64,000 nucleotides of DNA from Heterotrichella gracilis (Eukaryota; Sar; Xanthophyceae; Tribonematales; Xanthonemataceae): NCBI GenBank assembly GCA_032358255.1, contig JAULBX010000003.1:372001-436000 (forward strand), read 5' to 3'. The notes beneath the pieces are model-generated. The model was given only the letters and a program-made list of their open reading frames with translations. It made no database searches and was not told the origin of the DNA. Both the position numbers and the translations under genes were made by a program. Positions 1-64,000 of the stretch are shown piece by piece. Within the stretch, counting starts at the first letter, position 1. Each line of letters opens with the position of its first letter.

Positions 1-66
1 TTCATCACCCGCGGGGCCACCACCATCACGTACACAGCGCGCACAAGCTTGTAGATGACCATGTGC
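1..66 (-). CDS. possible 3'-truncated exon at window edge, unrecognised
   Basis: On the minus strand a C/T-rich stretch ending in CAG at 67-70 is followed by an open stretch reading HMVIYKLVRAVYVMVVAPRV, which runs off the left edge. The hydrophobic, alternating pattern resembles a beta strand or membrane segment, but it is too short to assign to a family. It could equally be chance open frame next to an AG. Nothing on the right supports a gene start within about 100 bases, so if real it is an internal exon of a minus-strand gene lying mostly outside the window. Confidence 0.2.
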
Positions 67-1830
67 CTGCGCCAAAGTAGCAACACACAGAATTTATTAC
101 AACACAGAAGAAACCACAAGTGTCACAGAAATTGCACAAAAAATACAATAACAAAATAACAACAACTGCAGAATGTTTTCCTAGTATTTGTGGGCATGTT
201 GTTCAAGGGTGTCAAAAGTGATGCAAGCGGAGGGTCTGGTAGGTGGTTGTGAGGGTGGCTGTGCCGATGCGGCGGTGCACTTCCCCGTGCATCTCGGGCA
301 CTGTCCATGGTTCACCAGCCAGGAGGTGCTAAACCCTAAACCCGCCTACCTTCCATGGTTGACCACGATCTGGCCCGAGCCAAACCCTGGCGCGTTGTCA
401 CCGCTCCTGCAAAGCAGAGTAAGACGTCGGAAACCAAAAAGGGCCACGTGGGCCACTCACATTAGGCAAGCAGTGCAGTGTTGCGCGTTGCTGGTGCCAC
501 TTTGATGCATGGCCCTGGAGGGTGCACCCAACACCGTGTAGCCAACGCAATGCACCCTGTTTTTCACGAGCCGCTGTCAGGTGCTAGCCCCACACAGACA
601 AGGTGCATGGGGAGCATGCCAGGGCCTTGGGTTTGTGGGTAGTTGTGGTATGTCAAAAGGCCTCACCCGTCGAGGTCTCCCTGCCCGTTGGCAGCGATGT
701 AGGTTGCCAGCGCGTCCCCTGCCTCCTCTGATGCTTGCCTGGCGGTGGCAAAGTCAATGCCATGGCTGCAGAAACCAAAACCACACGCTGAGTTCCAGAA
801 GATGCAGTACAACACCATCCCATGAGTACCCTCAAGCTATTGGCAAGGACATTGAGGATAGGTTGGAACCTCTCAGACCCTCCAGCTGCCTAAATGAAAT
901 CCACCAATATGTTTTCCCAGCACAGTGCAACGGAGATAGGGGATGTGATATCACTGCATGCATCTGAGCTCGTACCTCTGAACCAATAGGTTGGTACCCG
1001 TCCTTGCTTGCAGCACCAGGGCTAGCTGAGAGCACGCCATCCTTGCAGAAATATGAGAAGATCCCTGCTTGCACCAACTAATCAACAGCCCTGTTCGAAG
1101 ACATAGGCTGCGCTACCGGCTGGTGTAGTGCATGTCTGGATGCATGCTGCACGGTGGTGGTGGTTGATCTTTGCGGAAAGGGTTGCTTAAACTTCGCAGA
1201 AAGAAGCAGACTGTTTCGATCCGTGCAGCAGTGGGTCACCCGTTGTCTTGCGTTTGCCCCTGTCTCTTGTCGCCAAGAAAGCATATCAGGGCGTTTGGGG
1301 TCATTCCAAAATGGCACAGCCAAATGGGTCGAGTGATATTGAACTGAAAACGAGGTGATGGCCATTGCATGCAAGGACACCACACTGCTAAAGGTTAACG
1401 TGGGTTGTCTTCAATCCAGTTTGTCCTTCACTCGTTGCTATTTTCTGTGCTTGTCGAGTTGTTGGTGAGACCGTTCAAGCAGCATCAGTGGTGCATGCAT
1501 ATCATGACTGCATGGTTCAACCGAAGACCCGTCTGTTACTGTGCACGCACCAGCACAGAGGCTAGTGTAGAGGGAAAGAGGGAGGTGGTTTATTTATTTT
1601 CTCACTGTTCACCCGAGTAGTAAGCACTGCTGTGCACGGGGACTGGTCTTCCAACCTCAACGTGATTTGAAACACACCCTAGACTCCAGTCTGGCTTGAT
1701 CTGGTACAGCAGCAGCAGCAGCAGTGTACAAGGTGCAACAGCGACGCTATCCAAGCAGTAGACGATGCCGTCAGCAGTGAGTTAGCTCAAGAGGCCAGCG
1801 ATCGCTCCTGTGGGCCCTCGGCATCACCAG
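67..1830. other. intergenic region upstream of COG5
   Basis: I see no gene with a recognisable product. Short open frames on both strands have no family resemblance and lack consistent splice sites. A CAG trinucleotide run lies near 1707-1724, about 110 bases before the COG5 start, probably in its 5' leader or promoter. Confidence 0.5.
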
Positions 1831-4800
1831 ATGGGGCGAGGCGGGTCCACCGACGACGCTGCAAGGGCAGGCAGCGCCAACCTCGCAGCAGACCCCCAGT
1901 TCGCTCCCTTCGCCGCCGAAGACTTCGACGCAGCCAGCTTCGCAGGCAGCGCCCTGGTGGGTACCATAGCCTCGGCACAGGACCAAATAGAGCAGCTGAA
2001 GGCAGGCATCCGAACCCTCGACTCCACGCTCCGAGAGGAGGTTTCCACCAACCAGGGCGAGCTGGTGCAGCAAGCAACCCGTCTCAGGGATGTGGAGAAG
2101 TCTCTACAGGGCGTCAAGCTCTCTGTCGAAGCCATGCAGAACACCATGCACCGGGTGAAGGCTGAGGTCAAGGAGCCATATGCACAGGTCAGTGGGTGTG
2201 AGTCAGGTGCTTTGTAACAAACCCCTGATCAAGTGCTTCACAAGGTTACCATATATGTACTTTGGCGGTACAAGCTATTGCTTTTGAAATGGGGTCAGGC
2301 ATGCCCAGCTGCCCACCTAGCTACAAAGCTCACAACAATGTATGCACGCACGCGCTTCAGCAATACAGCCGGAGTGGTCACGCGGCGCCAAGCGTTTTTA
2401 AGCTGGCAGTACCTAATACCACCTGCGCCAGCCCCATGTGGGTCTGGGCCTACGTTACCCCATAGCCCCGCCCACAACTCATAAATCCCTCCCAAACCCT
2501 ATCCTACGGCCAAACCCTTCCAAAACCCTATCCAACCCCAAGCCCTGCGCCCAGGTGAAGCACAAGACCCGCCAGCTGCGCAGCCTGCACGACACCATTG
2601 ACCTGCTGCGCGCACAAACCTGAACCCTTCTAAAACCCTACCAAAACCCCACCAAAGCCCTACCCTGCCCCCAGGTGAAGCACAAGACCCGCCAGCTGCG
2701 CAACTTGCACGACACCATTGACCTGCTGCGCCACGTGGTGCACCGCCTCAAGCTGGTGGGCAAGCTGCGCGCGCAGATGGCGCAGGAGGGCAGCGGGATA
2801 GTGGACCTGGCAAAGGCTGCCAAGCTGCTGTCTGACATCGAGTCCCTGGGACGGGAGGCGGACCTGTCGGGGGTGGAGGTGGTGGAGGCGGACGACGAGT
2901 TTTTGGAGACGGCTGCCCGGAAGGTCAACACCGAGGCCGAGGTGGGTGGAGGTTTGAAGTGCACACTTTTGGAGACTTTTCCAATTTTTTTCCGTCCATC
3001 ATTCCCTGTGCGGTTGGCGGTGGGGTATGGGTGCCAGGGTGGGTGCAGGTTCACTTCGCATATGAAGGCGCCTCGTATCTAGTGTGCAATGCCGATAACC
3101 CCGCTGCAGTATTGGATCGCGGAGCATAACTAACTAACGGAGCATATATACAGGCTGCGCTGAAGAAGGGTATGGAGTCCCTGAGCCAGGCGGAGGTGGG
3201 CAGCGCACTGCAGGTCTACTTCAACCTGGGACAGCTGGAGCAGGTGCGGCACATTAATACCCTAACCGAGGGTTTGGAGGCTGCAAATACCAATACCCTA
3301 ATCCTGGGTTACTCGGTTGCACTTTTACTTAAATCCTCTTCCCCGCCCTCAATACCCGCAGCCGGTGGAGTCCCTGCTGCGCAAGCACACACCCAATGAC
3401 CGTACTATTTATAGTTTACGAACCAGTCAAATATGTCTCATACATACCAGCACCAACACTCTTCCCAAGCTGAAGCTAAATGTGACGCTGGAACGCAGGC
3501 AAACATGCTTTTGCCGCGCCACAAACCATGATACTAGCAAACTGTGCCCCTCCGCAGGCGGTTGAGTCCCTGCTGCGGCGGTACAGCCAGCAGGTGGAGC
3601 AGGCAGTGGCTGCTGCGCTTGACCCTAGGAAGATAGCGGCGGGCGTGGCGGGGGCGGGCGCGGGGCGTGGCGGGGGGGCGGGGCCGCCGGCGCCAGGCTC
3701 CACAGCAAAATTCCAGGTATGTGTGGGTGTGAGGTTGGAAGGGTGGCTGGGTGGTGAGGCTGCAAAGTTCCAGGCTAGGATGGGGCGCTGAGTTTGTGTA
3801 CCCTGCTTTGTGCGTGGGTGCATAGCGGCACAATGTGCAAGTGCGTTGTGCACTGCCTGCCTGTATCATGCGTCATGACCATGATAATGAATCAGTCCAT
3901 CCCCTCCCCCCAAAGACCTTTCACCACCACCAATCCCGCCAACATCCCCCCCTCCACCAGGAGCTCCTGTGGCAGCGCCTGTCCGCTTGCCTTGAGGAGG
4001 TTTCGGGCTGCGTGGTGGCGGTGTGGCACCTGCAGAGGGTGCTGGCCAAGAAGCGCGACCCACTGTCTCACGTACTGTTCCAGGAAGTGGTCATGGGGCG
4101 GGGGGCGCAGCAGCTGACAGACAGGATATGGTGCGGCGGCCCCTCTCAAAATTGCTCTGTCCACATCCTGAACCTTAAACCCTTGTTGTTGTCCACATCT
4201 TGTAGTTGACATGTGTGTCTCCTCCTGTCCTATTTTGAGTTGGAATTCCCCTGGCCCCATTTTGTGCTCATATCCTCCCAACCCGGCCATTTAGGGCTCC
4301 TGCCCACCCTACCCGCCCAGTTCCCTTAAACCCTAATCGCTGCACCCGCGAAACCCCAAAACCCTGTCGCAGGGCCAAGGTTGTGCAGTCCCTGACCGAC
4401 TGGATGTCCACCGCTGCCAGCCCCTCCAAGGGGGGGTTTGTACGCGAGGCGCTGGTCAACAACTTCCCAAAGCTGGACGCAATGCTGGCGGACATGCTGG
4501 ACAAGATAGTCAGGGATACAGAGGTGGGTGGCGCGATCCCCAGAGACGGAGGGGGTTGGGCCTAAGAATCCTTGTAACAAGGATGATAATATATAATCGT
4601 ACTATTCTATCCTTTTACCGGTACGGTCCTTGCTTACACGGGTCAAAGGGGGAAAATTATGTCCACATCCATGTGCACATCAGGGTACCAACCCCATCCA
4701 TGCACCTGCTCACACCACCACCACCCACCACCACCCACCTTCACCCATGTGCCAAAACACCCCCCACGATGTGCGGCGCATCCCCGCCACAGACCCACCT

Positions 4801-7800
4801 CCACACCACCACCCAGCTACCGGTTTTCCCCGCTGCAGGTGCGCGGCGTGCCCCCTGCTGCTGGCCCCTCCCAGCGCCAGTCCGTCATCATAGCCGCCCT
4901 CCCCTTCCAAAACTCCTACCTGGCCGCCTCCCTTGCACGGCTGAACGACACGGTGGCGGCTGCATTCCCGGGTGGGGCGCGCACCCTGCCCACCGCTGCG
5001 GAGCTGCAGAAGTGCATTGGGTGAGTGGTATGGGGGTTAAAGATGGGGAGGAGGAGGGACGGAGTTTTCGCATGTGCCTGGGGAGTTGTTGGTGGGGTAT
5101 ATTTGTGGGGTGGTTTTCGAAGTAGCCTCACATGCCCGCCTGAATGAGATGGTAGCGGGCGCCTATCCATGGGGAGCATGCACCCTGCCCACCGCCGCAG
5201 AGTTGCAGAAATGCATTGAGCGTGTGTCGGGGGAGGGATCACGTCATCCCATGTCCTATGAATGTATGAAGTCGCTGCAGGCTACTGCTCCTATGTTTTG
5301 ATTCGTTGTTAGAAATCTCAATTTGAGCAAGATAAAAGTACCCCAAATTCTTCCATAGGACCGACACTCAATGCCCCTTTGAACACCCCGCAACCAGCTG
5401 ATGAGGCTGTGGCTTGCAACCCGGCCAGTGCCTGCTAACCCCCACACACAGCCATGGGTAACAATCACAGCCAGTGCCTGCTAATCATCATCCCCACCCC
5501 ACACACTTCATACCCCGCACCCCCAGGCGCCATCCCCCCACCCCTGCATAAACCCCACCCACTTACAACGCCCACCGACCCATAGCCCCAACCCTCCACC
5601 CCCCAGGCGCCTCCACGAGGAGCTGAAGGCAGTGGCCGCCCACCCCCGCCTAGCCGCCCTCACAGCACACTCGGTTGGCAAATCCCTGCAGCTGCTGGCG
5701 GAAAAGGCAGAGTACATGGCGGCACCGGCATCAGAAGTGCGCAGCGTGACGGGTGCATGCTCAGCCCCTCAGCTGCGTAATATCAGCTTGTGCAACCAGC
5801 TGCAGGTAGGTGTGGGTGGGGTGGGTGCGCGGGGTTGGGGGTGGGAGGTGCATCCTCCCCTGCATTCATAACATGCAGGGGAGCATATTATAAACATGCT
5901 CCCCTGACACTGGTGCTGCAAATACGATTTTTACTGTGGCCACATGACTGTGCCAGCCTGGGAACGTGCGCATCATGACTGGCGCCCGTTCGCTGCGCAT
6001 CACCAGCCTGGGCAGCGAGCTGGGGGTTTGTGGGTGTGGTTGGGACATCTGGGGTGACGTGTGTGGGCAGGGGAGCAAGATACCTTCCATGTGGCCCCGA
6101 TAGGAAGTCTGTGCTTGGTACTCGTGCTGTTGGGTTGTGTGTTGATCCCCAAATTCTAAAGGAATCACCTGATTGACTTACACAGTTAAGCTCCATACCG
6201 CTCGAGTGACCGCCCTCTACAACACCTCACCCCCATCCCCCCACCGCAGGAGGTCCACCGCTCCATGCTTGGCCTGCTCCCCCGCCTGCCAGGTGGCGCT
6301 GCGGAGGTGCTGCTGCCTGCGCTGGAGGCGGTGCAGCAGGCAGCGGTGGAGGTGGTGCTGCCGCTGTTCAGGTGGGGGGTGGTGTGTGTGTGTGTGGTGG
6401 TGGTTGGTGCTGCTACTGCCCGCCCATCCTGTGTGTACCGGCCAATCATTTCCCGCCCAACCCTACACTGACTTAACCCCTTGGCCCATGGCCATGGTGG
6501 ACCAAGGGGAGGAAACCATCCTGTGCATGAACACCCAGCTATAAACCCTAAAAACCACACCCTAAGCTCTTCTCCCTAAATCCTACCACCCATCCCCTTG
6601 TCCCAGGGCCATGGTCGACCAAGGGGAGGAAACCATCCTACGCATGCACGCCGAGCTGCACCCCAGCCACCTATCCGCCACCGCCCCGGACGTCCTCTCC
6701 CCCTCGCCCTACCAAGACGCCCTGCTGCACCACCTAGCACAGTGCAGGCTGGAGTACCTCACAAAGTTCAACCCCGCGCCCTCCTCGGGGGTACCCTCCT
6801 TTGCTGGAGCGCTGTTGGAGCGCATGGCGGGGAGGCTGCTGGCGTTTGCTGTGCGCCACGCCTCGCTGGTGCGGCCGCTGGGGGACGCAGCGAAGCTGCA
6901 GCTCGCTAAGGTGAGCATGCGGATGGTGTGGTAGGGATGGGGGTGAAGGTGGGTGTGCTGGTGGTGCGGTGAAGGCTGGCAGGAGCATGCATGTGAAGGG
7001 CGCTGCGGGGGTTTGCTGGGCGCCATGCCTCCCTGGTGCGGCAGCTGGGGAATGGCGCCAAGCTGCACCTGGCTAAAGCGAGCGCCGATGGTTCCCTCCA
7101 TTTCAATCCCCTCTTCACCTTCAACCCTCACCACCTCCGCTTCCAACCCTCCAACCCCCCACCCCTCCACAGGACCTGGCCGATCTCGAGACAGGCATCG
7201 CCACCAACCTGATGGGGCCAGACCACCTGGGCCCGCCCTTCCGCGCGCTCAAGGCCATGCGGAAGCTCCTGTTCCTGCCCACGCCAGCCATATCTACCAG
7301 CCTGGTCCTCAAGGAGCTGCCCCCGAGCACTGTGCTGCACCACTTGTTCAGTAGGGCGCCACCGCAGCTGCTGTCGCCCTGGGAGCGGAACGGGCTGACG
7401 CCGGCACAGGTACCCAAAACCCTGCAGCAAAACCCTAGCAAATACACCGGGGGGTAGGTAGGTAGTGGTGGGGAGGTGTTGCCCACTCGCATTTTCATGA
7501 CACAGCTGCGCAAACCTTAGGCTATTCTCCCTGTGGCTCCACCTGCCCACGTCAATGGTTGTCATGGCTTCGAAAACCCTCATAAAAATCCCCACAAAAC
7601 CCTACAAAAACCCTACCAGGGACCCTAACCCAAACCCTCCCCACGCGCAGTACTCCCTGTGGCTTGACCAGCGCAGCCTGGATGAGGTGGTCAAGGGGGT
7701 GGCGGCAGCGCTGGAGGCGGCGGCAGAGGAGCAGGTGGGAAACCCCCCACCACCACCTCCACCCGCCGAGGAGGGGCAAGGGGAGAACAGGGAGGGGGCA

Positions 7801-7902
7801 GAAGGGGAGGGGGAAGTTGCGCCGACCCCCGCACCTGTATCGTTGGTGGACAGCGAGGTGTATGTGGTGATGGCGGCGCTGTGCGGGGCAGGGGGCAGCT
7901 GA
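1831..7902 (+). CDS. COG5: conserved oligomeric Golgi complex subunit 5
   Basis: COG5 is a subunit of lobe B of the COG tether, which docks retrograde vesicles at the Golgi and keeps glycosyltransferases in place. Twelve exons join in frame: 1831-2187, 2675-2941, 3154-3243, 3558-3716, 3961-4130, 4373-4523, 4839-5020, 5607-5805, 6250-6371, 6607-6910, 7173-7409, 7651-7902, giving 829 residues, close to plant COG5 length. Family blocks in order: an N-terminal helical segment (QIEQLKAGIRTLDSTLREEV), DLAKAAKLLSDIESL, LSQAEVGSALQVYFNLGQLE, VVAVWHLQRVLAKKRDP, FAVRHASLVRPL, LPPSTVLHHLFSR and the C-terminal YSLWLDQRSLDEV. Mostly helical, no signal or membrane segment, so cytosolic and peripheral. The start is the first ATG in frame with the conserved N-terminus. 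The last exon adds a Pro/Glu-rich insert that I would expect to be disordered. Several introns carry decayed copies of exon ends (separate entries). Confidence 0.95.
2551..2611 (+). repeat. partial copy of COG5 exon 2, 5' end with acceptor
   Basis: Repeats 2671-2731 (CAG acceptor plus the first 57 exon bases) 120 bp upstream, with two mismatches. It reads KHKTRQLRSLHDTIDLLR and then loses the frame, so the downstream copy is taken as the true exon. Confidence 0.9.
3352..3386 (+). repeat. partial copy of COG5 exon 4, 5' end
   Basis: Reads VESLLRKH after a CAG-like junction, matching VESLLRRY at the start of the true exon at 3558. The reading frame stops soon after. Confidence 0.7.
5131..5220 (+). 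repeat. partial copy of COG5 exon 7, 3' end
   Basis: Matches 4931-5020 at an offset of 200 bp. It reads ARLNEMVAGAYPWGACTLPT against ARLNDTVAAAFPGGARTLPT and shares the AAELQKCI end. It lies in the intron right after the true exon. Confidence 0.85.
6486..6540 (+). repeat. partial copy of COG5 exon 10, 5' end
   Basis: Matches 6603-6657 at an offset of 117 bp; both read AMVDQGEETIL. The upstream copy ends in a stop within a few codons. Confidence 0.85.
7000..7080 (+). repeat. partial copy of COG5 exon 10, 3' end
   Basis: Matches about 6833-6913 at an offset near 167 bp, following the true exon. The LVRxLG...AKLxLAK block can be read in both; the GT donor has become GC in the copy. Confidence 0.8.
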
Positions 7903-10067
7903 GTGGGAAGGGTTTTGTATTGGATGGAAGGCTAGGAAGGCCCTGCCATTGTGTGCTTATCCAGCCAACGCAACCATGCAGTGCAGTCTTACAAGAAAGC
8001 CCATGCTCGCCAAAGTGTCCATGGGTACAGGAATTAACAGGCACAATAGCAGGCAAAGTCGTGGTTTTGTCGTGTTATTTGATATGTATGCTTATCCAGG
8101 CAATGCAACCGCACTGTGAAGTCTTACAAGAAAGTCAATATGAAAGACAGACTCGTGCCCCATGCCATGGCATATTGGCAAGGCCCTGTTTCTTTAAGGC
8201 ACAGCCTGCACTTACGGCATATGTTGGTCCAGCCAAACAACAAAATATGGCGTTGTTGTTGCATGCAGCGCACCTCAAGGTTTGCACCCTTCTCCCTACT
8301 CAGAGTATCTGCCATGACATCATCAGCTGGGTGAACCATGCATGGTGGCAAAGCACTGTGCAAACCCAACCTGCACAAACCAGTCAGCTGTAAGCGGTTG
8401 GTCGTACATCGGAGCCGCACAGATTTTATACGATTCGTGTGTTGAGTTAGGCTGGCAGGGGCGCGTAGTATTTCCCGCGCATATCCCTAGCATTAGGGTT
8501 CGCCTGGTGTGGTGTGTTTTGCAAGGTGTCTTACCTGCAGACAGTGGACTGGCCCCGTTTATTATTGCTGGCACCATCCGTTACCCATATGTACAAGGTA
8601 GCGACGAGAACTTGCTGCAGGTTGTGTAGAACTGTAACGAGGTTGACCAGGCCAGCGTGGTGAAACGTGTGGTACTGGGGGTGCGCCCTGCAGGAGCCGG
8701 ACGTGTGCCACCTACCAGCTCGGTTGCCTTCTACCAGGTTGATTGTCACATTCTCAAGTGAATGGAGACGTTGAGGGTCACGACGGCGCACGCAAGTTGA
8801 ATTTTTGCACATGCAAGCGTTGTCTCCACATGTGTACATGCCCATGGCAACACCCCCCTGCACGCCGGTTTGCTTCCGGCGTGGGTACGTGCATCTCGCC
8901 GAACCGCCGAACAATGGCCAAGGCCATGCCTGCACTTGTCACGCGGACGGCAGGCCAACGCATCATGCGGGATGGAAGCGCTCTTTCACACTTCCAGTGC
9001 GATGCACGCTGAGCTCAAGGTTTACCGTTGGGAGCGTAAGTATAGAGCGTTTGGCGAGCAGCGGGCAACCATTGCTTAACTTCACGCCCAACGCTGCAGC
9101 ATGCAAGCTGCAAGTCGTTGCAGCACTTTGTGGAGAGTGCACCAGCCAAGCATCCGTCTGCACAAACACCGCTGCAACGCGGCTGCAAGCGTGTAGTACA
9201 GTAAATTCCCGGGCAGCGGGCAGACTTTACTGTACTACGCGCCTTCCTCCTCCGCAGCAGCAGGTGGTTACATGTGAAAGGGGAACCCCAAGCGGTACTA
9301 ACACAGGGGCTACCGGCAACCAGGAGCGCCCAGTGCAGCCACACTGCATTTCCACACTCCACCTGCACCTCCAAACCCCTAGCACAACGGGGAAAAGCAC
9401 ATCTGTTGAGATGCAAAGCACCAAGACCGCGTGAAAAGTGCACAGAACACAGCAGCGCGTCGATCAGCGTTCAAGACAGGCAAGGAGCACACTGCTTTAA
9501 GCCAGTGGCAGTGTCCAGCACGTGTGTATACAGCCGCAAGCTTGTTGCTCGTTGCTTGCTTGTTTGCACACTGTAACCTGTTTGCACACTGCAATTGACC
9601 GCAGTCAACACGGTTGAATTTAAACCATGGCTCTGCCGTACGGAGGTTTACATGCACGGTGTGGTCAATCCACGGGGATTCTTAGGGTATACTTGTAGGT
9701 TTTCCAGCCAACCAGCTAAGGTCTGACTCCTATGGAACTTACAGTACAACACGATTGCCAGACAGAGCACAATTCTACAGAGTGGCTTCAGAAATGCTAA
9801 CAATGAACATTGTAGATCAGTCAGCGCTACGCATCTATTCCCTTGTGAACACAAGCCGTCTCAGCTGCAGCCCAACTAGGTGACGCTCCCCAACCCCAGG
9901 GGCCACTGTGTGGCTAAGCCCAACCCCTCCAACCCCTTCAACCCTACCACACAAAGCACAAAGCACAACCATACTGGCTCGGCGCCGTTTCCTACAGCTC
10001 AGCCTTACCGCTCGGCAACCCTACAACTGGGTTTAAACAGCACAGCGCAAACCCAAACCTCTGACTC
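7903..10067. other. intergenic region between COG5 and xylose isomerase (convergent 3' ends)
   Basis: No recognisable gene. It holds the 3' untranslated regions of two convergent genes. A direct duplication of about 53 bp (7950-8003 and 8089-8142, sharing TGCTTATCCAG and TCTTACAAGAAAG) follows COG5. A TGTAA motif, used as a poly(A) signal in green algae, occurs on the minus strand at 9737-9741 and could serve xylose isomerase; this is weak evidence. Confidence 0.5.
9972..10057 (-). repeat. partial copy of xylose isomerase terminal exon
   Basis: Matches 10075-10158 at an offset of 103 bp, just past the stop codon of the gene on the minus strand. It covers the codons for the last 28 residues ([12 protein letters not shown] region) in decayed form. 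Confidence 0.85.
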
Positions 10068-13000
10068 CTAGATGTACTGGCTCAGCACCATCTCATACAG
10101 CTCAGCCTTGCCGCTGGGCAACCCTACGATAGGGTCTGGGTGGCCCAGCGCAAACCTCTCCAGCTCCTCAAACCCCACCTTCCCCTCGCGTATATCCTTT
10201 CCCATCCCCTCGCCGTAGCTGCTGTAGCGCGCAGCGCGCATTCGGTTTAGGGTGCCGTCGGTAGCCATGCGCGCCGCATTGCGCAAACCCCTAGCTAGGG
10301 TATCCATTCCGCTGATGTGGGCGAGGAAAAGGTCCTCCACATCGGTGCTCTCCCTACGCAGCTTTGCGTCGAAGTTTATCCCCCCTGCACGTGATACAAT
10401 AATTCAATTGATGTCTGGGTGTGTGAGTGAATAGGTGAATACGCGGCTCGCCTGACGTACGGAGATGAGGGTCAAGGTTAGGGTTTAGGGTTTAGGGTTT
10501 AGGCTTTCTGACGTACAGGGATGAGGGTCAAGGAAGCCCTTAGAAGCGCCTGAGAGTGAGAGGGGCTCAGGTCTCAAATGTGAACCCTAGGTAAAGGATT
10601 AAACACCGCTGCGGTGGGCAGTGCATGACCAGCGCAGCCAAAAGGACCACCCAGCTAGCTTAGGCCATCAGGCCTGGTGAGTCCAAGAACACCATAATCT
10701 AGATTACATTCTCTTATTGCTTCCGCTGTGTGATGGGTATGATTATGCTTTGTCCTCAGCACTGCGTTATGATTACTACTTTATGATCACTGCTTGATGA
10801 CACCGTTAGTGCACCCACCTGGTGCCGGCCCTCGTTGCTGATGATCACTGGTCGCTGATGACAACGTTTGATTACTGTTCAATCAATGATTACTTACATA
10901 CGGTAGGTCACCTACCTGGTGCCAGCCCCCCCTGCTTGATGATCACCGCTGCCATGAGGGTGGCCTCGCGTGGATCGGTCAGGAACTGATCGGTGTCCCA
11001 TCCAACCTGCAGCAATTTTGAATTCTACAGGTTGGGGTTTGGGCTGTACACATGATTACCGCTGAGATGACCTGCAGCGCTGAACCCAAGGTCTGTACTG
11101 TGCAAATGTGCAATCAAAAGCAATCATGGAGGCTCACAAATATCGCATCTGCCACGCACGCACTTGCAGCATTCCCTCCCACACAACTATATATCCCAGT
11201 GTTGGCATCCAGGCTCCCCAACCCCCACCCATATGCGCCACCATTATCTCATGCTTACATGAGTGGCCAGCCAATGTGGCGTGATTGCACTCCAGGTTCA
11301 GCTTGAAATTTAAATCAAGCAGAATAAACACGCTTCATATTGGCCACGCTGCATCTGTGCCCCCCCACCTTCGCCCTTCCCAAACACGCACCTGCGGGTC
11401 TCCAGTGTTGGCATCCAGGCTCCCCAGCCCCCCACCCACATGCGCCACCATCATCTCATGCTCGCAGGAGTGGCCAGCCAGGGTGGCGTGGTTGCACTCC
11501 AGATTCAGCTTGAAATCATCCGCCAACCCATGGCGCTGCAGAAACCCTAGGGTTGTGGCAGCATCCCAGTCGTACTGGTGCTTGGTGGGCTCCTGCAGGA
11601 GGGGTAGATAGGGTTTCTTGCACCCGCCGCCATCCTCAAAACCCGGCTAGGGGTAGATATCACATGCACTGGGCATGGCACAACCATATTATGTGCCTAA
11701 CTCTGGAGGGTTCCTTGGCTCCCATCAGGGACAACCACTAGGGTTGCCCATGTCGCATCTGACTTGTCCTAGGGTAAGGACTAGAACCACATTCCTTACC
11801 CACCCCACGTAGGATGGGTACAGCCTGCATGTGATCCATCAGAGGCAACCCTAGGATGGGTTCAACCTGCACTCACCTGTGGCTTTGGCTCCAGCAGCAG
11901 CTGCGCGTCAAACCCTAGGGTTTTCTTATACTCCGCCGCCATCTTCAAAAAACCCGCTAGGTTATTCAGCTCCAGCTCCAGGTCTGTGTTGAGCAGCGTG
12001 TTGTAGCCCTCGCGCCCTCCCCAGAACACATAGTTCTCCCCCCCTAGGCGCTGAGTCACCTCCATTGCCTTCTTGACCTGGGCGGCAGCGTAGGCAAACA
12101 CAGTGGCGTTGGGGCCTGCGGTGGGGGGTGGGGATTTAGATCTGTGGAGGTTCGGGGTTCCAAGGGTAGGCCTAGGATAGGGTGTCAGGCAGACTGTCAT
12201 GGCACCTCCAGGACACACATAATTCCCGCCTCTAGGTGCTGTACCATCTCCATTTTGCATTTAGGACTGGACGGCGCCGTAGGCAAGGGTCTACTTGCGG
12301 GCATGTAGAGGTGTGTAGGGTTTAGGGTTTTGCAGCGTACTTGTGGCCGCCCCGTGCATGTATCTTGGATGCTTGAACAGCTGCGCGGTGCCCCACAGGA
12401 CCGACACCTGGCGCCCCGACTGCAGCTGGGCCGCCAGGTCAGCGACCTTGTCCAGGTTGGCGTTGCTTTGCGCCAGGTCAGCGCCCTCGGGGGCTATGTC
12501 CCTGCGGGGGGCGGAGGGTCGGGGTGGGGCGGAGTGGGTGGAGGGGTGGTGTGGGTGGTGTGGGGAGGGAGGGAGGGGAATCTGGGGTATCATGCAAGCA
12601 GACTCCCATGATTAGAACAGTGCAGCAACTAGATGGCGTTGTTTTGTGGTCTGGTCAGTGCCCTCCAGGGGCTGTGTCCCGCAGGCAGCAGAAGAGCGTG
12701 GTGGGGTGTTCTACCGTATAGGCGTACTGTAGTCTTGGCTCCTGGCCAGATTTCTGCCCCACAGTCCTTTATGGCGAGCGGAATTAGGCCCCTATCTCAG
12801 AGCCCTGGTTCAGAGTGGGCCACTGTGCTGCAAGAATCCACCTGGCCAAGGGTAATAGGGACCGGATAATAGGACAGATTATTATCTTATCACCCTTGAG
12901 CTGGCATCCACTACAAGAATATGCATGGGTGGCCGGATGGCCTCCCGTGTTTGCCCTTATAAACACCCTATGTGTGGGCGAGGCAGTACCTGTCATGGAA

Positions 13001-13877
13001 GCACCAGTAGTGGAGGCCCAGCTTGTCCAATATCTCGAAGAAGGCACGCATGCGCCTAAACGCCTGCTCCATCTCGTCCAGTTTGGGGTCTTCCCACGGC
13101 CAATTCTGCAACGTATGGCCCTGTCAGTGGTCACACCCCAATTTGGCGGGAACAGCTCACTTGCTATGACATGTCATGTGCCGTCGAGCGTGTCACAAAT
13201 CTGCAGGTGGGCGTTGAGCTATGCTGTTTCTGACAAGTGTATGACTAGTTGGGTGGAAAGCCCAGCTGCTGGCATCCACTGCAGACCGGGCCATGGCATG
13301 CATGCATGCATGCATACGATGTGGGCGAATTGAAAACAGCTTCACACCCATGCACACACCTTGGTGGGCGAACCGAATGGGTCACTACCATCGCCTCGCA
13401 TCGTGTGCCAGAACGCGAGGCTGAACCTCAACCTGCGCAAAACAGCATTGAGACGGTTAGGCACTGTAAGCCACTCTCCGAGACCTCAGATGGCCCAAGT
13501 TGGGAAACAGAGCCCCCAGTTTGACGGGGAACAGGAGCATTACCCACCAATATTTCATGGGCTTCCTAAGGATCTCTTCGTCTGCGTTGTAGTAGCGGAA
13601 AGCTAGTGGGTTGGTGGAGGTGGGGCCTTCGTAACGTATCGTAGGAATATCGGGGAAGAACTCTGCGTTGTCCAATAGGGAGGAAGCATCGCAGTCTTGA
13701 ACATCGACGGCTGCCCCGTGTGCTGACAGAAGGTACTGCGTGAAGGGTAAACGAACCTATCAGGGGTTAAAAGCATCCTAGGGATGCATTTGATGACTTC
13801 CGAAACCAGTCCAGGTGCATCCGCAGAATACATACCGTCAGCAGCAGCGTCCCAATAAGGACCTTATTCGCCACCAT
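10068..13877 (-). CDS. xylA: xylose isomerase, plant type, with N-terminal signal sequence
   Basis: Converts D-xylose to D-xylulose (also D-glucose to D-fructose) with two divalent metal ions. Exons on the minus strand: 13877-13836, 13735-13548, 13432-13360, 13105-12990, 12501-12341, 12115-11877, 11592-11392, 11006-10916, 10384-10068, joining to 475 residues, about the length of the Arabidopsis protein. Active-site residues are all visible: H138 and D141 in WCFHDRD, E269 and K271 in [16 protein letters not shown]305 and H308 in LECNH, D333 in SLDAN, D344 and D346 in GWDTDQF, D376 in INFDAKL. Residues 1-22 ([20 protein letters not shown]) look like a secretory signal peptide, as in land-plant homologues, so the enzyme may enter the ER. 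The start is the ATG directly before that peptide. Introns carry several decayed exon copies. Confidence 0.97.
10483..10505 (+). repeat. telomere-like heptamers in xylose isomerase intron
   Basis: Three consecutive TTTAGGG-type units lie in the last intron of the gene. They read CCCTAAA in the sense of transcription. This is an interstitial run, not a chromosome end. Confidence 0.8.
10814..10850 (-). repeat. partial copy of xylose isomerase exon 8, 3' end with donor
   Basis: Resembles 10912-10950 at an offset near 98 bp, in the intron after exon 8. It shares the GGCACCAGGTGxG junction and the codons before it. Confidence 0.7.
11197..11315 (-). repeat. partial copy of xylose isomerase exon 7
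   Basis: Matches 11403-11521 at an offset of 206 bp, in the intron after exon 7. It still reads [17 protein letters not shown] and then degenerates in the DANTGD region. Confidence 0.95.
12208..12290 (-). repeat. partial copy of xylose isomerase exon 6, 5' part
   Basis: Resembles 12020-12102 at an offset near 188 bp, in the intron before exon 6. It covers the [19 protein letters not shown] region with substitutions and small gaps. Confidence 0.75.
12632..12685 (-). repeat. partial copy of xylose isomerase exon 5, 5' end
   Basis: Resembles 12455-12508 at an offset of 177 bp, in the intron before exon 5. It spans the acceptor and the first codons ([10 protein letters not shown]). Confidence 0.75.
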
Positions 13878-15593
13878 GCTGAGCACTTTCCTCAAAACAC
13901 GTATTGGGTTTCTCGCTTCAAACTACCAAACTTGCACTGCCCATCATCTGCAGACCAACGATCGCGCAGGGAAGCACACGTTTCTGGCTGCACGTACCCA
14001 AAGTGACTCTCAGCACCACTCTCATATACACGTTGATTCCCAGTTGACAACTGGGTTATATAGCCAAGGGTGTGCAAAAGGAAGAGTATGACCTGGCCAC
14101 CGAAACCGTGAACAACCCCAAACCCGTATTTAGGGCTTTGCCACATGGCACGTGCCATGTGGCAAAAGCTGGCCCAGTTGCACACCGTGAAGCCATGACT
14201 TTGGTACCACCGGAAGACTCGTAGTAGGATGCCAGCAAGGCAGCAAATAAATTCCTCTCGGAGACACACTGTCAGGCTAACATGCCCCAGGCCTCCCCAT
14301 TGAATACCCCAAACGCCAAACCCTTTTGCTTGCCATGCCTGGTGGGGCATGCCATTGGCTGAGGCATTAGCTAAGGCCTTTGGCTACCATTGCCATACCA
14401 TACCATTGCCATGCCCGGCAATGACTGGCTAAGGTATCTGCTTGACCAGCCGTTCTGGCTTGTCGGTGCCCTGGTGCGAGCGAGTGGCCCCTTAACTTCG
14501 CCTTTGTGCATCCCCTTTCTCCCTTTCTACCCCACTGGCACGTTCTACCCCACTGGCACGTCTTCGGTACGGTACCACACGGGGACACTTTGCCGTGGGC
14601 AAAAACTTGGCTTCGTCACAATGGTGCTGCGCCAAATTACAACAAAATGCAACTTTCAGCATAATATGATATTGCATCTCATATACCGTAATATGCCGCA
14701 TATGAACCGGTCCAAAATAGTGTGACAAACTGCTGCTGCAGCATGTATTTTGACCTATGCATGCTGCAACTCTGAAATTGTGCAAAGACAACTCCACATA
14801 CATATTCAATAACTCATCATTTGAAACAATTGAGAGCCGAGCGTTGCTCTTGACCACGAAAACGTTGGCAGCTGGAAAACTGGGGATGGTACACTGCCGG
14901 GCCCTAGGAATCGCGCCATGCATTGATTAGGCCTGCCACCTGGTACCTGGTTGATTGAAATCATGGTGCTGAAGCGGCAAAAGGCCTTGAAAGGGTGGTT
15001 AACAGTGGATGCCTGAATATGTTTAGGTTTACCCACTGCATGGGCTGATGCAATACTGCTACAGGGAGGCATATTGCCCTACCGATGAATTGTACTCTAG
15101 AAAATAATATTGCGCAGAAAAGACAGCCAACTGCATGACACCATGCCCACAATCCCCATGCAATGAATGCATCCACAATACACCGACTGAGCGACTGAGA
15201 TGCAGGATCTCCCGTAGCCCAAAATCACGATATGTCACATGAAGTTCAAGTGTTTGCTAACTGGCTGCCTGCTGTGTACGGTCGAACCCCTCGACTGTTC
15301 CACAATTGCCCAAATATGATGTGCTCCCATGAATCCCGCATCCCCAAAATTCAATCCTGGTGGATCATCTGTTGCGTGAAAGGAGTCCTGTCACATGGTC
15401 CTGCTCCTGTGGAAGCTTACTTGACCTGTATAAAAAAAGGTCTGTCAGCAGATCGCACACAGTATACATAGCCGCACACAAGAGGCGCATGATGCTGGGA
15501 AAGAATTAACCAAACTACTACATATAACGACATTCACCCACAGCCACTTAGCATTGCATTTGTGGTTCACAAAACTGCTTCAAGGCTAAGGGC
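13878..15593. other. intergenic: xylose isomerase promoter side and FAD7 3' side
   Basis: I see no gene. It holds a 30-bp perfect palindrome (separate entry), a 17-bp unit repeated twice near 14526-14560 (CTACCCCACTGGCACGT), and a CCATTGCCATACCATACCATTGCC run at about 14387-14410. Confidence 0.5.
14137..14166. promoter_or_regulatory. 30-bp perfect palindrome with central CACGTG (G-box core)
   Basis: Each half is 15 bases with no mismatch and no spacer. The centre is GGCACGTGCC, containing the G-box/E-box core bound by plant bZIP and bHLH factors. It lies about 260 bp before the xylose isomerase ATG. The arms could also form a cruciform or RNA hairpin. A regulatory role is inference. Confidence 0.5.
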
Positions 15594-18500
15594 TCAGCTT
15601 ACCAGTTCGGGGTCCTTCTGGTAGAAGACGATTTCACCGTCATCCGACACAAAGTGGTCATTGTTGAAGCTCCTGCAGAGGTTATGGAAAGCAGGTGAGC
15701 AACAGCAGGCCATGCAATAATACAAGGGTACGCACTGCCTGCCAATTAACATGCAATTTCAACAAGGCAAACAGTACTCTGGGGTCCAACCTCTGGCACA
15801 CCAAACTACTTCAAGCCCACGTGGAAGCATGAACAGAGGTTCAATACACCTTACTTTGCATGTGTCTGTAATGTAGATGCGTTTGCACCGCCAGCGCAAC
15901 ATTAATATTGCCCAGTATCAGAACAGGAAACGTTGGTGCAAAGCCATGTGACTACATTACTACATGGTCTGAAAGAGAAACTTTGGCCTCGGGGCGTAAA
16001 AGGGGACCATGATTCAGAGCGCAATCTCCACCTGACGAGGGGAGCGATGAGGTGGGTTGGGGAGATGGCTTAGGGTTTGAGGTTTAGGGTTTAGGGTCTC
16101 GGGGCGCAATCATCACCTGACAAGGGGAGCGATGAGGTGGGTTGGGAGCAGGCCTGGGGAGGGCTCTGGCTCGCGGTAGAACTCGCCCATCACTGGCTTG
16201 ACTGCCTCAGTGGCCTCTGTGAGCTTGTAGTGGGGGATCTGTGGGAACAGGTGGTGCACCACGTGTGTGCCGATGTCGTGGTGGATCTTGTTGAAGATGC
16301 CGTAGTCCCTGTCGATGGTGGACAGGCCACCGCGCATGTAGTCCCACTCCTGCAGAAAAACGACCCAGTTTTAGGACAATGCTCCATGTTTAAAATACCC
16401 GCATGTATCTTCCATGCCAGCACGCGACAGGTAACAATCCAGCTGATGCACTCGAATGACATATTCCCCCTTAGCCGATACTTGCTCCTCCATATGCCTC
16501 CCCACGCAATTATGGGGATATCGCCCCAAAGCGGCCTACAAGCAGACAGCTTCCCAATGTGCCCTCATCCACGCACAAGGACAAATGAAGCGTCAAATTT
16601 TTTCATTATTTGCCGCTTTGCTCACCCCGTCGCGGTACCTTGGCACCTCCTACACCCACAAACCCAAACAAACAGTGTTCCCAACCTTTCACTTTGCCGC
16701 TTTGCTCACCTCTCCGCGATACCATGGCACCTCCTCCTTCTCGTCCGAGGGCCCGTGGTGGTGCAGGTAGGTGACCACATCCAGCCACACCACGAACATC
16801 CAGTAGGGCACAAAGTAGAGGCAGAACATGGAGCCCACGCCCAGCTTAAAGGTGGCAGCTGCCAGCACGGTCAGCATGCCGATGAGGAAGGCGTTGGTGG
16901 TCTTCACCTGCAACAGCAGAGGTCGCGGGTCAAGGTCTGCGGGATAGGTGCGCGCAAGGGGTTGCCAGACAGAGCTGGGTGGAGGCGGCTGTGCAAAGGT
17001 GGCTGCTGATACGGCTGCACTGCTGGGTGTTTTAGATTTCTGCAGAAGGGCTTTCTGCAATTGATTTGGGTCCAGTAAAAGCCGCTTTTTTGTTTGTCCC
17101 CACAGCGGCTAGCTTTCTAGTGGTAGAAACTTGGATGCTGTACATACCGAGGTATGTGAGCCAAGGCCCCCACCAACATATCGCTAGCCGCTTCCAAACA
17201 AAAGTGAGCAGGCACATGGGTATAAAGGCTTGCAAGCGCACCATCTTGGCCTCGGAGGGCTGGAACAGGTCGCACTCTGGGTCGTAGTGCGAGCCCTCCT
17301 TGCCTGGGGACCGCCTCCACAGATAGAAGGGGTAGGCGAAGAGCGGGAATGGGAACAGCAGGCGCCCCACCTTGGCCAGGCCCTCCTGTAGGACGCACAG
17401 GGCAGGGCAGGTAAGCACCTGAACTAATACAAGCACTCCCAGTAGTTCCCAGCAATCACGTTTAGCTGTCAGCCTTGCACAAAACTGCCCACGCAGTTCT
17501 ATCCAGGCACTTCTAAAGGTGTTACTGCCCAAGTATTTTGTAAGGACGTCAGCATTGGTTGATTGTATAAGGCTGACTGTAAGGGCTTTCCACCCAGGTG
17601 CAAAGGACTAGCCGCAACGACCATCTTTGCATATACAGTGACTTTGCCACAGGGTGCCAAAACTCATAACACCTTAGACCTGGCCCTCCCCAAGAACTGT
17701 TGCGGCAATGCACCACCTTTGCATCCAGTGACTCGGTCACCGGGTTACTTAAATGAAAGCAGCGCAACGCACCATCTTTGCGTAGAGTGACTTGGTCACT
17801 GGGTGCCACGACTCGTCGTTCTCCACGTGGCCGTGGTTGGCGTGGTGGGTGCGGTGGCTGATCCTCCACCCGTGGTAGGGCACCAGGATGGAGGAGTGGG
17901 TGATGTTGCCCACAAGGTCGTTCAGGTGGCGGCTGTTGCTGAAGCTCTGGTGGCCACTGCGGTGAGGAGATCACTGTTCAAAAATAGTCCTAAGTTGGGT
18001 GCATATGGACCACCAACTGGGTAGAGGTTGACAAGCCACAGCCTAACTTATGGACACTATGGTGTCAGCAGCAGGAAAACTGTTTAAACAACAGTGGGGG
18101 CATATAGGGAAACTGAGTGGGGGTTCCTATGACATGCTATCCCCTTAGCCAGATGTGTTAGCAGCAAAACTCACCAGTCGTGGCCAACGACGAACAGAGC
18201 CCAGAACATGGTCCCCTGGGCGAACCAGTAGAAAGGCCACGCCCACCTGAACACAAAGAAATACCATGTGTCAGAAGGTGACGTTCCTCAGAGTGTTACG
18301 GCTGCAGTGGATCGTCACTTGGGTGGATACAGCGACTGGCGTGCGACCCAATTGGATTGGAGGCGTGGACTCACCAGGCGTTCAGGGCATAGGCACCGGC
18401 AGCCAGCCCCGCGACGATGGCCACGTCAGCCACCAGGTATGCCATGGACAGCCATGCGTTCTTCTCGAAGCAGTGCTTGGGGATGGCGTCCCTGAGGTCC

Positions 18501-19057
18501 TTGAGGGTGAAGGGGGGAGGGTTCGCCAGGCGACGGCCACCCTGCAGGCACCCACAAAACTCGGTTCAAAAAAGCACAATGTGGAGTAGATCACCAAGGT
18601 TAGGAAGAAGTTCTGTGTGCGGGTCGCGTCTTCTTGGAGGTGGTTGGCCCCTTTGGGTGGTGTGCAGCCACAGCCGAAGCCTAAGCGTTGCAGACAAGAG
18701 GACCACTCGCAATTGCACACACCAGGTTGTGGTTTTGTCAAAAGCAGGAGGCATACTCAAAAAGCAAACAGTATGAACAGACTTTGGCAACGCAGTCAGC
18801 CTGTACCCCTTGCATGTACAAGTGGCGGTGGGCTAGCCATGAGCGCGCACCCAGCTAGTCAGCCCTACCTCGAACTGGGGTGGGGCCTCGATGGGCGCTG
18901 CCGCTGGGATGCTGGCAACGTTGAAGACCTTGATGGAGGTGGCAGGCCTGGCACGGGTAGACCTGACGGCTAGCACAGGCCTGCTGGGCAGGCGTGCGCT
19001 GGCCGGGCAGGCGAACCCGGTGCGCTTGCACTGCATGGAGAGGCCGGCGCTGATCAT
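15594..19057 (-). CDS. FAD7: chloroplast omega-3 fatty acid desaturase
   Basis: Introduces the third double bond (18:2 to 18:3, 16:2 to 16:3) into plastid membrane lipids, using ferredoxin as electron donor. Exons on the minus strand: 19057-18869, 18541-18375, 18246-18175, 17956-17773, 17385-17242, 16907-16710, 16349-16117, 15672-15594, joining to 421 residues. The three di-iron histidine boxes are intact: HDCGH at 141-145, HRTHH at 177-181 and HVVHH at 347-351. Further family blocks are [34 protein letters not shown] and [12 protein letters not shown]. The first exon (63 residues, Arg/Ser/Ala-rich) looks like a plastid transit peptide, favouring FAD7/FAD8 over the ER enzyme FAD3. Exon 5 ends at the GT of GTGCGC after codons SEAKM; reading on would insert extra residues absent from the family. 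It shares a divergent upstream region with the polyprenol reductase gene. Confidence 0.95.
16020..16063 (-). repeat. partial copy of FAD7 exon 7, 3' end with donor
   Basis: Nearly identical to 16105-16148 at an offset of 85 bp. It includes the CAG/GTG donor junction, so two candidate donors lie in tandem. Confidence 0.9.
16073..16098 (+). repeat. telomere-like heptamers in FAD7 intron
   Basis: Two to three imperfect TTTAGGG units lie between the two copies of the exon 7 end. Confidence 0.7.
16611..16652 (-). repeat. partial copy of FAD7 exon 6, 3' end with donor
   Basis: Resembles 16695-16736 at an offset of 84 bp. It includes the RGE-GTGAGC donor region. Confidence 0.85.
17611..17750 (-). 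repeat. two decayed copies of FAD7 exon 4, 3' end with donor
   Basis: Copies at 17611-17659 and 17702-17750 resemble the true exon end and donor at 17764-17815. In all three the codons for HPVxxSL..AKM are followed by GGT. The three lie in direct order in the intron after exon 4. Confidence 0.85.
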
Positions 19058-20488
19058 CGTAGATCAAATGGCGTCAGCTCCGTCCCAAAACACCCAGGCT
19101 AGCCTGTGTGTTGGTAATAGACTGGATGACGTCTTCAGCGATGGGTCGCTGATGAGGATTAGTGCCTGTGGGGAGCAGTGTCGTGGGTTTATTGTGAGCC
19201 AGAAGAGCTTTGCAAAGGCGCACTCGCCCCACAGCCCGACAACGGCTGGCAGGCGCCACACATACGTACCCGTACATGCCACATGGCAGCAGGCATGTGA
19301 GATTTGGTGCGATTGGCGGAGGCCTCAAAAAGTGGTTGGGCCTGCAGGGGGCAGGAGGAAAGGTTTTGAAAACACCATCCCAACATTTTGAAAATGTCCC
19401 TCACCCCTGGACACCCACCCACCCCCCTGCTGAAAAATCCTTTTTGGACCAATTTGGACCCTTATTTAAATGAATATCATTTATTTTAATACATTTAATT
19501 AATTAAATCTATTTTATGATGTATTTAATTAATTTAATTTAATTAATTTCCTCCCCGCAGGCTGTTTCCTGCACCAAAAATTACTTACCTGCAACCCCTT
19601 GAACAAAGAAAGGTCGGCAAACGCAAGGAAACATTGCAAGGAAGGTTACAGTCCAGTATGGGCCCAAAAAACGTGGCCCAAAAAAAAGTTAATAAGTTTT
19701 TAAATTTCCCACTGAAATTTCTAAAAGCACCCCCCAGACACCCCTCCCACCCCACCCTAAAGGAACATGTTTGTTTTTCAATTTGAGACCGGTTCTGGAC
19801 TCCTCTCGATGACCTCTTTCCAAATCCGTGGAGAAATTTCAGGGTTGTGGGATGGTGTCAAAAGTTGCACAAACTCTTGCCCCCTGGGGCCTGTGGCCGA
19901 AAGAGGTTGCTGGACCAGCTTGTACATGCGCTGTTGCGCTTGTATATGCATAACAGCCATTATTGCCAATGCCTGTGGTGCGTCAGAGGACACCAACCCC
20001 ACAAGCTTCGACCCCTCTCGTGCATGCATGCATATTCATACAAAGCGACAGGCATGCATATTCATACAAAGCGACAGGCATGCATATTCATACAAAGCGA
20101 CAGGCCATACAGTCCCACCGTCAAGGCCTTGTGGTATCGCATATAGGCCAGATAGTATCTGAAAAAGGTGCTAAGTGGTTTGGTTTGGACGTTGGGCAGT
20201 GTTAGTGGAGCCCATATGCACGTTCTCTAGCTGGAGGCAAGGCTGAGTGACTTGCACTCTCTAGTACTTTGAACCTCCACTGTGCTTGACTGTGTACACG
20301 CACCCCCACACCGCGTTTTGAAGGCCTGTCTGGTGTATTCAGCGACCTCAGCAGTCGGGGAAGCGTTGGGGTTGGGGTTTCAGCACTGGCCTGGCATGTG
20401 GGGCATGTGGTCCCAGTCATGACACCACCCAGTATCACCCAATACTGCTGACAAGGAGAGGGCGCACAAGACACCCCCCACTTGAACC
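19058..20488. promoter_or_regulatory. divergent promoter region between FAD7 and polyprenol reductase
   Basis: The two genes are transcribed away from each other, so both promoters should lie here. There is no recognisable gene. A strongly AT-rich island sits at about 19466-19548 (ATTTAATTAATTAAAT-like). A 26-bp tandem repeat lies at 20028-20106. Confidence 0.55.
20028..20106. repeat. 26-bp tandem repeat, three units
   Basis: Three perfect direct copies of a 26-bp unit beginning CATGCATATTCATACAAAGC, about 380 bp before the polyprenol reductase ATG. Confidence 0.9.
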
Positions 20489-23400
20489 ATGGCAATCGTG
20501 CTACAAATTATTGTTGAATACGGGCCAGTAGTGCTGCTGCTGTTTTGGACTTTGGCCGCGGGAGCTGCTACCATCAGCCTCTTCCCCTTTGCCATGGCAA
20601 AGCCGTTCAGGTGGGCTAGTTTCCGAATCACATGCATCCCAAAAGGACAACAACAGTCACCCTTGAACTCCTTGCCTGGTGGCTATGGGGGTCACCCCTT
20701 GTGGCATAGATACAGCACTTGCGGATGGACTTGCTGTTGTTCAAACGATGCAAAGGACATGTTGAACCAATCAGTTCTCTGATGCTGCGATGGTGTACCT
20801 TCTGTTGGGCACTCAAGCAAGCGATTAACCCCCGTGCCCCCTCCCAGGGATGCTGTTCTGCTGTCTGCAAGCCGGGGGAAGCTGTGGGAGGGCAGGCCAG
20901 ACAAAGCCCTAGGGTTTCTGACGGTGAGGACTGGCTCCTAAACATGCAATAACTGATCCACTTATTTCCTTTTGGTGAAAACGTCAAGCATGACATGCCA
21001 GCACACAAGTAGTTTGCGCACCCATTCGACCTTAGCCCAGGCAACACTGCCTTGGTCTGAGAATATGGGTGCTGGGTGCGCAGGATTGGACGGTGCCGCA
21101 CAGCTTCTTCACCCACTTCTACCTGGTTGGGGCCACCTGGAATGTTGCAGTGCTGCTGGCATGCGCACAAGCGCAGTGGACCAACCCCGCCACGTGGTCT
21201 CAGCCAGAGGTAAACCCACCCTCAATTTCCATTCTGATAAAACTACTTGGGTTGCTTTCAGTGGCACTCGGTTGAATCATGCCTTGTCATTTGCTGTGCC
21301 CTTAGCATGGCTCGCCAGCATGGATGATGTGACTGGATGGAAAGTGCATCATGTGTTGGGTATGCAAACTATGCACCCAATTGGAATTGCATACCCAAAT
21401 TGGAATTGGGTGCAACAGCCAACCTCCCTTGGCTTGCAGGTGGCATCCTTCCTGTCTTTGTGCATGCTGCAGCTGCATCTAACAAGAAGGCTGTACGAAT
21501 CTGGGCTGAAAGCAAAGTACCCTCCCGGGGCAAAGATGCACGTCATTGCCTACCTGTTTGGGCTGAGGTACGAGACTCGTAAAATCCTAGAGAGTCAATT
21601 CTAAGGCTGAGATCTCAGCCTTTGGGTTGTGAAGCTGAGCTCACCTTGTAGCTAGGTAGTTGCTGTGCAATGTATACATCGGCACTTGACCCTGGATTGC
21701 GCTGCATGTATCCCTGGGCCTTGAATTTTGCCGCTTAGGTTTTGTAATCAATCATGACTACACGCAACCTGTCAGCTGCACTCGCTGGGGAGGGTCTTAC
21801 AAACCGTGAGACACATGCCATGTGCGGATCACCCTTTTGTTGCCGATAATTGAAAATGAACCCGGCCAGATTTGGAAGAGCCCTGGGACAATTCTTCCGC
21901 TCCCTGCTCGGCGGGAATTGCAAGTGTGTCGTGGGTTGCAACCACTCTTCCCTGTCGTTCCTGTTACAAGAGGCATGTGACGCACACCCATGTGCACCGG
22001 AAGAGTATAAGCCAGATTGCCTATGGTCCCCACATGAATCCTTGACAAAAAAACTTCACCCTTACGAGTCCCCCTGCCCCCTCCCCTTACAGCTATTACA
22101 TCGTGCTCCCCCTCTCCTTCCTGGCCACCAGCCATTGGAACCCGCAGCTGATCCACGCCACATGGGAAAAGCACCGGGACCTCACACAGCTTCCCCATCA
22201 GCTCCTACTCACCTTGCAGCTTGCCTGGTTCAGAGCGCAATGGTACCATGTACTGGTATGGCCTGAAAGCAGTTACATATGTAATGACAGTACAGTGCTC
22301 TCGCATGCTGTTGGCCGTGTCTGCTACTAGGTTCGCATTTCTGCCCCTGTGCATTTCTGCGCCTTTGCGCATTGCCATGAATTGTTCATGTTCATTTGGT
22401 TGTGTGTCATGGTCGCATGCTTTCTTGGCTTTGGTTTTGGTGGTCGTTATTAGTTGTCCCCCATCTGGGGCTTTCAAATGTGTTGTTGTCCAACCAAGTT
22501 GTAAAAGCTAAAATTGCGTGTCTTTCCACAGGGTGCCGCCACCTTCCTTGCCGGCAACGCCCTGCAATACCACGCCCACCACATCCTGTCCACCCTGTCG
22601 CGACAACCCGCGCAGTCGGGGGCAGCATCCGCCTACAAGATACCCCATGGTAGGGTAATATACACACTGCAATACTCAATAGATAGCGCATGGATAACCC
22701 ATACCTGTCCCGCATCAGTTCCTGGGCACGATGCATTGACAAGGCCGCATGGTACGGAAGTAAGAGGGGTTGCTGAGTGGTGCCTGACCCCCAAGCTAGG
22801 GTTTGGCATTCCTGGCTGATGCCCTGTCATGACAATTTTCACCAAGCGCATGCTGCCATGGCGTGGTTACATCACCCCTCAAAAGCATGTGGAATATCAA
22901 ACCGTGTTAGCAATAGCAGCGCTGGTGTAGGTAGGGCGTATGCAGCCACTCGTACAGAGTCCTTGGCCCCACCTCAGTACGGGTGTGGTTTGGGGTCAGG
23001 GGTCTAGGATTTTTAATGCCTGCACTGCTTGACACGTCATGTGTGCCATGTGCAGGCGGGGCCTTTGAGCTTGTATCCTGCCCCCACTACCTGGGTGAGG
23101 TGGTGGTGTACACAGGGCTGGCGATGGTCATGGGCCCACACCAGGCGCTCCCCTGGTTGGTGCTGCTGTGGGTGGTACGTTTGCACCTCCAGGCACCGCA
23201 TCGGAACCCTAAATCCTATTCTCTGAACCCTAACTATGCGCACCTCCATGCACCGCATCGGAACCCTAATGAGTACCTGTTGGCCTCATTGAGGCGGGTT
23301 GACAACCCGCAACCATATATATTTATGCCCTCACTTTATTTGTGCAATCCAAGACTCATGGTGCTAGGCCGTGATCAACGGCTCCTGTAGATTCGTAGTC

Positions 23401-23568
23401 GAGAATGCTGCGATCTACTTCAACCCAGGGTCCAGTGTCAATATTATTTTGCCTATTGTGCAGGTGTCTAATATCTTGCTGGCAGCGGGCCCAACCCACC
23501 GCTGGTACCAGAGCCATTTCCCGCACTACCCCAAGCACAGGAGGGCGCTGGTGCCTTTTGTGTATTGA
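20489..23568 (+). CDS. SRD5A3: polyprenol reductase (SRD5A3-like)
   Basis: Reduces the alpha-isoprene unit of polyprenol on the way to dolichol, the lipid carrier for N-glycosylation, in the ER membrane with NADPH. Recent work on the human enzyme places the reduction at the aldehyde step. Exons: 20489-20610, 20848-20923, 21084-21209, 21440-21567, 22093-22255, 22532-22649, 23056-23174, 23464-23568, joining to 318 residues, the family size. Matching blocks are VPHSFFTHFYLVGATWN, LQLHLTRRLYES, KMHVIAYLFGL, RAQWYHVLGAATF, LQYHAHHIL, the steroid-reductase C-terminal block FELVSCPHYLGEVVVYTGLA, and WYQSHFPHYPKHRRALVPF at the C-terminus. The start is the only ATG before a hydrophobic first segment. 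Exon 5 must end after YHVL to keep frame. Steroid 5-alpha-reductase is less likely given the HFYxxxxxWN and KHRxAxxPF motifs. Confidence 0.92.
23189..23278 (+). repeat. direct repeat inside last polyprenol reductase intron
   Basis: Two copies of a roughly 30-bp unit (GCACCGCATCGGAACCCTAA) about 60 bp apart, both ending in a telomere-like AACCCTAA. Confidence 0.75.
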
Positions 23569-24926
23569 CCCACCCCGGCCCCGCACCACCATGCTGGTTG
23601 ATGAGTGCGGAATGGTGTGCGTGGAAGCTGGGAGGTCATCGGAGGGTTCTAGAGGGTCTGTCTCACCTGGATTCATGGCCTGGCGAATGGGATGCAAGGG
23701 TTTTGCATCCACAGGGTGCCCGTGCGGGTGGGTGCAATTGCTTTCTTCCAATGATATCACGTTGCATGACCAAGTGTTGGTGTGACATTGGTTGGAGGGC
23801 AACGTCAGCAATCTGAACTGAACCCTTTCTTGCACAGTGCCTGTGACAATGGGTCCCACCTTGGGTGAACCAGCTAGACAGGGAAAACCACAGTTGTGTG
23901 ATTTTGATTACTGCTTTGATGCCCTTCACGGCATCACTGTGCACCTCAGTGATCGGCTTCGTGCCCTTTGGATCGAATCTACCACCCACCAGCTTATCCT
24001 CATGGGGCACTCCCTTATCAAAATTTAATGTGATTCCCACGTCCATGTGGGGATTCACGTAGGACGAGGGAGTGCTGTAGTACACGTACTACGAAGAGAA
24101 GCTTGTGGGTGGAGAACTTAGCGCGCAAGGCGCGCGCAATGCAACCACCAGGTTTGGATAACGCTGCCAAGGAAATCAAAGCAAGTATTGCTCTTCCCCA
24201 TGTCCAAATTGTGGGCCAGGCGCCAGGACAAGCGGATGCAGCGCATCTGTGTGCACGCCCTGTACCAATGCTGTGTCCTGGGCATGAAAGGTGCAATATT
24301 GATGGCAAAGATTGGAGCACTGGGCGGACCTTGCCGGGCTGGGATTGGATCAACCCTGGTATAATGTTGAGTTTGAAGCTGCATGGGGGGTCGATGGGAC
24401 CATTAGGTGCCACTGGCCTTCCAACGGACTGGAAGCATGTTGTTGGCTGATTGTCTGGATGTGCAAGTGCAGCCAGGCCCTGCTTCAATCTACTACCGGA
24501 GGCTCAGCCGTACACGTGTGCCCTACACGTGTGCCTTCCAAGCTGAATTCAGCTGGCGCGGCTTCTCATACTCGATCAGATTTCAATTTACTTCCTTGCC
24601 ATGTTTTCCAGCAGTACTCAGTACGGTACTACAGCCAGATTTAATCTAATTTAGCAAAAACTGATATTTAACAAAATAAGTTATGAGATATAGATACATG
24701 GGATGTAAATTATGTCAATCACGTAATACGTAATACATACTATGATCACGATGGTGGTTCAATCACCGGCAGATTCCTACCATGGGCAACACAAAGCTGC
24801 CATGGCATGGCGCGCCCTCAACTACCCAACTGATGCCCCATCTGATGCAAGCGAGACCTGCAGCTAGTGACCTCTGCACTCCAGCAGAGTGTAAAATTTA
24901 GCTGTTGGGCTCCAAGTTCGTTTTGT
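23569..24926. other. convergent intergenic region
   Basis: It lies between the 3' ends of the polyprenol reductase gene and the kinase gene. No recognisable gene; one open stretch on the minus strand is listed separately. From about 24640 to 24760 it is AT-rich. Confidence 0.5.
23870..24089 (-). CDS. possible exon of unrecognised gene
   Basis: After a TAG acceptor-like site near 24090 the minus strand reads YVYYSTPSSYVNPHMDVGIT and continues open with KGVPHEDKLVGGRFD and KPITEVHSDAVKGIKAVI. The composition looks protein-like rather than random, but I recognise no family and find no neighbouring exons that join in frame. It could be a remnant or chance. Confidence 0.2.
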
Positions 24927-27900
24927 TCAGCCCAGCGCTGTGTGCAGCGCCTCGCCCACCTCGTTTGCCTGCAGCCTGATGGCACTGCTGCGTACGCATT
25001 CCAGCCCCTTGAAGTAGTCCACCAAGTCCACCAGCTGCTGCAGCATAGCCTGTGTGGGGGGGAGTTCAAGTAAGAACACCAGAATGGATTAAAATGGCAT
25101 ATTGAATCATACGAAACAGAAGTCAATAAAGTTTGGGAGGCAGCTGCTGGACAATGGCCTGCAGGGGAGAGTGCCCAGGTGGGATGCTTTCACCATCAGT
25201 GGCCACACGCCACGCGGTTCTGCCAATCGCAGCTTCAAGTGCCAATTCCATGAAGAATCCCCAATTCCGACAATCAGTAGCGCTGCCCCCCCCTGCCCTG
25301 CACCATGACACCCTTCCTACCCACCTTTGGTGACCCATCCACGCTCCTCAGCCCCGCCGCAGCAGCCACCCCTGCCACCTTGCTCACAAGCACAAGCAGC
25401 GCAGCCTGCAAGACAGGAGGGGATCAGTGCCAGGCATGGGGTGCGTATGTATACTGTATTAACCAATGGTTTTGTGAAGGCATCGCCATCCTTCGGGGAA
25501 TAAGCACCCCTCCACTGCCCAGCGCTACACCTCCCATCCTCTCACCACCCCCGTCACCATCTGCAACCCCTACCCCCCCCCCATCAACCCACCTGCAGCT
25601 CCCCAGTGATGTGCACCTCATCGCAGCACAGCGCATTGCCCAGCAGCGCCACACCCTCAGTGGTTAGCAGCAGGCCAGCCGCCTCACGTGGGTACAGGTC
25701 AAGCAGCGTGTGCAGGGCGGACACGCACAGGCCAGCCACCGCTGCGTCTGGCTGGCAGACGATGTCGAGAAGAATGGGTGTGGAGGTGACAAAGGGGCAG
25801 GTCTGGCCGCTGCCGCCGCGGGAGGCGGAGAGGGAACTGCGGCGGGTGTTTGGGTGAGGTGGGGCGGTGATGATGGTAAGCCAGGCGCTTGGCAAGAGTC
25901 TAGATGGCTCCCGGGCAAAGCAATAGATGGCACTGCTGTGCAGTGCGGACAGCGCACAGTGTGATCAGCACACAGTGCGATTAGTGCAGTGCACAATATA
26001 ATCAAAGCAGTGCGAACACTGCACAGCTGGGCAGGTGCGGCGCTTCTGCACCCCACCTCACCCTCCCCTGACCACCACCAAACCATTACTCTGGCACATC
26101 ATCCCCACCCGCAACCCCCCACCTGCTATCCCACTTGAGCAGCGCCACCGCCAGCTCCATGACCGGCTCCAGGAAGGGCTGCACATCGTTCTGAAACGCA
26201 TACTCAAGCACCGCTGACACCTGCGGGCGGAAATCAAAACATGCATATTAAACCTGGTCCATTAGGGTAATCAGAGCATGATCAAGCAGGTGATCTTATC
26301 GCGATCCAGCAGGCCATCGGAGCATTGTCACGCAGGTAATCTCACCGTGATCCAGATGGGCCATTAGGACATGATCAAGCAGGCATCAGACCATGATCCA
26401 GTAGGGTAATGAAAGCACGATGAAGCAGGTAATCAGACCATGACATCAGGGCTTGATCAAGCACAACTACCCCACCACCCCCACCCACCACCCACCTTGT
26501 CCACCACCTGCAGCCGCTCTATGTCCTCAGGCGTGAGCCACTGGCCCTCCACCAGCGTGCGGCACAGCTTGATGTTGTGGATGTTGTTGTGCGGGTGGTC
26601 AAGGGAAAGGTACTCAAAGAAAACGGGGACGAGGCCCATCCTGTGCAAAGGGAAGGAATGGATGTTGACGGCGGTTGAGGATTCTGGTTCCAGTGTTGCT
26701 CAGGGTACTGTAACTACTGCAAGGAGTAAAGTTGCAAATGCACTTACATTGGTGCACCCAGCCCTGACCTCACAATCATCCGCCACCTACCATCCACCTC
26801 CTGCACGCATGGCGGATGCGCCTCACCCAACCCACCTAACCTCCCACCTCCGACCCACCTCTCCACCTCCTGCACCCATGGCGGATGCGTCCCTTTCACC
26901 CACCCACCCACCCACCCACCATCCCCACCACCCACCTCTGCACCTCCTGTACCCATGGCGGGTGCGCCTCCAGCATGGCCACCAGCAGCTTGAGCGCGTA
27001 CAGGGGCATGGGGTCATCGCCTGCCAGCAGCTTGGGAGCCAGGGGGAGCAGCTGGCGGGCACACATGGACAGCACGCTGCTGTCGGCTCCTGCATGCGCA
27101 CATGCCGCTGTGGATGACAGTTCCATGCATGCCCCAGGTTACAATTTGAGGGCACAGGGTTTTGGGATGAGAGTTAAAGCCTAAACCTGCTGTCGCCTGC
27201 ATGTGCACACGCCACCAAGGGCCACAGGTGCAGTTGACGATTACAATGTAAATTGCAGCACCAGTTCCATGCATGCCCCAGGCAGGGCTATTCCACTGTG
27301 ATACATGCACTAGTACATGTCCTCGCTCCCGCGTACGCGCACAATACAGTAACACTCATGCCTAGGTTTAGATTTGATTCCATGCGCGCCCTATACCCTC
27401 CCCGCACCCCACCCACCACCACCCCCCCGCACCTGGCCCCCGCAGCTCCTCCAGCAGCCCCCTGTCCCCAAACCACACCAGCACCATGTCGCACACCAGC
27501 TTGAGGCAGTGCGCGCGCAGGTCGCCGGTGTGGCTGGTGGGCGAGGCGACGATGGTGGCAAGCACTGGCAGCAGGCTGGTGGCTGCGGGTCGTGCCACTC
27601 GTATGAGCTGCGCGCGCTGCTGGCAGGTCACCTCCAGAAGGTTGAACAGGGTTGCCTGCGGGACGTGGTTCAGATCATTCAGATGTGAAATTCTTGGCCT
27701 ACTTGTGGCAGTCAAGGGGGAGGAGGGGAGGGGGATAGGGAGGGGGGATCAAGTGGGAACGCCTCCAAAGTGAAAAGGTGTCTTCCCAGCTATGTTGTGA
27801 AAACTATTGCCTGTGATAATAAAACCACCAGGGGCCTGCGATACAAGGCCCGGACACACTTGCATCACATGTTGATCATCCGGCCATTGCGTGCACATCA

Positions 27901-30900
27901 TCATCATCCACAGCCTAAACCCTAACCACCATCATGCAATACCAATAGACCTCTCCCCAATCCCCCCACCTTGAAGGGTGTGGTCCACTGCCCCGTGACC
28001 GAACCCCCGCACACCACCTGCAGCCAGCGGGCAGCTGCCGCCACCAGCTCTCCCCCCACCACCGCCCCCCTCATGGGCGCGCATGATGCCAGGTGCAGGA
28101 GGGTGGTGGACAGCTCCAGCTGCTCCTGGTGGGCGTTGGAGGAGCGCAGGGGGGTGCGGTGGGGGGAGGAGGTGCGCGAGCGCTGGAGGGCGGCGTTGGT
28201 CTGAGGGAGGAGGATGGGGGGTGGGGGTCAGGATGGGGACCGGAGGGGCCCAAGGGCGGGGCAGACGAAGGGGACTACAACACTGGAAGGGCGCCAACAA
28301 ACTTTGCACATCCATGGGGTAAATTGGCGCCAAATTGGAAAGGCATAACGTTGACCAGTTTTGAAAACGACTGTGATTTGACTGCTGCAACTGTGGCACA
28401 AGGGTTCAGTCAGTTGGCCTGGTGAATGGTGCAAAGGGGCCTGTCAACGGGTGCGTACCAATGCGATGAGCTTGGGCACCGCCGCCCCCACCTCCTGCGT
28501 GAATGCGGCCAGTACCTGGTGGCAGTAGGGGTCGCCGGGCTTGAGGTACTTGTCAATCTGGGGGGGCACACGCACAAATGAAAAGGGAGCATCAAAACGC
28601 AAGAAGTGGACATGTACGCTGCTTGTTTACTTGAGGGTTGGCGAGGAGGGCAGTGCCCTCCTGTCAACTATCAACCCCCTCCCACATGGGCGCAGGCACA
28701 TGTCACCCCCTTCAGAGACATTGATTCACTGATGAATTGGAGCCAGGGTTCAATAAAAGCCACAATTGCATCGACTCTCGCCACTTACCTAGCCGACAAA
28801 ACCTCGTTTATTTGCTGCTGGAGAGTATAGCGCACCCTCGACACCACCGCATCCGCAGCGCGTGACTGCGGTTGATGCTGACATGCTTCCAGCCTGCCTG
28901 ATCATGCCCACAATCCATCTGACCAAACAACAACCCCGCCACTCCTCGCGCACGCACCCACCACCCCCCTCCCCGCCCCTCACCTGCGCCACCAGCCTGT
29001 TCTGGCACATGGGCCACAGGTACTTTGGCTGCAGCCGCACCACCAGCCCCAGGCACACCAGCGCCTTGCCCCGCACAACCACCCCGGGACTATCCAGCAG
29101 GCCGCACAGCGCGTGCAGCAGCCCCTCCTCAATCTGCAGTATGTCGGTCACGTACTCCCGCAGCTGGGGCAGGGTGAGGGCTAGGCAGAGGGTGTTGGCC
29201 AGGGACGCCTGGACTTTGGTGTTGCCGGAGCGCAGGCCTGCGGGTGGGGTGGGTGGGATGAGGAGGTGGGGGTGGGGGTTGCAGTGTGATTGGTGCCACT
29301 GCATCACAATCACGAGGAAGCCACTGTGGGTGTTGTGGAAAGGTAATAATTTCCAAAAAGAGTAAGCCCGGGCGAAGAATTCATCGACAGGGTTTTTTGT
29401 TTTTAATAAAACAATACCTACAAGGTACCTAATGTGAACAAAACACATTAATATCAGTCATTTCCTGCCCAGGATGACCATGTATATACGAAGAATACAA
29501 ATTTACTCATGCAGCAACTGTTATATAAAATGAACCATCCCTTCCCCTACCTGCGATCACCGCCCGCATGCCCAGCGTGTCCAAGAATGTGCTTGTCAGG
29601 CCAGGGCTGACACGCAGCAGGCGGGACAGCGTGGATGCCGCAGTGGCCCTCAGCGGGTCGCTGGTGGTGCCGGCATACACGCGCGCCAGCTGCTCCACAG
29701 TGGCTGCGGTAGCAAAGTGGCGCAGCCATGGACCGCCCTGCGCCGAGATGTTCTCGATGGTCTTCACCGCGTAGTGCTGCACAGCAAACAAATAAGATTA
29801 AGGTAAGCCCCATCCCCACACTCAACCTGCGCACGTAGTCTGCCATGGGGCCCGGGTGACAAACCCTAAACCCTAAACCATAAACCCTAAAAGCCTAAAT
29901 CAACCCGCAAACCCTAAACCCTAGATCCTAAACCCTAAAAGCCGGAAGCCCACTCCTGCATCATGTATCATGTTAGGCCTCTAAGGGCCCCAGCAGACGC
30001 CGCCGCTACCATAAACCCTAGATCCCAAACCCCGATTCCCACCTGCGCGACGCAGTCCTCGGTTGGCCCCAGCAGGGGCATGACGGCTGCAAACCCTAAA
30101 CCCTTTATTCCAAACCCTAAACCCTGAAGCCCTCACCTGCGCCACGCAGTCCTCTGTGGGCCCCAGCAGGCGGGTGACTGATGCAAACACGCTGTCCGCC
30201 ACCGGCCACTCGAACATCTGCTGCTCGTCCTGCTGCTGGCTGGCGATGTAGAACAGCAGCTCGCCCAGGGCAGCCATGGTTGCGCGCCGCACCTTGTCGC
30301 TGGGGTCGCGCAGGCAGGAGGCAAGCACGTCAACCACGCCTGCACAGGAGGATATAGCTTTGAGGGAAAAAATAGAATTACAACAGATATGAGGTTTTGC
30401 ATGCACAGGGTTAGAAAAAAAACATGTGGTAAAAACCAAAATTACATTATCAACCATGCACTGCATTAAACACTTTATATTCCACCACCCCTGCATAGGC
30501 CAAAGCCACACCGTTGTGCTGTCCCCATCCCCAGCAAGACCTTGATCACATCCCCGGGACGGCACCCCACCTGAGTACGCAAAGTCGCCCTGGATGACTG
30601 TTGCGTGGCGCACCAGCATGCCCACGATGGCCGTGAGCCTGCACTGCATGAGCGCCACGCGCGCCTCCCGCAGGTGCGCCACCACCAGCAGCGCCACCCG
30701 GCTGTTGACCAGCATGTTGGCGGAGGAGGTATCCGCGCACAGGGACTCAAAGTAGGCCAGCACGTTCACCTGCGGCCATGAAGGGACAGCGTGACACGGT
30801 GGGTTTCAGGCTGCATGCTAGGAGGGTGCTAGGGAATTTATCTCTATACAGCAGTCGGGGCGGTGGGGATTTCTAGACTGCGCGGCCGGGGCGATGACAG

Positions 30901-33900
30901 GGATTTTACTCTGTCGTGGTGCATGAGGTGTTGGCGCACAGCGATTGAATGTGATCCCAGACAGGGTTCTGGTTGGGTGCCTGTGCGCACCTTTTCCTTC
31001 ACCGTCATTGGCCCCGCCAGTGCGCTGTACACCTGGCCCAGGTAGGCCTCAAGCGCATCGGGGGGGAGCTGCAGGAACAGCCGCAGGGCCTGCAACGGAT
31101 GGGGGGAAGGCTTCAGGGCCGCCAGGGGCGTAATGTAGTCGAATTGCAAGCGTTCTAACATTGCTGTCAGAAGAAGCCTGGCCCTGCCCAGCTTTGACTC
31201 GGCAAGCATGGTACTATCAACATAAAATCCGTAGATCCTTAGCAGCCAGGGTAAATGTGTGCGTACCCAGCGGTGCAAAAAGGACGCATTGTGGGGGTCC
31301 CCATGTCAATGACAGCCTTGGCCCCTGCAGGCTGTGGCACTATCCAGGGCACTGTACCAGGCTGGCACACAGAGCAAGCAGGTGGGTGAGGGTGTCGCGT
31401 ACCAGCGGCGCAAAAGGCATTGTCCTCGGGTCCCACACCGCCGCCTCCACCCGTTCAATCCGCCTGTTGCCCACGATTGGCTTGACGGCGGTGTCAGACG
31501 GGTGCCAGATGAGCTCCTCCAAGGCCAGGGGGCCAGCCTCACGGGGGGAACCGCCCTGACCCTGGCCCTGCTCTGTCGGGCTGGGTGTGGCGCTGCGGGG
31601 AGGGCCTGCACACACACACAATGGCAAATATATGATTTGGGGATTATAGTTCACAGGTATGCGAGTGTAGGTCATCCTACATGGCAAGTTGACGGCTCAA
31701 ATATTATGGATCCCACAGCAGCATGGTAGCGCTGGGTGTGGCACTGCGGGTGGAGCCTTCGCACACGAGTACAAGAAAGAGTCCCACCTGCTGAATCCAG
31801 GTCGAACGGCCGTGCATGGGCATCCCCGCTGCACTGCCGTGGTGCAGCGCGGCTAGGCGAGGCTGCGGGTGATGGTGGCGCACGTGGCGGGGGCAAGTGT
31901 TCCGCCATCTGCCGTTCCAGCTGGCGCTGCACTCCTCCTGCAGACAGGTACAGTCACGGTCACATGCGCGCCCCAGATTGAGAGACATCCGCACATAGAA
32001 GCCACACACCATGCATTCTTGTCCTCCTCCCGTCAACAAATGCGGGAATATCGACGAGACATGTGTCATGCAAGGCATGTGGGTGAAGTGTGGTATCCTA
32101 TAACACACATGAAAATCCTGCCCTTCACCCCGGCGCAGGCAAGGATCAAGGATCTGGGCTCACCATGCGCATGGTCTTGCTGGCGCATGGGGTCCCTGGG
32201 CCGCCCCACAGCCGCCCCGTGGTGCACAGCCGCTGACTTGTGGAAGGCCATGGGCGTGGACACAGCAATGGGCACCGCCACCCCACCCCCATGGGCCGGA
32301 GGGCTGCGGTTGTCGCTGCGCTGGGGGCTGCCGGCAGAGGGGTGGCTGGAGGTGCTTGGCAGCGCTGATGGGCTCCCGGGTACCTCTGCAACACATGGGA
32401 GCCTTCAGGTGCAAGGGGTTTCACACATGAAGCAGTAACCCTAAACGAACCCCAAGCCCTGAACCTTCAAAGGATAGGGGTTGCACAAGATCAACAAATG
32501 GCGTGAACTTTGCCAAGCGCGTGTGCATCGCCGTCACTACCCCTCTGACTCTACTGCAGGGATGCGTGTAACTTGCCTACCATGACCCTATACCCTGACG
32601 CGGCAGCGAAGGCCTCACAGGCGCATGTGAAATACAGTACAGTCTGCAACACAGCCCAGTCCGCGCACCTGCTTGTGCCTGGTTGGCACCCCCGCCAGCA
32701 GGCTTGTCCTCAAAATCGAGCTCTGTGTCTGCATTGGGCAGGGTCACGTCCCCCGTGCGCGCCACCACGCTCTGTGCCGCCATGTTGTCCCCTGCGTCCG
32801 CCTCCCTCTCCAGGTTGCTGCGCACGATGGTGGCTATGCGCTGCACGTTCACGCTCTGCCGCACGGTGGCAAGCGTATCGACCTCGGGCTGGGCCTGAAT
32901 TCAACATCAGAGGAATTAATATTTTTTCATGTTGCGGTCGTAGGTTGAAGGGAACAACCCTTGAGCAAAACCCTACGTGAATTGCAAAGGACAACCCAGA
33001 GCGGTACAATGGTGATATAATACAGGTCATCATGCTGCACAAAGGAGACATGCAAGGACATGGGTTATAGCTATGGTTGCATGGGGTTGATGTTACTTCA
33101 AAAAAGGGTTCGGAGCGATGTTCAGCTATATGTGGATGACGTGGCATATACGGAATTGCTTTAACCTTGACGTCAGCGATGATTTACGCTGGCTATATGT
33201 GGGTGACGTGTAGTGGCCAACCCCACCTCGGCGCCGTTGCTGGAGGCCGTTGCATTGAGCTGGTTGTTCTCGAGGAACTCCTGGAACGCAGGCTCAGGCG
33301 GCATGTCCCGGTCTGGGAACTCGCAATGCCAGAAGGGATGACTCCGGAGCTCCTGCCAAAAGGTGGGCTTGGTCAGGATCGTGGTCCCGAATCACTTGCA
33401 GACGTTTACATGGAACTAAATCGTGCCAGAGTAAGCTGCATGGCACTGCGTGTGCAAGGCTGCCTGCTCATGTGGCTCCTGCTGGTGGTATAGGTGACAA
33501 AATGTGTGATTCTGATGTCACCATGGTGGTACTGAACCCCTTGTGCTTGCTGCATGGATCTGGCAATCTGCAGCAGCTTGTCAAGGACAGGAGTGCATGG
33601 CGTGTGGCCACCGTTGGTTGAGGCATCCCACACTGGGCAGTCATGTGACTGTGGTGCTAATAGGCATGTGACCAGCTCACCCACTCACCGTCCATGTCAT
33701 GCGCTCAGCTGGATTCCGCTGCAGCAGCCGGGCCACCAGATCCTCAAACTCAGGTGAAGCACCTGCGCATCCCATGCCTACTCTTAAAGTTGCCAAAAAG
33801 GCTTCCAATCCAAGCACAGGATTATGCTACATCAATACGGTGTCATGCTGCATGCTGTGGCAGGTGCAAAAAGGTGCAGGGTTCCGGGTAGGGAGGAGAA

Positions 33901-35258
33901 ATTTTTAATCAATAAAATAATATATGTTCCTTGTGTAGGTCAACCCCCCACTGCGATTAAACCATGAGAGATAGCTTAAATCATTAATTTATGCCAGGCA
34001 GATGCAATGATTGCCAGCGCGGTTATGACGTCACCTGGTATTGGCTTGGGCTCCGCCATCACGATGTCCTCCATGAGCTGGTTCAGAGACTTGCTGTTGA
34101 ATGGCGGGTGCCCTGCTGCGCACTCGTACAGCACACAACCCAGCGCCCACAGATCGGAAGCAATGGAGTGGGTGGCACCATCCATGAAGAGCTCAGGCGC
34201 CATGTAGCATGGGGTGCCCCTTTTTGCCTGCGCACAAGCGCACGTCAAAAGCGTTGCCAGGTCATACTACCAGAGAGTGGGTACTTGTGTGCACGGCCAA
34301 GTGTGCAAGTATGAAACTAAGCTGACTGCTAACCTGGCTGTACTGCTGGAGTGCGTGTAAGTAACTATCTATATAGGACACCCAGCCTGAATTAATTCCA
34401 GCAACCCCAAAAACATTGCTGAAAAGAAAGGATAGTGTGCATAGAATGTTGGTTGGTTTCAGGAGGATGGGGTACCCACCGGGAGCAGCTTCTTCAGCGG
34501 AGTCTTATTGATCTCCTTCAGGGTGCGCGACATGCCAAACCCTCCCAGCTTGATCCTGCCATTCTCGTCCAGCAGGATGTTGGAAGGCTTCAAGTCGCAG
34601 TACACGATGCTGTTTGCGTGGAGGTACAGCAAGGAACTGACCAGGTCCCGACCAAAGTCGTGGATGGAGGTTTCGGGCAGCTTGCCGTCTTGCTTCAGGA
34701 GGGAAACAAGGTTGCCTCCCACGCAGTACTCCAGTATCAGCCACAGGTGGTTGTTGGTCTCATACCTGGAGCAGCAGTGCTGGTCAGCGAGGCGCAGCGC
34801 TGGTTGGTCAACATCTTGAAACATAGATTGTGGTTTCAATGTGGTTGGCCCGTGACCCTGTATGTCCTAAGCTTACCAGGCAAAGAACTTGAGGATGTTG
34901 ACGTGGTTCAAAGCGTGCATCGTCCGAACCTGCAGGAAAGCTGGCAGTGAGATCCCAGCAGGGTTTGCAGACCCAACTACTTTCGGCACCTGGGTGAGAC
35001 TTGCAGCATGCATGCATACCTCCCGAAGCACTCGTGGCTGCTCAGCCTTGTCCACACTCTTGATGGCATAGTACTGTATGTTCTTCTTCCGCCTCCCTTT
35101 GTAGATAGTGGAGTGCCTGCCCTTCCCAATCACCTCATACATGCTGTTTGTGCCAAGGCAAGGCAAGTCAGCACCAAGCCAGAGAATGGTTGTAAAACGG
35201 TAGCACAAGCAGCTATAAGATTCCAAATAACACCTTGAACTTACTGGTATTGGTTCAT
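24927..35258 (-). CDS. RUK: RUNKEL/ULK4-like protein kinase with helical repeat tail
   Basis: Plant RUNKEL binds phragmoplast microtubules in cytokinesis; animal ULK4 is a pseudokinase linked to microtubules and cilia. Minus-strand exons: 35258-35245, 35143-35020, 34929-34877, 34765-34480, 34227-34035, 33762-33689, 33352-33227, 32894-32690, 32385-32164, 31937-31788, 31605-31403, 31089-30991, 30769-30571, 30339-30137, 29776-29551, 29237-28984, 28865-28794, 28557-28459, 28200-27970, 27655-27433, 27089-26936, 26640-26496, 26220-26123, 25836-25593, 25405-25325, 25049-24927; about 1366 residues. The N-terminus MNQYHMYEVIGKGRHSTIYK mirrors RUNKEL. The kinase domain (about 6-270) keeps K33, YCDLKPSN (D121, N126) and an APE, but the DFG motif reads GFG (G139). 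A low-complexity linker follows, then LALEELIWHPSDTAVKPIVG and HEAT/ARM-like helices such as KVRRATMAALGELLFYIASQ. The exon 17 donor is uncertain: a strong GTAAGT five bases on breaks the frame. Confidence 0.9.
26785..26890 (-). repeat. two copies of kinase-gene exon 21, 3' end with donor
   Basis: Copies at 26785-26822 and 26855-26890 resemble the true junction at 26931-26970 (codons HPPWVQEVxR then GTGGGT). Three candidate donors lie in a row. Confidence 0.9.
29858..29940 (+). repeat. telomere-like CCCTAAA cluster in kinase-gene intron
   Basis: Seven or more perfect and imperfect AACCCTAA heptamers in about 80 bp, inside the intron between exons 14 and 15. It is the densest such cluster in the window. 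A smaller cluster follows at 30091-30127. Confidence 0.85.
30038..30093 (-). repeat. partial copy of kinase-gene exon 14, 3' end with donor
   Basis: Resembles 30132-30187 at an offset near 94 bp (codons LLGPTEDCVAQ and the donor). A shorter third trace lies at about 29983-30000. Confidence 0.9.
31264..31302 (-). repeat. partial copy of kinase-gene exon 11, 3' end with donor
   Basis: Resembles 31399-31437, in the intron after exon 11, spanning the PFAPL codons and GGTACGC donor. Confidence 0.75.
31729..31768 (-). repeat. partial copy of kinase-gene exon 11, 5' end with acceptor
   Basis: Resembles 31579-31618 at an offset of 150 bp, in the intron before exon 11, spanning the acceptor and first codons (PPRSATPS). 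Confidence 0.75.
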
Positions 35259-36158
35259 TGTATCCAGGAGCTCCCAGAGCAGGTTGAGAGGGCCAAGTTG
35301 CTATGCAGTCCACGCCAGCAAACTTTCCACCTTCACAACATACTCAATCCTTGAGGGCTGGTGAGCTTTAGACACACTGCTGCCATGGACATCCAAAAGC
35401 AGAGGCTGTTCTCATGTCTGGCACAGGGTTCTAGCTGCTCGTGGTCTACTCAGTCGGCATGCAACCGGTACGTACGCAATCTCAGCAATAGCAGCAGGCC
35501 ACACAAGGTCTGGTGCGCAACCCGTTGTGCTATACTGCTAGGCCCCAAAGCAACTACAAACAACGCCCTTGTCTCATCCGACCCGAGCTTGTGTAACTAG
35601 GCAAGTGGTGACTTTGGCTCCATGGCTTGGAGGTTGGGAGAGCAAACCGCCCAACCACGCGGCGTGGGTAGCACTTTCATGGGCTGCCAACCAGGAAGCC
35701 TGCATATGTGCGAGGCTCAAAGTGTGAAGCGTCTGCACATTCAGCCGCTGAACTTCAGCGCATGTGATCACGGAAGTGCGTCAACTGGGACTGAAAAGCT
35801 GTTCCAGGACTTTTGTCAGACTATATTATGCACCCCCTTACAAGGTTCGACAGCTGCAGTAGACAGTTTTGAATGTTTCAAAGACAGCTCGGTCGTCACA
35901 TCCACACAGCAGCACATGTCACAGGTCCAGCCCTATCCAAACTCTGGTTTGCGCGTACAACGCCATTTTGGTTTGAACTGCAGCTCGCCTGGTCTGTGTG
36001 CTGAAGTGACACTCGGTTGGCAATGCCATTGGCAATGGCACTCGCTGGGAAATGCCATGGGGAAATGGGGCTGATGACCGCAGGTCGCGGATGACAGCAG
36101 GTCCAGGCGCTAGCATATGTCAGAGTCGGTTTTAAAAAATTACATCTAAACCCCAAAC
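35259..36158. other. intergenic: kinase-gene promoter side
   Basis: No recognisable gene. It must hold the promoter of the kinase gene and the 3' end of the next minus-strand gene. Confidence 0.5.
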
Positions 36159-38217
36159 CTAGCCCAAGCTCCCTGAATCGCGGAAGACCCACATATTCTG
36201 TGCATCATCCCAATAAGGTACACTCTGATCTAATATGTCAACATCATTGGGCGCATGCACAAAAAGCACGGGGTCAGTGACATACTTGCCCCACCGCCGT
36301 AAATGGTCAAAAGTCCGTGTTACTGGTACCCCAGGCCCCAAAGTTCCGTCCCCCACAGGTGTGCCCTCATTCAAGGTGATGTGCACTGTTGGGGTTTTTA
36401 TCTTTACCTCTGGCACCGTGGCCAAAGATATATATGCACAATATACGTTTCTTTCTAGTACTTGATTCCACTCCACGACGTAGTCCATAACCGGGTCACC
36501 ATCGCTTGTCATCATGGGTTTGAGGTTGATGTCGAGCTTGTTGTGCCGTACCCTTACAGCAAGACAGAGGTATGGCCCTGCATATCAGCCAGCAATGCTC
36601 ATAAGTATATGTCTGCATCATATAAAACCCTGCTTCCCTCTTTGTGGTCCATGATATATTTGGCGCATGTGCCATCGAAGCGTGCATACGGGCTATGAGC
36701 AGTGGCTAGCCTATGGGCATGCATACCAAACTACACTACATTGTGGCCCGATGTGTGCACGACATACAGTAATCCTCATGCATTACACCTGTGCGCAATA
36801 ACCAAACAGCAATGGGGTTCAGGGGCGTGGGTGTACCTTCCCTCTCCGGGCGCTTCCTTTTCGTGGGCCGCTCTCCCTTTGCCGCCCTTGCCGCTCTGTT
36901 GACCTGTACTTGCGCCCTGCCCTTCGCAGCTGCACAATGACAACACTGCTGAGCATAACTCAATATATGTGGGTTGCATTGATTTGGGCAATAATCGGCA
37001 ATGCCACTTGGGGGTTGGTGTAGCAGAAAATGCTGGAATACGTAAACCTCTCCAAGCCTAATATGGGGCTGGTGGGTTCCAGGTGTGTGAAGGGGGGGGA
37101 CCCGTAATGGCCTTACCTAGCTCACTCATAAACTCAAAGTACGCATCGTCCCCCAATTTTCTTCCTGAGAGCGGCCGCTCCCAGTTTCGCTGCAGTGTTG
37201 ACCCATGTGTCACGTACGATATGTGTTTGGGCAAATCGGGCAGCAAGTATGGAATGGAATGAGTTGGCAGCCCGCAGTTGGGGTCTGCGCAGGGCGATAT
37301 AATGGAAATGACCCATTGTTAGCAAATTCGACTGTTCCACTTACAGTTTTCCGAATGCCTCAATTCGCCTATCATCCTCACTGCATACTCCCTTTTCTCT
37401 TGGTCGTGTACGCCTGCCTTAGGGTCAGCGTAAAATTCCTGTAAACACATGCATGCCTTATGTGATGCTGTTAATGTATACCCTAGCCAAGCGTCCAACT
37501 TATCAAAATAACCAACCTCGTAAATGGGCTCCACTTCTGCGTGAAATTGTGTTTTTTCCTTCAAGTCATGAATGCCATCCTCTATTGCTTTCTGCCAGTC
37601 CTTTGGACAATGCTCTGACCACGCAAACCTGCATGCGCATGAACTCTATGGGGCTCAGAAACGCAGGCAGAAACTAACAGTGTTTTTTTTGCCAGCATTA
37701 TACGGGTTCACTGATAGCCATGGCCAGACTGAAAATTGCTTTGGAAGACCTCTGAAGCTTGTCAACATCATCCAGTGGTTGGTCTTCAAGGGTTAGTATA
37801 CGTTCGTTAAAAGGGTTTTGGGTTCCAAGTTGGAGGAATGACACGATTCACTTCCAAGGAGATCACTACATGGGCAATATGCACAGCCTTCCACTTCCAA
37901 AGGTTGTTAGAGTTAGAGGTATGCATACCTCCCGCAGCATGAGATGCGACGACCACGCGGTTCCAGTCTGCAGTAATCTACAAGTCCTATGGTAATCTAT
38001 AATAATTTTTTTCTGCCCGCATGGAGCGCACCAACCCCCACTGGGATCCACCACCAGGATGGTGGTGGTGGTGGTGGTGGTGGAGGTGGCGGTGGTGGTG
38101 ATTGGAGGGTGAATGCTTACCCACCGCAAGGCAATAGAAGCTCTTCCCACTGCTTTGCCTCCTGGAACCAACGTTCACCCCATGGTCATATAAATTTGAC
38201 ACATAATTAGTATCCAT
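36159..38217 (-). CDS. unrecognised protein, 351 residues, basic central segment
   Basis: I do not recognise the family. Minus-strand exons 38217-38121, 37967-37929, 37783-37750, 37628-37517, 37438-37345, 37284-37117, 36929-36837, 36577-36159 join in a single frame from ATG to TAG, with every phase matching, which is good evidence of a real gene. One donor (GTCTTC after exon 3) is weak. The protein starts MDTNYVSNLYDHGVNVGSRR. It has an acidic and aromatic middle (WSEHCPKDWQKAIEDGIHDL), a loop of Cys/Pro/His residues (about 127-150), a strongly basic stretch at about 200-225 containing RPTKRKRPER that looks like a nuclear localisation signal, and a beta-rich C-terminus (LFVHAPNDVDILDQSVPYWD). 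No signal peptide or membrane helix is seen. It is divergently placed against the plastid-protein gene, 640 bp apart. It lacks the exon-end duplications common in its neighbours. Confidence 0.65.
38056..38100 (+). repeat. GGT/ACC trinucleotide run
   Basis: A short microsatellite of GGT units inside intron 1 of the 351-residue protein gene. Confidence 0.85.
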
Positions 38218-38857
38218 TGCCTGAATCCCATGCCAGCATCACCTCCCCCGACCACATATCACCCTGCCACCCCTGTCGTGTGCAGGCGAACGGTAACCCT
38301 TCAAGGGGGTGGTATACAAGGCATTAAATGCACGAGGTGGCCAGACCTCATCCGATTGGCCAGGCCTGAAAGCAGACCGAGTGGGGTGCTTTTGCCACAA
38401 GTTTTGGAGTGTTGGGCAGTCAGCAGCACCTTCATGTGCACCACTGGCGTTTGTGGCAACCTGTTGTGTATTCAAAGTTCGGTTGTATCTCGCTGGCACA
38501 CAATCTGCCGGCTTGACGTGTCCCCTATCCTCAACAGTATTCAACTGAACAAGCCTTCTTGCTCGACCTGGTTTACTATGTACACCTGCGTCACGTTACA
38601 AACTTCTTTTATCCTACTCGTTTGCCGGTGACCTTGTGGTGCACTGTGTTGGGGCTGTGTACCTCGGTGGTGGCACTCCAGAACATTGCCCTCCTCCGAA
38701 ACCACTTCGTGGCATGTAGTCAACTGTATTGCTATCTTACCCGCAAGGCGTGCAAGCACCACGCTGTTGACTGCAACCAGGACTTACAGCTGGTTGGACC
38801 ATAGCTCTTGTGGTGGTTGAGCCATTGCCCCGCTGCTGATCTGAAGCAACATCAGCA
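38218..38857. promoter_or_regulatory. 640-bp divergent promoter region
   Basis: It separates the ATGs of two genes transcribed outward, so it should carry both promoters. No gene and no clear motif seen. Confidence 0.45.
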
Positions 38858-41800
38858 ATGGCAATGGTGGCCTGCACAACTCTTCAGCCAGTGGAGCAGT
38901 GCAGCACCAGCAATAGTGCCACCCACCCACTTGTAAGGACCCATCTTCAACCTTTGAGGTCCAGGGCCTCCAACACTCACCTGCAACAACGGCAGCTGTC
39001 GTGTCGGAGGCCAGCAAGGTGTGCCCATGCACAGTCCCTGGGGGTCCGGTGTGCTGTGACCAAGGCAGATGGGACGTCCTCTGATACGGAAGAGAGGACA
39101 ACTGTCAGCACGAAGCAGGTAAGATAACCTTGAACCTCGTTTGGACAAAGGCTTTCTACTGAACCTGCATTTCCTGACCAAAGCCATGCAATAGGGCGCC
39201 ATGCTTGGATACACACACTTGGTCAGGTTGGCACCTGCGCTCAAACTTTGTGGATTGTCTAACCAGACCCAGGAGGACAGTGTCAGACTTGCCAGTTGGC
39301 TAAGCCGCACCCAAGTCCAAGAGGGCCTGGGTGATACCACCGATGATACATGCATACACATATATCACACATATATAGACGCACCCCCACATATTGCCCA
39401 GCAGGAAGAGGAAGCCACAGGTCCCTCGGAAGACGACGCTGCACACCAGTTCAGCCCCAGCCTGATGCGGCGGCTAACCAGCGCCACGTCAGCCTTCCAA
39501 GCGCTGGACATCCTCTCCGAGGCCCAGGAGGACAGCCCCAGCCTCCCGCTGCAGCTGCTCACCGACGATGACTGCAGGTATGCCATTCCTTGGGTCAAGG
39601 GGGACCCTGTTTACTGGAGTTTGTGTGGAGCTGGCATTTGGCAGCGGCTTGTGGAGCACAGGCTTCCATGGCATGGGGTTACACGTGCCCCCTGGGCACG
39701 CATGGTACTGCAACTTGCAACCTGCAAACAGTGCCACGAAACCCTTAATTCTCCTCCTCACCACCCATCACCACCACCACCACCACGCCCACCTGGGCAA
39801 GCTCTATGGCACTGTAGAGCTAGAACCCGGCCACTGCAGGACCATAATCCTGGCCAGCCTGGAGCGCGGCAACGTGCAGCTAGCCCTGTCCATATACGAG
39901 GCAATGACCTCAGCCCCCACGCAGAGTGTGGCCGCCTCCTACGACAGCGCGCAGCCAGGCAGCCTGGGGTGGCCGGTGGCCTCACTGGCCAGTGTCACTG
40001 CGGTGGCGCTGGGCCTGGCCAAGGCGCTGCGCGTGAAGGATGCGGTGCAGGTGGGGCGCTGGCCTTGAGCCTCAAGCCTGAATATAGATCTCGAGTGTGT
40101 CAATTGTGGTTTAGGGCTTGAGGACAGTAACTATATGCGTGGGGGTATTGTACCTCCCTGTTCTTCGTCAAGCCCTAGTCACAGTTGCGTGCTCGCCTCG
40201 GGTGGGATTAGGGGTTTAGGGTTTCATTACCCGTAATCAGGAAAGCATTAATATTTACGGACCATCCCCCTGTGCAGGTCATCAACGACCTGCGAAGCAG
40301 AGGGGTCCCCAAGGCGGAGGAGGTGCCCTTTGGGGACGTGGTCAAGTGCCCGCTGGATGTGCGGGTACCCTTAGCCGTGGTGGCACCCAATGAAGGGGCC
40401 AAGACGGCCCGCTGCTCGGTCACCAAGTACGAGTTTGACCTGTTCTCTGGAGCAGTCACCGAGAGCAAGTCAGAGGCTAGGGTCAGCAATGACAACCTGC
40501 TGGTCAAGGCAGGTGAGCTGGAGGAAATGTTACTGCTAAACCCTACACCCTAAATTCAGTATCCTAAACCCTAAATTATGCAGGTGACTTGGTGGGGGTT
40601 TAACTGTGGAACCTGGAATTCTAAGCCCTGAATCGACTACCTGTTCTCCCCATTGCGCCTGCTGAACCCTAAAATCCAGTACCTTCAACTCTGACCCCCT
40701 CCCCCGCAATCCTGCAGCGCGCCTGGCAGGGCTGTGGAAGAAGCCCTCGGTGCAGGCGGTGCACGAGGTGGTGGTCTCCGCACCCAATGGCGTGGCCCGC
40801 ACCTTCCGATTCGGGACCTCTACTGCGGTCCTGCCAGCCTCGCTGGGTGACCGCATCACCATTGTGTGCTCACCCATGGAGCGATCTGTCAAGGGCTCGA
40901 GGTTCTTCTCCCCCAGCCCACCAGGCACCATCCCTGGCCAGCCGCTGTCGGTATCCAACCACACAACAGGTGAGAACCCTGTTCAGGGTTTGTTGGCTAC
41001 ATTCGAACCAGTACAACCGGATATTTTTCGTTATATGCGCTCGACCAATTTCCCACAAAAATGGGTGTGGCGTACCCCTTGGATTGACCCGACTCTTGTA
41101 TGACAGCCCCCCACACACATTCCACCTCACCTACCACCTCCCTCCCCCGCAGGCCAGCAATCCCTGCTCCTGCGTCCCCCACCACCCTCGGGCGGCGGCC
41201 TCCCCTCCTGGGCCCTCCCAGCAGCCCTGGTCCTGGCCGGCAGCGACGCAGCCACAACCCTCATCGACCCCACCCTCCCCTACCTCATCGCCGCCGGCGC
41301 AGCCGCCCTTGCCGGCGGCACCGTGGTGGGCAACACCCTGGTCCTCCCCCGCTTGAAACAGCTTCCGGAAGCCTCCCTGAGGGTGGAGCAGACCAGGCAG
41401 CAGCTGCTGGCGCAACACGGGCAGCTTGCGACGCGGGTGGGGGAGCTGGTGGGGGCCGCCTCGGAGGATGTGCGCACCCTGGCCAAGCTGTACCAGCTCC
41501 AGAACAAGATGGACTCGGTGGGGAGTGCGGCGACATACAGCACGCGTATGGGGCGGGTGGGCAAGGCCATGCAGGGCATTCAGGTAAGGAAGTATTCAGA
41601 TTGGAGGTGGGGGTGGATGGGTGCATGCTGGGATAGAGGGGCGGGTGGGTGGATGTGGAGTGTGATGCGGGGTGCATATTTAGATGCCATACGAGGTGAT
41701 GCAATCTGGCGAGGCGTTGATAGCATGGACTCAGTAGGGTGTGCGGCCACATGTAGTACGCGCATGGGGCAGGTGGGCCAGGCCATGCAGGGCATCCAGG

Positions 41801-42606
41801 TAAGGGAGTTTGAACCAGAGTGGAGGTGGGGGTGTGTGGGTGCATGCTGGGGAAGGGACGAGGGTGAACGGATGTGGGGTGTCTTACGGGGTGCACTAAT
41901 ATGATGTCATGCGATGTAATGCAATCTGACGCGGCTTTGATAGCATGGACTAGAAAGGGTCCTGCTCTGAAAGCTTTCAGTGCTCTGCTTTAGTGCACAA
42001 TGGAGCAAGTTGACTGACTCGACACTCCTCCTCCTCGTGATGAGCATTGGCACATGGAAAGGCATGCCCCTCCGCCTCCCCTCACCTACACCTTTTACCC
42101 TTTTTCCTCAGGAGCGGCTTGAGAAGCGCCTTGAGCTGATCGATGGCTACTCTCGCGTGCTCAACATGATCGAGATTGAGGTGGAGATGGACTCGGAGGT
42201 GCCCGCGGCAGAGATTCTAGGTGAGTGGGGGGTGTTGCGTTGGTGGGTATGGGTGGTGGGGAGGCAGGGCTGTTGGCCCTCTTTGCATTGCCGCTTTGGG
42301 GGACATGAGGATGTGGTGGAGAGGGAGTCCGGACGGACACATGCATATTGTCACCCCAGCGCCACTTGTGTGCACAGGGAACCCACGCATAGTGACACAT
42401 GTAACTGTATTGGCCTTTTGGCTGCTGCTGCACGCGTCCACCATCCTTCCCACATTTTCGGGACCCTGCTGACCCCCAATCCCCCCCCCCCTGCAGGCAT
42501 CGAGGAGCAGATTGCCCGCCTGGTTGAGGTGCAGGACCTGCAGGAGCGATGGACCCTGCAGGCTGAGGCGCAGGAGGAGGTGGAGAAGCTGCTCAGGGTG
42601 TACTAG
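38858..42606 (+). CDS. unrecognised plastid-type membrane protein with PPR-like segment and coiled-coil tail
   Basis: Exons 38858-39118, 39402-39577, 39840-40050, 40278-40512, 40718-40969, 41153-41583, 42112-42220, 42497-42606 join in frame to 594 residues. Residues 1-60 (start MAMVACTTLQPVEQCSTSN, rich in Ser/Arg/Gln, few acids) resemble a plastid transit peptide. At about 141-172 CRTIILASLERGNVQLALSI followed by YEAM resembles one pentatricopeptide-type helix pair. Residues about 210-375 are a mixed domain with KYEFDLFSGAV and ITIVCSPMERSVKGSRFFSP. Two hydrophobic segments follow (WALPAALVLAG; LIAAGAAALAGGTVVGNTLV), then a long charged helix region (EQTRQQLLAQHGQL to EEQIARLVEVQDLQER), probably coiled coil, ending at TAG. 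This suggests a membrane-anchored plastid protein with a helical soluble tail. I cannot name the family. Confidence 0.75.
41719..41850 (+). repeat. copy of exon 6 end plus donor and following intron
   Basis: Matches 41503-41634 at an offset of 216 bp. It covers the codons MDSVG.AATYSTRMG.VGKAMQGIQ, the GTAAGG donor, and about 50 bases of intron. It can still be read in frame, so it could act as an alternative exon. Confidence 0.92.
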
Positions 42607-43734
42607 GGTTTTTGGGGAGGGTTTCTGTGCCAGCAGACCCTAGCGACTGAGGCGGAAAAGCTGCTGATGGGCTATTAGGGTTTTGGCGAGGGTTTTCTGT
42701 GCAAGTGATGGATATTACAGGCTGATCGGGAATGTTGAGGGCCTGCTAGAGTAGGGTTGGGATGTGCAAGCGGGGGAGGGGAGGCTTGTGGTGGTGGCTG
42801 GGGGGGTTTACGTGGTGAGTGTCATACGTGCATGTTGTGAGTACCTGTGTGGGGATAAGCTAGGCGCTGTTTGGTGGCAGGCATGTGTGCTTGGGTATAT
42901 GATAGGATATGGGTGAATGGGGGAGGCGCCATACCTGGAACGGGGGACGAGGGTGGGTTGTACGAGTAGGGGATTGAGGAGCGTCTGTGTGCAGCCGGCC
43001 GGCCCCGCGTGTGACGACAGTTATTTGATTTTCTGAATTTGTGGGAAGTGGATTTGATGCTTGAGATTATGGATTTTGGACGTTAGGATGAGCCATTGTG
43101 GGGAACTGCACACACATCACCAGCGTGCAGGTTTTGCGCAATGCTTGCTGGGATTCAGGGTCTGATGTGGTTCTGTGTGTTTCCTCGCCAATGGCCCCAT
43201 GGACCCTAGATGGCAACCAGTCTCGCTACTGCTGAATTTGGTGACAGTGCGACTGACAGTATGCGCTTGTAGATACAGTCTGGGTAGAATTGGAACTCAA
43301 CATGCTATGGGCCCAACTTGGGCGTGCGTCGGGAACCTAATTTTTGGGAGATAAGTGTGATATAAATTGGTGTGCTTGAATAGTATGCAAGCGCTGTAAT
43401 GATACTTTCTTGTTTTGTGACGGGACAATGACTGTAAGCAGAAGGCTTGCAAGCTTTGGCTTTGAGAGTGAAAACGTGTGGAGGAGGCCTTGATAATAGA
43501 GCCTGTCGCACATCATACATGACCACCACCACTATGTCATAGGTGGGGTACTAGGATACTTGGTGGGAAACACAACCATTTACACGGCCTTGCCACAGTA
43601 CTGAACAGATCTCTGGCTTTCTTAAGCTCATAGGCATAATGCAACTGTGCTTAGGTAGTCGTTCCCTATCATATCTTACGCCTCAACTTCAACTCAGGCT
43701 GAGCAAGCAGCAGGTTGGTGGTGGGGTAACAACC
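42607..43734. other. intergenic between two plus-strand genes
   Basis: No recognisable gene. It holds the 3' UTR of the upstream gene, the terminal-exon copy listed separately, and the promoter of the kinase-epimerase gene. Confidence 0.5.
42647..42703 (+). repeat. copy of the terminal coding exon including its stop
   Basis: Matches 42575-42631 at an offset of 72 bp. The true end reads EVEKLLRVY-stop; the copy reads EAEKLLMGY-stop, followed by the same TAGGGTTTT.GG.GAGGG.TT 3' flank. Confidence 0.9.
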
Positions 43735-46700
43735 ATGGTGGGCAAGTACGTCGTAGGAGTGGATGGGGGCACGGAGAGCCTAAGAGCTGGCGTGTTCGAC
43801 CTGGCTGGTGGGTGTACTTCTGCTGTTCGCCTGTGACCTGAGCTTGTAACTGCAGCTATTGTCCGCCATGGGTGGCTGTGTATATTTGCAAGGTATAGTG
43901 CGAGGGGTACAAGGTCAAAGATAGTTCGGTTCTATCGCTTCGCCATAGGTTCTAAGTTTTATTTCTCGTTTTGCACCTTGCAGGGGTCTGTGGGCTGTTG
44001 GAATGTTTTGGTAGTAGGCCATGCGTGTGTGGGGCCATATGCATGCATGCATTTGTTATGGTAGACATTTGACACCCCGAACGAGAGGTTCGCAAGCTGC
44101 GCTGTGCAACAACATGAATTTTTCTGCAGTTCCTGAACCTAAACCCACGAATGTGGACCCCAGCCCCACCTGCCGCCCCCTGAGCTTGGATGCATGCATG
44201 TGTTGCACCCGCAAACCTCTATGCCCTAGAGGGTTGAGGCCCTTTGCCAGTCCTAACCAGTCTCTCTATGATAACAAGCGCAGATTATTGAGTACGTCCT
44301 TCCGCACACGTGTCTGCAGCCAGCTAGGCAGGATGCACATAGGTGGCGCACAGTCCCCACACCACCTTCCCTCCCCGCAGGTACCCCGCTTGCATTCGCA
44401 TCCTCCCCTTACACCACCACCTACCCCCACCCCTCGTGGGCGGAGCAGCAGCCACAGGACTGGTGGGAGGTGCGCTCCGAAAACCCTAGTGAACCCTAAC
44501 CAAACCCTAGGGAAATCCAGGCCAGCATGCGCACAACGACCGATCAAAGCACGCCTACTGAAATCACTGCAAGGAAAGGTAGCAGCGCTGCATGAATGGC
44601 ATTTCCTCCTAAGTGCATGGTAAAGGCAGCAGCACTGCATGTGAGGCAACGAAGCCTGAAAGGCGAGGTTATGGGCACAGCGTGCTTGCCCTGTCTTGTT
44701 GTCTTGTTGTCTTGTTATAGGCGGTACCACCTGTTCATCCTTCACCAAATTTTCTCCATGCCATCAACGCAAATGGGTAGCAATTTTCATGTGGGTGGTG
44801 TGGCTGTGGCGGTGGTGGGTGCGGGCTGTGGTGTGTCATGCGGGTGGGTGTGGCTGGTGCAGGCGCTGGGCGTGGCTGTGGCTGCGGCTGTGGCTGAGGC
44901 TGGTGTGGCCCCGGAGGAGGTGTGTGCGCTGTGCCTGGACACCACATGCTGCACAGTGGTGGCGCTGGATGAAGGTGGGGATGCGTTCACGGACAAGGAT
45001 TCTACCACTAGGGTTTTGTATTGGGCCTACTTTCTCCTTTGGAGACAAAAGCTTTGCTTTGTTTTAAAGGAAGGTTGTCGAGAGGAAGTGCGTGTTTTGT
45101 GAATGACCACAGTGGTATTGGTGCCGTATTGTTTAAGTTATTAGAGTTTCGATGGATACTGTATCTTTGTGCCAATTGCCTCTCCCAAAATCCACCCTCC
45201 CCGTCTCCTCCACCAGGTGGCGCCCCCCTGCGCCCCGCCCTCCTGTGGATGGACATGCGCTCCGCACCCTGATTTCAAAACGAACCAGGACAAGTTTATT
45301 AGCCTGCCGCATTTTGAAACCACCTTGGCCGTTGCCTTCTCCGCACCTCAAATATGTCACTCCTCCCGTCCCTGTTTCACACTCTCCCTTCATTCCAGGT
45401 GGCGTCCCCCTACGCCCCGCCCTGCTGTGGATGGACATGCGCTCCGCCCCCCAGGCTGCACAGGTAGCGGCCACCGCTGACGTGGCGCTGGAGGTGAACG
45501 GAGGGGGTGCGGGGCCGGTGTCTGCGGAATGGATGGTGCCCAAGGCGCTGTGGCTGAAGCAGAACGAGCCAGGGGTGTACGATAGCGCCAAGTACATCTG
45601 CGAGTACCAGGTGAGGGGGTGGGTCGTTGTCCATCAAGGAATCGTTTCCTGATCCATTTGATTTATTTATATGTGCTGGTATTGGGAAGGGTTGTAAAGA
45701 GAAGGCTGTGAATGTGAATGTCACTTAATTCCTTTTCCTGAGGATTTGTTGAACCTCTCCTTTTGCACGCTGTATATGTTTACCCCCCCCACACACGCCA
45801 CCCCTTCCCCCTCCCTGCAAGATATGCATGTTTGCCTTCCCCTTGTTGGAGGGCTAAACTCCCCCCCGTTATCCCTTTTTGTGTAGAAACGCATCATTTT
45901 CCTCCCCTTGTGCAGGACTACATGAACTTCCACCTGACAGGCGCCATGGTTGCCTCCCTGAACAACGTGTCTGTGCGCTGGCACTACCAGCAAGGCAGGG
46001 GCTGGCCGCTCACCCTGCTTGGGAAGCTTGGCATGGGTGACCTGGCGGGAAAATGGCCACAGCAAATTGTGGCGCCAGGTGGGTGGGGTGGGGTCCTGGT
46101 GAGGGGGCAGGGGGCCGCAGCAATGCATGGCAAATGTGTGCATCGCATTCAGGGGTGTTATCATCCTCAACATCAAGTTTTTGCGGGTATATATTGCAGT
46201 GGGAAAGGAGCTTAGGGAGAATTTGTTTTGTCCTATAACTTGAAAGTTTGCAAACACGTTTGACCGAAACTAATGCCATGTTTGATCTGCTTTATCACTT
46301 GGAGATGTCAGAAATATCATACAGAAGGGGGGAGGAAGAGGACTAAGATTGTCACTCACGTTAACTTGGGCCCATAACCCCTTTCCGCACCACAGGGGAC
46401 GTTATTGGCGGGCTGACTCCTGCTGCGGCGGCGCACGTGGGCCTGCCACCTGGCACGCCTGTGGCGCAGGGGGGTGCGGATGCCTTCATCGGGATGATTG
46501 GCCTGGGGGTGCTGGAGTCAGGCCAGCTGGCGCTGCTGACAGGTGCGAGGGAAACCCTAGGGCAAAACCCTTGGGCAACCCTAGCAAACCTTAGGACATC
46601 CCATTCTCAGGAAACCCTTGCAAGCCCTGGAGAGGAATGGATTTGGTGTACCACTCTCAGTGGGCCAAGTACTCAGGAACCACCATTATAAAGGGATTTT

Positions 46701-49700
46701 AACACCCTTGTCCAACACTGGGTAGCTGTGCAAATTACCTGATTTCCTCCCCTCTGCAGGCTCCTCCCATCTCCACCTGGGAATGACTGACCGCACCTTC
46801 CATGGCAAGGGCATCTGGGGCACCTACCCCGCCGCATTGCTGCCAAATGTGAACATCGTGGAGGGGGGCCAGACCTCCACGGGGAGCGTGATAAATTGGT
46901 TCAAGAGGAGGATTCTGGGGGATTCGGTGGGGTATGATGAGTTGAATGCAGAAGCAATGGAGGTTCCACCGGGGTGTGAGCAGCTGCTGTGTTTGGACCA
47001 TTTCCAGGTGAGAAGAAACCCTTCTAGACTGGGCCTGCAATGGAAGTGAAGGGTGTGTCTAGGGTGTAAAAGAGGTAGCTGACAACTGCAAGGATCATAT
47101 CATTGCATGCTACTGAATGCACAGGGTGTGCCTGGGTAATTATTCCCTAAACCTTAAACCCTAAACCCTATTTCCAGGTGAGAAGAAGCCCTTCTAGACT
47201 GGGCCTGCAATGAAAGCAAAGGGAACAAATCGTCCAGGTTTGACAGCATGAACCCCTGTGTGTGCATGTAAGTGACAGCATCCCCTGACACAGCGTGAAC
47301 CATACATTGTGGATCCACACCCCTTCTCATCCAGAAGTGGTATTGCATGCAGGGCAACCGAACACCGCACACCGACCCCCTATCAAGGGGTGTAATTGCT
47401 GGCCTCACGCTAAAGCATTCCAGGGGGCACATTTTCAGGGGCCTCATCGAGTCCGTGGCATTTGGGACCGAGCTCATTTTGGACACCATGCGCGCCCATG
47501 GCTATGCACCCACCTCAATCAACATTGCAGGAGGGGCCACCCGGTCGGATTTGTGGCTGCAAATTCATGCTGATGTGTCGAATCTGCCCCTCAAGGTCAT
47601 GAGGTAAGCAGATCAGTATGACGAGAAATGAGGATGGACAAGGTGGAAGCGATGAGGAGTCATGTATTGCAGGGTGATCACAGGTGATAGCATAAATGTC
47701 TTTTTGATGCAGCCCGGCTGATGTGCGGATGGCAATTTGGTGGCATATGGGGTGGTGCTTCTTGACTGCAGTTGCAACCTTTCACCTTCCAATTTAATCC
47801 CCAACCTTAAACCTTCAACCACATACTTTTGCAGGGTGGCAGAAGCCCCTGCGCTGGGCAGCGCCATCCTGGCTGCAGTTGCTGCTGGCCACTTCCCCGA
47901 CGTGCCCTCTGCAGCGAGTGTTATGGTCCACCTTGACAGGGTAATTCAGCCAAATGAGGCGCGGCATGAGGAGTACAGGTGCGGGCACGTAATAACGAAC
48001 AATGACTCTAAAAATTGTACAGGGGTGTCATAGTATTTTTAAAAGGTGTTGTGTCATGGGTGAGGGTGCGGTGACCTGGTGTCGATGAGCTGGCACTTGG
48101 CAGAGGAATAGGTATAGGTGTAAGAGGAAGAGTACAGGCCACTGCCTGGTGGATGCTGGCATCACTAAACCCTAACCCTAACCACTGAACCCTAACCCTG
48201 TGCGTGCACTCCTGCTCCCGACAGGCCCCACTACGCCGCCTACAAACACCTCTACCACGCACTGACGCCCACCTTCCACCGGGAAAACCCCACGTCACCA
48301 GCACCACCAACAACAACCCCACCACCCACCGGCACCGGTCCGGTCCCCATCGTTGCCCCATCCATTTTGGCGGCTGATTTCGCACGCCTGGGTGAGGAGG
48401 TGGCTGCTGTGGTGGCTGCGGGTGCTGCGTGGATCCATGTGGACATCTTTGATGGCCAGTTTGTGGAAAACCTCACCATTGGACCACCAGTGGTAAGAGA
48501 CTAGTCAGTACCGGGATAAAGTACTGGGATGATGTAGTTTATTTTTCTGACTTTTCTGATTTTTTTCTGGCAAGTGACTTATGGTGGCATGGTTGGGTGA
48601 TCTTGAGGAGATGTGGGGATTACTTGTGTTTTGAGTGTCAGTCTCAATACCCCGGAGTCTACCTATGCAATGTGGCTGCGGTTTAGACAACTGGCACCCC
48701 CCACACCCTACCTTGAACCCTAAACCTGATCTTAAACCCTTAAGCCCTGCAGGTGTCGAGCCTACGAGCGCACACCCACGCCTTCCTGGACTGCCACATT
48801 GCCGTCATCAATCCCCACAAATACGTGCAACCCCTGGCCAAGGCAGGCGCATCCCAGGTGAGCTTCCTCACTGGGGCTGTGGTTTCCTTGTCACACCTGC
48901 AGTCATTACTCGTGTTGTGAACCTGGTTTTTTATGCACATGGGCGCACATGCGCTGCACACCTCATTGCGGGATGATGACCTTGTCACAGGGGTTGCCCA
49001 TTGTTTGTACGAGCCGCGCCGGGTACGCATTTCTTTATATTTCTATTCTAATTTGTTTTCACAATAATTAATTACATTAAAAATGCCTATTGTTCTTATT
49101 CTCATCCTTATCCTTTTTATAAATAGGTGACCTTCCACATAGAGGCTGTGGATGGCGCCACGTCAGCTGCTGAGCTGGCAGATAGCATCCACCAAGCGGG
49201 CATGCGGGCGGGCATTGCAGTCAGCCCTTCCACCCCTGTGGATGCTGTGTTCCCCCTGCTAGATGCAAGGGGGGTGGAGTGTGTGAATGTGATGAGCGTG
49301 CAGCCAGGTGAGCTGTGACTGTAATATCTTAGTGCAAAAGTTTGATTACGCGCAATATTAGCTGTATGGCCATACCCTGGGTAGCCATATAACTAAGGCC
49401 ATGCTTGTCTAAACACTGTGTCCAATGCGCCACCCAGTTGCCCTTGTGCTAATACATTACATCAGTAGCTTGACATCAATAGCTTGATCATTTACTTCAC
49501 TTGCCTGGATTTTATCAGCGCTGTACAACGTCAGCACATGTTACACACAATCTCGCAGCATCCAACGCATGCACTTCCAGGTCAGCTGCATTTCCAGCCG
49601 CATTGAAAGGAAGTGCCTCCCCTCATCGCAGGCTTTGGCGGGCAAAAATTTGACACCTCATCCCTCGTCAAGATAGCCACCCTGCGGCAGCGCTACCCCT

Positions 49701-49891
49701 GGCTGGACATCCAGGTGGATGGCGGGATAAACGACAAAACGGGGAGGGCGGCAGCCGAGGCGGGGGCCAATGTGCTTGTGGCGGGCACCTATGTGTTCAA
49801 GAGCCCCAGGCCCCATGCGGCGACTATTGGCGGGCTGCTGGATGTCATTGCAGCCTGTATGGCTGACAGCCAAGCGGCGCTGTGTCACTGA
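43735..49891 (+). CDS. fused FGGY pentulose kinase and ribulose-phosphate 3-epimerase
   Basis: Exons 43735-43807, 44381-44469, 44863-44974, 45399-45610, 45916-46078, 46396-46542, 46760-47007, 47353-47603, 47835-47978, 48225-48492, 48753-48857, 49127-49307, 49632-49891 join to 750 residues. Residues 1-493 are an FGGY sugar kinase: [18 protein letters not shown] (ATP phosphate loop), [76 protein letters not shown]. This resembles the D-ribulokinase-like branch rather than classic xylulokinase. A Pro/Thr linker (about 494-519) joins a complete epimerase (520-750): [24 protein letters not shown] (H551, D553, D556), CHIAV (H584), SVQPGFGGQKF, VDGGI (D694). The junction falls inside one exon (48225-48492), so the fusion is not a gene-prediction join. 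No transit peptide is seen, so it is probably cytosolic. Ribulose or xylulose would enter the pentose phosphate pool. Confidence 0.93.
45210..45271 (+). repeat. partial copy of kinase-epimerase exon 4, 5' end with acceptor
   Basis: Matches 45392-45453 at an offset of 182 bp. Both read [17 protein letters not shown] after a CAG (with A for V in the first copy). The upstream copy meets a stop directly after SAP, so splicing to it would truncate the protein. Confidence 0.95.
47169..47223 (+). repeat. copy of kinase-epimerase exon 7 end plus donor and intron start
   Basis: Nearly identical to 46999-47053 at an offset of 170 bp, including TTTCCAGGTGAGAAG and about 40 bases of intron. It is preceded by CCCTAAA units at 47147-47168. 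Confidence 0.93.
48164..48200 (+). repeat. telomere-like heptamers in kinase-epimerase intron
   Basis: Four to five CCCTAA-type units just before the acceptor of the exon that carries the domain junction. Confidence 0.75.
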
Positions 49892-51711
49892 TGTGGTGCG
49901 CTCCCCTTGGGCAAATCACGGTTAGGAGCCCACCACTGCTGGCAGCCCAGGTGCATATTTTTTACTTGGCATGGTGGCATACCTACCACCACCATCACCA
50001 CCACCACCACCACCACCACCACCACGGTATTTATATCAACATTTGGGTAGACCTGTGCGACTCTGAGCATGGAGGAACTGGAAAACAATAATCATTGGTC
50101 AGTATTTTCTGGTTCTTATATTTTTTCCTTGGCATCGACAGCAGGGGAAGAAAATTAATTTATTCCTCTGGAACATTTGAACATGACCAGCCCGGTTCAT
50201 GCAAGAGTTCTTGGTACAATTTTCAAGTGCCTGACCTCTCTGACGCCACACCCGTCTGCGAGATAGCTCCAAGCTGTTCAGTGGGCCCAGCAAGCCCTGT
50301 ATGTTGTGGCACAAAGGTTCATTCATCCATACCCCCATTGATGCTGTTGGCGTATATATTTTTTACCTAAATGACCTCTTGACAATGCCACAATCTTATG
50401 TCAGTCAAGTGGCTGCGATCATATCTGAGAAATATGTAGTACAATGTCATGATAAAATGGATTGTGTATCGAGTGAAATCTGGTAAAACATATAGTTCAT
50501 GATGAAATGTATTGGCTGTCGAGTGAATTTGGTCATGACCCTACTACTAGTGCACAATGACGACAACTACATCTAGTGTTGAATGCCAGATTGTCCTGAA
50601 TACTTGCTCAAGGTGAAGCTATTAACGTTGCTCCAGCAGCGCATATTGTAGAGTCACTCTGGGTAAATTTCCCTCTGACAGGGTCTCCTAGGGTTCCAAA
50701 GGTCTTTCTAAAAAATTAACATTGTGTTCACTCCTGTCTTAATTCTGCTGCGATTGTTGCCTCAATACTGTCAAAGGAAACAGCATGTGTAAAACCATTG
50801 CTCATCTGCCAAGATCAAATACAATAATCCTCGGTGTCACTGACTGGATTGATACATTAAATTTCACCATTTGTGAAAAGCTGCAGCAGCAGTTGCTGTA
50901 AATTTAGTAGATACTCAGGATCTGACCTCTTGAGACCTGAAAGCTTAGCAGTCGCTATTACATTGTTTTAAGTAAAATGGATGGTTGCAAATGGCATACG
51001 CCACATAGCAAGGTGCCAGCGAAAAGGTTGCCTAAAAGCAGCTGCTGTGAAATTGAATTGCGTATTTGATGTGTGGCTTCATGACAATACTGTTCAGGCG
51101 AGTATTGTAGCATGTAGAATGTTGAATCAAATTTGATGTTGACACTTGTTCACGATATCAAGATGCATCTACGTTCTGTGGATTTTTCTCTTTTGCGTTC
51201 AGTGCAACTATGTGCACCTGTGCCTCAGCGCCACGTGGGATTGCTGGCCTGATGCAGTATGCTGCATTGGAAAATATGTGCGTCACAAAACTATTTAGGT
51301 GTTCCATGTGGCTTGCTGCAACATTGAGAGGCTCTGGCTTGCTTTCCCGTTGATTGCCAGCCTCAAGTCTATGTACCATAGTAGCCTTCTCCTTTCCATT
51401 GTGGCAGCCAGCGCCTGCACCCAGCTTGTGGTGCAAATGGCACAGAGATTTTGGCTTTATACTTTAAGCCTCCATGCTCAAAGGCAACTGCCCTCTGGCT
51501 CCTCTCAGTAGCCTGGCTGCATCCACCAGTCCCCCTGCGCCCATCACTCCCACATACATGCACACTGCAAGATTAAGTACATTGAAGGCAGCAACCCTCA
51601 TAACTGGCAGCTGCATTTGTATGGGGCTGGAGCTCCCGCAGTTGCTCCATGCTCCAAGGTGTCACCCCTTCGCCTTGCCCTCTCTACAACTTGTATTGGT
51701 GCCATCACCTC
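49892..51711. other. convergent intergenic region
   Basis: No recognisable gene. A CAC trinucleotide run lies at 49985-50027. A direct repeat of about 35 bp (50449-50484 and 50500-50533, sharing ATGATxAAATG and TCGAGTGAA) follows. The rest is AT-richer than the flanking genes. Confidence 0.5.
49985..50027 (+). repeat. CAC trinucleotide microsatellite
   Basis: About 13 CAC units with one ATC interruption, about 95 bp past the kinase-epimerase stop, in its 3' UTR or downstream. Confidence 0.9.
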
Positions 51712-54479
51712 TTAACCCCTGTCCCCGGTGTACCACGCACTCAGCATGTTGCTGTGCAGCACAAGCTTGTCAAATGCAGCCACCCATGGGGGCGCCTGGG
51801 GCGTCTGCCACTTCCTGTAGATGGCGATTGCTGCGGCTACGCGGCGGAGGTTGCATGCAGCCAGGCGCTTCACGTGGCGCACGATGGGGTGCTTTGGGTC
51901 CAGCACTGGTTGCAGGTGGTCTCTGGCTCTGAGGAGCCTCTGGGTGTCTTGCATCAGCCGCTGCAGGAGGGCACATGTGTATGTTCAGCAATCTTTCAAA
52001 GCAGCTGCTTGTTGCAGCTGCTTGATAAGAACGAGGGAAGTATCAACGTGCAATTCAAGCGTGCAAAAGGGGGCGGGTGGGGGGGCGACAATGAAGTGCT
52101 GGGTGTGGGATTGTGGGAGAGGGAAGAGGTATGAGTGTGGGACGTTGCTGTAGCTGCGGTTGTTTGGGGGTTGGTTGCTTATTTGGGTGTGTGCGGGCAT
52201 CTCGATCAAGTGCTTGCATGGATATCAAGCAATGCTTACCTCGTACACTAGCTCGCCAGCGGGGATCCCTCCCAAGCTGTGAGACTGCAGCCATGACCAC
52301 ACCTGGTTCCAGTCGTTCTCATGATGAGCAATGTTAATGTGCATTTCCTCCTGGTCCAGCTGAGATACTCCCGCCATCACGGCATCCAACATGACCTCTG
52401 CAGGGGACACCACGACAGTCAACTTGTGACACATGCGCATGTGTTGCTTGTCAAAAGTCGTGGGCAAGAGTCACAATTTTATAACCAGTGGTTGACGCCT
52501 GCAATGCTTCTGACTTTCGCCAGCTCTTGACCTGCCTCACTCACAAGTGCCGTGGTTGTTGACTCCAGCTTGGCGTCAAACGCTGAGACCAATTGCTGGA
52601 GCACGTGCTCAACACGCTGCATTTCATCAGGAACAGGCTGAGGGACCTTGAAGCCAGGAAACAGTGCGGCATCGTCATCTGGGAACTCCACACCGCACTT
52701 GGAACACTTCCAGGGATGCCCAGTCGAGACATTGTGATCACCGCTGCCGGAGGGAACGTCAGGCCCTGGAAGCACACTGGCAGCTGCAGCTGGTGCCCTG
52801 TAGCGCAGTACTCCAGCTTATGGGTTATCTCCCAGTGCAGCAGCTGGAGGCAGCAGGCCGTGGATGTCCCTTGGCTCGCAGCGTGGGCATGGGATGTCTC
52901 GCATTTCATCCAAACCACACGTGCACAAACCACACGCGCAGTCAAACGCAAATCGGCGGCGCAGTATCCACTGCCTGCAACAGAGCAATATAGCAAATAT
53001 TTTTACATTCTGTATTGCAATGCCAGGGCAGGCGTGCAACACAGACACCGTCATTTGCAATATCTACACCAAATTGTTGATCAGTTCCCAAACCAAAACA
53101 ACAATCTGATGATTACCAAATTGATTCAATCATGTAACCTAACAGTCCAAACTTTCACAGACAAGATTTGAGCCGTAGTCCATAAATGATTGGGTACAAA
53201 ACGTTGTTGTCGCAGTTGGGGACTCGCAATGTGGGGATTGGAGATTCAAGAAAACCTGGTCAGTTACTTAGGGCATTGAGGCCAGCGCATGTCTGTCTAG
53301 GGCCCCTAGTATGGGCTGCAAAAAATAAAAGGAGGGTATACTTTGTTGACATTTGCGCATTGGCAATGCGTCGCAACGGTCTTGTTTCTGTATTGTATGA
53401 GCAATGGTACACAATGTTGCGCTGGGTCAATGAAGCAACCCCTACCTTGCTGGCTGGGACATGATGAGTTGCTTTGGGCTGATGTAGCTCGTGGTCAGCA
53501 GCTCCCCTTCAGCAATGTCACAGGTTGCAACATGATAGAAATTTTGGCCCAATGAAATGTGCTGCGTATTGGCTCGGTCGCATGTGTGGGCCAGCTTGCT
53601 TCCTTGTAAGAAGAGCTTGCAGATGGCGGACCTGCAAATGTCAATGGCATTGCGTGCACAGTTTGACTGTCACATCCTGCTGCATGCATCCACCACCTGC
53701 ACTGGCATGCGGCTGTACAGGGATATTGTGGGTAATTATTGCCATGATGCACTGCAGGATGACATGCACTTACTGTGGGTGTAAATGGATGGCGGTGTGT
53801 ATCATATTGCACAATGATGCAGATATTATATATAGGAACGCACCCATATCTGTTGGGAATGCTGGATGCATTCAGCTCCCAAGTGAAGATCACGCGAGTG
53901 ATGGTGTCCACATTTGTAATCCCCACAACCCCGCGATTTGTGGCATCCAGTAGGTCTCGCATCCTTGGCTCCACTAGATTGATGAAGACCTCTGCTAACT
54001 TTCTGCAGCGCTGAACACTTGTTCTGCTTTCAAAGCTTGGGTCCGGGCAGTTGAAGAACTCTTGAAGGACTGCTGTCTGGGTGGGAATAGGTGCCATGGC
54101 CTGTTCAGACGAGTATTTCATACATCAGATGGTTGGGAGGAGTGTCTGATGCGTGAGGACCACTGAGGAATAGATTCACAATGTCCTGTGTGCAATACCC
54201 ATGCTCTGGACCACTGAATGAAACGTTGAGAATTTAGTAACCCGCCCATGCCAGGATAGCTGAGAGGTGTGACACCAACCCTTTTGGTACGCTGAGTTTG
54301 CGCCCAGCGCCTGAGCTTGTGGCCACGTAGTTCACAGCTTGCTTCAACAGCTGGTCGTCCTTGGTCAAGGCAACCAGTAATGGCTCCTCATGAAGAACTA
54401 TCTCTCCTGCAGTGAACGGCTGGGCAGCAAAAGCACTCTTGCCAAATACTGGGTGTTCCCTGATACTTACAGCCATCAT
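51712..54479 (-). pseudogene. SMYD-like SET-domain protein, copy A, with in-frame stop
   Basis: SET domains methylate protein lysines. Recognisable minus-strand exons lie at about 54479-54240, 54115-53830, 53635-53445, 52985-52500, 52397-52240 and 51960-51712. The first begins MMAVSIREHPVFGKSAFAAQ and continues FTAGEIVLHEEPLL, the usual SET opening. Later parts read GSKLAHTCDRANTQ (in place of NHSC), HVATCDIAEGELLTTSYI, and the Cys-rich FAFDCACGLC of the post-SET region, then WKCSKCGVEF. In the post-SET exon a TAA at complement 52818-52820 interrupts a frame that continues open on both sides (GDNP-stop-AGVLRYRAP; copy B has GDRPLAGVLGYRAP). The exon 1-2 junction also does not join cleanly in frame. 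It is probably a recent pseudogene, or an allele carrying a nonsense change or sequencing error. It is tandem with copy B, 5176 bp apart. Confidence 0.6.
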
Positions 54480-56144
54480 GTCAATGGCTTTGAGAGTATT
54501 GTCAAGTGACTCAGAGACTAGGAGATGATGGGTAGTCTACTACAAGCAGCTAAGGTCTACTTAGGGCTAAGGTGGCAGTGAGGCCAACAGACTGTTACTG
54601 AGGCAGGTGCACTGAATACGACAAACGTCTCGTGAATGCCGGCAGTAGTCTACTCTGGTTGGTGTGAACCACTAGTAGATAGGGTAGCTTCAACACTGTC
54701 GAGGGACTTGTGCTATGGTGCTTATTAATAGTATCAGTATGATGCTGTGCTGTTGTTCTTTACTCCTAGGGCAAATTCGAAACTGCTGTCAGCATGAGCA
54801 GCGTTTGAAACGTTACATAACCTGCAGGTGGGTCACTCGTGCCACACAATGTACTGCCCACTGCCAGTAAGTTGTTCTTAGGGCAAGTCACACTGGCAGT
54901 GGGATGCCAAGCCCAGTACTCCTGCCAACTGATGCTAGATACCGTCCATCGTTCGAAACCATTTTGGGTCTTGGGCAGTCGTCATGATGGTTGTGATAAG
55001 GCACATTATGTATGATACAAGGAATTGCAGTTGATCAAGGCCAGGGTTGAAGTTTTGAATGCGGTGAGGGGGGAATCAACTTGAATGTGGGGAGGGGGGG
55101 AATTGCAGTAACTATTGGGTTGAACTGAGGACTGTTCTTCCAAGGCCTCACCATTTGTCAGTCTGGCTTGTCCTCTAGTAAGATTTTCAATAATATGTAG
55201 TTTCTGCCGGTTGCTCAGGGCCATCCTGCTTGCCAATGGCAAACGTGCCCGCACTGCGCAATGGCGTGCAGCCTGGCAGCTGAGGATAATCTTGTCAGCA
55301 GCTGACACATGACAGGGAATGCTTTATTGCCACTAGCTTTGCCTGCAACCCTTTGTCCACCACCGCCACCGCCAAAATAGCAATACTATTACCCATACAA
55401 TTGCACTGCATGGCATACCCAGACAGTAAGCATGGCGCACGCAGCCAGGAAGCAAAGCAGTATTGCACCAGTACCACGCTGCCAGCTGTCATTGTAACCA
55501 AGTTCACATCTGATGGGCAATCACTTGCAAATAGCATGCCTTCCTTTTGAGCCCATAACAGTAACGCTTGCACTTCACAATATCGTTCTATTTCTCAACT
55601 CGTACGTCTGACTCAATGATATTCTGCTGTTTGACTTGAGAGTCTTTTAAATTAACAAAACTATTAATTCAAATTATCAAATATCAGACTACCTATGTAT
55701 GGCTTGTCAAACTGTGTCGCTGGCAGCAGTTGTTCGCCTATCTAATAATATTTCAAGACCGTGTTCATTAAAGGGCATAGCTGTGGGTCACTACGTGCAC
55801 ATTGACCTCACAGAACTCTTGACTGTCATTGACTGCGGGCAACTTTTCAAATCATTGAGTCTTGCATTGTGATCGTTGCACCCTAAACAGTGTTGAAAAG
55901 CTTGCTGCAACAGTAGCTGTCTCCCATGCCAACCACTCACAGATGATGTGCACACCGGCAATTCTTTAGCAAAATTACTACGATAGCTATCTGCTATATC
56001 CTGTGTCACCACGTCCAGTTAAAATCGACACAAGTTGAACACACCTACATTTGGAAAATGTCTTGATCACGTGCGACACAGCAATCACCGCCCATGCTCA
56101 CAAATACATAGCATGCACACCATCATAATAATACCTACATACAA
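54480..56144. other. spacer between the two SET-domain copies
   Basis: No recognisable gene. The first 60 bases upstream of copy A match the bases upstream of copy B (TATTGTCAAGTGACTCAG shared), so the duplication took in some 5' flank. The rest shows no clear structure. Confidence 0.5.
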
Positions 56145-59100
56145 TCAGCCATGATGGCCCCAAGGCAGGGGTTTCCTAGTTCTTCTTCTTCCCACCAGCT
56201 CCCTTTTTGCTGCCATTCTTCTTGCCCCCCCCGCCGAGCTGCCCCCGCTGCGCCGTGCCACTCCCACAGCCGGCACCTGCCTCCCGCATGTGTGCCCAGG
56301 GGGCAGGAACTCCTGCAGCTGCTCCATACTCAACAGCGACTGCCCTCCACCTGGCCCTCCCGCAAGTGGCTGACTGCCATCATCCCCTGCCATATGCATG
56401 CTGCTTTGCACGACAAGTGCGTCATACTCGGCAACCCATGGATGTGGCTGTGGAGTCTGCCAGCTCCTGTATGCACTGATTGCTGGGGCTATGCGGCTGA
56501 GGTGCAGCGCTGCCACCTGCTACATGCGCCGCAAAAGTGGCTTGTTGGGGTGCTCGCCAGCCGCCAAATAATGCATAGCTCCCAGAAGCTTCTTAGTGCA
56601 AAGCATTAGCCGCTGCAGGGAGTGGGGACGGTCCATGCAGATTTCAGAGTATTCATTAAAACATACAACACAAAGCCTTTTTGTGTTTTGTTTATCAAAA
56701 TTACGGTACAGATATTGTGTAAACTGCACCCGCTTTGCTAAAGTGCGCATAAATGCTGTGTACAGTCAACATTGGCTCAATGTAATTGCAATATGGCAGA
56801 ACGGCGGCCTACATTGTTGTCAGCCAATGGCTGCCCATTCCCACACAGCAAAGATCCCATGCTATTTGCACTGTATGAAATTTTCCAAATTTATCACTGT
56901 TTGTCAGCACACCCACTTGTGCTCGTAAATCAGCTATCACACACTGTGTCCGATGTTGACCGTTGCACTCCTTTAAATTAAAATTAAAAAGTCATCCTTA
57001 CCTCATACACCAGCTCGCTGCTGGTAATCCCTGGCAACTTGTGAGACTCAGCCATGACCACACACGCTCCCAATCGTCCTCATATGCTCCAAGGCAAACC
57101 TTCATGCCATGCATATTTGGACCATACATTGCACGCTCCAAGCATGCCAACATCACCTCTGCAGCATCAGCACAATGTCAGTAAGCCAGCGGCCCAGCCA
57201 GACAGCCAGTTAGTGAGATGTGATAATGTGGGCAATGGCAAGGCAGCCTCATACAAAAGATGAATCTATTGTAACATCCATGCATGACATGTCCCACAGC
57301 CTTGAATATCTACGCACACACGGCTCAGCCTACCTGCATGCAGCAGCAGCATGGCATTGACACTCCAGTGGCCATTGCCTGCAATCCTCCTCACAAGCGC
57401 CAGCTGCTGAGCTGCCTCAGTAGCATCCGCCTTGCCACGTGCATCCAGCTTGGTATCATACCTGAAGACCAGCTGCTGTAGCACACGCTCAACACGCTGT
57501 GATGCACCGGTGGCAGCATCATCAGGGAACCTCTGAGAGGGCACCACGAAGCCAGGGAACAACACTCCATCATCATCTGGGAACTCCACACCGCACTTGG
57601 AACATTTCCAGGGATGCCCATTGGAGGCATCATGACCACCGCTGCTTGATGGAACATCAGACCCTGGAAGCACGTTTGCTGCTGGAGCTGGTGCCCTGTA
57701 GCCCAGCACTCCGGCTAATGGTCTGTCCCCCACTGTGCTGGATAGGTAGCCAATGGCATCCCTTGGCTCGCAGCGTGGGCAGGGAATGTCTCGCATTTCA
57801 TCCACACAAGACAAGCACAGCTCACATTCGCAGTCAAATGCAAAATTGTCGTGCAGCATCCACTGCCTGCAACAAAGAGCACAAAGAGGAGTGAGTTCCT
57901 TCCTGTTCACAATTGCATGCACTATACAGTGTACTTCAAACAACTCCTCAGCCTGAGCCTTGGCTCCCACCTCAGCCTTGTCAACAAAGGCAAAGGACAC
58001 ACAGTGCGAATATGCGGTTTTATACTGGATAGCAGCATCACTGCGTGGTACTTGCATCCAGTACTGGCCCAGTATGAGTTAGCAAGCATCTAATGCGTAT
58101 ACCCTGGCACCGTGCATTGCGCTGTGCAGGATTAAACCCTTAATTTGCATGTATTTTGTGCAGGTACCATGAAGTGATCCTAGCATTGAGCATCTCTCAA
58201 TGGCCAGATTACAGCAGAATGCGCCACCTGTCATTGTTATCGCAAGCGGTGAACAAGTTGACGCATTTTGCATTTGTGAGTGCACTGCTGGCCATTTGCC
58301 CCTAAAACTCCCGAGGTCATCTGCCCTTACAATCCTATTGTTTAGGGTGTTTAGTCAATTCCCACTTGCCTTGCTGGCAGAGACATCATCGGAGTGATGT
58401 ACTGTGTGGTCAGCAACTCGCCTTCAGCAATATCGCAGGTTGCAACATGATATCCATGGTCCCCAATCGATTTGTATTGCGTGTTTGGCCTCCCACATGT
58501 GTGCGCCAGCTTGCTTCCAACAATGAAGAGCACTGACCTGCAAGTACAGCACACATTAGTTATGTCATACTCCGTATTCTTGCAGTCGCTGGCATGGCTG
58601 GATTTCCAAATCATGATTTTCAACGTGTAACAATGCCATGAAGGAGTATTAGGAATTTTCATGTGCAAAATCAACTGTACTGGGCAGTATTGTTGGAGTC
58701 CAGTATTGGAAGTTTTTCAGTAATATTATGCATGCAGATAAATCGCGCAAAGCATAGTTTCAAGCCAGAGGCGGGACCGGTGACCATGTCTGCCAGGCTC
58801 TGCACCGTATGACAACCATGGGCACAGTGTAACGCACCCATCAGAGAAGAATCTGTGGGCATTGAGTTCCCAGGTAAGAAGCACGCGAGTGATAGTCTCC
58901 AGGTCAATGGCCACTTGGGATCCAAGACGATTGGCATTCAGTGTGCCTGCCATCATTGATTCCACTGCATGGATGCAAATGTTTGCTGAGCTTCTGCAGC
59001 AATGCACGCATGTGCTGTCATTGAAGTGGGGTACTGGGTTGTTGAAGAAGTCTTCCAGAACCGCTTTCTGGATGTCATCAGGCGCCAGCCTCCATGCCAG

Positions 59101-59655
59101 GATACGTTTCAGTGATGTCATCAATCCTGCATTTTTTGTAGCAGCTTTGTGATAGCAAACATATGCAAGACCTAGTCCAGACATGCTCTTTGGTAGAATT
59201 GAATATTTAGCACCCATATTCAACGATTTTGGACACCCTTCTCAATCACCCTATACGCAATGAAAGAAAGGAAGGAAACACCCACAGATGGCAGCCAGGC
59301 ACAACACATGCTATGTGACAAGGCAGTTGTGTCACACAGTCCTGTAACATTAAACATTAAAATTACAATTCAATACCTCACGGAACCGGCGCAAAGACAA
59401 TCGCTGACTATGAAACAGTCATTGCAGAGCATGTTTCCCCTGAGTACATGCTGCATCTGAGATTATGATGTCAGCTCCTGAACTTCTAGAGCTCCTCTTT
59501 ACATGCTGCACTGCTTGCTTCAGCAGCTTGTCATCCTGGGTCAAGGCAGACAGCAGTGGCTCCTCCTCCAAAACAATCTGCCCTGCAATGAATGGCTGTG
59601 CAGCAAAGGCACTCCTGCCAAATATTGGGTGTTCCTGGATACTTACAGCCATCAT
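56145..59655 (-). pseudogene. SMYD-like SET-domain protein, copy B, with stop and frameshift
   Basis: Paralogue of copy A: MMAVSIQEHPIFGRSAFAAQ, then SLKRILAWRLAPDDIQKAVL, GSKLAHTCGRPNTQ, HVATCDIAEGELLTTQYI, FAFDCECELC, WKCSKCGVEF, WQTPQPHPW. The exon that is broken in A is open here. However a TAG at complement 56520-56522 interrupts the last exon (RRM-stop-QVAALHL against RHVKRLAACNL in A). Near 57050 one base is missing relative to A, so WSWL is followed by SLTSCQG instead of SHKLPGITSSELVYE, which continues in the next frame. The C-terminus is longer than in A and ends in a basic tail (KRELVGRRRTRKPLPWG). It is most likely a pseudogene, or a gene whose true C-terminus lies earlier. Confidence 0.6.
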
Positions 59656-60478
59656 GTCAATAGCTTGGAGTGTATTGTCAAGTGACTCAGGGACTAAGAG
59701 ATGCTGGGTAGTCTATTAGAAGCAGCTACCACCCAGGGTAACACTGTGAGGCTTACAGTAGGCAGGTGCACTACCACGGGTTTCGTGAAAACTGACAATG
59801 AGGTTTCCTAGTCTTGGGTTGGTGTGAACTATTCGTATTGGGTGTTGAGCTGATATTGACTGTCACACTCATCACGAGAGAACTTGAAGTCCAAGGGAAA
59901 GCTACTTGTGGGTCGTCTACTCAAAGCACCTAGTGCCCAAGGAGTACTGCTGTTGCACAGGAGGACACACTTCAAAACGTTGGGTTCGTCAGGGTTCTCC
60001 ACGAAAATCCCGAATGGTCAGGGACCGCATGGGGACTGAATGTGCCACATGTGGGATTGCACGTAAAAATACATTTTGGGCTGCTTTCTGGGATGTTCAT
60101 CGAGTGGCAAGCCAAAAAGCAATGCTTGCAGCTGCATCAAATGTCAAGCCTTGAAACAAGCGGAAAGGAGCATCGGTTTTGAAATGTAACCACAGTCGCT
60201 GCTGGTGTGCGCGTTGGGCTGCAGGGTTGCCGCACATTGTTGTTGTATGCCCAATACAACAATGCCGCAGCGCGTGGTTTTTCTCAAGCTCGCTAGTATT
60301 CCTTGAGGCCAAGTAACTTTGGCGTTGGCTTTTAGTTTCATATACCTGACAATGCTCGTCACCCAAGTACTTCACGGGACGGCATGGTGAACATCTATGG
60401 CTCCTCGTCTAGTCCTGTAACAGAGAGCAACAGTTGCTTGCTGACCACTGTGCTGTGCGACACGTAAAACTACCAACA
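59656..60478. promoter_or_regulatory. divergent region between SET copy B and the membrane-protein gene
   Basis: No recognisable gene. It should contain the promoter of the plus-strand gene starting at 60479. Confidence 0.4.
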
Positions 60479-63400
60479 ATGGACAACAGCGGTTGGTCTA
60501 AACCTGCTGCAAGAACTAGGTTGGGCAGGCAACCTTTGTCCAGCTATGCAAAACTGTCAGTTCCAACGCCTCGAGTGCAGTCCAGGTCACTCCTCCCCAG
60601 AAGCTGGCTAGCAGCCACTGGTTTTAGGCACAAACAGGGGGCTTTCCAGGCCAGCCCACCAAACCAAAACCTAGTTGCAGCTGCAACCAATAGGGAGACT
60701 CAACACAGTGCCCAGGAGCAAGGAATGAGAGTGCACCACGCAGTACCACCGCCCTCTGAGACAATCAAGCAGTCACCAGCGTTCAATGAGTAAGCTTGGA
60801 GTCAGCACGCCCCATGTCACAGTGTGATCCCCATGTTGCATCACAGTCACAAATGCATCACCGTTGCCCCACCAATTGCATTAGCTTGCACGCTATGCTC
60901 GGGGCGCCTCGGCTTGCACACCCTGGTATATGCATATGGACCAACAAAACTGGACATGCCGCGCCATGACCTGGGCACTGTGGCGGTCCAAGCATGGATC
61001 ATCAGATGCTGACGTTGCCATCAACAGTACTGGGTAGGGGATGCACGAGCCAGGTGGCGTAGCTTTCTCCACAGTGTTGAGTGGGCTATGGCTGCATTTG
61101 GCTCCATGCGTACCAAGCTGGCTCGAGATTCCTGCCTTTGCATGCAGGTACCGGTGGGAGATGCTGTTCCAGCCTGCCCTGCTGGCAGTCACCCTCATCA
61201 TGGGCGGCCTGGCGGTGTACAACAGATACTTCAGGCATGACGTGCAGCGCAAGGCAGCGGTGCGCAGCCCTGCAAAACTAGATTTTGATATATGTGTATA
61301 TAATCTGTAGTGCAAGCAAGGCCACCGCCCTGTCATGCTGTCATTCGCATGTGGTCCACTGGCAGTGTGCAGTCACAGTTGCACACGCAAATGCATGCCC
61401 GCATGTTTGCCTGCATTTTATTTCAGTGGGAGTCCAAGCCACATAGCTGCATATCATTGCCACACGCCATCAATATGTATATTGCACAATTGGCGGCCTT
61501 CTGAAGAATTCTGTGTTATTCCTGCGCATCTTCACTGCGCCACCACCATTTGTACGCAAGTACCACCCAAGATAAGGGCATGCTGCATGCTGCATGCTGC
61601 ATGCTGCATGCTGTAGCAATGGGATCATTAAGCTTTAGGTCTTGACCTTGTGTGAAGCATTGCTTAGCAATGCAAATGTAGTCACTGGCTGCTTGATCAG
61701 TTACGCACTGGTTTGCTTGATCAGTTACGCATTGGCATGATCAGCTACTTACGCACATGCACATGCGGATGCTGAACAGCGCCCTGCCTTGCGCCTACCC
61801 CACAGTTCCTCCTCAGCCAAGCCCAAGACCTGTGCGCATCAGTCCCCGCCGTGGGCCCCCCCCTGGACACCCTGTTCCAGCAGTTTGTGGAGGGGGAGGA
61901 GGAGCAGGAGGCGCTGGAGTGGCGCCACCTGGCGGTGGCCTTGGCCCAGGTGGTGCCACGTGGCGCAAGCCTAGATCCTCAGCGTCGCCAGGCATTGGAA
62001 TTGCTGCTCCAGTATGACTCAAACCAGCACAGGTGGGAGCAGGCGTGGGCACAATTTAGTTAGCTAGTAATATGTTGCGCTTCAGCACTGCTGGACTTCA
62101 CACTCGCATAGCTTGCGCCTTGCGCCTCAGAGCTTTCCATTGCAGGTCCTGACACCAATCCTGAATATTGCATGCCGTTATTTTGAGACAGAACCATATG
62201 GAAAACAGCCAAATATCATTCTGGCTTTAGCTCAATTGACTCTTTTCTATTTATCTTACACTGATGCGTTTTTTACGAGTTCTTTTAATTACTGTATATA
62301 TTCTCCCCCACCACCCAACTTGCTCCCCATCCCGCAAGGGCGCTGGACCGGCCCGCCTTCCGCCGCGCCCTGCAGCGCTTCTGCCTGCTGACCGAGCAGC
62401 CCTTTGACCGCATCGCACCCGCCTTGGAGGAGCTGCTGACTGGCGCACCGGGTGCCCGCGTGGCGCTCAAGGCGGTGGCCGACAGCGCCAAGACGATGCC
62501 GGGAGCAGCATCAGAAAGAGTGAGCTGGGGCTTGGAAAGATTTACGGTAGCTAGTCAGTTGTTGCATCCATTCCAGCTTTGGAAATTCCAAGCAGTCTGT
62601 TCCAGGCAGTCTGGCAGTCTGGCAGTCTGGCAGTCTGGCAGTCTGGCAGTCTGGCAGTCTGGCAGAGTGAGAGTCATCCTTGCACAAGTGGCGCAAAGCA
62701 ATCATCAACACATTGGGGTTTTTCTCGATCATTTGATGATCTTGGAAGACTAAGGACACATTTTGGGGCATTGTCACGGTGTGCAAGCTGATATTTTCAT
62801 CCTTGGGAATTAATAGCTCCCCATTGAATAAGGATGCAGGTGCTAGAGTACTTCAAACCTGACATATGCCTTACAAACTGTGTGCAGCAAGTGCACTACC
62901 ACACACCATACTACCGGGGCTGGCTGGCTTTCAAGGTGAACGGCAAACCAGCTCTACACTGTCTTGCATGGCAATCAATCAGCCTGATTGGTCAATGCAC
63001 TCCGACCCAATGTGGCACACTGACCCGACCACACCCTGTCCCGCCTGTGCAGCGTGAGCTAGCCTTCCAGCGCCAGCGCCTGCAGTGTGCGTTTGCGCTG
63101 TGGGAGGGAGACGGGGACGAGCTGGTGGACTTGAGGGGGGTGGCCACAGCGCTCAGACAGTACGTGCACGCAATAGCCCAAGTGATTAACCAATATTGGG
63201 GAAAGTAAGGTGCAAGATGCAGAATTGCGTGTCGCGTTGCCAGTGCTGTGGGGTGTGTTAGTGCGTGGATCTGGCTTTCCTGTTTACCGGAAGGAGGACG
63301 TTTTGAATGGTACGAAAGCTGGCATGGGCATGTCAATGGCATCTGTTCCACACAAGATGGTGGTGCATGGCCTAAATGATGCGCTGTTCTCAGTATGTTC

Positions 63401-63941
63401 ACTACTGATTTCACATGTGAATCAGAAGTGAGCATACTGAAAGCATTCAGAGTGTGCGCAGAAGTAGTGGAAACAGGGATACAACATTATCACTCCTCTG
63501 ATCAGGCTCCAGTGTGAGCGCATTGACCACAACATCTGCCTCCACCCACCCCGCTGCGTGCAACCATGCGCAGAAGCTGCAGCAGGCTCTTCGATGTGAT
63601 CCCCCATCGCAGATATGTTACTGACACAATAATTTTGGTAGCGGACTTATAATACATTCCCATTCTGCAGTGTGAAAACCCTCACCACCGCCTCTGCCGC
63701 CACGCGCACCACCTGCCTCCACGCGCAGGAGCTGCGGGACGACCTGCAGGGGGTGCTGACTCACAAGGGGAGCTTGATGGCGGACCAGGCGCAGTTTGAC
63801 GCCTTTGTGCGCAACGTGGCCACGCACAGCGCCTTTGGCCTGCACGAGGTGGTGGATTTCCTGGCGGTGGTGGCTGCGGCGGGGTACGACCCGCTGGTTG
63901 GCATGGCCATGGTGGAGAGCAACAAGGGGGCGGTGGTTTGA
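60479..63941 (+). CDS. unrecognised single-pass membrane protein, 402 residues
   Basis: Exons 60479-60789, 61148-61259, 61806-62032, 62339-62519, 63053-63159, 63671-63941 join in frame from ATG to TGA. Residues 1-95 (MDNSGWSKPAARTRLGRQPL onward) are rich in Ser, Arg, Pro and Gln with few acids, resembling an organelle transit peptide. One hydrophobic segment at about 110-128 (LFQPALLAVTLIMGGLAVY) should cross a membrane and is followed by a basic RYFRHDVQRK. The rest is helical and acidic/alanine-rich: EGEEEQEALEWRHLAVALAQ, ALDRPAFRRALQRFCLL, FALWEGDGDELVDLRGVATA (an EF-hand-like loop lacking most calcium ligands), and a C-terminal DDLQGVLTHKGSLMADQAQF. I cannot name a family. The weak acceptor CAAG before exon 4 is the least certain junction. 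Confidence 0.7.
61579..61615 (+). repeat. 7-bp tandem repeat in intron
   Basis: Five units of GCATGCT in intron 2 of the membrane-protein gene. A 22-bp unit (TGCTTGATCAGTTACGCAxT) is repeated nearby at about 61690-61735. Confidence 0.85.
62601..62664 (+). repeat. 8-bp minisatellite in intron
   Basis: Seven to eight direct units of GGCAGTCT in intron 4 of the membrane-protein gene, probably variable in length between strains. Confidence 0.9.
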
Positions 63942-64000
63942 AGGGTAGGAGAGAGCTCCTTGGGGGCCTCAGGAGACGTGGGCAGGATACCTGCGTCCCA

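Follow-up and report, generated by a model that had tools for sequence, protein, structure and literature searches.

The question raised by this locus of Heterotrichella gracilis is whether an FGGY sugar kinase and a ribulose-phosphate 3-epimerase (RPE) are joined in a single protein and, if so, whether the two halves might catalyse consecutive steps of pentulose metabolism. In the window, the whole stretch of 64,000 nucleotides that was analysed, 13 exons on the forward strand (43735-49891) splice into one open frame of 750 amino acids, with the start ATG at 43735 and the stop TGA at 49889-49891. The gene model is based on splice consensus and homology; all 12 introns are of the GT-AG type, and all phases are compatible. 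The FGGY_N domain starts in exon 1 (43735-43807), and the kinase continues through exon 2 (44381-44469), exon 3 (44863-44974, with the pocket residues C83 and C84), exon 4 (45399-45610, with E135-W136), exon 5 (45916-46078), exon 6 (46396-46542, with D245), exon 7 (46760-47007), exon 8 (47353-47603) and exon 9 (47835-47978). Exon 10 (48225-48492) holds the junction, exon 11 (48753-48857, with H584) and exon 12 (49127-49307) encode the epimerase, and exon 13 (49632-49891) carries its C-terminus, including D694, and the stop. Three complete Pfam matches were observed: FGGY_N at residues 5-252 (5.1e-33, 115.1 bits against a gathering cut-off of 28.8), FGGY_C at residues 262-449 (1.1e-40, 140 bits against 27) and Ribul_P_3_epim (PF00834) at residues 523-720 (3.8e-61, 206.4 bits against 21.1). 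An open frame with three complete domain matches across 13 exons rules out chance as the source of the fusion.

The junction itself is informative. The C-terminus of the kinase, for which the alignment to PDB 3ifr reaches residue 500, the Pro/Thr-rich linker (residues ~500-520, translated from 48283-48345, with limits taken from Pfam and the 3ifr alignment) and the start of the epimerase (from residue 523) all lie within exon 10. The first Met of the epimerase half is Met630; exon 10 has no in-frame ATG, and the reading frame immediately 5' of this exon is blocked by stops. Thus, a stand-alone epimerase would require a different first exon, and a single fused polypeptide is the simplest reading of a junction within one exon, an epimerase without its own ATG and a frame closed upstream. 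The kinase-epimerase fusion is confirmed at the sequence level, and the claims of an earlier note on this DNA that one frame over 13 exons encodes a complete kinase and a complete epimerase, and that linker and junction share a single exon, agree with the exons, phases and Pfam matches. If translation began at an alternative in-frame ATG (43639), the protein would gain 32 amino acids (43639-43734, forward strand), none of them Asp or Glu, and this extension could be a targeting peptide. In a Pfam scan of ten other open reading frames of the window, only a piece of a protein kinase and a weak HEAT piece were observed.

The kinase half is bacterial in its affinity. The nearest bacterial kinases were those of Methylobacterium (61% identity), a Pseudomonadota metagenome-assembled genome (MAG; 59%) and Skermanella (59%). 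A 35-row tree placed the fusion kinase inside a clade of 13 rows, itself counted, with a support of 99/96; the named members of this clade are all Alphaproteobacteria except the Pseudomonadota MAG, and four of its rows come from genomes that were retrieved by searching this class or phylum. The placement within the clade is poorly supported (85/73). By this analysis, the kinase falls among the alphaproteobacterial, and hence bacterial-type, enzymes. Its conserved positions are intact: none of 33 near-invariant FGGY columns is changed, and in a leave-one-out control of 34 distinct other FGGY rows, 26 change none, six change one and two change two. Compared with its 13 closest distinct relatives, the fusion kinase alters four of 126 near-invariant columns (F39Y, A107S, D290A and G340Q), which is within the range of 0-22 changes observed in these relatives over the same columns. 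D245 (exon 6), which we take to be the catalytic base Asp of FGGY kinases, is at a position occupied by Asp in 36 of 36 rows.

The pocket residues of the fusion kinase are C83, C84, E135, W136 and H269. Among 19 ribulokinase-like relatives, these are shared by 6, 13, 19, 18 and 15 rows, respectively, whereas 14 xylulokinase-like rows carry M, H, G (13 rows) or S (one row), F and G at the same positions; the two labels rest on alignment to XylB (PDB 2itm) and on the role of its M77 and H78, which presumably bind xylulose. Position 83 varies among the relatives and therefore carries little information, and one row (L091) matches neither type of pocket. The pocket Glu is also observed in PDB 3qdk, a ribulokinase, and in 3gg4, named glycerol or xylulose kinase by its depositors. 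All of the curated models with a named substrate failed at their NCBIfam cut-offs: PRK04123 (ribulokinase, 302.5 of 428 bits), TIGR01234 (243.8 of 583), XylB (287.1 of 380) and TIGR01315 (266 of 409). As a result, the preference might be for either D- or L-ribulose. Judged by its pocket, the kinase is ribulokinase-like rather than xylulokinase-like, be it for the D or the L form. Ribulose 5-phosphate is thus its expected product, consistent with the earlier proposal that the kinase makes the substrate of the RPE. The suggestion that xylulose might also be phosphorylated is disfavoured, since C, C, E and W stand where the 14 xylulokinase-like rows have M, H, G or S, and F. In one report, the D-ribulokinases of its data set are found only in Alphaproteobacteria and descend from an L-ribulokinase branch (PMC3245297), and the alphaproteobacterial affinity of the fusion kinase fits this picture.

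The gene neighbourhoods of the bacterial kinase relatives were mixed. In Skermanella, the kinase lies near genes for a sugar importer, a regulator, a SIS-domain protein, an alcohol dehydrogenase and a HAD hydrolase. In a second locus (L002), the kinase directly follows, at a distance of one base, a gene of the L-fucose isomerase family (Fucose_iso_C, 40.3 versus 29.3 bits, with no NCBIfam model matched), and TRAP transporter genes are further upstream. In Rubrobacter, a transketolase, sugar-phosphate enzymes and rpiB are nearby. These three contexts are as would be expected for the use of a pentose or pentitol. In Methylobacterium ajmalii (L004), an SDR stretch lies beside the kinase, with an AraC-like and XylF-like frame upstream, and a D-amino-acid dehydrogenase is also present; in another Methylobacterium locus (L003), the kinase is located between histidine kinase genes, with a HAD hydrolase also there. 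Sinorhizobium, Nitratireductor and Tritonibacter have in common importer genes, subunits of a TPP-dependent dehydrogenase and SDRs, and the Priestia kinase is flanked by regulators, by an MFS transporter and by a gene for a SAF-domain protein. Taken together, the neighbourhoods would suit a general use of sugars or polyols, and the substrate is not fixed by them. No RPE was observed in the flanks of the bacterial kinase relatives in the 20 loci tested.

The epimerase half has a different affinity. Its best match was the cytosolic RPE of rice (PDB 1h1y), with 55% identity, and in the tree it groups with 1h1y, with 4nu7, which we take to be the Toxoplasma RPE, and with 1tqx of Plasmodium, at a support of 93/81, just below the threshold and with an unsettled bootstrap. 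The plastid RPEs 1rpx and 7b1w cluster with 1tqj of Synechocystis (100/97), apart from the fusion epimerase. The epimerase half thus appears closest to the eukaryotic cytosolic, host-type RPEs, and this affinity does not indicate the role in supplying the Calvin pool that had been proposed, although the extension from the ATG at 43639 leaves targeting possible. At the level of the NCBIfam models, the rpe equivalog TIGR01163 was narrowly missed (208.5 versus 212.6 bits), and the score for the subfamily model NF004076 was above its cut-off (208.9 versus 165 bits). The metal ligands H551, D553, H584 and D694 are all present together with D556, so that all five of the residues listed in the earlier note were found, and the motifs GFGGQ and DGG are also retained. 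The four ligands match His72, Asp74, His105 and Asp216 of CrRPE (PMC9978339).

Despite this retention, four of 32 near-invariant RPE columns are altered in the epimerase half. First, M555F (codon TTT, 48448-48450, exon 10) replaces the first of three conserved methionines; second, P561E (GAA, 48466-48468, exon 10) replaces an invariant Pro; third, M586A (GCC, 48801-48803, exon 11) replaces the second methionine; and fourth, L658N (AAT, 49286-49288, exon 12) replaces a near-invariant Leu. M660 (exon 12), the third methionine, is kept. In 74 other RPEs, namely 65 from bacteria, a sample in which the top-scoring hits of the searches are over-represented, and nine from the PDB, which are the only source of eukaryotic RPEs in the comparison, only 0-2 of the 32 columns are changed. 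Upon leaving out one at a time, 51 of the 65 bacterial RPEs change none, 11 change one and three change two, and the nine PDB RPEs, among which the PDB hits 3ovp, 3qc3, 5umf, 3inp, 3ct7 and 3cu2 are not counted, change 0-2. The changes M555F, P561E and M586A were observed in none of the 74 RPEs compared; both lost methionines and the Pro are retained in 65 of 65 bacterial and nine of nine PDB RPEs. By the tblastn count, the second methionine is present in 64 of 65 bacterial RPEs, the exception being L026, in which the match is interrupted by a stop. Each of the four codons lies inside an exon and would need at least two base changes to encode the usual residue, so neither a single misread base nor a wrongly placed splice site accounts for the changes. 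According to a review, the three conserved methionines (Met 76, 107 and 178 of the Chlamydomonas RPE) help to stabilise the intermediate and form a proton-free sulfur cushion, which prevents isomerisation and favours epimerisation (PMC9978339). These methionines align with F555, A586 and M660; in other words, one of the three is kept. The earlier impression that both halves look active is not supported: the kinase keeps 33 of 33 columns, but in the epimerase, although metal ligands and catalytic aspartates are kept, two of the three cushion methionines are among the four altered columns.

Herein, we propose, with moderate confidence, that a ribulokinase-like kinase passes ribulose 5-phosphate to an active but altered RPE-derived domain on the same chain. 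The protein would be cytosolic, or targeted through the extension from the ATG at 43639. The N-terminal FGGY domain would use ATP to phosphorylate O5 of a free ketopentose, D-ribulose being the most likely one, and the ribulose 5-phosphate would be taken up by the C-terminal TIM-barrel domain, derived from a eukaryotic cytosolic RPE, in which a metal would still be bound and two aspartates would shift the C3 proton to yield xylulose 5-phosphate. Fusions often join enzymes that act in sequence. With only one cushion methionine left and the adjacent Pro replaced, an altered chemistry is expected, and the rate, selectivity or exact product of this domain might differ from those of a canonical RPE. 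Of the bifunctional two-step enzyme described in the earlier note, the fused ribulokinase-like kinase and RPE-derived domain are upheld; the normality of the epimerase and the parts concerning xylulose and the Calvin pool are not.

Several other readings of the same residues have to be weighed against this proposal, in order of decreasing probability. An ordinary bifunctional enzyme, with an RPE half that tolerates the substitutions and works quite normally, would agree with the retained metal ligands, both catalytic aspartates, M660 and the two motifs GFGGQ and DGG; we consider it unlikely, because the lost methionines and Pro are kept in all bacterial and PDB RPEs counted and also in AlsE. 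The opposite reading, that M555F, P561E and M586A could abolish the epimerase activity, counts against our proposal, and a weak or dead domain might then serve the kinase as a sensor of ribulose 5-phosphate or as a module for oligomerisation or stability. Four changed near-invariant positions in or beside active-site motifs, compared with 0 of 33 in the kinase, are what such a domain might show, but decay would be expected to cost metal ligands or catalytic aspartates as well. The retention of both the metal and the acid-base residues argues against simple decay, and we regard this reading as rather unlikely. A re-purposed RPE is doubtful and is offered tentatively: protonation at the wrong carbon might no longer be suppressed, so that ribulose would be converted through ribulose 5-phosphate to both xylulose 5-phosphate and ribose 5-phosphate, or the domain might epimerise some ketose phosphate that is not D-ribulose 5-phosphate. 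An improbable relative of this idea is that the whole enzyme is directed at another ketose, for example L-ribulose, converted through L-ribulose 5-phosphate to L-xylulose 5-phosphate in an adapted epimerase pocket; a ribulokinase-like kinase without D or L assignment and an epimerase altered at invariant sites could accommodate it, but no L-sugar pathway partner was observed among the ten other window frames scanned, and AlsE, with a different substrate, keeps the methionines and Pro, so that a shift of substrate alone does not demand the changes in the fusion epimerase. A wrong gene model with the domains on separate mRNAs is very improbable, since exon 10 joins both domains with no in-frame ATG and a frame closed by stops upstream, even though the model draws on splice consensus and homology rather than RNA, a transcript that retained intron 9 would run into a stop at 48031 in the frame of the kinase, and the same intron carries at 48119 a TGTAA motif, which we take to be a poly(A) signal of green algae. 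The balance thus favours an active but altered epimerase domain.

If active, the protein would serve in salvage, bringing free ribulose into the pentose phosphate pool by two linked reactions. It is a mosaic in which the kinase is of bacterial type and the epimerase of host type, and its epimerase half would be a natural test of the role of the conserved RPE methionines, since it has an intact metal site and acid-base pair but only one of the three. The replacement of two cushion methionines and a neighbouring Pro is a feature beyond the first description of the fusion, and it is the mixed affinity of the two halves and the incomplete methionine cushion that most deserve follow-up. In searches for the fusion elsewhere, none of 72,556 plasmid records had 80% of it in one place, and 1274 match part of it. 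Among the best three candidates per genome in 289 genomes (the class of G001), four matches at E <= 1e-100 were observed, all ending by query residue 519, and for the kinase matches listed from sets of 289, 99 and 398 genomes, no open frame exceeds 632 amino acids. No kinase was observed around the 65 RPE loci from bacteria, for which only short stretches (2.2-3.7 kb) were covered, and in viral contigs searched with the epimerase, four stretches fit a pattern and none is a relative. A description of an FGGY-RPE fusion was not found among the open-access papers retrieved, judged by titles and the openings of abstracts. The fusion may already be present in sequence databases or be common to many relatives of the host.

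Compared with known systems, each half has close counterparts. For the kinase, the putative ribulokinases of the FGGY family from Methylobacterium, Skermanella and related Alphaproteobacteria share 52-61% identity over the entire kinase and a similar pocket but, in the loci examined, are not fused. Human FGGY and yeast Ydr109c are FGGY D-ribulokinases. Two further ribulokinase-like kinases, AtXK-1 from a plant and SePSK from a cyanobacterium, which we take from the entry names to be 5htr and 5htn, belong to the same FGGY family but show only distant similarity to the fusion kinase (E 1e-7 and 4.6e-7). SePSK is able to phosphorylate D-ribulose (PMC4880283). For the epimerase, AlsE of E. coli, annotated as a hexulose-phosphate epimerase (D-allulose-6-phosphate), differs at position 658, like the fusion epimerase, but has both methionines and the Pro. 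SgcE, an RPE paralogue of E. coli, has likewise lost the first methionine and the Pro, having E and N instead, but it keeps the second methionine, shows 29% identity, is not fused and is annotated only as a putative epimerase; its model NF005944 matched in none of 185 genomes besides the control, which matched in E. coli only. Finally, the cytosolic RPEs, such as 1h1y of rice, share the metal ligands and the Asp pair of the fusion epimerase but have M, P, M and L where the fusion has F555, E561, A586 and N658, and the fusion adds a kinase.

Two partial exon copies are present within the introns of the fusion gene. In intron 3, a 57-base segment (45213-45269) reproduces the beginning of exon 4 together with its acceptor site at 93% identity; GT is absent immediately 3' of this copy, and a stop then follows. 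This segment is a decoy exon, the product of a small duplication. In intron 7, 54 bases (47170-47223) repeat the last part of exon 7 and its donor site, again at 93% identity.

Telomere-like CCCTAA/TTAGGG hexamers were observed 56 times in the window versus approximately 26 expected, and the highest count obtained in 20 simulations was 36. Such hexamers are located in introns of the fusion gene, at 44494, 46212, 47145, 47159, 48170-48190 and 48718, and also elsewhere in the window, outside these introns. Among other open frames, both on the minus strand, one at 34462-34866 encodes a partial protein kinase domain (Pfam Pkinase, 3.2e-23), and another at 29984-30805 gave a weak HEAT-repeat match (0.00022, under the curated cut-off).

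Two bacterial RPE matches, in the sequences L066 and G405:C27, lie within open frames of unusual length (997 and 796 aa, respectively). An FGGY kinase was looked for in the short L066 locus, and none was found there. These long frames could be further RPE fusions or mere run-on frames.
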